Source: a virus. Taken from it: a DNA stretch of 39,422 bases. The notes under the pieces were generated by a model. That model saw nothing but the letters and a program-made list of their open reading frames with translations. It did no database searches and had not been told where the DNA came from. Positions 1-39,422 of the stretch are shown piece after piece. The DNA lies in the IMG/VR virus record IMGVR_UViG_3300023210_000085, positions 1 to 39,422 of that record. One strand, 5' to 3'. The position numbers and the translations under genes are program-made. Within the stretch, counting starts at the first letter, position 1; every line of letters begins with the position of its first letter.

Positions 1-148
1 TGAAACTTCCAATATACTTTAGACCCGTTTTTATGCCAGCTTTCCATTCTACAATATAAGTTTTATACTGGTGGTCTTGTTGGCATGCATTGGTACAATA
101 CTTTTTAGATTTTCCCTTAAGGACTTCATCGCATGATACACAGTTCAT
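1..148 (-). CDS. HNH-type homing endonuclease, N-terminal part (cut by left edge)
   Basis: The minus-strand frame opens with ATG at 148-146 and stays open to the window edge (49 codons visible). The product begins with a small zinc-finger-like segment with cysteines at residues 3, 6, 18 and 22 (CxxC...CTNAC), followed by a tyrosine/tryptophan-rich stretch. Free-standing phage HNH endonucleases commonly start this way. A GGA Shine-Dalgarno lies about ten bases upstream, and two TATAAATA late promoters (168-175 and 186-193) precede it. The HNH catalytic part would lie outside the window, so the family call rests on the N-terminus alone. Confidence 0.6.
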   Translation of the reverse strand, partial: MNCVSCDEVLKGKSKKYCTNACQQDHQYKTYIVEWKAGIKTGLKYIGSF

Positions 149-167
149 TTTAATTTCCAATAGCAGT

Positions 168-193
168 TATTTATACTGCTAGTGGTATTTATA
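168..193 (-). promoter_or_regulatory. Tandem T4-type late promoters
   Basis: Two TATAAATA octamers are read on the minus strand at 175-168 and 193-186, just upstream of the HNH gene. The inner one is enclosed by a 6-bp inverted repeat (162-167 / 175-180), so read-through RNA would fold there. Confidence 0.6.
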
Positions 194-207
194 CGGCACC
201 GTTGATT

Positions 208-298
208 TGGTATTGCAGGGTAGGTTCGAGCTACCATCCCCCGGTTTGATCCGGTACATTATCCAAGGTATGACCCTCGATTATTATGCTACTGCAAT
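208..298 (-). tRNA. tRNA-like gene with encoded CCA (isotype not assigned)
   Basis: A perfect 7-bp acceptor stem joins ATTGCAG (298-292) to CTGCAAT (218-212). It is followed by discriminator A and an encoded CCA (210-208). The T-arm GGTAG-CTCGAAC-CTACC is intact and positions 8-9 read TA. The middle is unusual: no normal D-stem is visible, a candidate anticodon hairpin contains CAT, and a CCGG/CCGG hairpin resembles a long variable arm. It could be a divergent class II tRNA or a decayed one. Confidence 0.4.
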
Positions 299-302
299 TC
301 TG

Positions 303-391
303 TTGTAACTCGGGCGTCCTAGACCGGACTAGACGACTGATAACCCCACAGGGGCATTTCACCAGACTGGATTCGAACCAGCGTTTCCCGC
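303..391 (-). tRNA. Possible circularly permuted tRNA (UAC anticodon, Val-like)
   Basis: The 3' half lies upstream in the RNA: variable loop AAAC, T-arm GCTGG-TTCGAAT-CCAGT (382-366), acceptor strand CTGGTGA (365-359) and discriminator A. After a 14-base linker that itself forms a CCCC-TGT-GGGG hairpin comes a canonical 5' half: TTATCAG (343-337, pairing at all seven positions with CTGGTGA, two as G-U), TC at 8-9, D-arm GTCT-AGTCCGGTCTA-GGAC with the conserved GG, and a strand CCCGA leading into loop GTTACAA. CCCG can pair with CGGG (390-387) of the 3' half, leaving one A-G mismatch at the loop. The order is therefore permuted at the anticodon loop. An accidental juxtaposition is possible. 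Confidence 0.4.
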
Positions 392-767
392 TTCGGATGC
401 TCATTCGAGCAAATTTGTTATGCACTATACAAGTTCAGTTTCCTGATTCTTCGGGCGAAGTAAAGGTAACGGTTCATTGACCCGATTGAGTATACTCTCC
501 GTGACTATCCAAGCAAATCTTTTGAGATACTACGTTCACCATTCTGCCAAGTTACTAACTTTGCGTACTACGATCCTGATTCTCTCTAGGCGATAACCCA
601 TCCCTCCCTCCATAACGCTAGTGACACGTCGGCGAGCAGGGTGTGAAATAACCTAATCTTTTATTCGTTGAGCGTTTGTACTGAACATAACACGATGTTC
701 AACTTCTCCATTACGGTTAAGCGGCTACTCTGTGCCGGGGGTTTTGATAAGACCCTCAACTTAATAT

Positions 768-841
768 TGGTGCGCGAAGATGGAGTTGAACCACCGTCTT
801 TCCCCAAAAGTGGGAGTGCTCTAACATTGAGCTATTCGCAG
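768..841 (-). tRNA. tRNA with encoded CCA (possibly Lys-like)
   Basis: This is the most normal tRNA of the cluster. The acceptor strands CTGCGAA (841-835) and TTCGCGC (778-772) pair except at the end position. TA sits at 8-9, the D-stem is GCTC/GAGC, the T-arm is GGTGG-TTCAACT-CCATC, and the end is discriminator A plus encoded CCA (770-768). The D-loop lacks the usual GG, and the anticodon arm reads CTCCC-ACTTTTG-GGGAA with C instead of U at position 33. The isotype is therefore uncertain; TTT would be Lys. Confidence 0.5.
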
Positions 842-918
842 CATAATTGGTTCGAGCGACCACCCGCATGGGCCGACATAGCTAATGTTTCCGTGCCGAA
901 GCGCCGGAATGCAGTCAA

Positions 919-943
919 TCACTAAGACAGGAGTTGAACCTGC
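919..943 (-). tRNA. tRNA 3' module (T-arm and acceptor strand)
   Basis: The T-arm GCAGG-TTCAACT-CCTGT (943-927) is followed by acceptor strand CTTAGTG (926-920) and discriminator A, without CCA. No perfect partner strand is seen upstream in the RNA. A six-of-seven match (CATTAGC, followed by TA) lies downstream near 877-883, again in permuted order. Upstream hairpins, including one with a CTGAACA loop near 962, may belong to the same RNA. The gene limits cannot be fixed by eye. Confidence 0.35.
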
Positions 944-1128
944 TACTCGATTTCTTGTGCCTGTTCAGGCAAATTGGTGGTCAATTTTATTAACACCGAA
1001 GCCGCGTCAGCAACAACGATACCCATTGGGAGGTTCGGCCAGACCTTAATCTCTCCGACTTATGTGCATGCAAGCACTGCGGCTAGGATGTGTGTTCGAT
1101 TTGTAGAAAGAAACACACCTTATTATTC

Positions 1129-1182
1129 GGGAGTTGAGTGAACGACGGTTATCCGCCTAAAGGCGTTCTGCGCCCAACTCCC
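1129..1182 (-). ncRNA. Structured RNA element closed by an 8-bp stem
   Basis: GGGAGTTG at one end pairs perfectly with CAACTCCC at the other, enclosing a CGCC-TTTA-GGCG hairpin. A 5-bp stem with a 7-base loop (1183-1199 region) lies directly next to it. It resembles a minimal tRNA-like fold, but no T-loop is present. Function unknown. Confidence 0.35.
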
Positions 1183-1204
1183 TACCCAAGCGGTGGGTAT
1201 AAAA

Positions 1205-1300
1205 GAGGGGAACTCACCTATCATGGGAGTTCAACCCTAAGAATGATTGTTACAAAACCAGCATTCCATCCTGCCGCTTTGCTCTCCCCACCATAACTAG
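1205..1300 (-). tRNA. tRNA-like element with GUA (Tyr-type) anticodon hairpin
   Basis: The hairpin TGGTT-TTGTAAC-AATCA (1260-1244) has a five-pair stem and a 7-base loop with U33, anticodon GUA and A37. It is preceded by a 4-bp D-like stem (AGCA/TGCT) with a long G-rich loop and by a GGTGGGG strand. The expected T-arm is only represented by an atypical GGG-TTGAACT-CCC hairpin, and the acceptor pairing is imperfect. Limits are approximate. Confidence 0.3.
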
Positions 1301-1326
1301 TTTTGGGGCCTTCCACTGTTTCTTTA

Positions 1327-1420
1327 GACTGGCTATATGCCAGTCGAATAGGCTCTAGGGCCTATCCCTACTATTGGCTTCACGACCTTGATCGCTCAGT
1401 TGCCCTCCAGTAGGCCCTAG
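1327..1420 (-). ncRNA. Hairpin plus 10-bp inverted repeat (tRNA-like element)
   Basis: A perfect 7-bp hairpin (1327-1345) lies beside a perfect 10-bp inverted repeat, CTAGGGCCTA (1355-1364) against TAGGCCCTAG (1411-1420), which encloses 46 bases. The outer stem has the length of an extended acceptor stem, but the enclosed segment is about 12 bases too short for a full tRNA and lacks a T-loop. Confidence 0.35.
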
Positions 1421-1434
1421 CTTTCTTTTTTTAG

Positions 1435-1463
1435 CGTCGTTGTGGCTCTAGGTAGCCTCGACG
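1435..1463 (-). ncRNA. 5'-proximal hairpin of the RNA cluster transcript
   Basis: A CGTCG/CGACG stem encloses an inner GGCT/AGCC stem about ten bases after the predicted transcription start. It may cap the 5' end of the cluster transcript. Confidence 0.3.
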
Positions 1464-1479
1464 TTTCTTCAGTTTGTGT

Positions 1480-1507
1480 AGTATAGCAGCTTTTCGTTTG
1501 GTGTCAA
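1480..1507 (-). promoter_or_regulatory. Early sigma70-type promoter for the RNA cluster
   Basis: On the minus strand TTGACA (1507-1502) is followed after 16 bases by TATACT (1485-1480). The sequence matches the consensus shared by other early promoters in the window and points into the tRNA-like region. Confidence 0.75.
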
Positions 1508-1527
1508 CTACTATTTCGTTTGTTTAT

Positions 1528-1567
1528 AAAAAAAGCCCCCATCCTTTTTATCGGTGGGGGCTTTTTT
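1528..1567. terminator. Bidirectional rho-independent terminator
   Basis: GCCCCC pairs with GGGGGC and is flanked by six or more A on one side and T on the other, so it can end transcription in both directions. On the minus strand it closes the nadV operon and the small ORF at 1593-1703, insulating them from the RNA cluster. Confidence 0.85.
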
Positions 1568-1592
1568 GGTTTCTTATAACCGGTTGAAGATA

Positions 1593-1703
1593 TTACTCTC
1601 CCAAAAAGCCCCTCGTAGTAGATTCGCGATTATATGACGCGAAGGCGGAATCATGCCATACGGGTGTCATACTAATCAGCGGTTGTTTGGTTCTACATAA
1701 CAT
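1593..1703 (-). CDS. Small hypothetical protein, 36 aa
   Basis: A 37-codon frame starts at ATG 1703-1701 with a strong Shine-Dalgarno (AAGGA, eight bases upstream) and ends at TAA 1595-1593. A TTGACT/TAGAAT promoter (1749-1777) lies upstream and a strong terminator (1528-1567) directly downstream, so the ORF sits in a complete small transcription unit after nadV. The product is polar with several aromatic residues and shows no motif I recognise. The transcription and ribosome signals support it more than the sequence does. Confidence 0.45.
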   Translation of the reverse strand: MLCRTKQPLISMTPVWHDSAFASYNRESTTRGFLGE

Positions 1704-1748
1704 TGGTCTTTTCCTTGTTTCGTTTGTAAACTGTACTTCTATTTATGT

Positions 1749-1777
1749 ATTCTACGCTAGTGTTTTTATTAAGTCAA
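1749..1777 (-). promoter_or_regulatory. Sigma70-type promoter for the 36-aa ORF
   Basis: TTGACT (1777-1772), a 17-base spacer and TAGAAT (1754-1749) are read on the minus strand. The -35 overlaps the nadV stop codon. Confidence 0.5.
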
Positions 1778-3174
1778 GCTTTTTTGAGACTTTTTTGCAC
1801 TTTTTCTCGAATTGTTGCAAAGTTAGTTGTTTTCAACAGCTTGCCGTTCTTGAATACCGTCTCAAGAATGTTATCATCGTATGAACATGTGTCGGCACGA
1901 ACAGTTTGATACGTATCGTCTTGATTCCGGATCAGGGCAAGTCGTCCACGTTTACTTTGCTTGCCGAGATCAGTGATCGGTGCTTTGTACACGTCTCTCC
2001 AACTGTTGTTCACATAGATTGCCGAAGCTTTCATTGCGAACTCCAGCGTGTCGCGGTCGACCATCTGGAGCAATCCGCCGCCTTGGCCGAATGCAATGTT
2101 GCTTGCGGACAATTTCAGTTCCATCATTTTGTCAAGAATGATCTTGACGGTATCAACCGTGATGCCATCGCCTTGGATCACTCGGAAGTAATCGGGCAGA
2201 ACTTTGTATCCCTTGGAGTTCGTGGTGTAACCCACTTTATCCATCAATCGCAAAATGCAGTCGATTGGAACAGTTTCTGGATCACCAGAGTCTGGACGTA
2301 CAATAAGTGTTGCGCCAGAGTCTCTGACATCTTTGAGAAGTTCATCACCCCAAAGATTGCTGCATGCATTATAGATGTCATATGAGTCTGATACACAGGC
2401 AACCATGTTCTCCGGCTTTGCAAACTGTTTGATCATATTGCGAAATGCATCAACTTCTTGGTCAGGACCACCCCATGCCGTGATAGTGGAGTGTTCTGAT
2501 GCTGGAATACTGAACCCTGCCATTTCTTCACCATAGTAGCGTCTGGCGGCGATAACACCTTCGACGGTATCTGTGCCCAAGAAGTTCACCAGATGTGCAC
2601 AACCACCTAGGGCGGCTGTTTCGGGACTTGAGCAACCACGTGCACCGAAATCATGCATCTTGAAGCCGATTTCTGCTGCTGGATCATCTGCGGATTCTAA
2701 TAAAGCATCCCAAATGACCACTTTTGAAGCATAACTATTTGTTGCAACAGTAGTAGGATACCAAATTGCTCGGAGCAAACTTGTTTCCAGATAGCTGGTC
2801 AACCATGGAACGAATGGATCGGTGTTCACCAATTGCAGCATCACGTTACGGTTTGGAAGGACTGTTCCTTCTGGTACTGCCTGAATTTCGACTGGCAGAT
2901 AACCATTGTGTTTGTTCAAGATGTGCATCCAGCCTTCGCGGTTGAATGGTTCGCCGTGTGCGCCCCAAAAGGCTTCGGCTTCATCAATCATTTCTTGGGT
3001 GATTGGTTTGGTGAGATATTCTTTCAGGAACATTTGGAGTCCGAAGACCACTGATTTGTCCCATTTGCCACCACGGCTTTCGATGTATGAACTTACATAC
3101 TCGGTGCCTTCGGGATACTGCAGGAAGTGCCCTGCTTTGTAGGAATCGGTTCTTAGTAGAATGTTAGTTTGCAT
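1774..3174 (-). CDS. nadV: Nicotinamide phosphoribosyltransferase
   Basis: The 466-residue product is a full-length NAMPT/NadV. It condenses nicotinamide with PRPP to give NMN in the cytoplasm, the first step of NAD+ salvage from nicotinamide. Visible family motifs include MHDFGARG near residue 173, the conserved histidine segment SEHSTITAWGG near 228, SDSYDIYN near 263, and the phosphoribosyl-binding segment IVRPDSGDP near 292. Length fits the roughly 470-490 residues of the family. AAGGAGA precedes the ATG at 3174. The gene is last in an operon behind the NMN adenylyltransferase, so together they rebuild NAD+ from nicotinamide in two steps. Confidence 0.97.
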   Translation of the reverse strand: MQTNILLRTDSYKAGHFLQYPEGTEYVSSYIESRGGKWDKSVVFGLQMFLKEYLTKPITQEMIDEAEAFWGAHGEPFNREGWMHILNKHNGYLPVEIQAVPEGTVLPNRNVMLQLVNTDPFVPWLTSYLETSLLRAIWYPTTVATNSYASKVVIWDALLESADDPAAEIGFKMHDFGARGCSSPETAALGGCAHLVNFLGTDTVEGVIAARRYYGEEMAGFSIPASEHSTITAWGGPDQEVDAFRNMIKQFAKPENMVACVSDSYDIYNACSNLWGDELLKDVRDSGATLIVRPDSGDPETVPIDCILRLMDKVGYTTNSKGYKVLPDYFRVIQGDGITVDTVKIILDKMMELKLSASNIAFGQGGGLLQMVDRDTLEFAMKASAIYVNNSWRDVYKAPITDLGKQSKRGRLALIRNQDDTYQTVRADTCSYDDNILETVFKNGKLLKTTNFATIREKVQKSLKKA

Positions 3175-3187
3175 GATAATCTCCTTA

Positions 3188-3364
3188 TTATGCTTCTTTG
3201 GCCATCAGTCTTTCTAATGGTCTTTTTGGCGCATTTGCCAATTCTTCAATAGCTTCTAGTCTCATGTTTTCAGGACATCCGCAGATAAGATATGCTGCAT
3301 GCATACGTGCCTTATAGCGGTCTTCCGGTGTATCCATTTTTGGTGCCCATCCATATTTCATCAT
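3188..3364 (-). CDS. Small protein between NadM and NadV, 58 aa
   Basis: The start was placed at ATG 3364-3362 because it overlaps the upstream NadM stop as ATGA and has AGGAG seven bases upstream; a longer upstream reading lacks such a signal. The product is basic in its second half (PKRPLERLMAKEA end), contains a CGCPE segment near residue 29 and no known domain. Its position between the two NAD+ enzymes, with overlap and tight spacing, suggests co-translation and a function linked to the pathway, but nothing in the sequence shows what that is. Confidence 0.8.
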   Translation of the reverse strand: MMKYGWAPKMDTPEDRYKARMHAAYLICGCPENMRLEAIEELANAPKRPLERLMAKEA

Positions 3365-4389
3365 GATAATTCTCCTAACATGTCTTGGATAATCCAAAAA
3401 TGGTCCTCGAACATATTCGTAGGCTCAAGTTCACTTAACGGAACCCACTTTGCTTTGTCGGCGTCGTCTGATCCTTTGATCTTCGGCAGACTGGTTTGGT
3501 CTTGAAGTTTCATATAGAATGCTTGTGTGATAATCCGGCCACGTGCTGAACGATATGGATCATCGTATGTTTTCTGTGTTACGATTGATCCACGTAGGAC
3601 CGGTTCCGGAACTTTGATTTTGGTTTCTTCACGAAGTTCCCTAATCATTGCGTCAACCAGAAATTCATCAGGGTTAACAAATCCGCCGGGGATTGCCCAT
3701 TGGCCTTTGCCGGGTTCTGCTCGACGCCGGATCAAAAGGACGTGTCCTGATTGTACGACGACAGCATCAACGGTGTGTTCGATGCGAGGGTATTTTTGTA
3801 CTGACAGTTTGTACTGTTCCACAAAGTAGAACTCTCGCATCAGTTGGTCCATTGTGGGGGTTTCGCGGAAATATTCCAAAAACGTGTCAACGGCTTGTGG
3901 TACCATTCGATGGTAGCTTGCCGGATTGACGCTGAAATAAGTATCGCGGATGTCTGATGCGTTCAGGTTATCAAGGAATGATACATCTTCGAAGTCCCAT
4001 GTTGGGAACAATTTCAGATAGAATGAACTGGAATCTTTGTTGCAGCCGATCAGGCCAATTTTAGGATCATCGGGCAACTCTAGTTCTTGGCACTGAAAGG
4101 CCACGATTTCTTGAACTTGTGCGATCCATCCGTTGTTGTTGTATGTCATGTCGTCCATTGGAACAATGCCCATGCGGCCAGCGGCGTCGGCAGCGGGATT
4201 TGAATCTGCTATCATTTTGCAGCGTTCGTCGTATGTGAATGGGTTTCTGTTGGATCGTGCAGAGTTTGCTGATCCGACGATAACAAGGACGTTATCGGCT
4301 AGTTCTAAGGCACGATCAATGACACGTGTGTGTCCTAGATGCAGTGGCTGGAAGCGCCCAATGTAAACAAGCAAGTCGTATTTTGTCAT
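3361..4389 (-). CDS. nadM: Bifunctional NMN adenylyltransferase / Nudix hydrolase
   Basis: This 342-residue fusion has an N-terminal nucleotidyltransferase (GRFQPLHLGH at 11-20 contains the HxGH ATP-binding motif) that converts NMN and ATP to NAD+. Its C-terminal Nudix domain has the box GGFVNPDEF...RELREET at about 235-256, with the GX5EX7REXXEE pattern intact. The Nudix half of such fusions is typically an ADP-ribose pyrophosphatase. GGAGA lies before the ATG at 4389. A sigma70-type promoter and an overlapping late-type octamer (4650-4687) are upstream. With nadV it forms a two-enzyme NAD+ reconstitution pathway. Confidence 0.96.
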   Translation of the reverse strand: MTKYDLLVYIGRFQPLHLGHTRVIDRALELADNVLVIVGSANSARSNRNPFTYDERCKMIADSNPAADAAGRMGIVPMDDMTYNNNGWIAQVQEIVAFQCQELELPDDPKIGLIGCNKDSSSFYLKLFPTWDFEDVSFLDNLNASDIRDTYFSVNPASYHRMVPQAVDTFLEYFRETPTMDQLMREFYFVEQYKLSVQKYPRIEHTVDAVVVQSGHVLLIRRRAEPGKGQWAIPGGFVNPDEFLVDAMIRELREETKIKVPEPVLRGSIVTQKTYDDPYRSARGRIITQAFYMKLQDQTSLPKIKGSDDADKAKWVPLSELEPTNMFEDHFWIIQDMLGELS

Positions 4390-4409
4390 TTGATATCTCC
4401 GATTAAGTT

Positions 4410-4589
4410 ATGAACTTGCAGGGACATGTTCATACGGAAGATACCCGTGCAAAAATGCGTTCAGCAAAAGCAAACATCGTTTGGGTACACAAAGATAACA
4501 CCAAACCAAAGCAAATTAATGCAAATGAACTCGAAAAATACTTATCTGAATCGTGGGTACGTGGTCGTGGGCCAAAGGCCAATTGGTGA
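4410..4589 (+). pseudogene. Homing-endonuclease C-terminal remnant (NUMOD3-like plus tail)
   Basis: The 59-codon plus-strand frame from ATG 4410 encodes a segment GHVHTEDTRAKMRSAKAN that resembles the NUMOD3 DNA-binding repeat of HNH and GIY-YIG endonucleases. It is followed by a WV...ELEKYLSESWVRGRG tail typical of their C-termini. No catalytic domain is present and no Shine-Dalgarno precedes the ATG. I read it as the surviving 3' end of a homing-endonuclease gene, located divergently from nadM in the nadM promoter region. A short free-standing DNA-binding protein is the alternative. Confidence 0.6.
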
Positions 4590-4649
4590 TGCATATCAAG
4601 GCTCCCTTGTTGCTGTATGAGAGTTAAAAGTCTATCTCTTAACTGGTAT

Positions 4650-4687
4650 TATTTATCATTATATACTAACTTTGAAATGTTTGTCAA
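4650..4687 (-). promoter_or_regulatory. Promoter of the NAD+ salvage operon (early, overlapping late)
   Basis: On the minus strand TTGACA (4687-4682) is followed by TATATA after 16 bases or TATAAT after 18 bases (4663-4658). GATAAATA (4657-4650), a late-type octamer, sits immediately downstream. The transcript would cross the endonuclease remnant antisense before reaching nadM. Confidence 0.65.
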
Positions 4688-4696
4688 GTGTTTTCG

Positions 4697-4704
4697 TATA
4701 AATA
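4697..4704 (+). promoter_or_regulatory. Late promoter TATAAATA
   Basis: A perfect TATAAATA lies on the plus strand only four bases before the ATG at 4709. The predicted transcription start therefore falls at the start codon. Confidence 0.6.
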
Positions 4705-4708
4705 CTGT

Positions 4709-6598
4709 ATGCGTGATGTATTAGACCAATTAAAGTTCATTCAATCAGGAAAACGTGGCGGTGTGTTGTTCGAAAACATGCTGACAGAGGCCCCTAACTA
4801 CGGTGATATGTTCAATTCAGTGTTGGCTTATGTACGTGAGTACTCCCGTAGTCCAGAGACTGATCTTGAAAAGACCGGCGAGGCCATTAAGAAAGAGATC
4901 AAATGGGCTAAACAAACACTTCGTAAGAACGATAGAATTGTTTGGTATCTCCGGTATGCTAAGATGGCTATGGTCAATCGTATTTTCAGTCCAGAGCATG
5001 ATGTTTTAACCAAGGAGCGACAGAAATTTGATGCCGCGTTGGACAGCGGCGGCGTATCCGTTGGTCCAGAGAAAATAGATGCTTCCGTGATGAAATGGAT
5101 AAGAGAGCAACTTAGTCACTACATGGGTGTCGCTGTGAACGCCCCTAGTATTGCAAATTACGTGTTCCCAAAAAAGACGTTGGGCGAGGTCATCGGTGAA
5201 TTGAAAGGGTTGGAAGACGACTGGATCGAAGCTCAAGCCGAGAAAGAACGCGGCTTAGAGATCGAAGCTGGCGATGAAATCTTCATGGAATTCGAGCATG
5301 GCCATAAAGCTTGGTGGTTGCTTGATAGAAATTATTGTGATGCTGAAGGCAAAGCGATGGGGCACTGTGGGAACAATCAAGGACGATCCGGATACGACGA
5401 AAAGGTTCTAAGTTTTCGAGTAAAGGCAAACCCTGAGATGTCCGACGAAGAGTCTCCATGGATACCTCATTTGACTTTCATTCTTGATGGCAATGGCATG
5501 CTTGGTGAGATGAAAGGTCGGGCCAATGCAAAGCCTGTAGAAAGATATCACCGATACATTGTTCCGTTGTTAAAGGATCAACGTATCACGGGCATCAAAG
5601 GTGGCGGATATGATGCTAGTAATAATTTCGCACTATCCGATCTTGATCATGACACACAACAAGAATTAAAGAAGATGAAACCTGCCTTGCGTGATCTACG
5701 AGAGATCAGACGATCCGGCGACGAAGAACTATTCAAAGAGCAACTCGACATACGATCAAGTAACTCTGATTTACCAGAACCATACGATGTTGATATGGAA
5801 AAAGATGAAGTTATATTGGCTGCGTGGGCAAACATAAATCAATTATCTCAGGAATGGGAAGATATGTACAAAGCTTTACAGTTTTGGGATGATTTTGAAA
5901 CACGCTATGATCCATCGGAGATAACGAATGATGACATCTTTTATGCGCTAGAAGAGATGAACGATGATATATTGTTGAAACTAATGGAAGAGTTAGGTGT
6001 TAAACAAGAGATACATTCGGATAGATTAATTGAATTATCGGATAAGATTCACCGTCACCCTAGATATTTCTCGTTGTTCACTGATGCATTACAAACAGTG
6101 GCAGATAAATCAATGGGAAGTAATGGAACATTCAAGAAGGATTTCACATCATACATCAAATTCTTGCTTGATTATATGCCATTCAGAGTGCATGATGCTG
6201 GTCTTCGATATAACGAGGACGACATTTTTAATACTGAATTCGAATTCTATGTTGATTTCAACAATTACGTGAACTATATCGATGTCGCTTCGTCGGGCGA
6301 CGACGATGACTACGACGATATGTACTTTATCATGGATGTCAAATATGCGAGAGAATGGCAGGTACTAGATGAATACCCTGAACTACAACATTATATGCAG
6401 GATCAAGGCAAGGAAGAAGGTGTACAATTGGACCTAATTCATAAAATGATTCATGAAAAAACTGGTGGTATTCATTATCTTGAACCATCTGACATTGGCA
6501 AAGAGTTCACTGAGCTACTAACACATGGTGGTCGTCCAAGCAAAGACGAAATGGGCGATCTGTTCAATAGTCTCCGAAGAAACGCTGGCCTGATTTAG
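4709..6598 (+). CDS. Conserved phage protein with MGHCGN motif, function unknown, 629 aa
   Basis: I chose ATG 4709 over a GTG at 4688 because the latter lies upstream of the late promoter. The central part (about residues 185-320) contains a helical stretch, then WWLLD...EGKAMGHCGN, VLSFR, PHLTFILDGNG, LGEMKGRANAKP and a GIKGGGY segment. Similar motif strings occur in large phage proteins of unknown function; the Cys-Gly pair loosely recalls PcfJ-like proteins, but I would not assign that. The last third is very acidic with D/E runs. It is the only large plus-strand gene here that is not a homing endonuclease, and it appears late-expressed with little or no leader. Confidence 0.8.
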   Translation: MRDVLDQLKFIQSGKRGGVLFENMLTEAPNYGDMFNSVLAYVREYSRSPETDLEKTGEAIKKEIKWAKQTLRKNDRIVWYLRYAKMAMVNRIFSPEHDVLTKERQKFDAALDSGGVSVGPEKIDASVMKWIREQLSHYMGVAVNAPSIANYVFPKKTLGEVIGELKGLEDDWIEAQAEKERGLEIEAGDEIFMEFEHGHKAWWLLDRNYCDAEGKAMGHCGNNQGRSGYDEKVLSFRVKANPEMSDEESPWIPHLTFILDGNGMLGEMKGRANAKPVERYHRYIVPLLKDQRITGIKGGGYDASNNFALSDLDHDTQQELKKMKPALRDLREIRRSGDEELFKEQLDIRSSNSDLPEPYDVDMEKDEVILAAWANINQLSQEWEDMYKALQFWDDFETRYDPSEITNDDIFYALEEMNDDILLKLMEELGVKQEIHSDRLIELSDKIHRHPRYFSLFTDALQTVADKSMGSNGTFKKDFTSYIKFLLDYMPFRVHDAGLRYNEDDIFNTEFEFYVDFNNYVNYIDVASSGDDDDYDDMYFIMDVKYAREWQVLDEYPELQHYMQDQGKEEGVQLDLIHKMIHEKTGGIHYLEPSDIGKEFTELLTHGGRPSKDEMGDLFNSLRRNAGLI

Positions 6599-6604
6599 GC
6601 AAAA

Positions 6605-6624
6605 AGAAAGGGGCCGAAGCCCCT
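6605..6624 (-). terminator. Terminator with UUCG tetraloop
   Basis: On the minus strand AGGGGC-TTCG-GCCCCT is followed by TTTCTTTTT. It terminates the 6646-7056 gene and also lies directly behind the plus-strand gene that ends at 6598. Confidence 0.85.
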
Positions 6625-6645
6625 GTTCTCAAAATATCTTGTATT

Positions 6646-7056
6646 TTATACTTGTGCGTCTACGACAGCAATTCCATCACCTGTGTCATGACCCGGTTCT
6701 GCGGATAATGCTCCAAGGACGTAAGGAATCTTCGTTCCACCGATTGGTGTTGCGACTGGTACGCCTTCATACTGCATTGTTTTGTTGTGCAAGCGTGTAA
6801 CCTGAACAATCGTGGAGTTATCCAGCAATGCATCAATTGACATTTCACCTTCAGCAAGTGTTGTCTTGTTAACAAGCTTAAGTGTTTCAGTTGTTGTATC
6901 ATCAGTTACACTAAAGCGTGTGTTACTGTTTTGGCTAACAATGTAAGCCTGTGTGGTTGTTGAAAGAACTTGTGATTCTCCCGTGAAGCGGTAACGTGTT
7001 ACGCTAACTCTTCCTGTTCCAAGTCCGATACGATCTTGATGAATTGGTCTTCCCAT
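6646..7056 (-). CDS. Probable virion structural protein, 136 aa
   Basis: The 136-residue product starts MGRPIHQDRIGLGTG and is rich in Thr and Val, with a beta-strand pattern. Small proteins of this kind accompany structural genes in T4-like phages of marine and alphaproteobacterial hosts, but I can name no specific homologue. AAGGAG precedes the ATG at 7056. A late-type octamer (7141-7134) and a leader of three hairpins lie upstream, and a strong terminator follows. It thus forms a one-gene late unit. The structural role is inference from the late promoter and composition. Confidence 0.7.
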   Translation of the reverse strand: MGRPIHQDRIGLGTGRVSVTRYRFTGESQVLSTTTQAYIVSQNSNTRFSVTDDTTTETLKLVNKTTLAEGEMSIDALLDNSTIVQVTRLHNKTMQYEGVPVATPIGGTKIPYVLGALSAEPGHDTGDGIAVVDAQV

Positions 7057-7078
7057 TTTATTTCTCCTTTATGGTCCA

Positions 7079-7141
7079 GTCTATGGACTACGGGGTTGGT
7101 TCCCCATAAACTAGCATTATGCTAGCAGTGTTGTATTTATC
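7079..7141 (-). promoter_or_regulatory. Late promoter with three-hairpin leader
   Basis: GATAAATA (7141-7134) is followed, from about six bases after the predicted start, by three perfect hairpins: CTAGCA/TGCTAG (7125-7111), GGGG/CCCC (7105-7092) and GTC/GAC (7088-7079). The AAGGAG Shine-Dalgarno comes next and is left unpaired. Confidence 0.5.
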
Positions 7142-7150
7142 ATAAGGAGA

Positions 7151-7441
7151 TCAAAGGTAGTGTATTTCTCGTTCACCAATCGTGTATAAATCGGAGTCGA
7201 TACCATCTATTTTATGTTTGCTGGTGATTTTCACATACGGGAAACGCTCCGAGAACACCCGAACAAGATGATTGAAGTCACCTGATGTCATATGTTTGAT
7301 CAGGATATCCTTACCGGCGATACGATTGAACGTATCTTTGGCTGGATCATCGCCTTCTTGTCTACGGAGATAATTGGTTGCCGCCAGTATCCTAAAAGAC
7401 GTTCCGGATGGTCCGGATAGATCAAGGTGGTATTTTGTCAT
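7151..7441 (-). CDS. Hypothetical protein, 96 aa
   Basis: The start at ATG 7441 overlaps the upstream stop as ATGA, which is preferred over a TTG at 7462. The product is mixed alpha/beta with a GKDILIKHMTSGDFNHLVRVFSERFPYVKI core and ends in IHYL. No known domain is recognised. It is the last gene of a chain of four-base-overlapping genes (7151-8970), so it is probably translated by coupling and expressed early. Confidence 0.75.
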   Translation of the reverse strand: MTKYHLDLSGPSGTSFRILAATNYLRRQEGDDPAKDTFNRIAGKDILIKHMTSGDFNHLVRVFSERFPYVKITSKHKIDGIDSDLYTIGEREIHYL

Positions 7442-7866
7442 GATGATGTCTTTGTTGTCCAACTGATCGTTCCCATGCGGTAATGCGGTGCTTTGCCTTC
7501 ATTTTTATGGTGTGTGGGAGACCACCAGAAACGTGCGTCTGATTGAATATTCTTTTCTGGATATTTGTCCCTCATTAACTCGATGAACTTTTCGCCCATT
7601 TGATCGTCCGGTGGATTTCGTGCACCCATATCGACACATTCGTAATGGTCCACTAGTGTGTAATTCTTGAGTGTTACTTTTAGCTTGAAATAGCCATCTT
7701 CGCCTTTGTGATAGCTGCCACCACTATCTGATTCCTCGACTCTGATATCTTTCAAATCATCTGGATCAATGGTTCCGCCGAAAGTACTGGCAACATCATC
7801 GAAGTTCACGTGTAGTTCATGTTTTACTTTCGTGATCACCGTTGTTTTAGTTTCGTAATTCATCAT
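7438..7866 (-). CDS. Hypothetical protein, 142 aa
   Basis: Start ATG 7866 overlaps the previous stop as ATGA, with AAAGGA just upstream; a second ATG follows immediately. The protein is soluble and charged, with an acidic EESDSGGSYHKGEDGYF stretch and a C-terminal half rich in tryptophan and histidine (RFWWSPTHHKNEG). I do not recognise a family. Both ends overlap neighbours by four bases, which marks it as part of the coupled early operon. Confidence 0.75.
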   Translation of the reverse strand: MMNYETKTTVITKVKHELHVNFDDVASTFGGTIDPDDLKDIRVEESDSGGSYHKGEDGYFKLKVTLKNYTLVDHYECVDMGARNPPDDQMGEKFIELMRDKYPEKNIQSDARFWWSPTHHKNEGKAPHYRMGTISWTTKTSS

Positions 7867-8123
7867 GCATCCTTTGGGAATTTTCTGACATTCAATGCGA
7901 ACCATACCGCATCGTCTTGGTTTTCGAAATACGCGACCGAACATGATTCGACACCATAATCTGACCATCCTTCGTGCAGGGTAGACCAGTTGCCTTTCAT
8001 GGTGTAGTTATCCCTCCAGTGGAGGTTGACACGCTGATATTTGATCGCTTTCAACTTGACACCTTTGGCCATGGCCTCACTGGCGAGTTGTTCGTGTTCA
8101 ATGTATTTCTTGTTTTTTCTCAT
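7863..8123 (-). CDS. Hypothetical protein, 86 aa
   Basis: ATG 8123 overlaps the upstream membrane-protein stop as ATGA; longer readings in this frame run back through that gene and are rejected. The product is basic at the N-terminus (MRKNKKY) and aromatic in the middle, ending with a WFALNVRKFPKDA segment. No family is recognised. Both ends overlap neighbours, so expression by translational coupling is likely. Confidence 0.75.
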   Translation of the reverse strand: MRKNKKYIEHEQLASEAMAKGVKLKAIKYQRVNLHWRDNYTMKGNWSTLHEGWSDYGVESCSVAYFENQDDAVWFALNVRKFPKDA

Positions 8124-8491
8124 GAGAATTTTTTGACCACAGCACGATGAAGGATTAAGAACGCCAGAAGAACTGACATATACCAGCTTGCCCCTGATAG
8201 CCCATAATATACCAATGAAAACGATACTGCCAGCCAAACCATTGCTGGCAAAACCCTGCCGCTTTGGTCAGTGAAGGCTGCTCGACGTTCTTCGACTGAT
8301 ACAACGGTATCTAGTTCTTCCGGAGAAAGAAGCAACAAACGTGCGGTAGCGATACAGCCTGACAAAAGAATACCAGACTGTATCAGCGCGGCGATGTTCA
8401 ATGTCGTCAAATACATAGGTTCGACTTGCCTAACCCATGGCGTCGTAGCCAGCCCAAACATGAACCCATACAGTAGGTATGCTATATTCAT
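8120..8491 (-). CDS. Small integral membrane protein, 123 aa
   Basis: The sequence shows hydrophobic helices at about residues 1-20, 28-55, 78-97 and 100-117, with a charged loop (LSPEELDTVVSVEERRAAFTD) between the second and third. That fits a four-helix inner-membrane protein with no recognised family. ATG 8491 overlaps the kinase stop as ATGA. Its early operon context argues against a holin and suggests a role in altering the host membrane, which is inference only. Confidence 0.75.
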   Translation of the reverse strand: MNIAYLLYGFMFGLATTPWVRQVEPMYLTTLNIAALIQSGILLSGCIATARLLLLSPEELDTVVSVEERRAAFTDQSGRVLPAMVWLAVSFSLVYYGLSGASWYMSVLLAFLILHRAVVKKFS

Positions 8492-8970
8492 TCTTTGATC
8501 TCGATGATTTCATCAAATCCTTCGTCTCTGGTAGGGGGAACGTAATTTCCTATCATAGATTCCATGACATGACTTGGTATCGTTTTGCCCGGACGTGAGT
8601 CCAATCGACGCTGGAGTTCTTCTGCTTCCGGAATAGGAAACACCACGGCCACCTTTCGGTAGTCTTTGGGAATTTTGCTCAACTTGCCCATACGGGCTTT
8701 GGCACTCAGGTTGGTTTGATCCCAAAAGATGTCCATACCGGCGAAGGTAGCTTCCGCCAGAGACTCATTCATACAGGCGGTTGCTTCCTTGATGGTGCTT
8801 TGGAAAACATCGTTGTACGTTTTGCCTTCTGCATCGGCAGCGCCTTGAATGTACTCGTCGGTTGAATACAAAAATACGGATTCGTTGACATAATCGTCCA
8901 TCAGACAACAAGTCCAAGTAGATTTACCGGACGCTGGAACGCCTACGAGCATGTATACAGTTTTAGTCAT
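8488..8970 (-). CDS. P-loop kinase, polynucleotide-kinase-like, 160 aa
   Basis: The start was placed at ATG 8970 (MTKTVYMLVGVPASGKST), with AGAGG upstream, because this puts the Walker A motif GVPASGKST at the expected N-terminal position. STDEYI and the FWDQTNLSAKARMGKL segment near residue 80 match the AAA_33/zeta-like kinase and 5'-polynucleotide kinase domain, and a RRLDSRPGKTIP lid segment follows. It lacks the C-terminal phosphatase domain of T4 Pnk. It sits in the operon with an RnlA-type RNA ligase, which suggests a role in RNA end healing and repair. Other P-loop kinase substrates are possible. Confidence 0.8.
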   Translation of the reverse strand: MTKTVYMLVGVPASGKSTWTCCLMDDYVNESVFLYSTDEYIQGAADAEGKTYNDVFQSTIKEATACMNESLAEATFAGMDIFWDQTNLSAKARMGKLSKIPKDYRKVAVVFPIPEAEELQRRLDSRPGKTIPSHVMESMIGNYVPPTRDEGFDEIIEIKE

Positions 8971-9137
8971 CTTTGAATGCCTCTTTTCTTCCTTTTGGCG
9001 TTGCGATTGCGTAAGTTGTTCGATGGGTACCGCTTGCTGGGAGACGTTTGAATTCAATCAACGCTTTTCCTTCAAGCTTTTTCAAAGCAGGATCGTACTA
9101 AAAGTTCGTGGCGACGTTCTTTGCTATTCTGATACAT
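8963..9137 (-). pseudogene. Small gene interrupted by a +1 frameshift (about 57 aa if restored)
   Basis: ATG 9137 has a good AAGGA Shine-Dalgarno and opens a frame that stops after 21 codons (TGA 9074-9072). Immediately afterwards another frame, lacking an ATG, encodes LEGKALIEFKRLPASG... and continues to TAA 8965-8963, overlapping the kinase ATG. Removing one A from the AAAAA run near 9081 joins both into a smooth protein of about 57 residues. It could be a decayed gene, a sequencing error or a programmed shift. Alternatively the second part starts at TTG 9061, which has its own AAGGA. Confidence 0.45.
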
Positions 9138-9324
9138 CATTCCATCCTTCTTCTATGATTTCACGTACATGGTCATATAACAAACCATCACCGGGACGCA
9201 TGGCTAAACTGCCTTGCACAACAACGTTGTTGATTGTCTCGGCACATAGATTTTCCTTCATGGCAACAACCGCCAACCGAAGTCGTTCGGCCTTGCTGGG
9301 TGGTTTTGGTTTACGTTTGGCCAT
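9124..9324 (-). CDS. Small basic protein, 66 aa
   Basis: The second ATG (9324) is preferred over the one at 9330 because GGGAG lies seven bases upstream of it and only one or two from the first. The N-terminus is strongly basic and proline-rich (MAKRKPKPPSKAERLRL), followed by a helical segment and an acidic end (VREIIEEGWNDVSE). It overlaps the end of the RNA ligase gene by 14 bases. No family is recognised. The charge pattern could suit nucleic-acid binding, which is a guess. Confidence 0.75.
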   Translation of the reverse strand: MAKRKPKPPSKAERLRLAVVAMKENLCAETINNVVVQGSLAMRPGDGLLYDHVREIIEEGWNDVSE

Positions 9325-10567
9325 CGTCATTCTCCCAATAGTGTTTGATCAAATCGTACTTAACGTTCTTGCTCAAGTGCCGCTCAACGTATGCCATGAA
9401 AATCTCACGAGGATCGCGGTCAAAGTCCCACATCTTGAAATACAAACCTTTGTCAAATTCGAGTTCAAGATCAGCCATCGCAAATTCTTTGCGACTATAC
9501 GTACGATGGAAGTACAACATGTCCGATGCCAACTTGGCAACAGAAAGGTTGAACCCTTTCCAGAACATACGCTCGAAATCATCAACCATTTGCAAATCTT
9601 CTGGAAGGATGAATGCTTTAGCATCGTCCAAGTTTTCATTCACAATCAATTCAACAAGCTTACGGTTGCTGCTGATGATATCCTTGGTGCGGTGTAACTG
9701 AACATACCATTCACCTTTGATCTTCAACATATGACCATCGTCAAACCGGATGACATAACCTTCAGTGCCTTCCAGATCACGTGCATCGTCCAAGAACTCT
9801 TGCATGTTTTCCACAGTACCCTCGACCAACTTGATCACAGGGATGTTGTACGGGTCTGCTAGCGTATGCATTCCGCCGTGGGTGTGATACTTACCGGTGT
9901 TTTGATGACGAATTGCAGTCAGCACCATGTTATCGACCGGATGATCGATCACGATTTTGTCAGAGTTCGACAACCATTCAAAGATTGGAGTCAACTTAGA
10001 CTGATGCAGATCGTATGCAAAGTCACTGTACCACGGATGTACGGATGCCATTGCCTGTAATTTAGGGATAGAATGAGTTTGTTGGTATCGCTTGACAAAC
10101 AGTGATGCACGTTCTGCAGTCTCAGTTGCATGTCCCATCTTGGTACCCCAATGAACGGTGTCATCGAAGATCAATGGAGTGATCATTGAGCCATCCAACT
10201 TCTCAAGGATAACATGAGGAAGGCTGATGTCGATCAGGTGCATTTGAGTTTCGTCGCGTTCGTTTACATTGAAGAACTTGTGATATCGACGTGCGGCGAC
10301 TTCTCCGGTATCGGCATAGAACACCATACCACGAAGTTCACGTAGAACAGTTGCAGCATAATCATCAAGAGTTTCTGGAATACCGTCGTGCTCAATGTCA
10401 CCATTGGTCAATCCAACCATCCCGATTGGCGGGAAGGTATCAGGCATGTTCACCATATAGTTCACGATCAGGAATGGGCCTCGTTCGGCCACGATGAATT
10501 CATCCTTCCCTTCGATGATAGGATAAATTTCACTGATGTTAGTTATATGTGGAAACGTGTAGTGCAT
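9311..10567 (-). CDS. rnlA: RNA ligase, T4 RnlA family
   Basis: The 418-residue product seals 3'-OH and 5'-phosphate RNA ends in the cytoplasm using ATP. The nucleotidyltransferase motif LEKLDGSM has the adenylated lysine at residue 123. Further motifs are the FEW segment, EGYVIRF (motif IV) and the motif V region LKIKGEWYVQLH; a helical C-terminal domain as in T4 Rnl1 follows. Length is somewhat above T4 Rnl1 (374). I chose ATG 10567, preceded by GAGAG, over an upstream ATG that would overlap the 55-aa gene. In T4 the enzyme repairs tRNA nicked in the anticodon loop; here it shares an operon with a P-loop kinase. Confidence 0.93.
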   Translation of the reverse strand: MHYTFPHITNISEIYPIIEGKDEFIVAERGPFLIVNYMVNMPDTFPPIGMVGLTNGDIEHDGIPETLDDYAATVLRELRGMVFYADTGEVAARRYHKFFNVNERDETQMHLIDISLPHVILEKLDGSMITPLIFDDTVHWGTKMGHATETAERASLFVKRYQQTHSIPKLQAMASVHPWYSDFAYDLHQSKLTPIFEWLSNSDKIVIDHPVDNMVLTAIRHQNTGKYHTHGGMHTLADPYNIPVIKLVEGTVENMQEFLDDARDLEGTEGYVIRFDDGHMLKIKGEWYVQLHRTKDIISSNRKLVELIVNENLDDAKAFILPEDLQMVDDFERMFWKGFNLSVAKLASDMLYFHRTYSRKEFAMADLELEFDKGLYFKMWDFDRDPREIFMAYVERHLSKNVKYDLIKHYWENDDGQT

Positions 10568-10574
10568 TGTACTC

Positions 10575-10742
10575 TCAATTCTTAGACCAAGGAGCGTTAG
10601 TGCCCGTTTTGCGTGGGATACCCCTGAATGGATCATCCTCTGCTATATCATTCCAGAACTTCATTCGTTTATCGTGTTCCACCTGCTGTTGTAGCTGGTA
10701 TTCTTTATCACGAAGTTCTCGAATTGTTGTTTTTTTGGCCAT
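10575..10742 (-). CDS. Small charged protein at the head of the RNA ligase operon, 55 aa
   Basis: A 56-codon frame from ATG 10742 to TGA 10577-10575 starts MAKKTTIRELRDKEY and continues as a charged helix (QLQQQVEHDKRMKFW) with a C-terminal PFRGIPRKTG segment. It has no clear Shine-Dalgarno. A consensus promoter (10749-10776) ends six bases before the ATG, so the mRNA should start at the initiation codon. It is the first gene of the unit that continues into rnlA, eight bases downstream. No known family. Confidence 0.75.
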   Translation of the reverse strand: MAKKTTIRELRDKEYQLQQQVEHDKRMKFWNDIAEDDPFRGIPRKTGTNAPWSKN

Positions 10743-10748
10743 TGCCGA

Positions 10749-10776
10749 AGTATACCAGAAATGTTGTAGGTGTCAA
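10749..10776 (-). promoter_or_regulatory. Early promoter giving a predicted leaderless mRNA
   Basis: TTGACA (10776-10771), a 16-base spacer and TATACT (10754-10749) lie on the minus strand. The ATG begins at 10742, seven bases past the -10, where transcription normally starts. Confidence 0.8.
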
Positions 10777-10777
10777 G

Positions 10778-11086
10778 CTATTTTTTCGGATTGATGTATT
10801 TGTCGGCATCCTTGAATGGATGTGCCATCGTGATTTGCTTGACAATTGTTGATTTGGGTATAGCTAACCAACCGAGTGCATTGGTTTCATTGTCGTCGCC
10901 TTTTCCATCAACATGTGGAACTATTACAACATATTTGGTTTTTGGATAATCTTTGTGTTCGTATAACCAGCCGACTGATTCGATATACGGGTGCACTGAT
11001 TCATGAACAGTTGAGATATCCTGCCAATCTGTTGGGCACCCGGTTGCGTCCATCCATAAGATGTACGTGAGATTTCCTAATTTCAT
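10778..11086 (-). CDS. Conserved hypothetical protein, 102 aa
   Basis: AAGGAG lies before ATG 11086, nine bases after the methyltransferase-like gene. The sequence has a pattern seen in small phage and bacterial proteins of unknown function: W-D near the start, a SVGWLYEHKD strand, KYVVIVPHVDG, and a final WLAIPKSTIVKQI. It is a compact alpha/beta protein without a signal peptide or membrane segment. Co-transcribed with the nuclease-helicase pair, it may be an accessory gene of that unit; the sequence does not show a function. Confidence 0.75.
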   Translation of the reverse strand: MKLGNLTYILWMDATGCPTDWQDISTVHESVHPYIESVGWLYEHKDYPKTKYVVIVPHVDGKGDDNETNALGWLAIPKSTIVKQITMAHPFKDADKYINPKK

Positions 11087-11095
11087 TTGAACTCC

Positions 11096-12214
11096 TTATT
11101 CATAATATGGCAATCGTTTGAGTATTTCCAAACTGAGTGTTCTAACGTTCTTGGCCTCGAACATTGATGCTATATCGTTTCGGATTTCTTCGTCCTGTAG
11201 CCATTCTTTCAATGTGTTGGCCTGTTTTTCCGTGTCGCATGCAAATGCCGTGATTCCCATGGCCCATGGTTTACCATCATTCTCATATACTACTGAATAC
11301 AATTTTCCATTTGGTGGACGGTCATTAATCAATACCAACCAAGGACTCGTAGACCACTTTTTTGACGCATCGGCAATACTACGTGGTACTGTTTTAAAAA
11401 CCAATTTATCCCCCGATAATATCTTATGAAGAATATCCACTCCGATGTCAACTGCATCTGTTTTGGCTAATGTGTTATCACCAGGCAATGGGTCGATGCG
11501 GGGTCGTTTTGGATATAACCAAGGTCTGCCCTCCAAAGCATCTACCTTGATTGGTACTCTATTATTCACGGCATCATCCAGCATCACGTAATGCATTTTA
11601 CGGCGATAATCAACTCGGTCAGAAATATTAACTGGATCAATCACCGAATGTTTATGAATTCGGTTGTTATGATATTTGAATTTATCAGCGCCTGATTCCA
11701 TATGATCTTCCAGAACAAACGCACATTTACTTGCGAGAAACAGTCCGGTTTCCGTGATCTTATTGTACATCAATGGTGTGTTGTGGTTGCTGGCTGGATA
11801 GTTTGGTTCATAAATCGTAGGACACCCAACCACAAAATCGTATTCATTTATCAAATGGTTCATGTATGTATCTATGCTAACTATTTTGATGTCAGCAGAA
11901 ATGCCCGGAGCGATGGAATTTATAATCGTTTTTTTGAGATGACAATCAGTGACGAAGACGATATCTGAGTACCCATCAAGTTTATCACAAAACAAAAACT
12001 CTATCGCACCGACTATGATTAATCGGCCACGGTTTGGGGCATGATCGTGCGCCATGATTTCAGTGCACAGTTCGAACGGCAACGCCACGTTGTACTCATA
12101 CGGCGCATTTGTAGGTGGACGAAAGGTGTCATCCAATATCCGCTGGTGCATTGCGTAATATGCTTCCATGGGCGGGATCAACCATACATTTGAATGTTCG
12201 AATGATGTTATCAT
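11096..12214 (-). CDS. Methyltransferase-like protein (Eco57I/TaqI type), degenerate motif IV
   Basis: The 372-residue product has the layout of an N6-adenine DNA methyltransferase. A hydrophobic motif-I-like strand RLIIVGAIEFLF lies at 64-75, a VFVTD strand near 90, and IVSIDTYMNHLINEYDFVVG leads into the position where NPPY should be, but it reads GCPTIYE at 130-136. After that come a helix and FVLED strand as in Eco57I-type enzymes, and a C-terminal TSPWLVLI...LSLEILKRLP region resembling their target-recognition end. The ATG overlaps the helicase stop as ATGA, so both are translationally coupled in the gene order of fused type ISP enzymes. Methylation activity is doubtful; a DNA-recognition role is possible. 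Confidence 0.55.
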   Translation of the reverse strand: MITSFEHSNVWLIPPMEAYYAMHQRILDDTFRPPTNAPYEYNVALPFELCTEIMAHDHAPNRGRLIIVGAIEFLFCDKLDGYSDIVFVTDCHLKKTIINSIAPGISADIKIVSIDTYMNHLINEYDFVVGCPTIYEPNYPASNHNTPLMYNKITETGLFLASKCAFVLEDHMESGADKFKYHNNRIHKHSVIDPVNISDRVDYRRKMHYVMLDDAVNNRVPIKVDALEGRPWLYPKRPRIDPLPGDNTLAKTDAVDIGVDILHKILSGDKLVFKTVPRSIADASKKWSTSPWLVLINDRPPNGKLYSVVYENDGKPWAMGITAFACDTEKQANTLKEWLQDEEIRNDIASMFEAKNVRTLSLEILKRLPYYE

Positions 12215-14487
12215 TTTACCAAGGGTGGAACCTGTGATTTAAAGACCGATAGCAAATCTTCGTCGGTTTTATCACTGAACGTATACAGTGTTTCCTCGAA
12301 TCGAATATACTGTTCCAATTTTTCAATGGTGGTCAAACCCTCCATGTACATATCAGGGAAGGTATCCCTAAGTGTGTCATCGGTTAGATTATGTGGCAGC
12401 AATAGGCTAGAATCGATATCGTTGTATATGTTATCGAAACCAGCATCATGAAGCTTTTTCAATAGCCGCATTGCTCGATGATATCCATTTTTAGCATTCA
12501 TGTCGGCGGCTTCTACTGGCAGATACACACGGCCATATGGCTTCACCCAATTAGAAAGATCGTTGACGCTGATCTCGCCGCGCTGTAAACGATCCCTATC
12601 CTCTTGGGATAATCTGAGACAACGCCCGACCGATTGCTGAATTTTGATGGCATTCATGCCTCGCGCCACACAAACTGAACTGACGCCGGGCAAATCCATG
12701 CCTTCCGAAACGATATCATAATTCAATAATACCGCAAATGGCTCTGTGCTAAATCTGTCGAAAATATAACGACGATCCTTCGCAGACGTTTCGGCAGTGA
12801 CGTTCGCTATGTATGCTTCTGGGAACAATTCAGTCAATGCTCGACGGTGATGCAACGTGATGGCTGCTCCATCAGCAAAAATGATCATTCTCGTTGGGGC
12901 GTTTCGTTCTTCATTCAGAGAAACATCATGTTCGAGGCACCGCTTGAAGTATGTCAATTGCCTATTATCCGAAGAGTTGCTTATGACGCGCAATTCGTTA
13001 GCAATGTCTTTCGTATCCACTTCATTTGTGATGGTCATTCCGGATTCGATTATCACGGGGAATACTTTCGGAGACACCATAACTGCTGCATGAATTAATT
13101 CTGCTGCCGAGATTGAATAGATAATGTCTCCAAAGATTTCTTTGTTCGACATATCGCATTCCGTTTTATTGTGCTTCATTGTAGCAGTCCAAAACAATGT
13201 TCTAGGGAATCGTTTGACCAATTCAGGGACCGACATCACGAGTGCTGTCAATCGAGCCTTTTCCTCTTCATCTTTGTGAATTGCATCAGGCACCAAGTTG
13301 TGCGCTTCATCGGCATGCCATGTATCTAGACATAGTTTCAATGCTTCTTGGTGATCATCAGAAATATCCGGATTGTTTTCGAATAATTGAATAGCCGCAA
13401 TTACTGTTGGCAAACTTGCATAAGTTGAATGAATCATCAATGGGGGATTATCATTGGAAATTTGATCCAGAAGTATCTCCATTAGTTCTACTGGATCAGT
13501 TGTGTTCATTGGGCGGGAAACTGTTTCATCTTCTTCGAAGAACACTTTTTTGCCGAAGTCGTCTCGGCTACATACGAATACCTCACGATAGGTATTTTTG
13601 CATGAGACATGTAAGATATCTTGCGTTTGGTCAATCAATGCCAGTCGCGGAGAACTCAAAAGATTTATACTATTTGGATTCATACTAAATCGATGATCGA
13701 TGTCCTTGATGAAAATTACAGTTTTGCCGCCACCCGTGGGGATAGCGATACAGCCGTGAATAGTTGGCGAAGACTGTAGCATTCGATATACTATTTGTTG
13801 ATGTGGGTACAAAACAAATTCGCTTATTGATTGTCTTGAACTCATGGTATCCATGTATCTGCGCTCACATGCGTCCCAAAAGCTGGTCCAAAAGTTATCC
13901 ATGTTGACAGTGGTCGTGATAAGATCATGCCAGCAAATGAAGTGGGTATAATCATTCAGGTTCTCGGACAAATCCTGCGCCGATGTTATGATGACCATGT
14001 GATCTTCATCATCTACCCCTAGTGAAAAATCTTTAACACTTTGACGATAGAAATTAGAAATATGATCGTCGTTATTGTCTACCCGATCTTTGGGATTTCC
14101 CTTGAATTTGAACTGGATAGTTGCCCATTTTTTAGTGACGGTATTGAAGGCCACGCCATCAACGCCGTGGTCAACGATGCCCAATGCCGTTATTGGGGTG
14201 AACTTTTCCAATCTGCATGTGTTAGTGAACATGTTTGAATTGATGTAGTATTCTCCGAACACTTCGAATCCATCACCCACGAACTGGTTGTATTTTTTGG
14301 AGTTTTTCTTCCCAAGGGCTTTGCCAGCTTTTTTGAGGTTAGCGTGGAATTCCTTGAATGATTTGATCTCTCGGTAATCGATTCCAGCTTCATGGAGGCC
14401 GGATATCATTGTGCCCACAATTAGTGGATCAGCTTGCAGATTATAACTTGAGTCGTGCGAGGTCGGTAATGCCATAAGAGGTTCCAT
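12211..14487 (-). CDS. Mrr-like nuclease fused to SF2 helicase (type ISP/UvsW-like)
   Basis: The 758-residue protein has an N-terminal restriction-endonuclease-like domain: GDGFE at 71-75, DHGVDGVA with Asp106 and Asp110, and the QxK motif in ATIQFKFKG at 122-130, which fits the D...(E/Q)xK active site. A superfamily 2 helicase follows: Walker A IPTGGGKT (249-256), DEAH (393-396), WTAT (433-436) and motif VI QSVGRCLRL (618-626). A helical tail ends the protein. T4 UvsW has no such nuclease domain. Together with the downstream methyltransferase-like gene the order matches type ISP restriction enzymes. A TTGACT/TATAAT promoter lies upstream. Start 14487 is not certain; ATG 14475 is an alternative. 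Confidence 0.85.
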   Translation of the reverse strand: MEPLMALPTSHDSSYNLQADPLIVGTMISGLHEAGIDYREIKSFKEFHANLKKAGKALGKKNSKKYNQFVGDGFEVFGEYYINSNMFTNTCRLEKFTPITALGIVDHGVDGVAFNTVTKKWATIQFKFKGNPKDRVDNNDDHISNFYRQSVKDFSLGVDDEDHMVIITSAQDLSENLNDYTHFICWHDLITTTVNMDNFWTSFWDACERRYMDTMSSRQSISEFVLYPHQQIVYRMLQSSPTIHGCIAIPTGGGKTVIFIKDIDHRFSMNPNSINLLSSPRLALIDQTQDILHVSCKNTYREVFVCSRDDFGKKVFFEEDETVSRPMNTTDPVELMEILLDQISNDNPPLMIHSTYASLPTVIAAIQLFENNPDISDDHQEALKLCLDTWHADEAHNLVPDAIHKDEEEKARLTALVMSVPELVKRFPRTLFWTATMKHNKTECDMSNKEIFGDIIYSISAAELIHAAVMVSPKVFPVIIESGMTITNEVDTKDIANELRVISNSSDNRQLTYFKRCLEHDVSLNEERNAPTRMIIFADGAAITLHHRRALTELFPEAYIANVTAETSAKDRRYIFDRFSTEPFAVLLNYDIVSEGMDLPGVSSVCVARGMNAIKIQQSVGRCLRLSQEDRDRLQRGEISVNDLSNWVKPYGRVYLPVEAADMNAKNGYHRAMRLLKKLHDAGFDNIYNDIDSSLLLPHNLTDDTLRDTFPDMYMEGLTTIEKLEQYIRFEETLYTFSDKTDEDLLSVFKSQVPPLVK

Positions 14488-14502
14488 TCAATTATAACAT
14501 TA

Positions 14503-14532
14503 ATTATAGAACGAACGACCGAATGGAGTCAA
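14503..14532 (-). promoter_or_regulatory. Early promoter of the nuclease-helicase operon
   Basis: TTGACT (14532-14527) and TATAAT (14508-14503) lie 18 bases apart on the minus strand, with the ATG about 15 bases past the -10. Confidence 0.65.
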
Positions 14533-14594
14533 GTTTTTTCGTGCTTTTTTTCAAGGGGTTGCGAGAGTTCTTTGTGACTCTTTGTCACCATTAG

Positions 14595-14663
14595 TATAAA
14601 TATAGATGTAGTTCACGATGCGCAAACATCCAACTACTCTAACGTCTGGAAGGACAATCAGCA
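14595..14663 (+). promoter_or_regulatory. Late promoter and conserved structured leader of HNH gene
   Basis: TATAAATA (14595-14602) is followed by a hairpin whose outer stem GTAGTT/AACTAC (14608-14613 / 14632-14637) begins at the predicted start, with an inner GATG/CATC stem. A block of about 28 bases then runs to the ATG. This block and the stem recur before the HNH gene at 27767, where one stem pair changes from T-A to G-C. Confidence 0.6.
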
Positions 14664-15467
14664 ATGTATTTACACATAAATTTCAGCAACAAGTTTCTTT
14701 TGAACAAGTATACCAAGTGGTATTTTAACATAATACTAGAAGCACAATCAAGGTCTCCGTTACCTCGGGGAGAAACCGAACATCATCATGTGTTGCCTAA
14801 ATCATTATGGCCAGAGTATCAGAAGTTATCAATACACGACTGGAACGGAGCACACATAACCCATAAGGAACATTTTATATGTCATTGGTTATTGACGAAA
14901 ATGGTCAGTGGTACCGATAAAATACCTATTTACCATGCGTTTCATTGGATGTCAGTCTCGTCGCCCACACATTCAAGGAGATACACAAGCAAACAATATT
15001 CAATAGCCAAACAATATCTCTCATTGGCTAGAAAAGAGAGATTGAAAGATAAAACCAATCCATTTATCAGTAGAAAGGGACCATCAAATCATAATTGGGG
15101 AAGAAAACATTCAGCCGAAACCAAAATGTTGCAACGGATATCGAAACTTGGTGATGGCAATCCGGCAAAGCGCGATGATGTTCGAAAGAAGATAAGTGAC
15201 TCGCTGTTATCTCATTACAAAACACACGAGAATCCATTCAAACATAAAACCCATTCAGATGAAACTAAACAATTGATGCGAGATCAAATCGATCCGGATC
15301 GATTTACTGGTGACAAAAACCCAATGGCCAATCTAGAAACAAGACGAAAAGTAGGTGATACGCGACGTGGCAAATGCTGGATTACAAATGACATCACTAA
15401 TCAACTAGTTTCTAAATCCACGGCCTTGCCAGATGGGTGGAGAAAGGGTTTTACTAAGAGAAAATAA
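14664..15467 (+). CDS. HNH homing endonuclease with NUMOD3 repeats, 267 aa
   Basis: The N-terminal domain contains the catalytic pattern ETEHHHVLPKSLW (about 37-49) and ITHKEHFICHWLL, the H-H...N/H...H arrangement of phage HNH endonucleases. Two NUMOD3-like helical DNA-binding repeats follow (GRKHSAETKMLQRISK and KTHSDETKQLM), then a WITND...LPDGWRKG tail. It would nick or cut a specific site and promote its own spread. AAGGAC precedes the ATG. The stop codon ends at 15467, exactly abutting the end of the convergent DNA ligase gene at 15468. It is a paralogue of the gene at 27767. Confidence 0.93.
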   Translation: MYLHINFSNKFLLNKYTKWYFNIILEAQSRSPLPRGETEHHHVLPKSLWPEYQKLSIHDWNGAHITHKEHFICHWLLTKMVSGTDKIPIYHAFHWMSVSSPTHSRRYTSKQYSIAKQYLSLARKERLKDKTNPFISRKGPSNHNWGRKHSAETKMLQRISKLGDGNPAKRDDVRKKISDSLLSHYKTHENPFKHKTHSDETKQLMRDQIDPDRFTGDKNPMANLETRRKVGDTRRGKCWITNDITNQLVSKSTALPDGWRKGFTKRK

Positions 15468-16592
15468 TTAACAATCTCTATCACCGCCCCATATGTGATA
15501 ACATACTCCAAATCTCGGCTTACCATCCGGAGTAAGGTCTTGGTATCTGACGGTTGCCTGATTACCTACGTACTGGTCCGCATTGGCCATAAGATCACGC
15601 AAATATGGTTGATCTCCCTTAATTCCTGTATCAAATTTTATTCCGCCTTTTGTTTCGAATGATACCGATTTGATCATTCCGGCATAATTTCCCCGTCCCT
15701 CATTCAAACAAAGTATTGTAAATTCTTCATCTTTGAATTCCTTGCGCTTCAATAGACCCTTTGAACGTTTGTTTTCGTACAGAGAATTGCCATCACGAAC
15801 CATTTGACCTTCTTGACCAGCGGCAAGATAGCCCTGATACAGTTCGTCAAGATGTTCCTTGTTGCGAACCAATTCGGTTTCAACCAATACCAATGGACTA
15901 TCCACCTTGGCCTCTTCATCATCGCGCCACCAGCAAGACATTGCCGCCAGTTCTATGGAACGTTCGAAAAATCCACGTTTCGAAGAAGGCAAATCGTATA
16001 CCCAATACTGCAGGTTATGCGCCGATTCCCGCAATTGCTGTTCCGTAGGTGACTTTTTCTTAGCCAGTGACACAATCTTGTTGAAATCGTTCTTCAATCG
16101 ACTGCAATACAGTTCTCCATCCAAAATCAGATCGGGATCATCGTTGAAAAATTCCTGTAGGGCTTCGCGAATGTGTGGTGCGCCCAAGATTGGTCCACCA
16201 GTACGAGTCCACATACCATCGGCTTTCACGATGCAACGGATGCCATCCAGTTTTGGTTGACTGAAAGTTTTCTCGGACATCTTGCCTTCATACTTTTTCG
16301 CAAGCATCGGGGCCATGAACTTCTGAACATCGATGTTTTCAATGTTTGTATGGTATTTGCCCTGATCCAGCTTTTTTGTCATCTTGGCTTTAGCCTCGGA
16401 CATCGCTTGCTCTTCGGGTGAGGTTTCGTTGGCACGACCGATGTTCTTGCCTTCACAGACCGTCCACGAGGACGTTACCTGCTTGCCATCGATTTGACCA
16501 CTGGTAACACGATATTGGTTGCCTTCAACTTCCAGGGTCCACACTTGAGTGGCACCAGTTGATGTACGTTTAAACAGTGTGTCAAAAATCAT
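15468..16592 (-). CDS. ATP-dependent DNA ligase with N-terminal WGR domain
   Basis: The 374-residue enzyme seals DNA nicks. The adenylation motif is SQPKLDGIR with Lys114. Downstream motifs include LDGELY, the EGQMVRD segment, and LLKRKEF (motif V), followed by a small OB-fold region. The first 80 residues (WTLEVEGNQYRVTSGQ...GRAN...KLDQGKY) match the WGR domain, which binds DNA ends or nicks in PARPs and some bacterial proteins. I chose ATG 16592 because AAGGA lies upstream and an ATG at 16631 falls within the promoter. A TTGCAA/TATACT promoter precedes it. Confidence 0.93.
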   Translation of the reverse strand: MIFDTLFKRTSTGATQVWTLEVEGNQYRVTSGQIDGKQVTSSWTVCEGKNIGRANETSPEEQAMSEAKAKMTKKLDQGKYHTNIENIDVQKFMAPMLAKKYEGKMSEKTFSQPKLDGIRCIVKADGMWTRTGGPILGAPHIREALQEFFNDDPDLILDGELYCSRLKNDFNKIVSLAKKKSPTEQQLRESAHNLQYWVYDLPSSKRGFFERSIELAAMSCWWRDDEEAKVDSPLVLVETELVRNKEHLDELYQGYLAAGQEGQMVRDGNSLYENKRSKGLLKRKEFKDEEFTILCLNEGRGNYAGMIKSVSFETKGGIKFDTGIKGDQPYLRDLMANADQYVGNQATVRYQDLTPDGKPRFGVCYHIWGGDRDC

Positions 16593-16622
16593 TTGATGTT
16601 CCTTGCTGGTTGGTATGCTAAG

Positions 16623-16650
16623 AGTATACACGAGTTATCGTATATTGCAA
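16623..16650 (-). promoter_or_regulatory. Early promoter of the DNA ligase gene
   Basis: TTGCAA (16650-16645), a 16-base spacer and TATACT (16628-16623) are read on the minus strand, about 30 bases upstream of the ligase ATG. Confidence 0.65.
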
Positions 16651-16651
16651 G

Positions 16652-16867
16652 CTATTTTATGTAATCAAGAACACGTTGAGCGAATTCAATAGCGTCCACC
16701 TTTTTGACCGTGTATGAATATATTGATTCATTATTCCAAAATGCATCAAATTGTTCATCCGACCATTCGTACGTAGCCTGAAAGCTTTTCTTTTCAGCAT
16801 AGTACGCGGCTTCGACAGCTATATTGCTGAACTCCAATTCCTCGCCATACCGGGTAAACTTAATCAT
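16652..16867 (-). CDS. Small hypothetical protein, 71 aa
   Basis: ATG 16867 overlaps the upstream stop as ATGA. The protein is acidic and aromatic (MIKFTRYGEELEF..., then FWNNESIYSYTVKKVDAIEF) with an alpha-helical C-terminus. No domain is recognised. It ends right at the promoter of the ligase gene, so it closes the operon that starts near 18000. Confidence 0.7.
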   Translation of the reverse strand: MIKFTRYGEELEFSNIAVEAAYYAEKKSFQATYEWSDEQFDAFWNNESIYSYTVKKVDAIEFAQRVLDYIK

Positions 16868-17052
16868 GCTTCCCCCACCCCACCGTATCCTTGATCGCCC
16901 ATGATCTGTTTGGCGAGGTCCATTTCTTCCTCACGCATTTCGACCAAACGGTCATTGGATTGGCGGATGTCCATTGCGGCTTGAGCAATCTCGGTCAGAC
17001 GGATGTGCAAGATCAGGCCGATGCCAAGCAAAATTAGTGAAATGATAATCAT
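16864..17052 (-). CDS. Small membrane-anchored coiled-coil protein, 62 aa
   Basis: The first 17 residues (MIIISLILLGIGLILHI) form one hydrophobic helix. A charged helical stretch with heptad-like spacing (RQSNDRLVEMREEEMDLAKQ) and a glycine-rich end follow. This predicts an inner-membrane protein with a cytoplasmic coiled coil. GGAG precedes ATG 17052. No family is recognised. Confidence 0.75.
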   Translation of the reverse strand: MIIISLILLGIGLILHIRLTEIAQAAMDIRQSNDRLVEMREEEMDLAKQIMGDQGYGGVGEA

Positions 17053-17066
17053 TTTTGTTCTCCAGT

Positions 17067-17507
17067 TTAAGGGTGAAGGTCGAAGTTGCCCAAGATCAGC
17101 GGCAACATTGTATCAGTGTTCTTGTCGGGACAAAAGACGTATGCACAAGTGTCCATGGGACCGTAGAATACCGCTTCGGCATCCTTGATCGGGTATGTGG
17201 GATCATTGACAACACCTGCAACATATCCAGTGGCGTTAGCGACCTGAACTGCGGCATTCATCTGTTTGCCATCCACTGCCAGTACCAGAACAGTGCCGAA
17301 CCCTTGTGGAGTGCTTGTGCGCCATTCTGCGACACCCTTGGAAATATCCTTGGACAGTTTCTTGGCAGTTGTTTTTTGTACGATATCATACACGAAAGCA
17401 TTCGAAGCGTGTGACGCTTGCGCCATCGCTTTGCCGGGGTTCATAGAGTCCAGATCATCGCGCATCAGGATGTACAGGACAGGGAGTGTTTCAGTTTGTT
17501 CAGTCAT
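17067..17507 (-). CDS. Peptidyl-tRNA hydrolase, Pth2 family
   Basis: The 146-residue product carries the Pth2 signature: YILMRDDLDSMNPGKAMAQASHAS near residues 12-35 contains the conserved GK-A-Q--HA pattern, and VAGVVNDPTYPI supplies the later conserved segment. Pth2 releases tRNA from prematurely dropped peptidyl-tRNA in the cytoplasm. The family is typical of archaea and eukaryotes and is scattered in phages; most bacteria use Pth1. AGGAAC precedes ATG 17507. It fits with the tmRNA and the RNA ligase as part of a translation-maintenance set. Confidence 0.85.
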   Translation of the reverse strand: MTEQTETLPVLYILMRDDLDSMNPGKAMAQASHASNAFVYDIVQKTTAKKLSKDISKGVAEWRTSTPQGFGTVLVLAVDGKQMNAAVQVANATGYVAGVVNDPTYPIKDAEAVFYGPMDTCAYVFCPDKNTDTMLPLILGNFDLHP

Positions 17508-17527
17508 TTTTTAGTTCCTATTCGGGT

Positions 17528-17701
17528 TCAGCCGGTTTCCCAAGCTTTGCGTCTTTCTTCTGGTGACAGGGCGTCATGCTCTTCCATTGTGGCCTCTGCT
17601 ATTACTTTGATGATATCGTGATCCATTCCCATGAAAATATCCTTCATGAGTGCATCCATTATTCCTATTTCTATTTCAAGATCAGGGGTTTCAGTCATCA
17701 T
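17528..17701 (-). CDS. Small acidic protein, 57 aa
   Basis: A 58-codon frame starts at ATG 17701, overlapping the upstream stop as ATGA and preceded by AAAGG. It ends at TGA 17530-17528. The product (MMTETPDLEIEIGIMDALMKD...EEHDALSPEERRKAWETG) is acidic and predicted all-helical. No family is recognised. It fills the space between pth2 and the 90-aa gene and belongs to the same operon. Confidence 0.75.
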   Translation of the reverse strand: MMTETPDLEIEIGIMDALMKDIFMGMDHDIIKVIAEATMEEHDALSPEERRKAWETG

Positions 17702-17970
17702 CTTACCTTTGGATCAATTTCTAGCACTGTTTCCTCATGTGTTTCAATTCGGTATGAAGTGTACGACGACATGGGACTCTTTTTCTTGAACACTTGCGGG
17801 GCCGAGAAATGTCTACGAATTTCTGTCTTCAATCGACAATGTTCTGCGTAAACTCTGGCTTTCTTTTCAGTGGTGAACAACGCGACCTGTTCTTCGAAGG
17901 CAATGTCGTGCCATTCGCCACCGATAACCTGTTGCTCAACCCAATACCCCACACCAATCAGTACAAACAT
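17698..17970 (-). CDS. Small hypothetical protein, 90 aa
   Basis: GGAAAG precedes ATG 17970, which is the first gene after an early promoter. The N-terminus is mildly hydrophobic (MFVLIGVGYWVEQQVIGG), then a basic helix (TEKKARVYAEHCRLKTEIRRHF) and a C-terminal strand region follow. No known domain is visible. Confidence 0.7.
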   Translation of the reverse strand: MFVLIGVGYWVEQQVIGGEWHDIAFEEQVALFTTEKKARVYAEHCRLKTEIRRHFSAPQVFKKKSPMSSYTSYRIETHEETVLEIDPKVR

Positions 17971-17999
17971 TTTAATCTTTCCGTTGTTTCGATTGTCAC

Positions 18000-18027
18000 A
18001 GTATACTGGAATTCACAGATATGTCAA
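18000..18027 (-). promoter_or_regulatory. Early promoter
   Basis: TTGACA (18027-18022), a 16-base spacer and TATACT (18005-18000) drive the 17970-16652 operon. The -35 overlaps the end of the upstream 94-aa gene. Confidence 0.75.
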
Positions 18028-18308
18028 CCAAAACCGTCAATCTTTAACCAACCTTTTACCCGATCAACCATTTCCGGACTGAACCCACCGATATGCCATT
18101 TGCGTTTACCGTAGTCGGTGTCCGTGGCGTTGTAATCGTAGATGGTGGCTACTTCGCCATCATCGAAGGTCATTGTCCAGATCGCAGAAGTCTTTTCAAC
18201 ACCACGCTCCGGTGCTCCGAAGACATCCTCAATGTTATTGAAAGTCGTTTCGATGTACCCCATCAGGGAAGTACCAACGGCATCGCCGCCTAGTTTGAAC
18301 GTGTTCAT
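18024..18308 (-). CDS. Hypothetical protein, 94 aa
   Basis: I chose ATG 18308 because TAGGA lies eight bases upstream and the longer reading overlaps the previous gene. The product is a compact alpha/beta protein containing TTFNNIEDVFGAPE, an IWTMTFDDGEVATIYDYN hairpin and a C-terminal helix. Similar short proteins are common in early regions of T4-like phages, but I cannot name a family. Confidence 0.75.
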   Translation of the reverse strand: MNTFKLGGDAVGTSLMGYIETTFNNIEDVFGAPERGVEKTSAIWTMTFDDGEVATIYDYNATDTDYGKRKWHIGGFSPEMVDRVKGWLKIDGFG

Positions 18309-18316
18309 TTGATTTC

Positions 18317-18805
18317 CTACCTTAAGTAATTTGGGCCAGTCCAAGAGACGGAGTATCCGCCTTTAAGGATGTTGCCACGTGCTGCGTTCTTTGCGGGAGT
18401 GCCCCATGAAGCAGGGTACAGAATGTCGCCAGCTTTGAATTTGCCGCCATCTTTCTTGACGATAAAACCCCATGCTGAACCACTCGAAATGATCTTGATG
18501 TATTTCGGGCCGGTCTTGATTTTCAGACCCTCGGCAAAACGGTCGTACTGTATGCTGCCGATATTCCCGAAGTCGTTCTTGATGACTTCAAGCAAGTCTA
18601 ATACTGCAACTTCCAGTATGGATGGGTTGGGGTTGACATACGGAACTTCTTCAACTTCTGCGACTTCAACAACTTCTTCGACAGGTGCCATCGCAGCTTC
18701 GTATGCCTCGATGATGGCTTTAGTTTGGTCCCATTTATTTCCACCGTCACCTAAACGGTAGGCGAGGTTGGCGACAACTGCGGCTTCAAAGGCTACTTTA
18801 TTCAT
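18317..18805 (-). CDS. Conserved phage protein of unknown function, 162 aa
   Basis: The protein has an N-terminal helical part, an acidic valine-rich linker (PVEEVVEVAEVEEVPYV), and a conserved-looking C-terminal domain with FAEGLKIKTGPKYIKIIS, GFIVKKDGGKFKAGDILYPASW and a GTPAKNAARGNILKGG end. This end resembles small beta domains in other phage proteins of unknown role. AGGAGAG precedes ATG 18805. A TTGACG/TAAGAT promoter and a leader shared with the 19643 gene are upstream. Confidence 0.75.
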   Translation of the reverse strand: MNKVAFEAAVVANLAYRLGDGGNKWDQTKAIIEAYEAAMAPVEEVVEVAEVEEVPYVNPNPSILEVAVLDLLEVIKNDFGNIGSIQYDRFAEGLKIKTGPKYIKIISSGSAWGFIVKKDGGKFKAGDILYPASWGTPAKNAARGNILKGGYSVSWTGPNYLR

Positions 18806-18809
18806 GTGA

Positions 18810-18866
18810 TCTCTCCTGTTGTTTCTTTCTACTCTTTGATCTTACCATGAATCGATCTCACGTCAA
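18810..18866 (-). promoter_or_regulatory. Early promoter and leader module (copy 1)
   Basis: TTGACG (18866-18861), a 16-base spacer and TAAGAT (18844-18839) are followed by a 23-base leader (18832-18810) containing AGGAGA. The same 23 bases occur before the 19643 gene. Confidence 0.65.
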
Positions 18867-18880
18867 GCTTTTAGAGTGAT

Positions 18881-19144
18881 TTATTTTCTTGCGTTGTCCA
18901 AAAGTTTGGTTTCAATCGCATCTTCTGTCTTGGCAGGATCGTATTCTTCTACCGAACTTCCGCCCGGATTTGCGTGTTTGGCAAACAGATGTTCGTACGC
19001 GGCATCTTCCGATACAAATGGACCATATGCACTGGCATGCTCACGCCAGTCCCATGCATTCTTTGGTGCATTGTAATCTTCCAAGATGTAAAACCACTGA
19101 TCAGGGTTACGTTCGATTATGTGGCATTCGCTGTTGGTACTCAT
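18881..19144 (-). CDS. Hypothetical protein, 87 aa
   Basis: GGAGAA precedes ATG 19144, which overlaps the upstream stop. The protein is aromatic and acidic (WFYILEDYNAPKNAWDWREHASAYGPF, then EDAAYEHLFAKHANPGG), a pattern seen in small phage proteins of unknown function with a similar VSED--Y helix. It is soluble, with no catalytic motif visible. Confidence 0.75.
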   Translation of the reverse strand: MSTNSECHIIERNPDQWFYILEDYNAPKNAWDWREHASAYGPFVSEDAAYEHLFAKHANPGGSSVEEYDPAKTEDAIETKLLDNARK

Positions 19145-19317
19145 GCGAATTCTCCATTGGCCAATGCTTCGGAAAGCTGGTCACCGTTGATGTTGAACTT
19201 GTTCTGAATGAACTCTTTAACATCATCGAACTTGATCGTGCATTCGCTGCCCCAAAATTTAGGATTGTTGCATGCTTTGTCATATGCTTGGGCAATCTCG
19301 TTTTCGCGGACGCTCAT
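19141..19317 (-). CDS. Small hypothetical protein, 58 aa
   Basis: A 59-codon frame starts at ATG 19317 (overlapping the upstream TGA as ATGA) and ends at TGA 19143-19141, overlapping the next ATG the same way. It reads MSVRENEIAQAYDKACNNPKFW..., with a C-terminal NINGDQLSEALANGEFA helix. No family is recognised. Four-base overlaps at both ends support it strongly as a coupled gene. Confidence 0.75.
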   Translation of the reverse strand: MSVRENEIAQAYDKACNNPKFWGSECTIKFDDVKEFIQNKFNINGDQLSEALANGEFA

Positions 19318-19643
19318 TTGATTGCTCCCGCTGTCATGTTGTCCTGAATTAATTTAACAATTCGGTCATTCAGGTCATTCAGCGATTTAAGCACATGTGC
19401 GTCGATTTTTGAAGTGGTGAGGTCAAAGAATGGACCCTTGTTCATTGGATCGCCAATAAGGGGATCACGGAAGGTCAATGGAAATACATGATTGTTGCCG
19501 TTGATCATTGATACTTGGACCACGCCGTATTCCGTGGTAAACATCTTACGTTCGTCGTGAGGAACAATAATTACGTCCGTTACATGATCCGGGTTCAATG
19601 AGACTGATGTGTCCGTGGCTGCGTCGTTGATGGTAACTAACAT
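19314..19643 (-). CDS. Hypothetical protein, 109 aa
   Basis: AGGAGAG precedes ATG 19643. The first 50 residues form a beta-rich domain (MLVTINDAATDTSVSLNP, VTDVIIVPHDERKMFTTEYGV) and the last 40 a helix (KSLNDLNDRIVKLIQDN). No family is recognised. It heads the operon 19643-18881 behind a promoter-leader module shared with the 18805 gene. Confidence 0.75.
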   Translation of the reverse strand: MLVTINDAATDTSVSLNPDHVTDVIIVPHDERKMFTTEYGVVQVSMINGNNHVFPLTFRDPLIGDPMNKGPFFDLTTSKIDAHVLKSLNDLNDRIVKLIQDNMTAGAIK

Positions 19644-19647
19644 GGTT

Positions 19648-19704
19648 TCTCTCCTGTTGTTTCTTTCTACAATTGAAGAATACCACAGATACCATGTACG
19701 TCAA
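19648..19704 (-). promoter_or_regulatory. Early promoter and leader module (copy 2)
   Basis: TTGACG (19704-19699), a 16-base spacer and TATTCT (19682-19677) are followed by the same 23-base AGGAGA leader (19670-19648) as before the 18805 gene. Confidence 0.65.
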
Positions 19705-19724
19705 GCGTTTTATGAAAATAAAGT

Positions 19725-19754
19725 GGGGCCAGTTCTGTTGCTAGGTCTGGCCCC
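19725..19754 (-). terminator. Terminator hairpin of the tmRNA gene
   Basis: GGGGCCAG pairs with CTGGCCCC across a 14-base loop; on the minus strand ACTTTATTTTC follows. It could also be the 3' stem of the tmRNA coding piece. Confidence 0.55.
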
Positions 19755-19775
19755 GAACCCCGATACTAAGGTAGC

Positions 19776-19814
19776 TTACGCTGCCATTAGCTCATATGCA
19801 CGATTGTCGTTTGC
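19776..19814 (-). other. tmRNA tag reading frame
   Basis: Twelve codons from GCA (19814) to GCG, then TAA, give ANDNRAYELMAA. The start AND and the end AA match the ends of known tmRNA tags. The A-rich stretch just upstream also matches the usual context. Confidence 0.8.
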
Positions 19815-20060
19815 TGCATTTGCAATTTTTGAACTGTTAAGGCCGTATCTAACCTACTATCTCCACATCACTATTCAATGCCAATCGATACCCAGTTCAT
19901 CCCCATAAAAAAGAACACGATAATATCTTCCTGCGGCATATGCCGAAACGCCCAGAAGATCGGTCTTTCGGTCCACACCGTCATGTTCTTATTGGTGGAG
20001 ATGGGCGAAGTCGAATCGCCGTCTTGGCCACCTTTCGATCTGCTTCATCAACAGTATCTA

Positions 20061-20091
20061 TATTTATACTCCAATAGGAGAATCAAGTCAA
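20061..20091 (-). promoter_or_regulatory. Dual early/late promoter of tmRNA
   Basis: TTGACT (20091-20086), a 17-base spacer and TATAAA (20068-20063) form a sigma70-type promoter. The same site contains the late octamer TATAAATA (20068-20061). The tmRNA could thus be made throughout infection. Confidence 0.6.
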
Positions 20092-20637
20092 GTTATTTCT
20101 TACAATATGGAAAAATTCTTCTACATGGGATGCATTCAGATTATTTTTCAACCAGTTTACGCTTACGCTAACAAATTGAACATTCCCCATAACATACCCC
20201 TTCGAGGAATCAATCCTATCTAGTGATGCTAGATAATTCTTACTCACGGTGGCGTTGCCACTCCAGTGAGGAAGGATCAGGTCTACGTTAGTAAAAGCAC
20301 ATTTACCGCGCTGCGCACCCCATAATTCTTTTAAATACGGGAGATTCAAATTGGTAGTGTCGAACCGGCCTTCGCTAATTCGCATATCTATTCTGCGCAA
20401 GAATCCCCTGAACCCGGTATATTCGTCAACGCGGTTATGACTTATTATCTGTAGGTGTTTCTTGTTTTCTTCACCGTGCATCCATTCGAGTAAATGATCA
20501 TTATTTCGATACGTTGCTGCACATTTCAATGAACAGTAGAAGTTTGTTTTTCCGTTACGACGTTGCCGATCAATTTCTTTCTTTGGTTTCTCAACAGATG
20601 AATCACACCCATGACATATAATAGTAGTTAATTTCAT
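20083..20637 (-). CDS. HNH homing endonuclease with N-terminal zinc finger, 184 aa
   Basis: An N-terminal treble-clef-like segment has CHGC (residues 8-11) and CSLKC (35-39). A C-terminal HNH region has CAFTNVDLILPHW and the conserved ASLDRIDSSKGYVMGNVQFVS, where DR-D, N and H-like positions are typical of the family. ATG 20637 has GGAGG upstream. This Shine-Dalgarno lies in one arm of an 11-bp hairpin with a late promoter in its loop, so only late transcripts should be translated well. The gene sits right behind the tmRNA promoter. Confidence 0.9.
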   Translation of the reverse strand: MKLTTIICHGCDSSVEKPKKEIDRQRRNGKTNFYCSLKCAATYRNNDHLLEWMHGEENKKHLQIISHNRVDEYTGFRGFLRRIDMRISEGRFDTTNLNLPYLKELWGAQRGKCAFTNVDLILPHWSGNATVSKNYLASLDRIDSSKGYVMGNVQFVSVSVNWLKNNLNASHVEEFFHIVRNNLT

Positions 20638-20640
20638 ATC

Positions 20641-20677
20641 ATTCCTCCACCATTATTTATCATTTTGGTGGAGGAAT
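20641..20677 (-). promoter_or_regulatory. RBS-sequestering hairpin with a late promoter in its loop
   Basis: ATTCCTCCACC (20677-20667 on minus) pairs perfectly with GGTGGAGGAAT (20651-20641), which contains the Shine-Dalgarno of the HNH gene. The 15-base loop carries GATAAATA, so RNA started there lacks the blocking arm. A second late-type octamer CTAAATAC lies upstream near 20682-20689. Confidence 0.75.
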
Positions 20678-20698
20678 GGGTATTTAGTGGAGGAATGG
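20666..20698. repeat. 15-bp tandem repeat
   Basis: GTGGAGGAATGGGTA occurs twice, separated by four bases. One copy supplies an arm of the RBS-blocking hairpin. Confidence 0.6.
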
Positions 20699-20710
20699 GT
20701 AGGTAATATC

Positions 20711-20797
20711 CTAAGTTCTATTTCGTCGGATGAAGGGGTCTTCCTCTTGTACCACTACATATGGGTTTATATGCTCTACGTGAATCATTACGTCCAT
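20711..20797 (-). CDS. Possible small protein, 28 aa
   Basis: ATG 20797 lies just after the stop of the 332-aa gene, with GGAG nine bases upstream. The frame runs 28 codons to TAG 20713-20711. The product MDVMIHVEHINPYVVVQEED... is short and without motif. The ribosome-binding site and tight spacing are the main support. Confidence 0.35.
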   Translation of the reverse strand: MDVMIHVEHINPYVVVQEEDPFIRRNRT

Positions 20798-20799
20798 GA

Positions 20800-21798
20800 T
20801 CACAACTCCAAATCTGCTGTGGGTATTTCCGGCAAGCTGGGAACATTGCCACTGATATCAGGCGCTTGAACATTTGCTAAAGCTGCAGCGGTCGCTGCTG
20901 GCAATCCTGCTGCCAGTGCGGATGCGGCTCCTGCGGGATTGCTCATCATGCTCATTAATCCTACAGAATTGCCCATATCTTTTAGTGGACCCATCATACT
21001 TGAAACACTCGTAATCATATCATTTGCGGCACTGGTAATGGAACTGATAGAAGCCGTAACTGTTGCTATATCAGGTTCGCCCAAGGTTGTTACCATATCA
21101 GGAATAGTAGGAGATACGCCCAAACTTGTGGTCATTGCATCGACACCTGTGCTTACTGCACTAAACAATGTTGACATTGTTCCATCCGTTAATGGCCCCA
21201 ATGCAGCATCGGGGGTTGGTACTGCCGGTGGTGTCGGTAGCTCTGGTGACGATATAGCTGCTCCTGCAGATACATTCGTGACTTCGGCGGATGCTGCCAT
21301 TATTCCACCAACATTTGCTGCCATGGAATCCATGATCGCTTTTGCCTCGGCAAACGGTTCCATCCCGATCAATCCAGGGACGCTAGGAATATCTGCTGAC
21401 AATCCGCCCATTGTCCCAGCGGCACTTTTCATTGCGGCCAATGCGGCTGAAGGGTCTGGTGTAGAAAAGGTTGGTGGCGGTGTGGCGGATAACGGATCGA
21501 TAGATGCCGTTGCGTCTGCTATTTCAGATTCCAATGTTGCTATCATCGTAGTCATAGTGGATGCCATTGCAGCGGATTTAGCTTTAATGTTAGCCATTGT
21601 TGCCGGTGGAATAGGTTCCGGCATCATGCCGCCAGCGGCACCAACTGCATCCATTAACGCGCCCATGGCCTGTGGCATGGGGATTGCGTCAGAATTACTA
21701 TGACCTTCTATAATTGCTTTTTTAGAGGAATTATTCACTGTTAACTGCAGCGGTATTTCGACGTGTATGCTGCCATCAATAGGGTTAATTGATCCCAT
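20800..21798 (-). CDS. Ala/Met/Ser/Pro-rich protein, 332 aa, function unknown
   Basis: The protein starts with a normal domain of about 40 residues (MGSINPIDGSIHVEIPLQL) and is then strongly biased towards Ala, Met, Ser, Thr and Pro, with repeated short helices such as MASTMTTMIATLESEIADATAS separated by proline segments. No transmembrane helix or signal peptide stands out. AGGAGAG precedes ATG 21798. Late-region context suggests a virion or assembly role, but I see no known family. The compositional bias also creates a long antisense frame that I reject. Confidence 0.75.
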   Translation of the reverse strand: MGSINPIDGSIHVEIPLQLTVNNSSKKAIIEGHSNSDAIPMPQAMGALMDAVGAAGGMMPEPIPPATMANIKAKSAAMASTMTTMIATLESEIADATASIDPLSATPPPTFSTPDPSAALAAMKSAAGTMGGLSADIPSVPGLIGMEPFAEAKAIMDSMAANVGGIMAASAEVTNVSAGAAISSPELPTPPAVPTPDAALGPLTDGTMSTLFSAVSTGVDAMTTSLGVSPTIPDMVTTLGEPDIATVTASISSITSAANDMITSVSSMMGPLKDMGNSVGLMSMMSNPAGAASALAAGLPAATAAALANVQAPDISGNVPSLPEIPTADLEL

Positions 21799-21814
21799 CG
21801 TTCTCTCCTGTGTT

Positions 21815-22126
21815 TTAGTTTACAATGAGACCCGGCTTCTCTGGAGTCAGAATACCTGAAGTTTGCTCAGTGTATGCTATTTTCATTTCATCACGGGCCT
21901 TGCCGTGAATGGCGATATTTACCTTCGCAAAGGACATCCCTTTTGGGTCTGCTGACTGCATTACTGGAGCCATTCCTAACTGTTTGTCTACAACAACCAA
22001 TTGGACAGGGGTATCTAGTACCCATTCGATCATATCTTCTGAGGTTATCTTACCGATGATCTCTTCGCCCTGTAGGGTTTTCAATGCGATCACGTCGCCT
22101 TTTTTGTATTTCTGTTCAACTAACAT
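21815..22126 (-). CDS. Small beta-rich phage protein, possibly Sm/SH3-like, 103 aa
   Basis: I placed the start at ATG 22126 (MLVEQKYKKGDVIALKTLQGEE) because the longer reading crosses the plus-strand endonuclease leader. The KKGDVIALKTLQGEEIIGKITSED segment followed by DTPVQLVVV recalls the Sm-like beta-barrel pattern seen in conserved small proteins of T4-like cyanophages. Function is unknown. It lies 17 bases upstream of the 332-aa gene and is presumably co-expressed. Confidence 0.7.
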   Translation of the reverse strand: MLVEQKYKKGDVIALKTLQGEEIIGKITSEDMIEWVLDTPVQLVVVDKQLGMAPVMQSADPKGMSFAKVNIAIHGKARDEMKIAYTEQTSGILTPEKPGLIVN

Positions 22127-22140
22127 TATTTTTCTTTCTG

Positions 22141-22246
22141 TATAAATAAGTATAGGGTGCATGAAGTGCTAGATACACTTCATGCGAGAGGGCAAAGGCT
22201 CCTCACCCTATATAGTATTTACTATTATACAGCAAAGGAACAAAAA
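22141..22246 (+). promoter_or_regulatory. Late promoter and three-way-junction leader of the GIY-YIG gene
   Basis: TATAAATA (22141-22148) is followed at the predicted start by TATAGGGT (22151-22158), which pairs with ACCCTATA (22205-22212). It encloses a perfect 10-bp hairpin GCATGAAGTG/CACTTCATGC (22159-22185) and a GAGG/CCTC hairpin. AAGGAA and the ATG follow unpaired. Confidence 0.6.
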
Positions 22247-22858
22247 ATGTCAAACAAATATTACGTCTATAAACTCATTGATCCAAGAACTAACGAACCA
22301 TTCTATGTCGGAAAAGGTTGCGGAAATCGATGCAATGATCACTTATCCGGTAAAACTTTTGGTGAAAATACATATAAAGATAATGTAATAGCTAAAATCA
22401 GATCAATAAATCTTGAACCATATGTGGAATTCGTACGTAAGAATTTGGCCGAGGATGCAGCATATTCATTAGAAGATGAATTAATCGTATTGCACGGTAG
22501 AAAACGTTATGACGAAGGCGGCATTCTTACTAATCTATGCTTGGGTAAACAGCCACCCTCCCGAAAAGGGAAAAAAGCGTCAACAGAGACTAGGGCAAAA
22601 ATGTCAGCATCTAAAAAAGGGGTGCCAGTGAAATCTCCAACAAAAGAAACTAGGTCAAAAATATCTGCGACGCTTAAAGGTCGCCCCAATTTAGCTCTCA
22701 AGGGTAGGAAATGCCCGAGTCCGTCAGCAGAAACAAAAGCTAAATTGTCAGCTGCTTTAAAAGGTAAAAAGCGCGGATCAGCACCATTAAAAAAGGCCTG
22801 GGAAACACGGCGTAAGAATGCAGAGGCGAAATTAGCCGCACTTGGAACTTCCGCATGA
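22247..22858 (+). CDS. GIY-YIG homing endonuclease with NUMOD3 repeats, 203 aa
   Basis: The catalytic domain starts YYVYKL...PFYVGKG (residues 5-24), the GIY-YIG motif, followed by RCNDHL and an acidic SLEDELIVLHGR segment holding the expected metal-binding glutamate. Three NUMOD3-like repeats follow (STETRAKMSASKKG, TKETRSKISATLKG, SAETKAKLSAALKG). AAGGAAC precedes ATG 22247; earlier in-frame GTG codons lie inside the structured leader. The last 27 bases overlap the end of the convergent ribonucleotide reductase gene. Confidence 0.93.
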   Translation: MSNKYYVYKLIDPRTNEPFYVGKGCGNRCNDHLSGKTFGENTYKDNVIAKIRSINLEPYVEFVRKNLAEDAAYSLEDELIVLHGRKRYDEGGILTNLCLGKQPPSRKGKKASTETRAKMSASKKGVPVKSPTKETRSKISATLKGRPNLALKGRKCPSPSAETKAKLSAALKGKKRGSAPLKKAWETRRKNAEAKLAALGTSA

Positions 22859-25384
22859 CATACAAACAAAACAACCTTCCTGGAATACTATTGAATTAGA
22901 GTGACAAGTATCACAACTAGTATCTTCTACTGCCGTACCATCCTTAATATATTGTGATAAGAATTTACGAATTTGAAACAAAAAACTTCCCACGAAAATA
23001 TCTTCAACTTTTTCCAATTCAGTTACAATATTTTTAATTAATACGCCGTGCCGGAGTAAGAAACTAATCGTACGAGCTAGTTTACTAGCATTGTTTTCGT
23101 TTTCAATTTTTTCCAATGTACTGTCAATATGACGTTTGGGAATCTTTTTCCGGCGAGCTAGCTTGATTAATCGGTCGACCGCATCATTAGTAGATACGCC
23201 TTTTTCATAGCTGTTTGTATGCACGAACAATGCGAATGGTCTTGTGAAATTGTTTTCGAAAAAAGTTACAGTTACGTACCATTTTTTTCCGCCCGCTTTG
23301 AGTGTTTTCATCTTTGCCACTGCATCCGAGGGCATCTTTACATCTTCCTTGATGATCTCTTCGTCTGAATCTTCTGCAAGTATTTCATCTTTTGCAGCCA
23401 ACACAGATGCCATTGTTCCGGCACGATACGTGGTAACGCCTTTTACTACGCCACTGTTGAATGCGTCCAAGTACACGTTCTTGAATGCCTCATAAGGGTA
23501 GTTGTTCGGAACGTTCACTGTTTTTGAACATGCAGAGTCCAACCATTTACTGAATCCAATAAGGTCACGCACGTGGTCTTCTGTCGATAGGTTCGCGGTT
23601 GTAGCCGCCCAATCTGCATTAGCATCCCATTCGCCAACCTCTTTCATGAACCGAGTGCCATAATCTTCACACTCAACTTCTTTACATAGGCCACGATTCT
23701 TGTCGATCTTATAGACAGTACCGAATGCGTCGGTGCCTCTCAGCACATCATCGGTTCCTTCTTTGGTCAACTTGAACATTGAAGTCTCAAAGAATTCTCC
23801 TTCATACCACTTCGGGGTCACGTCAGCAATATGGTCAGGCATTGTATTCACGATGACTGTCCGGATGTAATCTGGTAGAAATACAGGTTCCAATCCACCA
23901 GACACAACGTTTGCAAATGCAGATGTGTTGCCGGTTGGCTGAATGCTAAAGAGACTGGAATTCCGGATACCGAACTCAGCGATCATGTCACGTAGACGTT
24001 TCGGCAATCCAATTTGATCCCAAAATACTGCCTGTGCATGTTTTGCCGGATCACATAGTTTGAACATCCCTTTTTCTTTTGCCAAATCGATAGATGCTTC
24101 TGCGGCGGCATGAGTGAATGTTTTCATTAATTCATCACGCAATTCGCTGGCTTTGTCTGATCCGAAACGAACCTTCAGCATGTACAATGCTGAACCCCAA
24201 CCGAGAATACCACAACCAATTCTGCGCTTTGTTTGCATGGACTCGGTGTATTCTGGTAGTGGGGTAGTAGACAAGTCGTTGATGTTGTCCGCGAAACGAA
24301 CCATCCATCTAACATACCTGCGAACCTTTGCCAGATCAAAACCAGTACGATCTTTATTGATGCAGCGAACTAGGTTCATCGAGATCAGATTACAGATATT
24401 ACCCGGTGACAATGTTTGCTCACCACATGGGTTTGTTGCATAAATGGTTTCTTTGTATGCCAATGGGTTAATACGGTTTGCGCGATCAATGAATAGAACT
24501 CCCGGCTCTGCTCTATTGTAGGTTGAATCCATAATAAGATTCCACAACCATTCCACACTCACTGTCCTGATAATATTAACTTTGTTACCTGCAGCTTCCC
24601 ATGCTTTGATGTCGCCGAACCATGTTGTTTTGTATTTCGGGTGGGTTGTTTCGGGGAATTTCAAATCCCAAGTGATTGCATCTATTTCCTCTTGTGATGC
24701 TTTTTTGGCTCTCAACTCTTCTACGTGATTGACTTTAGCCATGAACTCGTCGGTACAGTTCACACTCAAATTGAATTTGGATAACCGCTTGGGTGTTTGT
24801 TTGGCAGTAATGAATTCGATGATATCTGGATGCCAGACATCCATCACGCCCATCATTGCACCTTTGCGGATTTTACCCTTGGCGTTCTCGTTGGTTGATT
24901 CCATTCCGGAACCTGATGTGACAATCTCTGATGATTTATCGAACAACTCCATGAAGGTGACAGCGCCCGGAGATTCCACACCAATACCTTTGATGAATTC
25001 TCCACGGAAACGAAGCCACGAGAAGTTGAATCCCCAGCCGCCTTCTGATTTTAGGGTGTTTGCTTGATCACGAAGTACATCCATGATGCCATTCAAGGAG
25101 TCCATATCGCTCTTTGGGTGTGGACCAACGAAACAATTCATTAAGGTGGTGCCAGCCCACTCCGCGCCAGCGTTGGAATAGATACGTCCACCTGTGGTGA
25201 CATTGAAGTCACTCAACATTTCGAAAAAGTTTTGTTCCCATTCTGTTCTTAATAGTGCATTCTTCTCTACGCTCGCTACCGCTTTCGCTACTCGCCTGAA
25301 TGTATCATCTACTGTGATATCGTTGTGATCTTTGTACGTGTTGTTCCATACCTCTTCTGACAGAGGATCGTTAAATTTTGTCAT
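22832..25384 (-). CDS. nrdJ: Class II (adenosylcobalamin) ribonucleotide reductase
   Basis: The 850-residue enzyme reduces ribonucleotides to deoxyribonucleotides. It has the substrate-site cysteine in LMNCFV (Cys84), the central ATNPCGEQ motif with Cys320 and Glu322, a second redox cysteine near 331, GGLEPVF loop segments and a C-terminal CDTC...CFVCMSC tail with paired cysteines for re-reduction and metal binding. No NrdB-type radical subunit is adjacent, which suits the B12-dependent class. AGGG precedes ATG 25384. It lies four bases behind a spike-associated gene, an unusual place for a nucleotide-metabolism gene. Its 3' end overlaps the endonuclease gene. Confidence 0.95.
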   Translation of the reverse strand: MTKFNDPLSEEVWNNTYKDHNDITVDDTFRRVAKAVASVEKNALLRTEWEQNFFEMLSDFNVTTGGRIYSNAGAEWAGTTLMNCFVGPHPKSDMDSLNGIMDVLRDQANTLKSEGGWGFNFSWLRFRGEFIKGIGVESPGAVTFMELFDKSSEIVTSGSGMESTNENAKGKIRKGAMMGVMDVWHPDIIEFITAKQTPKRLSKFNLSVNCTDEFMAKVNHVEELRAKKASQEEIDAITWDLKFPETTHPKYKTTWFGDIKAWEAAGNKVNIIRTVSVEWLWNLIMDSTYNRAEPGVLFIDRANRINPLAYKETIYATNPCGEQTLSPGNICNLISMNLVRCINKDRTGFDLAKVRRYVRWMVRFADNINDLSTTPLPEYTESMQTKRRIGCGILGWGSALYMLKVRFGSDKASELRDELMKTFTHAAAEASIDLAKEKGMFKLCDPAKHAQAVFWDQIGLPKRLRDMIAEFGIRNSSLFSIQPTGNTSAFANVVSGGLEPVFLPDYIRTVIVNTMPDHIADVTPKWYEGEFFETSMFKLTKEGTDDVLRGTDAFGTVYKIDKNRGLCKEVECEDYGTRFMKEVGEWDANADWAATTANLSTEDHVRDLIGFSKWLDSACSKTVNVPNNYPYEAFKNVYLDAFNSGVVKGVTTYRAGTMASVLAAKDEILAEDSDEEIIKEDVKMPSDAVAKMKTLKAGGKKWYVTVTFFENNFTRPFALFVHTNSYEKGVSTNDAVDRLIKLARRKKIPKRHIDSTLEKIENENNASKLARTISFLLRHGVLIKNIVTELEKVEDIFVGSFLFQIRKFLSQYIKDGTAVEDTSCDTCHSNSIVFQEGCFVCMSCGSSKCG

Positions 25385-25387
25385 TTG

Positions 25388-25840
25388 TTACCCTAATTGC
25401 TGTTTTAGATCGTCAGGACCGTATTGAAACATCAATGTCGATCCCACCGGGAGTGTTTTTATATTTACCGTTTCCGATACGTCATAGTTTAAAACGTGCT
25501 GGTTGTTCACCACTACTACATTATAATCCTCGTGTCTGTTTCGGTTTCTGTACATGTGAAGGTTTATTATACCTTTTTCGGCATGTGAACTCAAGAATAA
25601 AGTGTAGAATATACCCAAAGATTTTGAAACATCACAATACACGTTGTCATGTATCAATTCCCACGGCGTTGGCCATGCAGTAGAATCGTCTGGTGCCAGA
25701 TTATGAGAGACTATTGGGGCATGTGCCCAAAATTCTATCGTGGAGTTCATTGCATCTTCTAGACTGAGGTCGTTCAAGGATAAGCGAAATGATCGCCATT
25801 CGCTTAAGCGTTGAGAATACCCCATGTCAAAAAATGTCAT
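25388..25840 (-). CDS. Spike-coupled hypothetical protein, 150 aa
   Basis: The ATG at 25840 overlaps the stop of the spike gene (TAATG), so translation is coupled. The sequence includes SLEDAMNSTIEFWAHAPIVSHNLAPDD, WPTPWELIHDNVYCDVSKSLGIFYTLFLSS and an aromatic strand region near the C-terminus. I recognise no family. The coupling suggests a tail-spike chaperone or attached virion protein, but this is inference from position only. Confidence 0.75.
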   Translation of the reverse strand: MTFFDMGYSQRLSEWRSFRLSLNDLSLEDAMNSTIEFWAHAPIVSHNLAPDDSTAWPTPWELIHDNVYCDVSKSLGIFYTLFLSSHAEKGIINLHMYRNRNRHEDYNVVVVNNQHVLNYDVSETVNIKTLPVGSTLMFQYGPDDLKQQLG

Positions 25841-27669
25841 TAGTCCAAATATCTGATCGCGTAAGTAATTAATCCTGTGATGCCGGTCGATGTCGTACCA
25901 TAATAGATACTGTAACCTTCACCGTCTAATGTTTGTGTGCCTACACCATCTACCGTGATATCAACCGGTGTTCCGGCGATTGCATTGGCATGTGTTGTGG
26001 CTAGTTTGATGGTGTTGGCATCAATCCAGATTGCATAATATCGAGCGCCATCAGTTAGCCCTGTTATCACAGTACCGCCACCAGCATTGTACGTGAAATG
26101 CTGGCCTGTCTTGATACTATGACTAGTAAACGTGAGTTGATCCGTTGAAGGGTCTACATCAGATGCGGCGTCAAAACTTTCAGTACTGATCGGGTCAACG
26201 TTAATTGTTAGACCAGTTGCGCCCTGCTCAACGTAATCATCCGATAACAGAGCAGTGTTTCCATCATGTGCGACGGTCATTTTACCAGTACGACTGCTGG
26301 ACGAACGAGTTGCCTTGTACATAATTTCCACACCTGTGTGGGCGTCCAAGAATTGTAGGCCGAGCATGCTTGCAGATGAAGTGTTGTCTGCCATAGTAAG
26401 TTGGCGACCGGGCTGTTGAACCAAATTATCCATACGGATTTCGTTTGCTAATTGGCGTTCAACAACAGGAGTATTGTAAACAAGGTTGTAGTTGGTGTGG
26501 TAATCTTGACGATTTTCCATGTAGTTACCAACGAAGTAGTTGTTATTGCCAGTGATATCAAAAATGGTGTACGTTGCGGTGCCAGCTACGTTTGCATCAC
26601 CTACGTTAGCGAAATGATTGTTGATGAACATCCAGCCGTGTGCCGCTACCGAAACATACACACCACGCTCATAGATATCCTCGAAACGAGAATTTACTAC
26701 TTTGATATGAGACCATTCTTCGGAGGATGAGTCATCGAAAATACCACGGGACAGTTTATTGAAATAGCATCCATCAAACACAACGTTCGACATTGCTGTT
26801 CCAGATGTCACAACACCACGATAACCATTTGAAATAACACAGTTCGTGAAGTACACACGTTTTACATTCAATGTGCCATCGGACACAAACGAAATGTTTG
26901 ATCGGGTGTCTGCGCCAAGATCGGTGACCGGTGTTGTTATTGCTGCAGAAATCTTCACTCGATTGAATGTGATATCCGTTGCTCTATCAATTGTGACAAC
27001 ATCGACATTGGACGTTGATTGTACCGTCCGTTCGATGGTCATGTCAGAGAACGTGATGTATTGTGGAATAGTTGCGCCATTCGTTCCGATAGATGATCCA
27101 GTCTGTGATAGACTATCAACTGTTCTGAGAACAGTATCTAATGATCCGGAGGTTGCTTGGATATATGTTGAGTTCGCGCCATCACCATAAATTTTGGCAT
27201 ACGGTGGAACTTTGATTGATGTTGCTACGAGATACACACCTGCGGGGAAAAACAATGCTCTGCGTGATTCTTCTGCTGCTACATCTTGAGTGAACAATTC
27301 ACTCAATGCTCTATTGATTGCTGCGGAGTCGTCTGTTACACCGTCACCGACTGCACCAAAGTCTTTAACACTGGCTACGTCGTCTAGCTTTTCTTGCATG
27401 GTGCGAATGATTGCGGTAGATGCAGGGCCGGTGGTGACTGTGTAACCACCCTCGGTGCCTTCGTATGTGTAGTTGCTTGAACCGATACCACTGAATTCTG
27501 TCAGGATTTCGGTGTTGCCGACAACTGGTGCACCTTCTGCGGTGGTTCCGTTACCAATGTATAGCTTGCGTTGATCAGTTACCCAGCCTAGCTCTGCGGC
27601 TGACAATTGTGGTAGTACTGAGGATAATCCTCTGCGGTTCTGAATACGACTGATTTGGACTATTGACAC
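25840..27669 (-). CDS. Tail spike / fibre with pectate-lyase-type beta-helix, 609 aa
   Basis: The start is GTG 27669 with CGGAGAA upstream. The N-terminus (ISRIQNRRGLSSVLPQLSAAELGWVTDQRKLYIGNG) matches the attachment segment found at the start of many phage fibres. VASVKDFGAVGDGVTDDSAAINRAL at about 95-119 is the opening of the pectate-lyase-3 beta-helix fold. Repeated N-V-F-D-x-C-Y-F/N-S-R-F-E strands follow to about residue 390. The C-terminal third is a beta-rich receptor or trimerisation region. It probably binds and may cleave host surface polysaccharide. Late promoter CTAAATAG lies upstream. Confidence 0.88.
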   Translation of the reverse strand: MSIVQISRIQNRRGLSSVLPQLSAAELGWVTDQRKLYIGNGTTAEGAPVVGNTEILTEFSGIGSSNYTYEGTEGGYTVTTGPASTAIIRTMQEKLDDVASVKDFGAVGDGVTDDSAAINRALSELFTQDVAAEESRRALFFPAGVYLVATSIKVPPYAKIYGDGANSTYIQATSGSLDTVLRTVDSLSQTGSSIGTNGATIPQYITFSDMTIERTVQSTSNVDVVTIDRATDITFNRVKISAAITTPVTDLGADTRSNISFVSDGTLNVKRVYFTNCVISNGYRGVVTSGTAMSNVVFDGCYFNKLSRGIFDDSSSEEWSHIKVVNSRFEDIYERGVYVSVAAHGWMFINNHFANVGDANVAGTATYTIFDITGNNNYFVGNYMENRQDYHTNYNLVYNTPVVERQLANEIRMDNLVQQPGRQLTMADNTSSASMLGLQFLDAHTGVEIMYKATRSSSSRTGKMTVAHDGNTALLSDDYVEQGATGLTINVDPISTESFDAASDVDPSTDQLTFTSHSIKTGQHFTYNAGGGTVITGLTDGARYYAIWIDANTIKLATTHANAIAGTPVDITVDGVGTQTLDGEGYSIYYGTTSTGITGLITYAIRYLD

Positions 27670-27693
27670 TTGAGTTCTCCGATGATGTTACTA

Positions 27694-27709
27694 CTATTTA
27701 GCTAAATAC
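27694..27709. promoter_or_regulatory. Divergent late promoters in a palindrome
   Basis: The 14-bp palindrome TATTTAGCTAAATA gives CTAAATAC on the plus strand (towards the HNH gene) and CTAAATAG on the minus strand (towards the spike gene). Confidence 0.65.
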
Positions 27710-27712
27710 AAC

Positions 27713-27766
27713 GTAGGTCGCGAACGTGAATTCCACCTACTCTAACGTCTGGGAGGACAATCAGCA
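27713..27766 (+). promoter_or_regulatory. Conserved structured leader of HNH gene (copy 2)
   Basis: A GTAGGT/ACCTAC stem (27713-27718 / 27735-27740) starts at the predicted transcription start. The same block of about 28 bases as before the HNH gene at 14664 follows, with one base changed, ending in GGAGGAC and the ATG. Confidence 0.6.
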
Positions 27767-28384
27767 ATGTATTTAGATAACAAATACACCACTTGGTACA
27801 ACAATATCATTCATCTAGCACAAAACCGAGAAAAGCCATCTTGCTACGTAGAGAGACATCATGTGCTCCCACACGCTCTGGGCGGGGATAATACCATCGA
27901 TAATTTAGTATATCTGACCGCCAGAGAACATTTCATTTGTCATCAGCTATTGCCCAATATGGTATCTGGCAAAGAGAAAAAGAAAATGATCTATGCTCTT
28001 TGGCTGATGTCAAACAGATCAAGTGATAATCAAACAAGATATGTTCCTTCGTCTAAAATATATGCGCATATTCGTGAAGAATTTTCCACCATGATGTCGA
28101 AGAAAATGGCTGGGGCTAATAATCCGATGTTTGGAAGGGTGCCATCTGTCCAAGAGATGCAGAATAGACTAGATGGAGCAAAGCGACGTTTGCCACCAAC
28201 ACGCGAAACTGTTAAGAAAAGGGCGTTGTCTAACACAGGCAAAAAACGTTCAGATGAGAGTAGGCAGAAAATGCGAGACGCTTGGACTAAGAAAAAGAAA
28301 ATCTCCTGTGCGTATTGTGGGATTATGTGTCCACCACATCTTCATAATAGGTGGCACGGAGACAACTGCAAACATAAAGTATGA
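27767..28384 (+). CDS. HNH homing endonuclease, 205 aa
   Basis: The N-terminal HNH region contains YVERHHVLPHALGGDNTIDNLVYLTAREHFICHQLL, the H-H...N...H pattern. NNPMFGR and two NUMOD3-like segments (RETVKKRALSNTGKKRSDESRQKMRDAW) follow. The C-terminus adds a small zinc-finger-like CAYCG...HNRWHGDNC. It is a paralogue of the gene at 14664 (both start MYL and share the leader) with a different C-terminus. Its stop codon ends at 28384, directly abutting the stop of the convergent exonuclease gene at 28385. Confidence 0.93.
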   Translation: MYLDNKYTTWYNNIIHLAQNREKPSCYVERHHVLPHALGGDNTIDNLVYLTAREHFICHQLLPNMVSGKEKKKMIYALWLMSNRSSDNQTRYVPSSKIYAHIREEFSTMMSKKMAGANNPMFGRVPSVQEMQNRLDGAKRRLPPTRETVKKRALSNTGKKRSDESRQKMRDAWTKKKKISCAYCGIMCPPHLHNRWHGDNCKHKV

Positions 28385-29077
28385 TCATAAATCATAATAA
28401 GCTTCGCACCTATCCCACCAAATGTTCTCGAATTTATCCCATTCCTTGCCTTTCAGCACGAATTCTTGATACATATAAGGCTTTGGAGAATTTGGATTGT
28501 TGCACATCATTACAACACCTTGTTTGATGTTGGTGCCGTGCATACTGTTGTGAGCATTGCCGTAAGCCACTAATTGTACAAAATAATCGTCAATCCATTC
28601 TCTTTTTTTTGGTTTATTTGATTGCTTGAAATCGACAATAGATTCTTCGGCTTTCCATACACCACATAAGTCAGTGGTTCCCGCATATATTCCCGCGTGA
28701 TACAACGGAGATTCTGTTCCCCAACATTCATCGAGATGTTGAAGACCTTCGTCAATAATCACCTTGGCCATACTATGACCATGTTTTTGAATGATTTGGT
28801 TGGTCGGCTCACTGATTTCGTCAGTCAGGGCATACTCTTCCAAGAAGGAGTGCATGGCTGTGCCGATACGTGCTGCTGTTGTTGATATACGGGTGGCTTC
28901 TTTTGAGCCTACACGTCTTCGCCATTCATGAAGCATACGCTTCTTTTCGGCTGACTCGGTGGCTGAAAGGATGGTCGTGACGGACGGGACGGCAGAACCA
29001 TCTGGCAATGTATACCGGCGGTTTCCCTCTGCGGTCTTGCGATTGAGTTTCTTGTACTCATATTTCTGTACTAACAT
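28385..29077 (-). CDS. PD-(D/E)XK exonuclease, RecB/Cas4-like, 230 aa
   Basis: Key motifs are the helix with RIGTAMHSFLEEY (His and Glu of the RecB-family N-motif, about 71-83), YAGTTDLCGVW with the catalytic Asp, SIVDFKQS with the D-x-K core near residue 150, and DDYFVQLVAYGNAH, the Q-x-x-x-Y motif. Such phage nucleases process DNA ends for recombination or replication. A promoter (29084-29113) lies so close that the mRNA would begin at ATG 29077, and no Shine-Dalgarno is visible. It is an early gene inserted among late genes. Confidence 0.87.
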   Translation of the reverse strand: MLVQKYEYKKLNRKTAEGNRRYTLPDGSAVPSVTTILSATESAEKKRMLHEWRRRVGSKEATRISTTAARIGTAMHSFLEEYALTDEISEPTNQIIQKHGHSMAKVIIDEGLQHLDECWGTESPLYHAGIYAGTTDLCGVWKAEESIVDFKQSNKPKKREWIDDYFVQLVAYGNAHNSMHGTNIKQGVVMMCNNPNSPKPYMYQEFVLKGKEWDKFENIWWDRCEAYYDL

Positions 29078-29083
29078 TCAACC

Positions 29084-29113
29084 ATTGTACCTAAACAATA
29101 GCATAGGTGTCAA
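29084..29113 (-). promoter_or_regulatory. Early promoter giving a predicted leaderless mRNA
   Basis: TTGACA (29113-29108), an 18-base spacer and TACAAT (29089-29084) lie on the minus strand. The ATG begins at 29077, seven bases beyond the -10. Confidence 0.65.
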
Positions 29114-29116
29114 GTT

Positions 29117-29689
29117 TTATATACGGGAACGTCCCATAGCACGTCTGGCCATTTGATCTACTGGACTTTTACGTTGTGTGAAATTAGAAGGTTTTTGGAA
29201 ATTGGTTTCTTCGCCACCTTCTGGGCCACCCATTTCGCCTTCAGGGCCTGAGAACTCGTCGGCTGCACCGAACTCATCGGTTGCACCAAACTCATCAGGA
29301 CCACCGAATTCATCAGTTGCGCCGAACTCATCGGTTGCTCCGAATTCTTCATCACCGAACTCATCATCCGGCATCGGATCGTCCAGACCAAAATCATCAT
29401 CTGGGGATTGCATAGCATTTTCGTCACCTACTTTAGTTAGGGTAACGGTATCTCCATCTACGTTGCTTACCATTGGTGCAAGGGATGGGTCTTGTAGTAA
29501 TTGGCTGACTAATTCTGGGGTGATGTCGGCTTCGCCAACATTTGCCATCATCTGAACCAAGCTAGCAGTATTGATAGTTGGTTCTGAACCGGTTTCCTTT
29601 GCGCGTTCGCGCTGGAATGTGATTAAAGTTTTCAGTGCCCCTAGTGTATCATGGCGGGATTGAGCTTCCATGATTTCCTTAAAGCGCAT
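29117..29689 (-). CDS. Acidic repeat protein, 190 aa, function unknown
   Basis: The first 70 residues are helical (MRFKEIMEAQSRHDTLGALKTLI). Residues about 95-150 form an acidic repeat with DEFGATDEFGA units, and the end is basic (NFTQRKSPVDQMARRAMGRSRI). ATG 29689 overlaps the previous stop (TAATG). The upstream neighbour has a similar acidic Met/Gly/Asp tail, suggesting a functional pair. Late-region context and composition would suit a head scaffold or assembly factor, which is inference. Confidence 0.75.
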   Translation of the reverse strand: MRFKEIMEAQSRHDTLGALKTLITFQRERAKETGSEPTINTASLVQMMANVGEADITPELVSQLLQDPSLAPMVSNVDGDTVTLTKVGDENAMQSPDDDFGLDDPMPDDEFGDEEFGATDEFGATDEFGGPDEFGATDEFGAADEFSGPEGEMGGPEGGEETNFQKPSNFTQRKSPVDQMARRAMGRSRI

Positions 29690-30411
29690 TAGAAACGTTC
29701 TTCGCGACCTAGCTCTTCTGGGCCACCAATTGCTGCATCTGGTGCTTCTGGTGCCATGTCCATACCAAGATCGTCACCGGCCATTGGATCATCTAATCCA
29801 AGATCACCACCCATTGGATCGCCGCCCATATCGGGTGCGCCGAACTCATCGCCGCCCATTGGATCGTCCATGCCCATTGGCACACCTTCTTCGCCGTACA
29901 ATACACGGTTTGCTGAATCCATTTCGCCACGTGCTTGTGTGACTGAATCCAGTGCGGTAGACAATGCGGTCTGTGCTGACATTTGGAAAGCGTCTGCTGA
30001 TGCTGGGTCCATTTCGTCACGGATTGCATCAACGAGAGGCTGTAGCTCTTCGTGTTGCATTTTGCTGATTGTTTCGATCATGTCTTGTAGACGGTCGGTC
30101 ATGTCTTTTGCTGCTAGACGAACCTCTGCTTGATCAGTTTCACTTTCACTAATAACGCGCTTACGACGCTGAACAAAATCACGTAGAGCTTCTGAAAGGG
30201 TTAGCATTTCAGCGAATTCTGGGCTTTTCTGTGCACCATGAATCTTGTGGCTCTGACGGATGTCAGTTAGCTTCCGGTTCAATGTTTCCAGCATGTTTTG
30301 TGCTTTGTTTGTGCTAAGATTCTTGAAATCCACGGTGAATCCGAAACGGGTTTCGAAGACCTTGTTCATTTTCTCATAGCTTGCCTTGGGCGAAATTTCT
30401 GTTAACTTCAT
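29689..30411 (-). CDS. Helical protein with acidic Met/Gly/Asp-rich tail, 240 aa
   Basis: I chose ATG 30411, with AGGA upstream, over a TTG nine bases earlier. Residues 1-160 are a long helical region (LNRKLTDIRQSHKIHG..., LRDFVQRRKRVISESETDQAEVRLAAKDM) suited to coiled coils. The tail repeats PMGGDEFG/DDPMAGDD units. Late promoter CTAAATAC lies upstream. A scaffold-like assembly role is plausible but not shown. Confidence 0.75.
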   Translation of the reverse strand: MKLTEISPKASYEKMNKVFETRFGFTVDFKNLSTNKAQNMLETLNRKLTDIRQSHKIHGAQKSPEFAEMLTLSEALRDFVQRRKRVISESETDQAEVRLAAKDMTDRLQDMIETISKMQHEELQPLVDAIRDEMDPASADAFQMSAQTALSTALDSVTQARGEMDSANRVLYGEEGVPMGMDDPMGGDEFGAPDMGGDPMGGDLGLDDPMAGDDLGMDMAPEAPDAAIGGPEELGREERF

Positions 30412-30428
30412 GATGTTCAATCCTAAAT

Positions 30429-30437
30429 TATATATTG
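30429..30437 (-). promoter_or_regulatory. Late promoter CTAAATAC
   Basis: GCTAAATAC is read on the minus strand about 20 bases upstream of the 240-aa gene. Confidence 0.5.
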
Positions 30438-30440
30438 TAT

Positions 30441-30902
30441 TTAGCTAACTCTCACGGATTTAACTATTCTTTTGAGGTTTTCCAACTCCCTATCGCGGTT
30501 GATGGTCGATTCTGACAACTTTGTCCGGAGTATATCCATTCGACATTCATCATTGCGATCAATAGCCAGTTTCAGGTTATGTTGGTTGTTTTTCACCTCG
30601 TATTGACGACCATAGAATGATCGTTCTGATCTCAAGATGCGTTTGGCCATGGATTGGCATTGAGTAACTCGGGCTACTGCCCACGCAACTGCCACCATTT
30701 TAGTGCCGAACGAGTTCACCGATACCTTCCCGTGAGAATTCTTAACATGCCAGCCTTTGTCGGCATAGAATATGTGGTATTGATTAACATATGCAACTGT
30801 TTGATCTATTTTGATAACAGGAGCGTTACTTTGATCCATCAAGGACGTTAATCCATTCTTGATCTTGGCCTTAGTTGAAGAGGAACCATAAATTGCCATC
30901 AT
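30441..30902 (-). CDS. Basic hypothetical protein, 153 aa
   Basis: GGAAAAAG precedes ATG 30902, with a second ATG next to it. The protein has an N-terminal beta/alpha region (TVAYVNQYHIFYADKGWHVKN) and a C-terminal half dominated by long basic helices (MAKRILRSERSFYGRQYEVKNN, then LRTKLSESTINRDRELENLKRIV) typical of coiled coils. No family is recognised. It overlaps the previous small gene by 32 bases. Confidence 0.75.
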   Translation of the reverse strand: MMAIYGSSSTKAKIKNGLTSLMDQSNAPVIKIDQTVAYVNQYHIFYADKGWHVKNSHGKVSVNSFGTKMVAVAWAVARVTQCQSMAKRILRSERSFYGRQYEVKNNQHNLKLAIDRNDECRMDILRTKLSESTINRDRELENLKRIVKSVRVS

Positions 30903-31071
30903 ACTTTTTCCGTTTCAATACAGTCTTTTTAACCAGCGTGTTCGCGGCTAATATCTCAGATTCGTCTAATTTACTCTCTTGCATACAACGCAAGTCCTCG
31001 TATTTGTTCAACAAGGATTGCTCATCGATACTTATCGAGACGCGAACCTGATCATTAATTTTGTACTTCAT
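30871..31071 (-). CDS. Small charged protein, 66 aa
   Basis: ATG 31071 lies inside the end of the 277-aa gene and the frame ends at 30871, overlapping the next gene by 32 bases. The product (MKYKINDQVRVSISIDEQSLLNKYEDLR...) has a beta-strand start, a charged helix and the end KRKKYDGNLWFLFN. No strong Shine-Dalgarno is seen. Codon pattern and tight packing make it likely but not certain. Confidence 0.6.
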   Translation of the reverse strand: MKYKINDQVRVSISIDEQSLLNKYEDLRCMQESKLDESEILAANTLVKKTVLKRKKYDGNLWFLFN

Positions 31072-31888
31072 TGTTCTGAGCATTAAGGGCTGCTTGGCGC
31101 AATTCATCCATGGACACCCCTGCTGATTTCAAGATTCTTTTACCAAGTGGACCACTCGGATCAACTGTTCGTCTCACAGGCCGACGCTGTGGGCGGGCCG
31201 ATTGAGCAGTACTGGGTATAACTCGGTCATAAGATGTAGTGATAGACAACCGTTGATATGAATCGATGTTGTGTATCCCGTATTGTTTTCCATTCAGGTT
31301 GACTACTTTCGAGTTTTGACTTTCCTGTAGATGAACAACGCTATATCTTTTACGGTCTGGTGTCTTCCATGAGTCATATGCTGACTCTGCAATCACATGA
31401 TGAATGGCTTCTGGGCCTTTTCTACGAACTACCAATACATCTCCACGGCTTCTGGATACTAGTTGTGCGGCCATGTTCACCGCTTCTTTGAAAGTGTATC
31501 GGGTCGTTTCGGATAAACGATCCTGCACTAAAAGTGTGTTTCCGACAGTAGCTTTCTTAGTAGCCTGTCCGGTTGGGGTTGGTGCCATTGGTTTCTTCAA
31601 AGTAGGAGTAGTTGGCACGGATGGGGTCGATGGTTGTGATGGTTTTGGCTGTTGCTGTTGTGGTTTTGGCTGGCCGGGAACCTGTGGCATTGTTAATACC
31701 ATTTCTCCGTGATTTGTACCGGGCTGAATGGTTGCTGTCTTGGTGTCTTTAATATCATCATTAGCAGTGACCGTTTGTTCCATGCCCTGATCATCTGTGT
31801 ATTGAACAATTTGATTTTGACCTTGTTGCGTCACGTTAGTGATCTGCATAGGGTTGCCCTGTTCGTTCATAAATCCTTTGATTAACAT
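31055..31888 (-). CDS. Hypothetical protein with Gln/Pro-rich linker, 277 aa
   Basis: GAGGAAA precedes ATG 31888, which overlaps the previous stop (TAATG). An N-terminal domain of about 65 residues (MLIKGFMNEQGNPMQITNVT) leads into a linker rich in Gln, Pro, Ser and Thr at about 70-110. A mixed domain with RYTFKEAVNMAAQLVSRSRGDVLVVRRKGPEAIHHVIAES follows, and then a basic C-terminus. No family is recognised. Likely late, with promoter CTAAATAA near 31910-31917. Confidence 0.7.
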   Translation of the reverse strand: MLIKGFMNEQGNPMQITNVTQQGQNQIVQYTDDQGMEQTVTANDDIKDTKTATIQPGTNHGEMVLTMPQVPGQPKPQQQQPKPSQPSTPSVPTTPTLKKPMAPTPTGQATKKATVGNTLLVQDRLSETTRYTFKEAVNMAAQLVSRSRGDVLVVRRKGPEAIHHVIAESAYDSWKTPDRKRYSVVHLQESQNSKVVNLNGKQYGIHNIDSYQRLSITTSYDRVIPSTAQSARPQRRPVRRTVDPSGPLGKRILKSAGVSMDELRQAALNAQNNEVQN

Positions 31889-32187
31889 TATCGTTTCCTC
31901 GACGTTGACTTATTTAGGGCCTGTACCCGACGTGATGTTGGATTTGTACGCTTTGACTTCTTGGATTTACGGGTCATTCGCTTGCCGAGTTTCGCCTTTG
32001 TCATGCGCAATTTCGTGCGTTTCTTTATATCTGGGGCGGCAAAGCATTGTCCGGGTGAACTAACTACACGTCCTTTACGGGGTCCAGAAGTACATCTGTA
32101 TTTGCGAACAACCTTATTGCCAGATTTAGCCCAAGCCATGGCTTCGTCTACAACGTCGTTTTCTTCAAATAATTCTGATAATAGCAT
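31888..32187 (-). CDS. Small basic protein with conserved CTSGPRKGR segment, 99 aa
   Basis: ATG 32187 is preferred, with AGGA upstream; a GTG three bases earlier is the alternative. After a short acidic helix comes VVRKYRCTSGPRKGRVVSSPGQCFAAPDIKKRTKLR, a pattern I recall from small basic proteins next to head genes in T4-like phages of marine bacteria. The rest is Lys/Arg-rich (about a third of residues). It may bind nucleic acid or act in head assembly; neither is demonstrated. Confidence 0.75.
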   Translation of the reverse strand: MLLSELFEENDVVDEAMAWAKSGNKVVRKYRCTSGPRKGRVVSSPGQCFAAPDIKKRTKLRMTKAKLGKRMTRKSKKSKRTNPTSRRVQALNKSTSRKR

Positions 32188-32211
32188 CACTCATCCTTTT
32201 GAGTATTTATG

Positions 32212-32517
32212 CTAACCGGCTATCATATGGTAGACAACGAAAGCCAATGCTGACGTAAGTGCTACTATGACGCCTACGCCCCACCCGATTAATCGAGTAT
32301 TTGCGTAGTCACGTTGTTTATAAATTGCTTTGGACAAATCATTCAATGCTGTTTCTACCGTACCCATTCGACGGTCAACAACGCTGATATGTTCATCAAC
32401 TTTTTCTTCTAATTTATTCAACTTATCTTCCAACCCACTATACCTCGCTGCGCATAACTCCACATGAGCTTCAAGGCTCACTTTTTCTATTTCCGTACTC
32501 GGTGTCGCTACGTTCAT
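32212..32517 (-). CDS. Coiled-coil protein with C-terminal transmembrane helix, 101 aa
   Basis: Residues 20-70 form an acidic/basic coiled coil (SGLEDKLNKLEEKVDEHISVVDRRMGTVETALNDL), followed by one hydrophobic helix (LIGWGVGVIVALTSALAFVVYHMI) at the end. This architecture resembles XhlA-like/holin-associated phage proteins. TAGGAA precedes ATG 32517. A role in lysis is possible in this late setting, but not shown. Confidence 0.75.
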   Translation of the reverse strand: MNVATPSTEIEKVSLEAHVELCAARYSGLEDKLNKLEEKVDEHISVVDRRMGTVETALNDLSKAIYKQRDYANTRLIGWGVGVIVALTSALAFVVYHMIAG

Positions 32518-32535
32518 CTTGTTCTTCCTATATCT

Positions 32536-32610
32536 TTAAGGAGTTAACATGCTATCTTTGTGCCTTGAATATTGCCTGATCTTTTTGCCTGAAATGTTTT
32601 GCCTATGCAT
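32536..32610 (-). CDS. Possible small basic peptide, 24 aa
   Basis: The frame from ATG 32610 to TAA 32538-32536 starts about 14 bases after a late promoter CTAAATAC (near 32626-32633), with a weak GAAG signal. The product MHRQNISGKKIRQYSRHKD... is basic. It may only be leader sequence for the 101-aa gene. Confidence 0.25.
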   Translation of the reverse strand: MHRQNISGKKIRQYSRHKDSMLTP

Positions 32611-32639
32611 CTTATCTTCACAGGTATTTAGGTGACTCA

Positions 32640-33170
32640 TCAAACATAATTATAGCCGAAGTTTTTGCTGGATTCGAAGTAAACGTTGGCATATTTAGAG
32701 CTTGTGATGAAGGTTTTTGCCGGGAAGTCAACCATCTCGTTTAGGCCAATGATGATAGGAATCGAATCGATATCTTGCTTTAGACTCTCGACCGGAATGC
32801 CTTGGTTTTCGAAGCCAAAGTTGAACGACCACACATGGGCAGTGCCCGTGTACTCTGTCCCGAATTTAGTTGTGGTGAAATCAACGTCTTTGATCATCTT
32901 AGATTCTTCCAGAAACATCGGCTGTGCGCGTAGACTAATGATCTGTACTGCGGTTTCCCAGTTACGTTGTTGATTGCGGGAATCATTCCATGTTTGTTGA
33001 TCTACAATTAGGTTACCAACGTCATCCAAAAAGATAGGAGAAGGCTTGTATATGCTTACAATACCTGTTTTCGTGATATCAACTAATGTGTAACATGTGA
33101 AGAACTCTAATCCACCAGACCCGATATTGTAGTCTTGGTGTGCCATGCCGTGGTTTCGTTCAGTGGCCAT
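32640..33170 (-). CDS. Probable virion structural protein, 176 aa
   Basis: The sequence contains VGNLIVDQQTWNDSRNQQRNWETAVQIISLRAQPMFLEES, FGTEYTGTAHVWSFNFGFENQG and IDSIPIIIGLNEMVDFPAKTF, a pattern I recall from small conserved proteins encoded among structural genes of T4-like phages infecting marine bacteria. The exact role is unknown. GAGGA precedes ATG 33170 and late promoter CTAAATAT lies just upstream. Confidence 0.75.
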   Translation of the reverse strand: MATERNHGMAHQDYNIGSGGLEFFTCYTLVDITKTGIVSIYKPSPIFLDDVGNLIVDQQTWNDSRNQQRNWETAVQIISLRAQPMFLEESKMIKDVDFTTTKFGTEYTGTAHVWSFNFGFENQGIPVESLKQDIDSIPIIIGLNEMVDFPAKTFITSSKYANVYFESSKNFGYNYV

Positions 33171-33183
33171 CTTGTTATCCTCG

Positions 33184-33192
33184 TTTCAAGGA
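33184..33192 (-). promoter_or_regulatory. Late promoter CTAAATAT
   Basis: ACTAAATAT is read on the minus strand about 15-20 bases before the 176-aa gene start. Confidence 0.45.
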
Positions 33193-33195
33193 TAT

Positions 33196-33627
33196 TTAGT
33201 CGTAGTTAAACGTATTCAAATAGATTTTCTCTGGATTATGCAATGGATCACACACTCTATACCATAGACCATGTTTTGTTGCTTCATCGGAGTTCTCAAA
33301 CACAATGCCATCTATATGTGTGTACCCGAGATGTTCTGCGACTTGGAACTTGTTATTGCCTATTTTGATAGCTAGAATCATACCTTCATCGTTTACGATA
33401 GGTTCTCTGATATCTACTGCATGTTGAAGCGGACGCACGAATGATCGGAACCACATGTCTTCATTCAACCAATAACATGCAATAGGATAAAACAGACCAT
33501 CCGATTGTATGCTCGGCATATCTCGGTATTGCCATCTGCCGTCTTTGTGGATGTCCATTGGAGATAGTTTGGATAATTCTAGTTGTTCGATTCGGGGATC
33601 GCGGAACTCTGAATGAAGTGTTTTCAT
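33196..33627 (-). CDS. ParB/sulfiredoxin-fold-like protein, 143 aa
   Basis: The product has the ParB-like pattern: LELSKLSPMDIHKDGRW early on, IQSDGLFYPIACYWL, and AIKIGNNKFQVAEHLGYTHIDGIVFEN, where GNN-x-x-x-A---LGY corresponds to the GxxR/box II region of ParB-fold phage proteins. Catalytic residues of the nuclease variants are not obvious. ATG 33627 is chosen; it lies three bases after the late octamer GTAAATAC, so the mRNA should have almost no leader, and a TTG 15 bases earlier lies within that promoter. Confidence 0.7.
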   Translation of the reverse strand: MKTLHSEFRDPRIEQLELSKLSPMDIHKDGRWQYRDMPSIQSDGLFYPIACYWLNEDMWFRSFVRPLQHAVDIREPIVNDEGMILAIKIGNNKFQVAEHLGYTHIDGIVFENSDEATKHGLWYRVCDPLHNPEKIYLNTFNYD

Positions 33628-33630
33628 TCC

Positions 33631-33666
33631 GTATTTACACAAAAAGAAAGGGACCGAAGTCCCTTT
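33631..33666 (-). terminator. UUCG terminator followed by a late promoter
   Basis: AAAGGGAC-TTCG-GTCCCTTT plus TCTTTTT on the minus strand ends the upstream 133-aa gene. GTAAATAC directly after it starts the next transcript. Confidence 0.8.
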
Positions 33667-33687
33667 CTGATTACATATCTGTTATGA

Positions 33688-34089
33688 TTATGCGCTTAGT
33701 TCGAAGCCGTTGTCTACAACAGTTGAAAGACTTACGTCGATGCTGTTTGGTCCAACAGTTGTGCCCATTGCACGGATAGCTGTTTGCATTGCTGCTGCTG
33801 CCCATGAATCGGTACCTTCAGTCATTACACTGATTTGACCAGTTGCGTCATTTTCTAGCTGATATACTAGAACAGATGCTAGAACTTCAATTTCTTGAAG
33901 TAGAAGAGCAACGGTGTTTAGACCGGGGCCAACTTCACCAGTAATGTCAACTGCCTCAGATGAGCCGTTGATGATCATGATGCGAAAGCATTTTACGCCA
34001 CGTGGGCCGATAAAGCTGTGAAGCGTACCTGCTGTCTGTGGGGTTTGTGCGGAATCCGCATTAGCGCGGGTGTTGGTTAGTTCTGCCAT
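33688..34089 (-). CDS. Virion-type protein, MAELT family copy 1, 133 aa
   Basis: The 133-residue protein begins MAELTNTRANADSAQT and is rich in Ala, Val and Thr, with a C-terminal MQTAIRAMGTTVGPNSIDVSLSTVV segment. The neighbouring 130-aa protein has the same start and the related LQDDIRALGTVDGIVLTSATV segment, so they appear to be paralogues from a duplication. Each is a one-gene unit with its own CTAAATAC-type promoter, near-identical leader with AAGGAG, and a strong terminator. Such isolated strong late units would suit abundant capsid-associated proteins; this is inference. Confidence 0.75.
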   Translation of the reverse strand: MAELTNTRANADSAQTPQTAGTLHSFIGPRGVKCFRIMIINGSSEAVDITGEVGPGLNTVALLLQEIEVLASVLVYQLENDATGQISVMTEGTDSWAAAAMQTAIRAMGTTVGPNSIDVSLSTVVDNGFELSA

Positions 34090-34097
34090 TTTATATC

Positions 34098-34121
34098 TCC
34101 TTAATGGTTTCTATACTGTAT
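34098..34121 (-). promoter_or_regulatory. Late promoter and leader, MAELT copy 1
   Basis: CTAAATACAG is followed by a leader with TTAAGGAGATAT. About 30 bases of this unit are shared with the leader at 34612-34645. Confidence 0.65.
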
Positions 34122-34134
34122 TTAGCATCGGTAC

Positions 34135-34162
34135 GAAAAAAGGGCCACAAAAGTGGCCCTTT
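34135..34162. terminator. Bidirectional terminator
   Basis: GGGCCAC-AAAA-GTGGCCC is flanked by A-runs and T-runs. On the minus strand it ends transcription of the 34219-34611 gene. Confidence 0.85.
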
Positions 34163-34218
34163 ATATTCGCTTTGAGTAGACTGATGTGCCCTAAAGCACT
34201 GCTAAATGAATGCTACGA

Positions 34219-34611
34219 TTAAGTAGTAATCTGTAGTGATTTTTCAGTAACTGTTGCAGATGTAAGTACGATGCCATCAACTGTGCCTAGAGCACGAATG
34301 TCATCTTGCAAAGCTAGAACGAATGTGGTGTCGGTTGCTGAACCGTCCAATGAATCATAGTTACCTGCTGCTCCGGTGAAGTCACCTTCGACTGCAAATG
34401 TTTGCTCAGTGTTGGTAGTGAATAGTCCACCTGCGTGAGCAACAACACAACGATGCTGGATAGTGTGCATTACTGCTGCTTGTGCGCCGTTTGGTCCTGC
34501 TGAACCGTCTACTGCGTTGATGTAATCAACTGTGAAGAAAGTAAGTTCTTTACCTTCGGTGTCAAATGCTCCAGTAGCTGCTACTGGGTGTACTCGTGTT
34601 AGTTCTGCCAT
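34219..34611 (-). CDS. Virion-type protein, MAELT family copy 2, 130 aa
   Basis: This 130-residue protein is a paralogue of the product of 33688-34089: same MAELT start, similar length, and an aligned C-terminal ALQDDIRALGTVDG segment. The middle parts differ (ELTFFTVDYINAVDGSAG, HRCVVAHAGGLF). AAGGAG precedes ATG 34611, TATAAATAC lies upstream and a strong terminator follows. I recognise no named family. Confidence 0.75.
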   Translation of the reverse strand: MAELTRVHPVAATGAFDTEGKELTFFTVDYINAVDGSAGPNGAQAAVMHTIQHRCVVAHAGGLFTTNTEQTFAVEGDFTGAAGNYDSLDGSATDTTFVLALQDDIRALGTVDGIVLTSATVTEKSLQITT

Positions 34612-34619
34612 TTTGATAT

Positions 34620-34648
34620 CTCCTTAATGGTTTATATACTGTATTTAT
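34620..34648 (-). promoter_or_regulatory. Late promoter and leader, MAELT copy 2
   Basis: TATAAATACAG plus a leader with TTAAGGAGATAT; nearly the same unit as at 34098-34121. Confidence 0.65.
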
Positions 34649-34650
34649 AC

Positions 34651-35754
34651 TTATGCGTTGAATTTGCGTCCTAATGCGTAACCCACGGCGGCTGCTGCAC
34701 CTGCCTTTGCCCATAATGGCAAGCCTTTTTTGCCTGCGGTGGCTTTATCCATGTAGTTTTTCTTTTTTGCCATCTTTGCGAACGGTGCGTACATATCTTC
34801 GATACGTTTTCCCTGATTCATGTGCAACATCAAACGAGATGTGGCCATTTGGCGCTCTCCCGGTGTTGCTTTGTCCCAGTCGGCGACTACTCGGCGAACA
34901 GAACGCAATGGACCTGACGAAATGTTCATAGAACGTTCAAACTTTAACAAGAACTCGCGGGTAGAAGAAGGATTTGATCTTCCAGCGAGCATATCGCGGA
35001 AATATCGCTTGGTTCTCATGTCGGGTATCTGCACAATCGGGTCATTCGCCATATATTTCTCTACTGCTTGTGGTGAATTCAGTGCGGAGATCAGATTATG
35101 TAGATCGGTACCGGCTGGACGCATTGCATCGAACCTACCGCCGAATTGCATTGTTCTACGGGCGTATGTTTGTGCCCATGATGGGTTTTCATGGCGCATG
35201 ATCTCAAGCATCAATACATTTGACATCACCGTTTCCGCAACAGATGAGCTTGAGTGCTTTTGTAGTGATTTTGCACCACGGAACAGTCTTGCTTCTGCTA
35301 GCTCTTCTTGAATGAAACTGAATTTTGGTTTGTTATTTTCCATGCTGTATTTAGCGTCTTCTTCGGACTCATTAACCTGTACTGCGGTGGTGCCGCCTTG
35401 GCGTAACCAGTTAATAAGTTTCTTCCATGCGTTTTTTGTACCCGAGAAGAATGAAGTGTTGCTAGATGCTGACGTTGGTTCCGCGAATTCTGCGTATGTG
35501 TTGTATGGTCTGCGAGTACTAATATACATAATTAGGGTTCTAAGGGATGCTGGAGTTAAGGTTCGATACTGTATTTCCATATCACCAAAAAGATTATCTT
35601 CGCCACCAGCGGCAACAATCCGAATCCATCCATCCCGAAATGCTTGATCCCAACTACCTTCGAATTTTTGGTCATGTTCCTCATGCCACCCGACATCGAT
35701 GACATCACCGGTCGGAGATATCATATGACCGCCTATTTCATCGTTATCTTCCAT
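34651..35754 (-). CDS. Late protein with internal promoter/start, 367 aa (230-aa short form)
   Basis: The frame opens at ATG 35754, three bases after CTAAATAC. A second CTAAATACAGC-ATG unit lies in frame at 35341-35355 and would give a 230-residue C-terminal product. The 25 bases around both starts are identical except for one position. The N-terminal part contains GHMISPTGDVIDVGWHEEHDQKF and a DGWIRIVAAGGED segment; the C-terminal part is helical and basic with AKAGAAAAVGYALGRKF, a hydrophobic end. It may represent two fused genes or one gene making two products. Function unknown, probably virion-related. Confidence 0.7.
   Translation of the reverse strand: MEDNDEIGGHMISPTGDVIDVGWHEEHDQKFEGSWDQAFRDGWIRIVAAGGEDNLFGDMEIQYRTLTPASLRTLIMYISTRRPYNTYAEFAEPTSASSNTSFFSGTKNAWKKLINWLRQGGTTAVQVNESEEDAKYSMENNKPKFSFIQEELAEARLFRGAKSLQKHSSSSVAETVMSNVLMLEIMRHENPSWAQTYARRTMQFGGRFDAMRPAGTDLHNLISALNSPQAVEKYMANDPIVQIPDMRTKRYFRDMLAGRSNPSSTREFLLKFERSMNISSGPLRSVRRVVADWDKATPGERQMATSRLMLHMNQGKRIEDMYAPFAKMAKKKNYMDKATAGKKGLPLWAKAGAAAAVGYALGRKFNA
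35332..35356. repeat. 25-bp direct repeat, copy 1 (late promoter plus start codon)
   Basis: It differs in one base from 35743-35767. Both copies contain CTAAATACAGC-ATG-GAA on the minus strand and are in frame with each other. Confidence 0.8.
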
Positions 35755-35767
35755 GCTGTATTTAGCG
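35743..35767. repeat. 25-bp direct repeat, copy 2 (late promoter plus start codon)
   Basis: Partner of 35332-35356. This copy also contains the stop codon of the upstream 124-aa gene within the promoter octamer. Confidence 0.8.
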
Positions 35768-36136
35768 AAGCTTCTTATCAAGATGAATTGCGTTTTCGAT
35801 CTGTTGTTGCAAACGGCTCAATTGATCAAGTAGCATGCGTTTGAAATCATGATCCCTCGAAGACATATTGGTCGATGCGGGCAATGATCTCAACTTTTCC
35901 ATGATATCTATCCGTTGGCGGTTCAGACTGTACAATCTATCTTGAATGTAGCTTGCTCCGACCTCTTGGTATACTTCATGTTGTGCTATTTGCGTTGCTG
36001 TTGGGATTTGATGTGAAAACATGACGGTAGGCAATCCCAAGAAGGCCCATACTGCCACGCCTGATGCTACTGTTCCTATCACGGCTGCTATACTCCATTT
36101 TCCTTTGTTCTGTATGACATGTTTTGTAATTTCCAT
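35762..36136 (-). CDS. Membrane-anchored helical protein, 124 aa
   Basis: One hydrophobic segment (SIAAVIGTVASGVAVWAFLGLP, residues 15-36) follows a basic N-terminus. The remaining 85 residues are charged helices suited to a coiled coil (YIQDRLYSLNRQRIDIMEKL, KRMLLDQLSRLQQQIENAI). A single-pass inner-membrane protein is predicted. AAGAG lies upstream of ATG 36136. Its TAA stop is part of the next gene's late promoter. Family unknown. Confidence 0.75.
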   Translation of the reverse strand: MEITKHVIQNKGKWSIAAVIGTVASGVAVWAFLGLPTVMFSHQIPTATQIAQHEVYQEVGASYIQDRLYSLNRQRIDIMEKLRSLPASTNMSSRDHDFKRMLLDQLSRLQQQIENAIHLDKKLR

Positions 36137-36137
36137 A

Positions 36138-36749
36138 TCATTGACTCTTTTTAGATGCTCGCCATGCTCTCATGCCAACATCGTTGCTTACTGATTGTCC
36201 AATTTTACCATCGGGGGTAATTAGGCCCCACATCTGTCCCTGCCATTCAATTTTTTTACCATTAGGCAGTTCTGCTTGAGTGCCTTTTGGTGGAATTTCT
36301 GTTGTTCCATCGCCGGATGGTGCTCCTGTCTTCTTGGCTTTACCCATTGCGCGGTTTTGTGAAAATTTACCAACTACTGACATAATATGATCTGCTCGAA
36401 TCTTTTTGGCACGTGGGTCTTCGGTGGTGGGAAAATCCGGTACACCCATTGCTGCGCCCTTGCCCTGTAGCTTTTGATTGATCCAGTTGGTGTATGCTTC
36501 GCGATAATGCTTACCATCTTCGGATTTGCTGAATGCGTTAACATCTTGACCGGCACCTGCTGCAGCACTAGCTAGATTTGCTTGCCAGTCGTCTTCCATT
36601 GCTTTAGCAACGATTGCAATCTTTTTGGTCCGTGCTTTGCCGTGATCTTTCTTCATGCCCATGAATTCATTCATGATAATGGTTTCAAGCACTACAACAC
36701 CACTGTCGATCCTATCCAGATCGGTAATTATTTCTCTCATCGTGCGCAT
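36138..36749 (-). CDS. Hypothetical protein, 203 aa
   Basis: ATG 36749 overlaps the previous stop (TAATG). The first 60 residues are helical (MRTMREIITDLDRIDSGVVVLETIIMNEF). A basic Gly/Pro/Ala-rich middle and a C-terminal small domain with IEWQGQMWGLITPDGKIGQSVSNDVG, a beta-hairpin pattern, follow. No family is recognised; the setting suggests virion assembly. Confidence 0.75.
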   Translation of the reverse strand: MRTMREIITDLDRIDSGVVVLETIIMNEFMGMKKDHGKARTKKIAIVAKAMEDDWQANLASAAAGAGQDVNAFSKSEDGKHYREAYTNWINQKLQGKGAAMGVPDFPTTEDPRAKKIRADHIMSVVGKFSQNRAMGKAKKTGAPSGDGTTEIPPKGTQAELPNGKKIEWQGQMWGLITPDGKIGQSVSNDVGMRAWRASKKSQ

Positions 36750-37006
36750 TATAGAAAATCCTTCTTTTCGTCTATCTTGCGGATGCCACGTACAAATTTC
36801 TTGCCATCTTGAGTACGAACGCTATTAAGAAAGCGTTTCTCAAGGTCTTTTGCAACATCCTCATCAAAGGATTCATACATTAAGTTGATCAGATTGATAG
36901 CACTCGATATAATATGGTTCGCTCGGCTTTCAATGACATGAGATTTGTCCCGATCTGGTAAAATCGAGTCAATCTCTTCCAATACACTTCTGGTTTTCTT
37001 ACGCAT
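36749..37006 (-). CDS. Conserved small helical protein, 85 aa
   Basis: ATG 37006 with AAGGG upstream is preferred over a GTG at 37012. The sequence LEEIDSILPDRDKSHVIESRANHIISSAINLINLMYESFDEDVAKDLEKRFLNSVRTQDGKKFVRGIRK matches a pattern I recall from small proteins of unknown function in cyanophages and other T4-like phages. All helical. Late promoter CTAAATAC (37027-37034) lies upstream. Confidence 0.8.
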   Translation of the reverse strand: MRKKTRSVLEEIDSILPDRDKSHVIESRANHIISSAINLINLMYESFDEDVAKDLEKRFLNSVRTQDGKKFVRGIRKIDEKKDFL

Positions 37007-37026
37007 GACCACCCTTCGTTTATTCT

Positions 37027-37035
37027 GTATTTAGC
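37027..37035 (-). promoter_or_regulatory. Late promoter CTAAATAC
   Basis: GCTAAATAC on the minus strand lies between the helicase stop and the 85-aa gene and marks the change from early replication genes to late genes. Confidence 0.6.
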
Positions 37036-37052
37036 AGAATATTCGGAACGAG

Positions 37053-38627
37053 CTATTCTTCGTCATCCAACGTTTGTATGCCGTTTATGCGATTAAGATC
37101 AATTGATATACTCGTTTTGGGTGTTTCGATGGGTGGTTCATTCGATGGTGGTGGTGGTGGTGGAGGTGGCGTTTCCACGCTAGGCGCTTTCATTATGGCC
37201 AACATATCCGTCATACGTCGTTGCGCAACCACACCCTCGTCATCCTCCGATGTATCCGAGTCCGGTAGTGCTTTGTGTCGTGGATTGGGGAAGTTATCTG
37301 GGCTTATTACATCCATTACACCATCATCGAGATCACCAGTTTTGTTGTTATCTGCGATCAATGAAGCACGATGTTTTTTACTGGTGTAATCCGGTGGATT
37401 TTCACAGTGGGATATTCTCAACGAAGCAATATCATAATCTAACGTAATCGTTTTTCCAACACCGGAACTGGAACGAGTTTTCAATGCTTGAATTCGGTAT
37501 TCGCCCTTCTCGCGGATAGTTGCATTAGTGGCAATAGCGAACACATTATCCGCTGTGTTGATTTTACTGATGCCGCCACTGATGTGGTTGTGATCAATCA
37601 CTTCGGCTTCCACTGACTCACGGTTCAACTGAGATGCTGTTACGAACAACACATTCAATTCTTTGGCTAGATTGCGTAATTCTTCGGATACGTACTTGTC
37701 CTTAACGAACAAGTTACTCGGATCAACTTTGACGGACACTGGCATTAATAGATCAAGATAATCCACCATCAAGAAATCTATCTTGCGCTCGGTTTTGATT
37801 TCGAGTTCTCTGATATATGCCCGGATGTCATTGATGTTCGACTGTGATGGCATGTACTTCAGGTGCAGACTGCCGTATTTTTCAGATTTCTCTTTCAAGT
37901 TGATGGCTACTTCATCCATCTGTCGGAATACATCTCGCGACGATACTCCAGTCACCATAGAATCCAAGCGGTGAGCACACATACCCTCATCGAGTTCCAA
38001 TGTGAGATACACGCCATGCATTCCCTGTTCCATCCAGTTCACTGACATGTTTTGCATGACCAATGATTTACCTGAACCGGAACCACCAGCAAATATTTGC
38101 AGTTCTCCTTTGTTCATTCCACCGAACAACATCTCGTCCATGTCTTTCCAGCCCGTGCTGATTTGTCCACGGGTATCCAACATGGTTTGCATTCGTTCTA
38201 ATGGGTTCTCGAAATAATCGGTACCCATGTCTTTGGTCAATGATATCTGGACGGCATCCTTGATCAGTTTTTCAACCGGATCATAGTTGCCTTCTTCCAA
38301 GAATGTTGCGGCTGTAAGAATAGCGTTGTTCAATGCTTTTTGTTTGATGAAGCCTTCGAATGATTCCAAGAACCAATCGTAGTTTCCTTCTTTTGCATTC
38401 GGCTGTGGATTGAATCTCATGCCGGTCACCGCAGTCATTTGTTCCTGCGTTGGCATCGTGGTATATTTTTCACAGTGGTCTCGGATGAACTCTGCGGGTT
38501 TACGAAGACTCTTATCGAACAACTCGGTCTTATAGATGTTTTGAACACGGGCGTACATGTCAGGATTCTGGAGCATCATCTCCAGAAACAAATGTTGTGT
38601 GTCGGTCGTAAAGTCAGTTATTGGCAA
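37053..38627 (-). CDS. Replicative DNA helicase, DnaB/T4 gp41 family
   Basis: The 524-residue protein has an N-terminal helical domain and a RecA-like core with Walker A GGSGSGKS (181-188), the Walker B region IDFLMVDYLDLL, TASQLNRES (motif H3) and the QALKTRSSSGVGKT end of DnaB-family enzymes. It unwinds DNA at the fork as a hexamer and works with the primase encoded just upstream. The start is TTG 38627 with AGGAAA eight bases before it, an unusual start codon. An extra C-terminal tail of about 110 residues carries a run of eight prolines and a TPKTSISIDLNR end not typical of gp41. Confidence 0.95.
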   Translation of the reverse strand: MPITDFTTDTQHLFLEMMLQNPDMYARVQNIYKTELFDKSLRKPAEFIRDHCEKYTTMPTQEQMTAVTGMRFNPQPNAKEGNYDWFLESFEGFIKQKALNNAILTAATFLEEGNYDPVEKLIKDAVQISLTKDMGTDYFENPLERMQTMLDTRGQISTGWKDMDEMLFGGMNKGELQIFAGGSGSGKSLVMQNMSVNWMEQGMHGVYLTLELDEGMCAHRLDSMVTGVSSRDVFRQMDEVAINLKEKSEKYGSLHLKYMPSQSNINDIRAYIRELEIKTERKIDFLMVDYLDLLMPVSVKVDPSNLFVKDKYVSEELRNLAKELNVLFVTASQLNRESVEAEVIDHNHISGGISKINTADNVFAIATNATIREKGEYRIQALKTRSSSGVGKTITLDYDIASLRISHCENPPDYTSKKHRASLIADNNKTGDLDDGVMDVISPDNFPNPRHKALPDSDTSEDDEGVVAQRRMTDMLAIMKAPSVETPPPPPPPPSNEPPIETPKTSISIDLNRINGIQTLDDEE

Positions 38628-38637
38628 AGTGTATTTC

Positions 38638-39422
38638 CTATTCCGCTGTTATCTTTGATAGCAATTGTATTCTCAGAGGATTATGTTCTTTAGTTCGAAA
38701 TATACTCTGTAGCGTATAAATTCTTCCGTGCGCTTTCACGGCATCGTTGATGTCTTCTATTCCATCATCCCATTCAGGAAACGCAACACTCCATCCATAC
38801 TTCAATGCAGCACGAACAAGATTGTCACCGGCTTGGTTTTGATCTGGGCAAACGATTACTTCCTTGCCTAGATGTTCTATGATTTCTGCCTGTTCATCGG
38901 ACACACTGTTGGAGCAGATAGCCACACCATTAATGAACTTTGCATCTATCGGTCCTTCGACAACGATAACATATTTATTTTCGATGGGCTGATTGTCGGT
39001 ATTGTAGACGTAGTTCGGTTCAAACTGGTTGATATATTTCAGTGCAGAGTTCTCGGCGATGGCTCGACTTGTGTATCCAATGATCTTGTTCTTCCAATAG
39101 AATGGCAAGATTGCTCGCTTATGCGCTCGCTTGGCTGTCTCAGGTGTCCACCAGAAGTCTTCTGCGATCTCATTGAACGTGAACCCACGATCAAACAGGT
39201 ACTCACAGACAGGTGCCACCTCGGGATTATCGAGATACTCTCCGATTGGTCTGGCTTCTTCTGGAAGTTTCTTTGGGGTGAACGATATTTCAACGGCTTC
39301 AGGTGCGATTTCCTCGGTTTGAATCATATGCTCTCGAAGACGTAATGCTTCGAATACTAATGATTGAACTTTACCTTCTGATACACCTAACCAATCCAAT
39401 AGTTCCTTGAGTTTAAATGACA
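38638..39422 (-). CDS. DNA primase with TOPRIM domain (5' end outside window)
   Basis: The frame is open to the right edge and continues upstream of the internal methionines, so the gene is truncated here. The TOPRIM domain shows KYVIVVEGPIDAKFI with the catalytic Glu and EVIVCPDQNQAGDN, where the usual DxD reads DxN. A preceding FTFNEIAEDFWWTPETAKRAHKRAILPFY segment resembles the linker in phage gp61-type primases. It would make RNA primers for the gp41-type helicase 10 bases downstream. Confidence 0.9.
   Translation of the reverse strand, partial: SFKLKELLDWLGVSEGKVQSLVFEALRLREHMIQTEEIAPEAVEISFTPKKLPEEARPIGEYLDNPEVAPVCEYLFDRGFTFNEIAEDFWWTPETAKRAHKRAILPFYWKNKIIGYTSRAIAENSALKYINQFEPNYVYNTDNQPIENKYVIVVEGPIDAKFINGVAICSNSVSDEQAEIIEHLGKEVIVCPDQNQAGDNLVRAALKYGWSVAFPEWDDGIEDINDAVKAHGRIYTLQSIFRTKEHNPLRIQLLSKITAE

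Follow-up and report, generated by a model that had tools for sequence, protein, structure and literature searches.

An overlapping phage gene pair putatively derived from a split type ISP-like restriction-modification module

Introduction

What does a phage do with a gene pair whose parts follow the order of a restriction enzyme, when the methyltransferase part appears unable to methylate? This question is raised by two overlapping genes in a viral record of 39,422 bases, hereafter called the window, which is probably a genome fragment. By definition, a type ISP restriction-modification (R-M) enzyme is a single polypeptide comprising nuclease, ATPase, coupler, methyltransferase and recognition domain (PMC4666363). 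Here we compare the two window proteins, a nuclease-helicase of 758 aa and a methyltransferase-like protein of 372 aa (MT-C), with such enzymes and with related modules of other phages. The features on which the comparison relies are listed in Table 1.

Table 1. Features of the gene pair, with positions in the window.
Feature	Position	Strand	Basis
MT-C, degenerate Eco57I/TaqI-type methyltransferase homologue with recognition domain, 372 aa	11096..12214	-	BLASTP, AF2 model, PDB folds
Target-recognition-like domain, aa 233-372	11099..11518	-	Identity to L110 and L030
Broken motif IV, GCPTIY vs GNPPY in relatives	11810..11827	-	Multiple and pairwise alignments
N-lobe, degenerate motif X/I (ALPFELC ... 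VGAIEF), aa 41-124	11843..12094	-	Aligned with L009
ATGA overlap, helicase stop / MT-C start	12211..12214	-	Four bases common to both ORFs
Nuclease-SF2 helicase fusion protein, 758 aa	12211..14487	-	ORF and PHROG matches
SF2 helicase core, about aa 213-632	12592..13851	-	Pfam ResIII 7.5e-8, Helicase_C 6.6e-9
DEAH motif II, aa 393	13300..13311	-	Motif position and alignment
Walker A GGGKT, aa 252	13720..13734	-	Motif position and alignment
PD-(D/E)xK (Mrr-like) nuclease core, about aa 63-205	13873..14301	-	Conservation, AF2 model, VIA
QFKFK (QxK motif), aa 125-129	14101..14115	-	Q125 and K127 invariant
D106-x-G-x-D110 catalytic acid motif (DHGVDG from aa 106)	14158..14172	-	Invariant in alignment
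GDGFE nuclease helix motif, aa 71-75	14263..14277	-	G71 and E75 invariant

Results

In the 758-aa protein, a PHROGs search places PHROG 7683 on aa 55-215 (4e-13) and the DNA helicase PHROG 16 on aa 213-629 (1e-33). The nuclease family was aligned in 32 rows, the window included and its residue numbers used, and the invariant columns comprise G71, E75, E79, D106, G108, D110, Q125 and K127. Since these residues are invariant across the alignment, the nuclease motif is not a chance resemblance. Hereby, hhalign pairs D106-x-G-x-D110 with DTGID and QFKFK with IQCKN of a bona fide type ISP enzyme, at E 6e-4 and a probability of just 29%. For an AF2 model of aa 1-220 (pLDDT 87.6), the first VIA row is LlaBIII residues 12-170 (Z 8.8), which lies modestly over background (usual best Z 7-8) and is tied with AspBHI (8.4), Avs4 (8.0) and 1y88 (7.9). 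Foldseek with the same model returned nothing at E<=0.001 (best E 0.083), the nuclease-family profile had no match at E<=1 among PDB sequences, and Pfam's Mrr_cat_2 stayed, at E 0.0019, under its own cut-off. The N terminus has an Mrr-family nuclease on the grounds of motif and fold, not of a curated score.

The helicase part contains, besides the motifs given in Table 1, TAT at aa 434 and QQSVGRCLR at aa 617; by sequence, nuclease and helicase motifs of the window protein are both intact. When a helicase-family profile was compared with PDB sequences (113 matched, the best 60 shown), LlaBIII (9e-24) and LlaGI (2e-23) ranked first, and no molecule named UvsW was among those 60. In addition, hhalign of the family to L008, a Pfam-confirmed type ISP protein, yielded 1e-26. 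The window helicase searched alone finds RadD and RAD25 first; the type ISP link rests on the family profile, by which the SF2 motor belongs to the type ISP lineage. The coupler PF22240, which the same Pfam library detects in L008 at 2e-51, is absent at E<=1 from both window proteins; a diverged coupler could escape detection.

The four-base overlap of the two ORFs suggests, as a likely inference, that both genes are coupled in translation. The 372-aa protein has no convincing match in Pfam, PHROGs, NCBIfam, PADLOC or PDB sequences (best E 0.017). Searched by BLASTP against 2592 ORFs of other loci, it matches only MT-C proteins at E<=1, i.e. those of L110 (4e-31, NPPY at motif IV), L030 (6e-19, NPPF) and L009 (0.012, NPPY), with L031 and L010 being duplicates of L030 and L009, respectively. 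The intact MT-C of L030, a complete module, matches window aa 41-369 at 5e-22, and a profile built without the 372-aa protein recovers it at E 1e-5 among 809 ORFs. Its AF2 model (pLDDT 75.5, pTM 0.61) has a methyltransferase fold. Foldseek ranks M.TaqI best (E 2e-8, with a whole-chain TM of only 0.32), and the top VIA row is 2f8l, a Listeria methyltransferase (Z 15.1, 202 residues); VIA alignments to the gamma-class enzymes BseCI, CamA and TaqI extend as far as aa 372 (Z about 13-14). A recognition domain behind it is supported by folds that extend to aa 372 and by homology to L110 and L030 that reaches to or near the C terminus. Here, 44/139 aligned residues are identical to L110 and 31/139 to L030; compared with L110, this domain and the catalytic part (29/107) are conserved to a similar degree.

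The catalytic motifs of the 372-aa protein are lost. Multiple alignments set CPTI of the window beneath NPPY, and pairwise alignments with L110 and L030 introduce an insertion of 7-8 residues, the motif place then reading CP plus insertion plus PA, or NYPA. Under every alignment tried, NPPY is broken. In the N-lobe, ALPFELC ... VGAIEF aligns with TPFELC ... FNLEF of L009, and motif I is lost by sequence. An active N6-adenine methyltransferase should possess motif I and NPPY, and the window sequence does not fulfil this.

In line with these data, the main structural claims of the initial annotation held. It had described a nuclease-SF2 helicase fusion overlapping a methyltransferase-like protein by four bases, which ORFs, motifs and the ATGA confirm, and an Eco57I-type layout with a replaced NPPY, which applies whether CPTI or an insertion occupies motif IV and agrees with the fold model. 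The claimed identity of part order with one-piece type ISP enzymes is supported by the helicase profile and the VIA row of the nuclease. Two outcomes had been named beforehand as refuting it, a missing methyltransferase fold in the 372-aa protein and a missing nuclease core in the helicase N terminus; the fold is present by Foldseek and VIA and the core by motifs and model, so that neither refutation occurred.

Relatives of the gene pair clarify what is missing. In cyanophages and other viral contigs, nuclease, helicase and MT-C are separate neighbouring genes, found in five orders, and a fourth gene encodes MT-N, a half-methyltransferase with AdoMet motif I, whose partner MT-C holds NPPY and the recognition domain. 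The N-lobe of the MT-C family matches MT-N in hhalign (E 1.6e-5, probability 79%). MT-N aligns with the FTP/motif I region of a Nitrosomonas type ISP protein (3e-5), of which the MT-C profile aligns only with the NPPY stretch. Among 28 further distinct nuclease loci, 25 combine an MT-C that has NPPY/F with MT-N, and in each of these complete loci MT-N belongs to the retrieved surroundings of the module. Two loci, L011 and L027, encode the nuclease and the helicase without any methyltransferase part; the remaining locus, L035, has NTPY and no MT-N anywhere in its 176-kb record. The window encodes nuclease, helicase and MT-C together, as in the split module, and MT-N is absent from the six-frame translation of its record (best E 0.12). 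MT-N hence accompanies 25/25 MT-C with NPP and 0/2 without it (window, L035). The corresponding p of 0.003 counts related loci as independent, and the losses in window and L035 may or may not have been independent. Methylation seems to have been lost as one unit, with nuclease and helicase motifs retained.

The assignment of L035 requires caution, as its MT-C was named by a profile that itself contains L035; an hhalign comparison with profile A14, which includes L035, was discounted as circular. The non-circular comparison with profile A5 gave 7e-6 (probability 85%), BLASTP against L030 only 0.02, and A5 found no L035 MT-C at E<=0.001 across the whole record. We regard it as a likely homologue of moderate, not firm, standing.

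A search for relatives of the helicase gave matches to 354 phage records, of which almost all are cyanophages. Three helicases join the family in the tree without an adjacent module nuclease or methyltransferase (that of Bellamy stands next to the module). The window has long branches (nuclease 5.86, helicase 2.29) and an unresolved place in the tree. Neither window protein by itself picked up a relative in scans of viral contigs, and a scan with window plus L110 found L110 only and nothing further. A scan of genome contigs gave a single relative, on a 3.9-kb contig of a Bacteroidota MAG. An alignment of the 758-aa protein (A12) that combined rows covering only the nuclease with rows covering only the helicase appeared misaligned and was left out of modelling. 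Neighbours of the pair are a DNA ligase, an RNA ligase and an ATPase/polynucleotide-kinase-like protein, with an exonuclease, a DnaB-like helicase and a primase farther away.

Site avoidance was evaluated by comparing the occurrences of 24,672 strand-merged patterns with those expected under an order-3 Markov model. The window avoids CCWGG- and RGATCY-type words and, apart from fragments of these, shows no conspicuous asymmetric pattern of the type ISP form; AGNTCC reaches a Bonferroni value of 0.0016, but contains AGATCC. The L035 record lacks the palindromes CTGCAG (0 vs 22 expected), GCATGC, GGATCC, GGCGCC and GGTACC. No asymmetric pattern with >=12 expected occurrences is wholly absent from it; four are at one fifth of expectation or less (AGCNTGC, 6 vs 33; CACGNNGG; ACCNGGG; ACCCTG). 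The complete-module control L033 (191-kb record) has one such low pattern, CCCCCC, and is nearly without AGATCT, TGCGCA and AGCGCT. Self-protection through site avoidance remains a possibility that is neither shown nor excluded.

Discussion

We favour, by a modest margin, the view that the gene pair derives from a split type ISP-like R-M module and now forms, in the phage, a translocating nuclease that is independent of methylation and directed by a dead methyltransferase; its function and self-protection are inferred from sequence. Hereby, the 372-aa protein would still bind its DNA site via the recognition domain and load the SF2 motor, which would translocate on ATP; by analogy with type ISP enzymes, which translocate on ATP and cleave between sites in head-to-head orientation, the Mrr-like nuclease may nick or break DNA when the motor stalls or collides. 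As no recognised window gene could methylate the target site, cleavage would be aimed at non-self DNA of the host or a competing phage. The phage's own DNA might be spared by base modification, a methyltransferase outside the fragment, site avoidance or expression timing. In favour of this reading are the motifs and the overlap, the nuclease core, the helicase profile, the methyltransferase fold, the homology to MT-C and the clustering of the parts in 25/28 loci. Against it stand the lack of biochemical evidence, the modest fold match of the nuclease, RadD/RAD25 as first hits, the undetected coupler, long branches, missing evidence of avoidance of an asymmetric self-site, and a record that is probably a fragment, outside which MT-N or a second MT-C could be encoded. 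The functions that the initial annotation had suggested, i.e. a weapon, a methyltransferase kept only for recognition or a repair helicase, remain conjecture; its restriction-like reading is favoured over a UvsW-type helicase by the family comparison.

Among the alternatives, a machine with a UvsW-like role, in which the methyltransferase-like protein would serve as DNA-binding cofactor in repair or recombination of branched or broken DNA of the phage itself, survives best, and we still consider it unlikely. It is supported by the DNA-metabolism neighbourhood, by the helicase relatives in 354 phage records, including the three tree members described above, by L011 and L027, which lack the methyltransferase part, and by the hits of the window helicase alone. 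It is opposed by the family profile, which is closest to LlaBIII/LlaGI, by the retained recognition-like domain and by the presence of both methyltransferase halves in 25/28 loci. Less plausible still is a decaying remnant that has lost methylation, is on its way out and has no present function. Two lost catalytic motifs in MT-C, the missing MT-N and the long branches would fit; both frames are open, however, with the four-base overlap present, nuclease and helicase motifs intact and the recognition domain about as conserved as the catalytic part. Close relatives from which purifying selection on the two genes could be gauged were not found. A complete, active R-M system with MT-N, and perhaps a second active MT-C, outside the record is very unlikely: the record is probably a fragment and S-CAM7 and ACG-2014f hold extra MT-N or MT-C copies elsewhere, but MT-N lies near the module in all 25 complete loci, the window MT-C lacks NPPY, and L035 with its NTPY has no MT-N in 176 kb.

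Beyond the derivative of a split module that we prefer, there is a bolder reading. A new class of restriction machine would be common to marine and jumbo phages, its catalytic motifs being split over two methyltransferase proteins (MT-N as AdoMet-binding half, MT-C with NPPY and recognition), both serving a translocating nuclease; some lineages, including the window, would have discarded the methylating half, leaving a dead methyltransferase that only reads DNA for the motor-nuclease in a methylation-independent weapon directed by sequence at other DNA. The evidence falls a little short of making us adopt it.

Type ISP enzymes themselves are known, and are described as single-chain prokaryotic enzymes. 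New here are the module parts as separate phage genes in several orders, together with MT-N. The open-access literature searched contained no type ISP-like or split-methyltransferase phage module, an absence which is not proof. In phages, exchangeable genes that are variously ordered and fused cover the same functions, and the methyltransferase is cut in two. Such natural variants make it possible to study the coupling of site recognition, methylation, motor and nuclease. The joint loss of NPPY and the AdoMet half predicts a restriction motor that works without its methylase, and raises the question how such a phage would spare its own DNA.

Comparison with known systems

The closest likeness is to LlaGI and LlaBIII, which share with the window an Mrr-like nuclease, an SF2 motor and a gamma-class methyltransferase fold with recognition domain in the same order. 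They are encoded by one gene and the window parts by two overlapping genes, so that the single-polypeptide definition is not met; moreover, the window pair has no detectable coupler, has lost methyltransferase motifs I and IV, is phage-carried and is shorter in total (1130 aa vs 1578 aa for the LlaBIII chain). The four-gene modules of Synechococcus phages Bellamy, ACG-2014f and S-CAM7 and of IMG/VR contigs consist of homologous neighbouring genes (PHROG 7683 nuclease, PHROG 16 helicase, an MT-C such as PHROG 3689, and MT-N). In contrast to the window, their nuclease and helicase are separate, their MT-C has NPPY/F and MT-N is nearby; with CPTI and no MT-N in its record, the window fails the split-module definition of MT-C with NPPY/F plus MT-N. 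The 372-aa model resembles M.TaqI, M.BseCI and CamA in its fold and its C-terminal recognition domain; the catalytic motifs are missing from the window protein. CglI of Corynebacterium glutamicum is an ATP-dependent restriction complex of a nuclease, R.CglI, and a helicase-like ATPase, H.CglI (PMC5737866); its R and H proteins are separate, and the likeness is one of design only, with no sequence comparison behind it. Phage-carried R-M is exemplified by P1 (cited in PMC12707154), and Mom-nuclease fusions of jumbo phages represent a predicted use of phage nucleases against host or superinfecting DNA (PMC7824862), with other modification chemistry and other proteins than in the window. Finally, LlaGI does not need AdoMet to flip its target adenine, and a LlaGI mutant with a dead nuclease still translocates (PMC4872093); in this model system, recognition and motor work are thus separable from methyl transfer and cleavage.

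Split modules in phages and viral contigs

The clue to the identity of the 372-aa protein, which by itself has no convincing database match, came from tblastn of the window nuclease domain against phages (of 17 records with E ≤ 10, the two from Bellamy alone fell below 1e-5). In the Synechococcus phages Bellamy, ACG-2014f and S-CAM7 the nuclease domain (NUC) is encoded by its own gene (about 190-200 aa), adjoined by a gene for a 393-417 aa protein with NPPY (MT-C, the motif IV and recognition half of a methyltransferase), and the helicase gene (HEL) is separate. Pfam Eco57I is matched by the 393-aa protein of ACG-2014f (5e-16) and the 417-aa protein of Bellamy (3e-14), and by MT-C of S-CAM7 only at 0.02. 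Scanning of viral contigs with nuclease alignments yielded 30 loci, and the ORFs of all loci were then profile-searched for module parts. A fourth part, MT-N (about 130-195 aa), has methyltransferase motif I, as DPAAGSGNF or a variant of it and in L032 and L037 as EPSCGDGQF, together with an FTP motif. In profile searches MT-N hits adenine methyltransferases, CamA among them, as well as the FTP/motif I stretch of a true type ISP enzyme, and the N-lobe of MT-C is related to MT-N (E 1.6e-5, probability 79%). MT-N stops before motif IV, and in the MT-C N-lobe motif I is degenerate, most rows from outside the cyanophages reading FNLEF or the like; thus, in the intact phage module one active site seems to be divided over the two proteins.

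MT-C with NPPY or NPPF and MT-N are both present at 25 of 28 distinct nuclease loci. These comprise 26 loci from the nuclease-alignment scans plus ACG-2014f and S-CAM7; the window itself, the nuclease-sequence duplicates L010, L015, L016 and L031, and L017 (identical to L003) were left out, and loci found via MT-N (L039-L109) were excluded because they had been selected for it. At locus L035 the MT-C-like neighbour reads NTPY, and MT-N was not found anywhere in the 176,134-base record; loci L011 and L027, whose records span 36 and 27 kb, have neither part. In the helicase tree L035 joins L030, a complete module, at 100/99, so its loss falls inside a clade of intact modules. Five gene orders occur (HEL-MTC-NUC-MTN, HEL-NUC-MTC-MTN, NUC-HEL-MTC-MTN, MTN-NUC-MTC-HEL and NUC-MTC-HEL-MTN), and at L014 other genes interrupt the module. 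Among the loci profile-searched for this comparison, only the window has the nuclease fused to the helicase. A scan with MT-N gave 352 relatives; among the best 80, which were kept, many have an adjoining MT-C but no module-family nuclease. The orphan pair L110, whose MT-C begins right at motif IV, lacks a module-family nuclease in its 20-kb record and the module helicase in the 9.7 kb examined.

Coordinates of the window gene pair and of further features observed
Record	Position	Strand	Feature
Window	12211..14487	minus	758-aa nuclease-SF2 helicase fusion
Window	11096..12214	minus	372-aa protein
Window	12211..12214	minus	ATGA shared by the gene pair
Window	14664..15467	plus	homing-endonuclease (HNH) gene, immediately upstream of the nuclease-helicase gene
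Window	4688..6598	plus	636-aa ORF amid mainly minus-strand genes; PHROG search without match
L014	7412-8621		MT-C broken into 288-aa and 81-aa ORFs, cutting off the end of the recognition domain
S-CAM7 (W03)	51468-52438		second MT-N / MT-C part copy away from module
ACG-2014f (W02)	140226-141044		second MT-N / MT-C part copy away from module
L094	1632-4868		one-piece 1078-aa ResIII helicase + Eco57I methyltransferase, MT-N gene separate; GIY-YIG-like (T5orf172) N terminus in place of Mrr-like
L084	4475-8008		one-piece 1177-aa ResIII helicase + Eco57I methyltransferase, MT-N gene separate
L110	8007-9216		orphan split adenine methyltransferase, MT-C overlapping MT-N
L011	3777-4328		protein resembling a LOG/SLOG-type domain in our own reading of its sequence; follows a nuclease-helicase pair without methyltransferase parts
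L002	5070-6320		ordinary cyanophage 'helicase' grouping with module helicases in the tree
L003	586-1809		as L002
L006	4995-6212		as L002

Assignment of the 372-aa protein to MT-C

A profile from which the 372-aa protein had been left out recovers it from 809 ORFs (1e-5), placing motif IV against GCPTI, and BLASTP aligns it with the NPPF-bearing MT-C of L030 (aa 41-369, 5e-22) and with L110 (aa 124-372, 4e-31). The 372-aa protein is thus the window's MT-C. Its NPPY is broken, either by substitution to CPTI or by an insertion splitting the motif; both pairwise alignments have a 7-8 residue gap at motif IV, and therefore the exact change is not fixed. Neither of its parts is clearly more eroded, identity being 29/107 (L110) and 25/105 (L030) in the catalytic part and 44/139 and 31/139 in the recognition domain. 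For the AF2 model (31 rows; pLDDT 75.5, pTM 0.61) the best Foldseek match is M.TaqI (2e-8, TM 0.32) and the best VIA match 2f8l (Z 15.1, 202 residues, 4.3 Å). Alignments with BseCI, CamA and TaqI cover some 290-337 residues and reach the C terminus (Z 12.9-14.1, rmsd mostly 7.5-9), and small Rossmann methyltransferases align to the first domain at about 3-4 Å. No MT-N was found in six frames of the window (best E 0.12), where motif IV of MT-C reads CPTI.

The initial annotation had described a nuclease-helicase overlapping a methyltransferase-like protein with broken motif IV. This observation held, and its scope proved wider: phages probably carry a family of split type ISP-like modules whose methyltransferase is divided, and the window holds a fused member of it that is dead for methylation.

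Nuclease and helicase

The 758-aa protein matches PHROG 7683 with its N-terminal domain and PHROG 16 with its helicase part, in which Walker A, DEAH, TAT and QQSVGRCLR are in place. Foldseek gave no significant match for the nuclease model (pLDDT 87.6). The top VIA row was LlaBIII residues 12-170 (Z 8.8, 3.5 Å over 134 aligned residues), tied with AspBHI (8.4), Avs4 (8.0) and 1y88 (7.9), with MspJI next (7.7). By hhalign, D-x-G-V-D-G ... Q-x-K falls against DTGID ... IQCKN of L008 (E 6e-4, probability 29%), a Nitrosomonas plasmid protein with Pfam type ISP coupler, Mrr, helicase and Eco57I domains. LlaBIII (9e-24) heads the 113 PDB sequences ranked by the helicase-family profile, followed by LlaGI (2e-23), and the alignment of this profile with L008 reaches 1e-26; searched singly, the window helicase matches RadD and RAD25. 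In the trees the window forms long branches without supported position.

Searched against phages, the window helicase also gave matches in 354 records, almost all from cyanophages. Given this and the tree grouping of three cyanophage helicases, a helicase common in cyanophages may be related to a restriction motor.

Neighbourhood and self-site avoidance

The window record is probably a piece of a larger phage. No tRNA genes were found in its 39,422 bases. Among ten neighbours searched, PHROG matches include RNA ligase, an ATPase/polynucleotide-kinase-like protein, DNA ligase, homing endonuclease, exonuclease and primase; from reading translations we take nicotinamide phosphoribosyltransferase, NMN adenylyltransferase and ribonucleotide reductase to be encoded as well. 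For the DnaB-like helicase the nearest match is Pseudomonas jumbo phage PA5oct with its relatives (49.8%), and for both ligases, by order of match lists, Caulobacter phage Cr30.

In the window, CCWGG occurs 5 times where 41 are expected, and RGATCY not at all (AGATCC alone 0 against 19 expected); this strong avoidance fits escape from type II enzymes with these specificities, perhaps belonging to the host. Among asymmetric sites of type ISP form, none is clearly avoided in the window and none is absent from the 176-kb L035 record, where four stand at no more than a fifth of expectation. These data leave undecided by what means the phage would protect its own DNA. Palindromic six-base sites are missing or nearly so in the records of L035 (G003, L118-L126: CTGCAG, GCATGC, GGATCC, GGCGCC, GGTACC) and L033 (G013, L127-L136: AGATCT, TGCGCA, AGCGCT).

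Proposed working and comparison with type ISP enzymes

A type ISP enzyme that recognises an unmodified site starts ATP-driven translocation, and nicks where motors meet give breaks (PMC4666363). LlaGI flips adenine without AdoMet, stacks it on Y1021 and holds it by N1018, and its nuclease-dead D78A variant retains translocation (PMC4872093). We take N1018 and Y1021 to be the two ends of NPPY. The window residues standing there in the multiple alignment are C and I; therefore adenine flipping as such has probably been lost, an inference from sequence alone. Target recognition by the pair would then rest on the recognition domain, and the pair is inferred still to cut DNA.

Strictly defined, the window pair is not a type ISP enzyme: it is split, a coupler was not found and its methylase is dead. 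In its restriction half it nevertheless probably works like one, with cleavage being inferred.

Follow-up and report, generated by a model that had tools for sequence, protein, structure and literature searches.

A phage-borne, circularly permuted two-piece tmRNA gene with a putative promoter of its own in a large-phage genome fragment

A permuted tmRNA gene on a phage genome fragment

Covariance-model analysis of the window, i.e., the whole virus record of 39,422 bases, whose gene content is that of a phage, showed that it carries a circularly permuted, two-piece tmRNA gene. The Rfam model of permuted tmRNAs (RF04321, tmRNA_permuted; gathering score 47) matches 20055..19776 on the minus strand over its whole length (1-213) with 90.8 bits (E 2e-16), and alpha_tmRNA (RF01849) matches 20095..19722 on the same strand, also over the whole model, with 72.9 bits (E 4e-18). 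Both scores exceed the gathering scores and the pieces lie in permuted order, as a first-pass annotation of this DNA had proposed; all tmRNA parts are on the minus strand, which that annotation did not give. We consider it very probable that the locus represents a complete phage ssrA gene in permuted two-piece form, alpha-like in sequence, which would add ordinary rescue together with host SmpB.

Comparison of the class models at the locus (alpha, 72.9 with cut-off 50; beta, 50.1 with cut-off 84; cyano, 26.1 with cut-off 70) supports the alphaproteobacterial class as the best assignment, alpha being the only one of the three models to score over its cut-off. This agrees with the alphaproteobacterial two-piece layout suggested earlier, for which these Rfam models had been named as a check. 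The second check named, ARAGORN in permuted mode, succeeded in part: at default settings the tmRNA is absent from the output, whereas at 85% of the program's threshold one of the three hits in the window, c[19685,20085], is called as a permuted tmRNA and has the tag frame AANDNRAYELMAA.

In RNA order, the locus begins with the promoter and the acceptor piece, which bears the T-arm and CCA; the intervening segment follows, then GGGGAUG, a D-like region, P2, the tag frame and a 3′ hairpin. The features, all on the minus strand, are as follows.

20061..20091, minus strand: promoter with TTGACT (20091..20086), 17 nt and TATAAATA (20068..20061), from the sequence and its offset, which is as in other viral permuted tmRNAs
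20050..20056, minus strand: distal inter-piece helix, strand UACUGUU, partner GAUAGUA at 19861..19855, from a group-level pairing excess over swapped partners
19993..20055, minus strand: acceptor piece ending in an encoded CCA (19995..19993); the 5′ end is approximate and taken from the start of the RF04321 match at 20055
20024..20028, minus strand: P2 proximal helix, 3′ strand GCCAA, pairing with 19884..19880; a covarying helix in 107 distinct viral sequences
20004..20020, minus strand: T-arm GGCGA-UUCGACU-UCGCC with 5 of 5 pairs, covarying across the 107 viral sequences
19997..20003, minus strand: acceptor stem, 3′ strand CAUCUCC with U70 of G3-U70, from the sequence and the covariation set
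19996..19993, minus strand: ACCA, from the sequence
19905..19992, minus strand: intervening segment of 88 nt between CCA and GGGGAUG
19722..19904, minus strand: coding piece; the 3′ end is approximate and taken from the end of the RF01849 match at 19722
19898..19904, minus strand: acceptor stem, 5′ strand GGGGAUG with G3 of G3-U70, from the sequence and the covariation set
19880..19884, minus strand: P2 proximal helix, 5′ strand UUGGC, from covariation
19855..19861, minus strand: distal inter-piece helix, strand GAUAGUA, from the same group-level pairing excess
19776..19817, minus strand: tag frame AANDNRAYELMAA followed by UAA, from the Rfam alignment and ARAGORN at 85%
19725..19754, minus strand: 3′ hairpin GGGGCCAG-ACCUAGCAACAGAA-CUGGCCCC, from the RF01849 alignment; its best local matches are alpha-type bacterial loci

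The 88-nt intervening segment is expected to be removed from the precursor, since known two-piece tmRNAs lose theirs.

Covariation supports pairing between the two pieces

The acceptor stem between the pieces forms 7 of 7 pairs, including G3-U70, and the T-arm and CCA are in place, confirming the pairing of GGGGATG with CATCTCC and the alanine signal that had been read from the sequence. Pairing beyond this stem was analyzed in a covariation set of viral permuted loci, collected with two acceptor-stem patterns and from contigs with a related ribonucleotide reductase, which gave 107 distinct sequences, with the CCA end, the GGGG start and the CGA in the D-like loop as anchors. Because parts of the T-loop and acceptor stem were prescribed by the collection patterns, the pairs there are partly ascertained, whereas P2 is free of this selection.

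In the proximal part of P2, between 95 and 105 of the 107 viral sequences pair at each of seven positions, compared to 50-89 in partner shuffles, and none of 500 shuffles, which ignore relatedness, reaches the observed value at any of the seven; up to five standard pair types occur. The window itself forms 5 of the 7 pairs (GCCAA/UUGGC) with two mismatches, and P2 was not uniquely settled in MFE folds of the locus. For the distal inter-piece helix, the viral group has a mean score of 5.73 versus 4.94 in shuffles (shuffle maximum 5.15); in the window taken singly, pairing is equally good with 17% of swapped partners, which is not significant. The first-pass annotation had named a lack of stable pairing outside the acceptor stem as evidence against its reading. 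Instead, P2 covaries in the 107 viral sequences, and P2 together with the distal helix is supported across the viral group.

The coding piece carries a full tag frame

The codons GCA GCA AAC GAC AAT CGT GCA TAT GAG CTA ATG GCA GCG TAA at 19817..19776 specify the tag (A)ANDNRAYELMAA, with at least one in-frame alanine codon upstream as a possible resume codon. Candidates for the latter are located at 19823, 19817 and 19814, all in frame, so that the tag frame noticed earlier stands as (A)ANDNRAYELMAA-UAA with its resume codon among three positions. Downstream of the frame, the 3′ hairpin can be closely aligned with the 3′ end of coding pieces from Alphaproteobacteria (GGGGUUCGG...ACCURGCAACAGAA...CCACU), to which it is homologous by this alignment.

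A putative dedicated promoter upstream of the acceptor piece

The promoter ends just ahead of the acceptor piece and has its TTGACT at −88 from the acceptor strand. TTGAC[AT] is found in 34 of 135 distinct viral upstream regions (7.1 expected), mostly at −88 to −91 from the acceptor strand, and many of these sites upstream of viral tmRNAs have a properly spaced TATAAT. The composite TTGAC..TATAAATA also occurs upstream of tmRNAs L115, L193 and, somewhat farther off, L043, and several other viral tmRNAs have the TATAAATA box at −66 to −73. Because its position matches that of other viral tmRNA promoters, a dedicated sigma-70-type promoter is well supported at the sequence level. It is absent from the output of a generic promoter scan, its −10 box having a terminal A. 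A looser TTGAC-n-TA...T pattern has 12 matches on the minus and none on the plus strand of the window, consistent with promoters that serve mostly minus-strand genes.

Dual early/late use of this promoter, as put forward in the first-pass annotation, appears plausible from its sequence. The TTGACT-17-TATAAATA arrangement is as described there and lies at the usual viral offset; late use is possible, but in sequence a T4-type late box and a sigma-70 −10 box look alike here. For the same reason, the enrichment of TATAAATA in the window (7 sites versus ~2.4 expected) was rejected as an indicator of a late promoter.

Genomic context

The window encodes a DnaB-type helicase with ~50% identity to its counterpart in Pseudomonas phage PA5oct, 46% to that in Agrobacterium phage Atu_ph07 and 45.7% to a relative in the Sinorhizobium jumbo phage Phosso. 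It also encodes a ribonucleotide reductase, for which an uncultured phage of 642 kb provides the best named match (43%). Further genes encode a DNA primase, a DNA ligase, a T4-type RNA ligase, a polynucleotide-kinase-like protein, a nicotinamide phosphoribosyltransferase, a cytidylyltransferase/Nudix protein and a tail spike. We infer that the window comes from a large phage of jumbo-like, T4-related type, of whose genome it is a fragment; blastn searches of named phages gave no match to the DNA of the locus. Two neighbors of the tmRNA gene are of note.

20083..20637, minus strand: upstream neighbor, an HNH/endonuclease VII-like protein of 184 aa (PHROGs 3322, 3.6e-14; 3118; 1035)
17067..17507, minus strand: PTH2-like peptidyl-tRNA hydrolase (Pfam PF01981, 6.7e-07, over cut-off), ~2.2 kb downstream of the tmRNA

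The upstream neighbor, for which a Pfam search gave no match, may be a homing endonuclease, judging by its sequence. A general association of viral tmRNAs with homing endonucleases was rejected, as their most frequent upstream neighbors are PD-(D/E)XK exonucleases (23/101). The PTH2-like protein is a possible partner in translation rescue; a general tmRNA-PTH2 partnership was likewise rejected, with PTH2 over its cut-off in 4 of 48 viral records.

Several other features were observed in the window. The nicotinamide phosphoribosyltransferase and cytidylyltransferase/Nudix genes adjoin on the minus strand (1774-3174 and 3361-4389) and likely form a phage NAD+ salvage pair. The polynucleotide-kinase-like protein (8488-9057) and the T4-type RNA ligase 1 (9311-10636), also encoded on the minus strand, may work as a pair in RNA repair, in a phage that encodes the tmRNA and PTH2 as well. 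Two NUMOD3-bearing ORFs on the plus strand (14664-15467 and 27767-28384), the first preceded by TATAAATA at 14595, are probable homing endonucleases. A freshwater-2 RNA (RF02980, 58.2 bits) at 7054-7126 on the minus strand is immediately followed by a 136-aa ORF with no family match, and a tRNA match (RF00005, 40.4 bits) at 771-841 on the minus strand is called Lys (ctt) by relaxed ARAGORN and not at default settings.

Viral relatives and ancestry

Of 15 contigs that encode a related ribonucleotide reductase, 7 have RF04321 matches, and pattern searches of viral contigs with two acceptor types gave at least about 95 stretches per type. The GGGGAUG acceptor pattern matched at least 94 viral stretches versus three in GTDB genomes, and those three are standard one-piece tmRNAs with a chance downstream GGGGATG. 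We nevertheless rejected the GGGGAUG stem as a purely viral signature, since the pattern also demands a spacer of 73-103 nt and a UUCGA T-loop, which are mostly missing in the sampled bacterial permuted genes. The 66 sampled bacterial loci that could be parsed all carry the T-loops GGCGGUA, GGCAGUA, UGCGAUU or GGCAGAA and other acceptor stems, and their median intervening segment is 32 nt. The UUCGACU of the window is thus not an alpha-type bacterial T-loop, and because it differs from those of the 66 parsed loci we call the locus alpha-like, not a plain host copy.

Piece-by-piece comparison, which relies on short local alignments in a limited sample, gave the best scores for the acceptor piece and the 5′ part of the coding piece against other viral tmRNAs, and for the 3′ segment against alpha-type bacterial loci. 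This suggests that the tmRNA could be a chimera of a viral-type tRNA-like half and an alpha-type tail.

Two related contigs that are 98.8-99.1% identical over ~21 kb (L111:21546-21985 and L114:21498-22093) carry tmRNAs that have an identical tag and 3′ end but are wholly different in the tRNA-like half and in the 5′ part of their coding pieces; upstream, L114 still has a remnant of an acceptor piece of the L111 type. The shared tag sequence is carried by these two contigs only, and their difference reflects either a natural module swap or an assembly join. A broader scenario, which we regard as unlikely though conceivable, would be a long-lived viral tmRNA lineage that evolves by swaps of whole modules, with the tRNA-like half replaced between L111 and L114 and the nearby HNH nuclease gene able to mobilize the copy in the window. 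Two bacterial genomes, G218 and G305 (L291, L292), have two permuted tmRNA matches each; the second copies, 267 and 280 nt in length and longer than most, might be located on mobile elements.

Proposed function and alternative explanations

According to our model, transcription would start from the gene's own promoter near the 5′ end of the acceptor piece, and host tRNA-processing enzymes would excise the intervening segment. The acceptor stem and P2 would then join the acceptor piece (T-arm, CCA) to the coding piece (5′ strand, tag frame, 3′ hairpin). This RNA could be charged by host AlaRS via G3-U70, and host SmpB and EF-Tu would bring it to ribosomes that have stalled on broken mRNA. Such a ribosome would move onto the tag frame, add (A)ANDNRAYELMAA and be released, and the tagged product would pass to host proteases. 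The benefit to the phage would probably be extra rescue capacity during mRNA degradation in infection. The sequence, the structure with its covariation, the promoter placement and the conservation in other viruses come from our analysis; from these we infer transcription, processing, charging, tagging and benefit, with charging via G3-U70 and removal of the intervening segment following from established tmRNA biology.

SmpB searches gave no match in 48 viral records, of which several measure 160 to 440 kb and most may be incomplete, whereas 10 of 14 control genomes matched, which points to reliance on host SmpB; the window being a fragment of the phage genome, an SmpB gene could lie elsewhere in the same phage. 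The lack of SmpB in these records would also fit an RNA that competes for host SmpB or AlaRS and so blocks host trans-translation, for which mycobacteriophage DS6A sets a precedent with a tag-less tmRNA, without a tag CDS, that inhibits host tmRNA (PMC11915505). Such a decoy needs no tag, yet a full tag frame with stop is present here and kept in nearly all viral relatives, unlike in the DS6A RNA, and we therefore consider this explanation very unlikely.

Still slightly less probable is that the locus is a passive relic, a decaying and functionless ssrA copy from an alphaproteobacterial host. The P2 mismatches in the window, the low ARAGORN score and the 3′ hairpin, best matched by alpha-type bacterial loci, are in line with decay of a host copy. 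However, the promoter, the acceptor stem, the T-arm and the tag frame with its stop are each intact, similarity to other viral tmRNAs exceeds that to sampled bacterial ones both in the acceptor piece and in the 5′ part of the coding piece, and similar genes recur across many phages.

That the RNA retargets tagged proteins to another protease or away from proteolysis via an LMAA end of its own, as the first-pass annotation had suggested, is extremely improbable: the window tag does end in ELMAA and not in the commonest LAA, and some other viral tmRNAs have Clp-protease-like genes downstream, but MAA ends are as common in bacterial tags (4 of 42 distinct tags, from one phylum draw that is largely alphaproteobacterial in type) as in viral ones (6 of 83; Fisher p 0.73), the bacterial tag ANDNFAEGELMAA shares its last five residues with that of the window, and no Clp-like gene was found beside the tmRNA of the window. 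LMAA was thus rejected as a phage-specific tag end. Among 68 downstream neighbors of viral tmRNAs, four match Clp protease (PF00574), for which a motif search aimed at naming them found nothing, and 10 match cell-wall hydrolases.

Comparison with known tmRNAs

The locus is less new than the first-pass annotation implied, since 53 two-piece tmRNA structures in phage genomes have been published, 50 of them from marine or aquatic samples (PMC9004378). Phage two-piece tmRNAs are therefore already known, and the window locus adds another case. It comes from a large phage outside the described marine T4-like groups and appears to be an intact permuted tmRNA gene with its own promoter. Phage sequences account for 79 among 97,179 tmRNAs in the tmRNA database (PMC11915505), and our searches suggest that such genes are far commoner in viral contigs than these entries. 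Given the module swaps and the apparent dependence on host SmpB, it should be testable whether phages rescue ribosomes by tmRNA and which of the two RNA halves has to match the host.

Phage Melnitz carries a two-piece tmRNA of alphaproteobacterial affinity behind an early promoter (PMC9004378). Like the tmRNAs of Melnitz, Pelagibacter phage Mosig and related marine phages (PMC9004378), that of the window is phage-encoded, permuted, akin to alphaproteobacterial ssrA and preceded by an early (sigma-70) promoter. In contrast to the Melnitz group, it resides in a phage of a different, jumbo-like type, with the DnaB ~50% identical to that of PA5oct, and no glutamine riboswitch family, the Melnitz-type 3′ domain feature, reaches its Rfam gathering score in the window. 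With the alpha_tmRNA (RF01849) of Alphaproteobacteria it shares the permuted order, the ANDN tag start and the ACCURGCAACAGAA hairpin loop, and it differs in its canonical UUCGACU T-loop, its GGGGAUG acceptor stem and its intervening segment of 88 nt versus a bacterial median of 32. DS6A likewise encodes a tmRNA relative on a phage, tag-less there and with a full tag here.

A tmRNA has also been reported for the Sinorhizobium jumbo phage AP-J-162 (PMC11242549). In Sinorhizobium phage Phosso (PV764938.1) we found an unannotated permuted tmRNA at 349596-350198 on the minus strand (L329:2097-2699; 113 bits) with the tag ANDNVSTKVALAA. Phosso resembles the window in being a large phage with a related DnaB and a permuted alpha-type tmRNA, and differs from it in the bacterial GGCGGUA T-loop, the long intervening segment and the tag ANDNVSTKVALAA.
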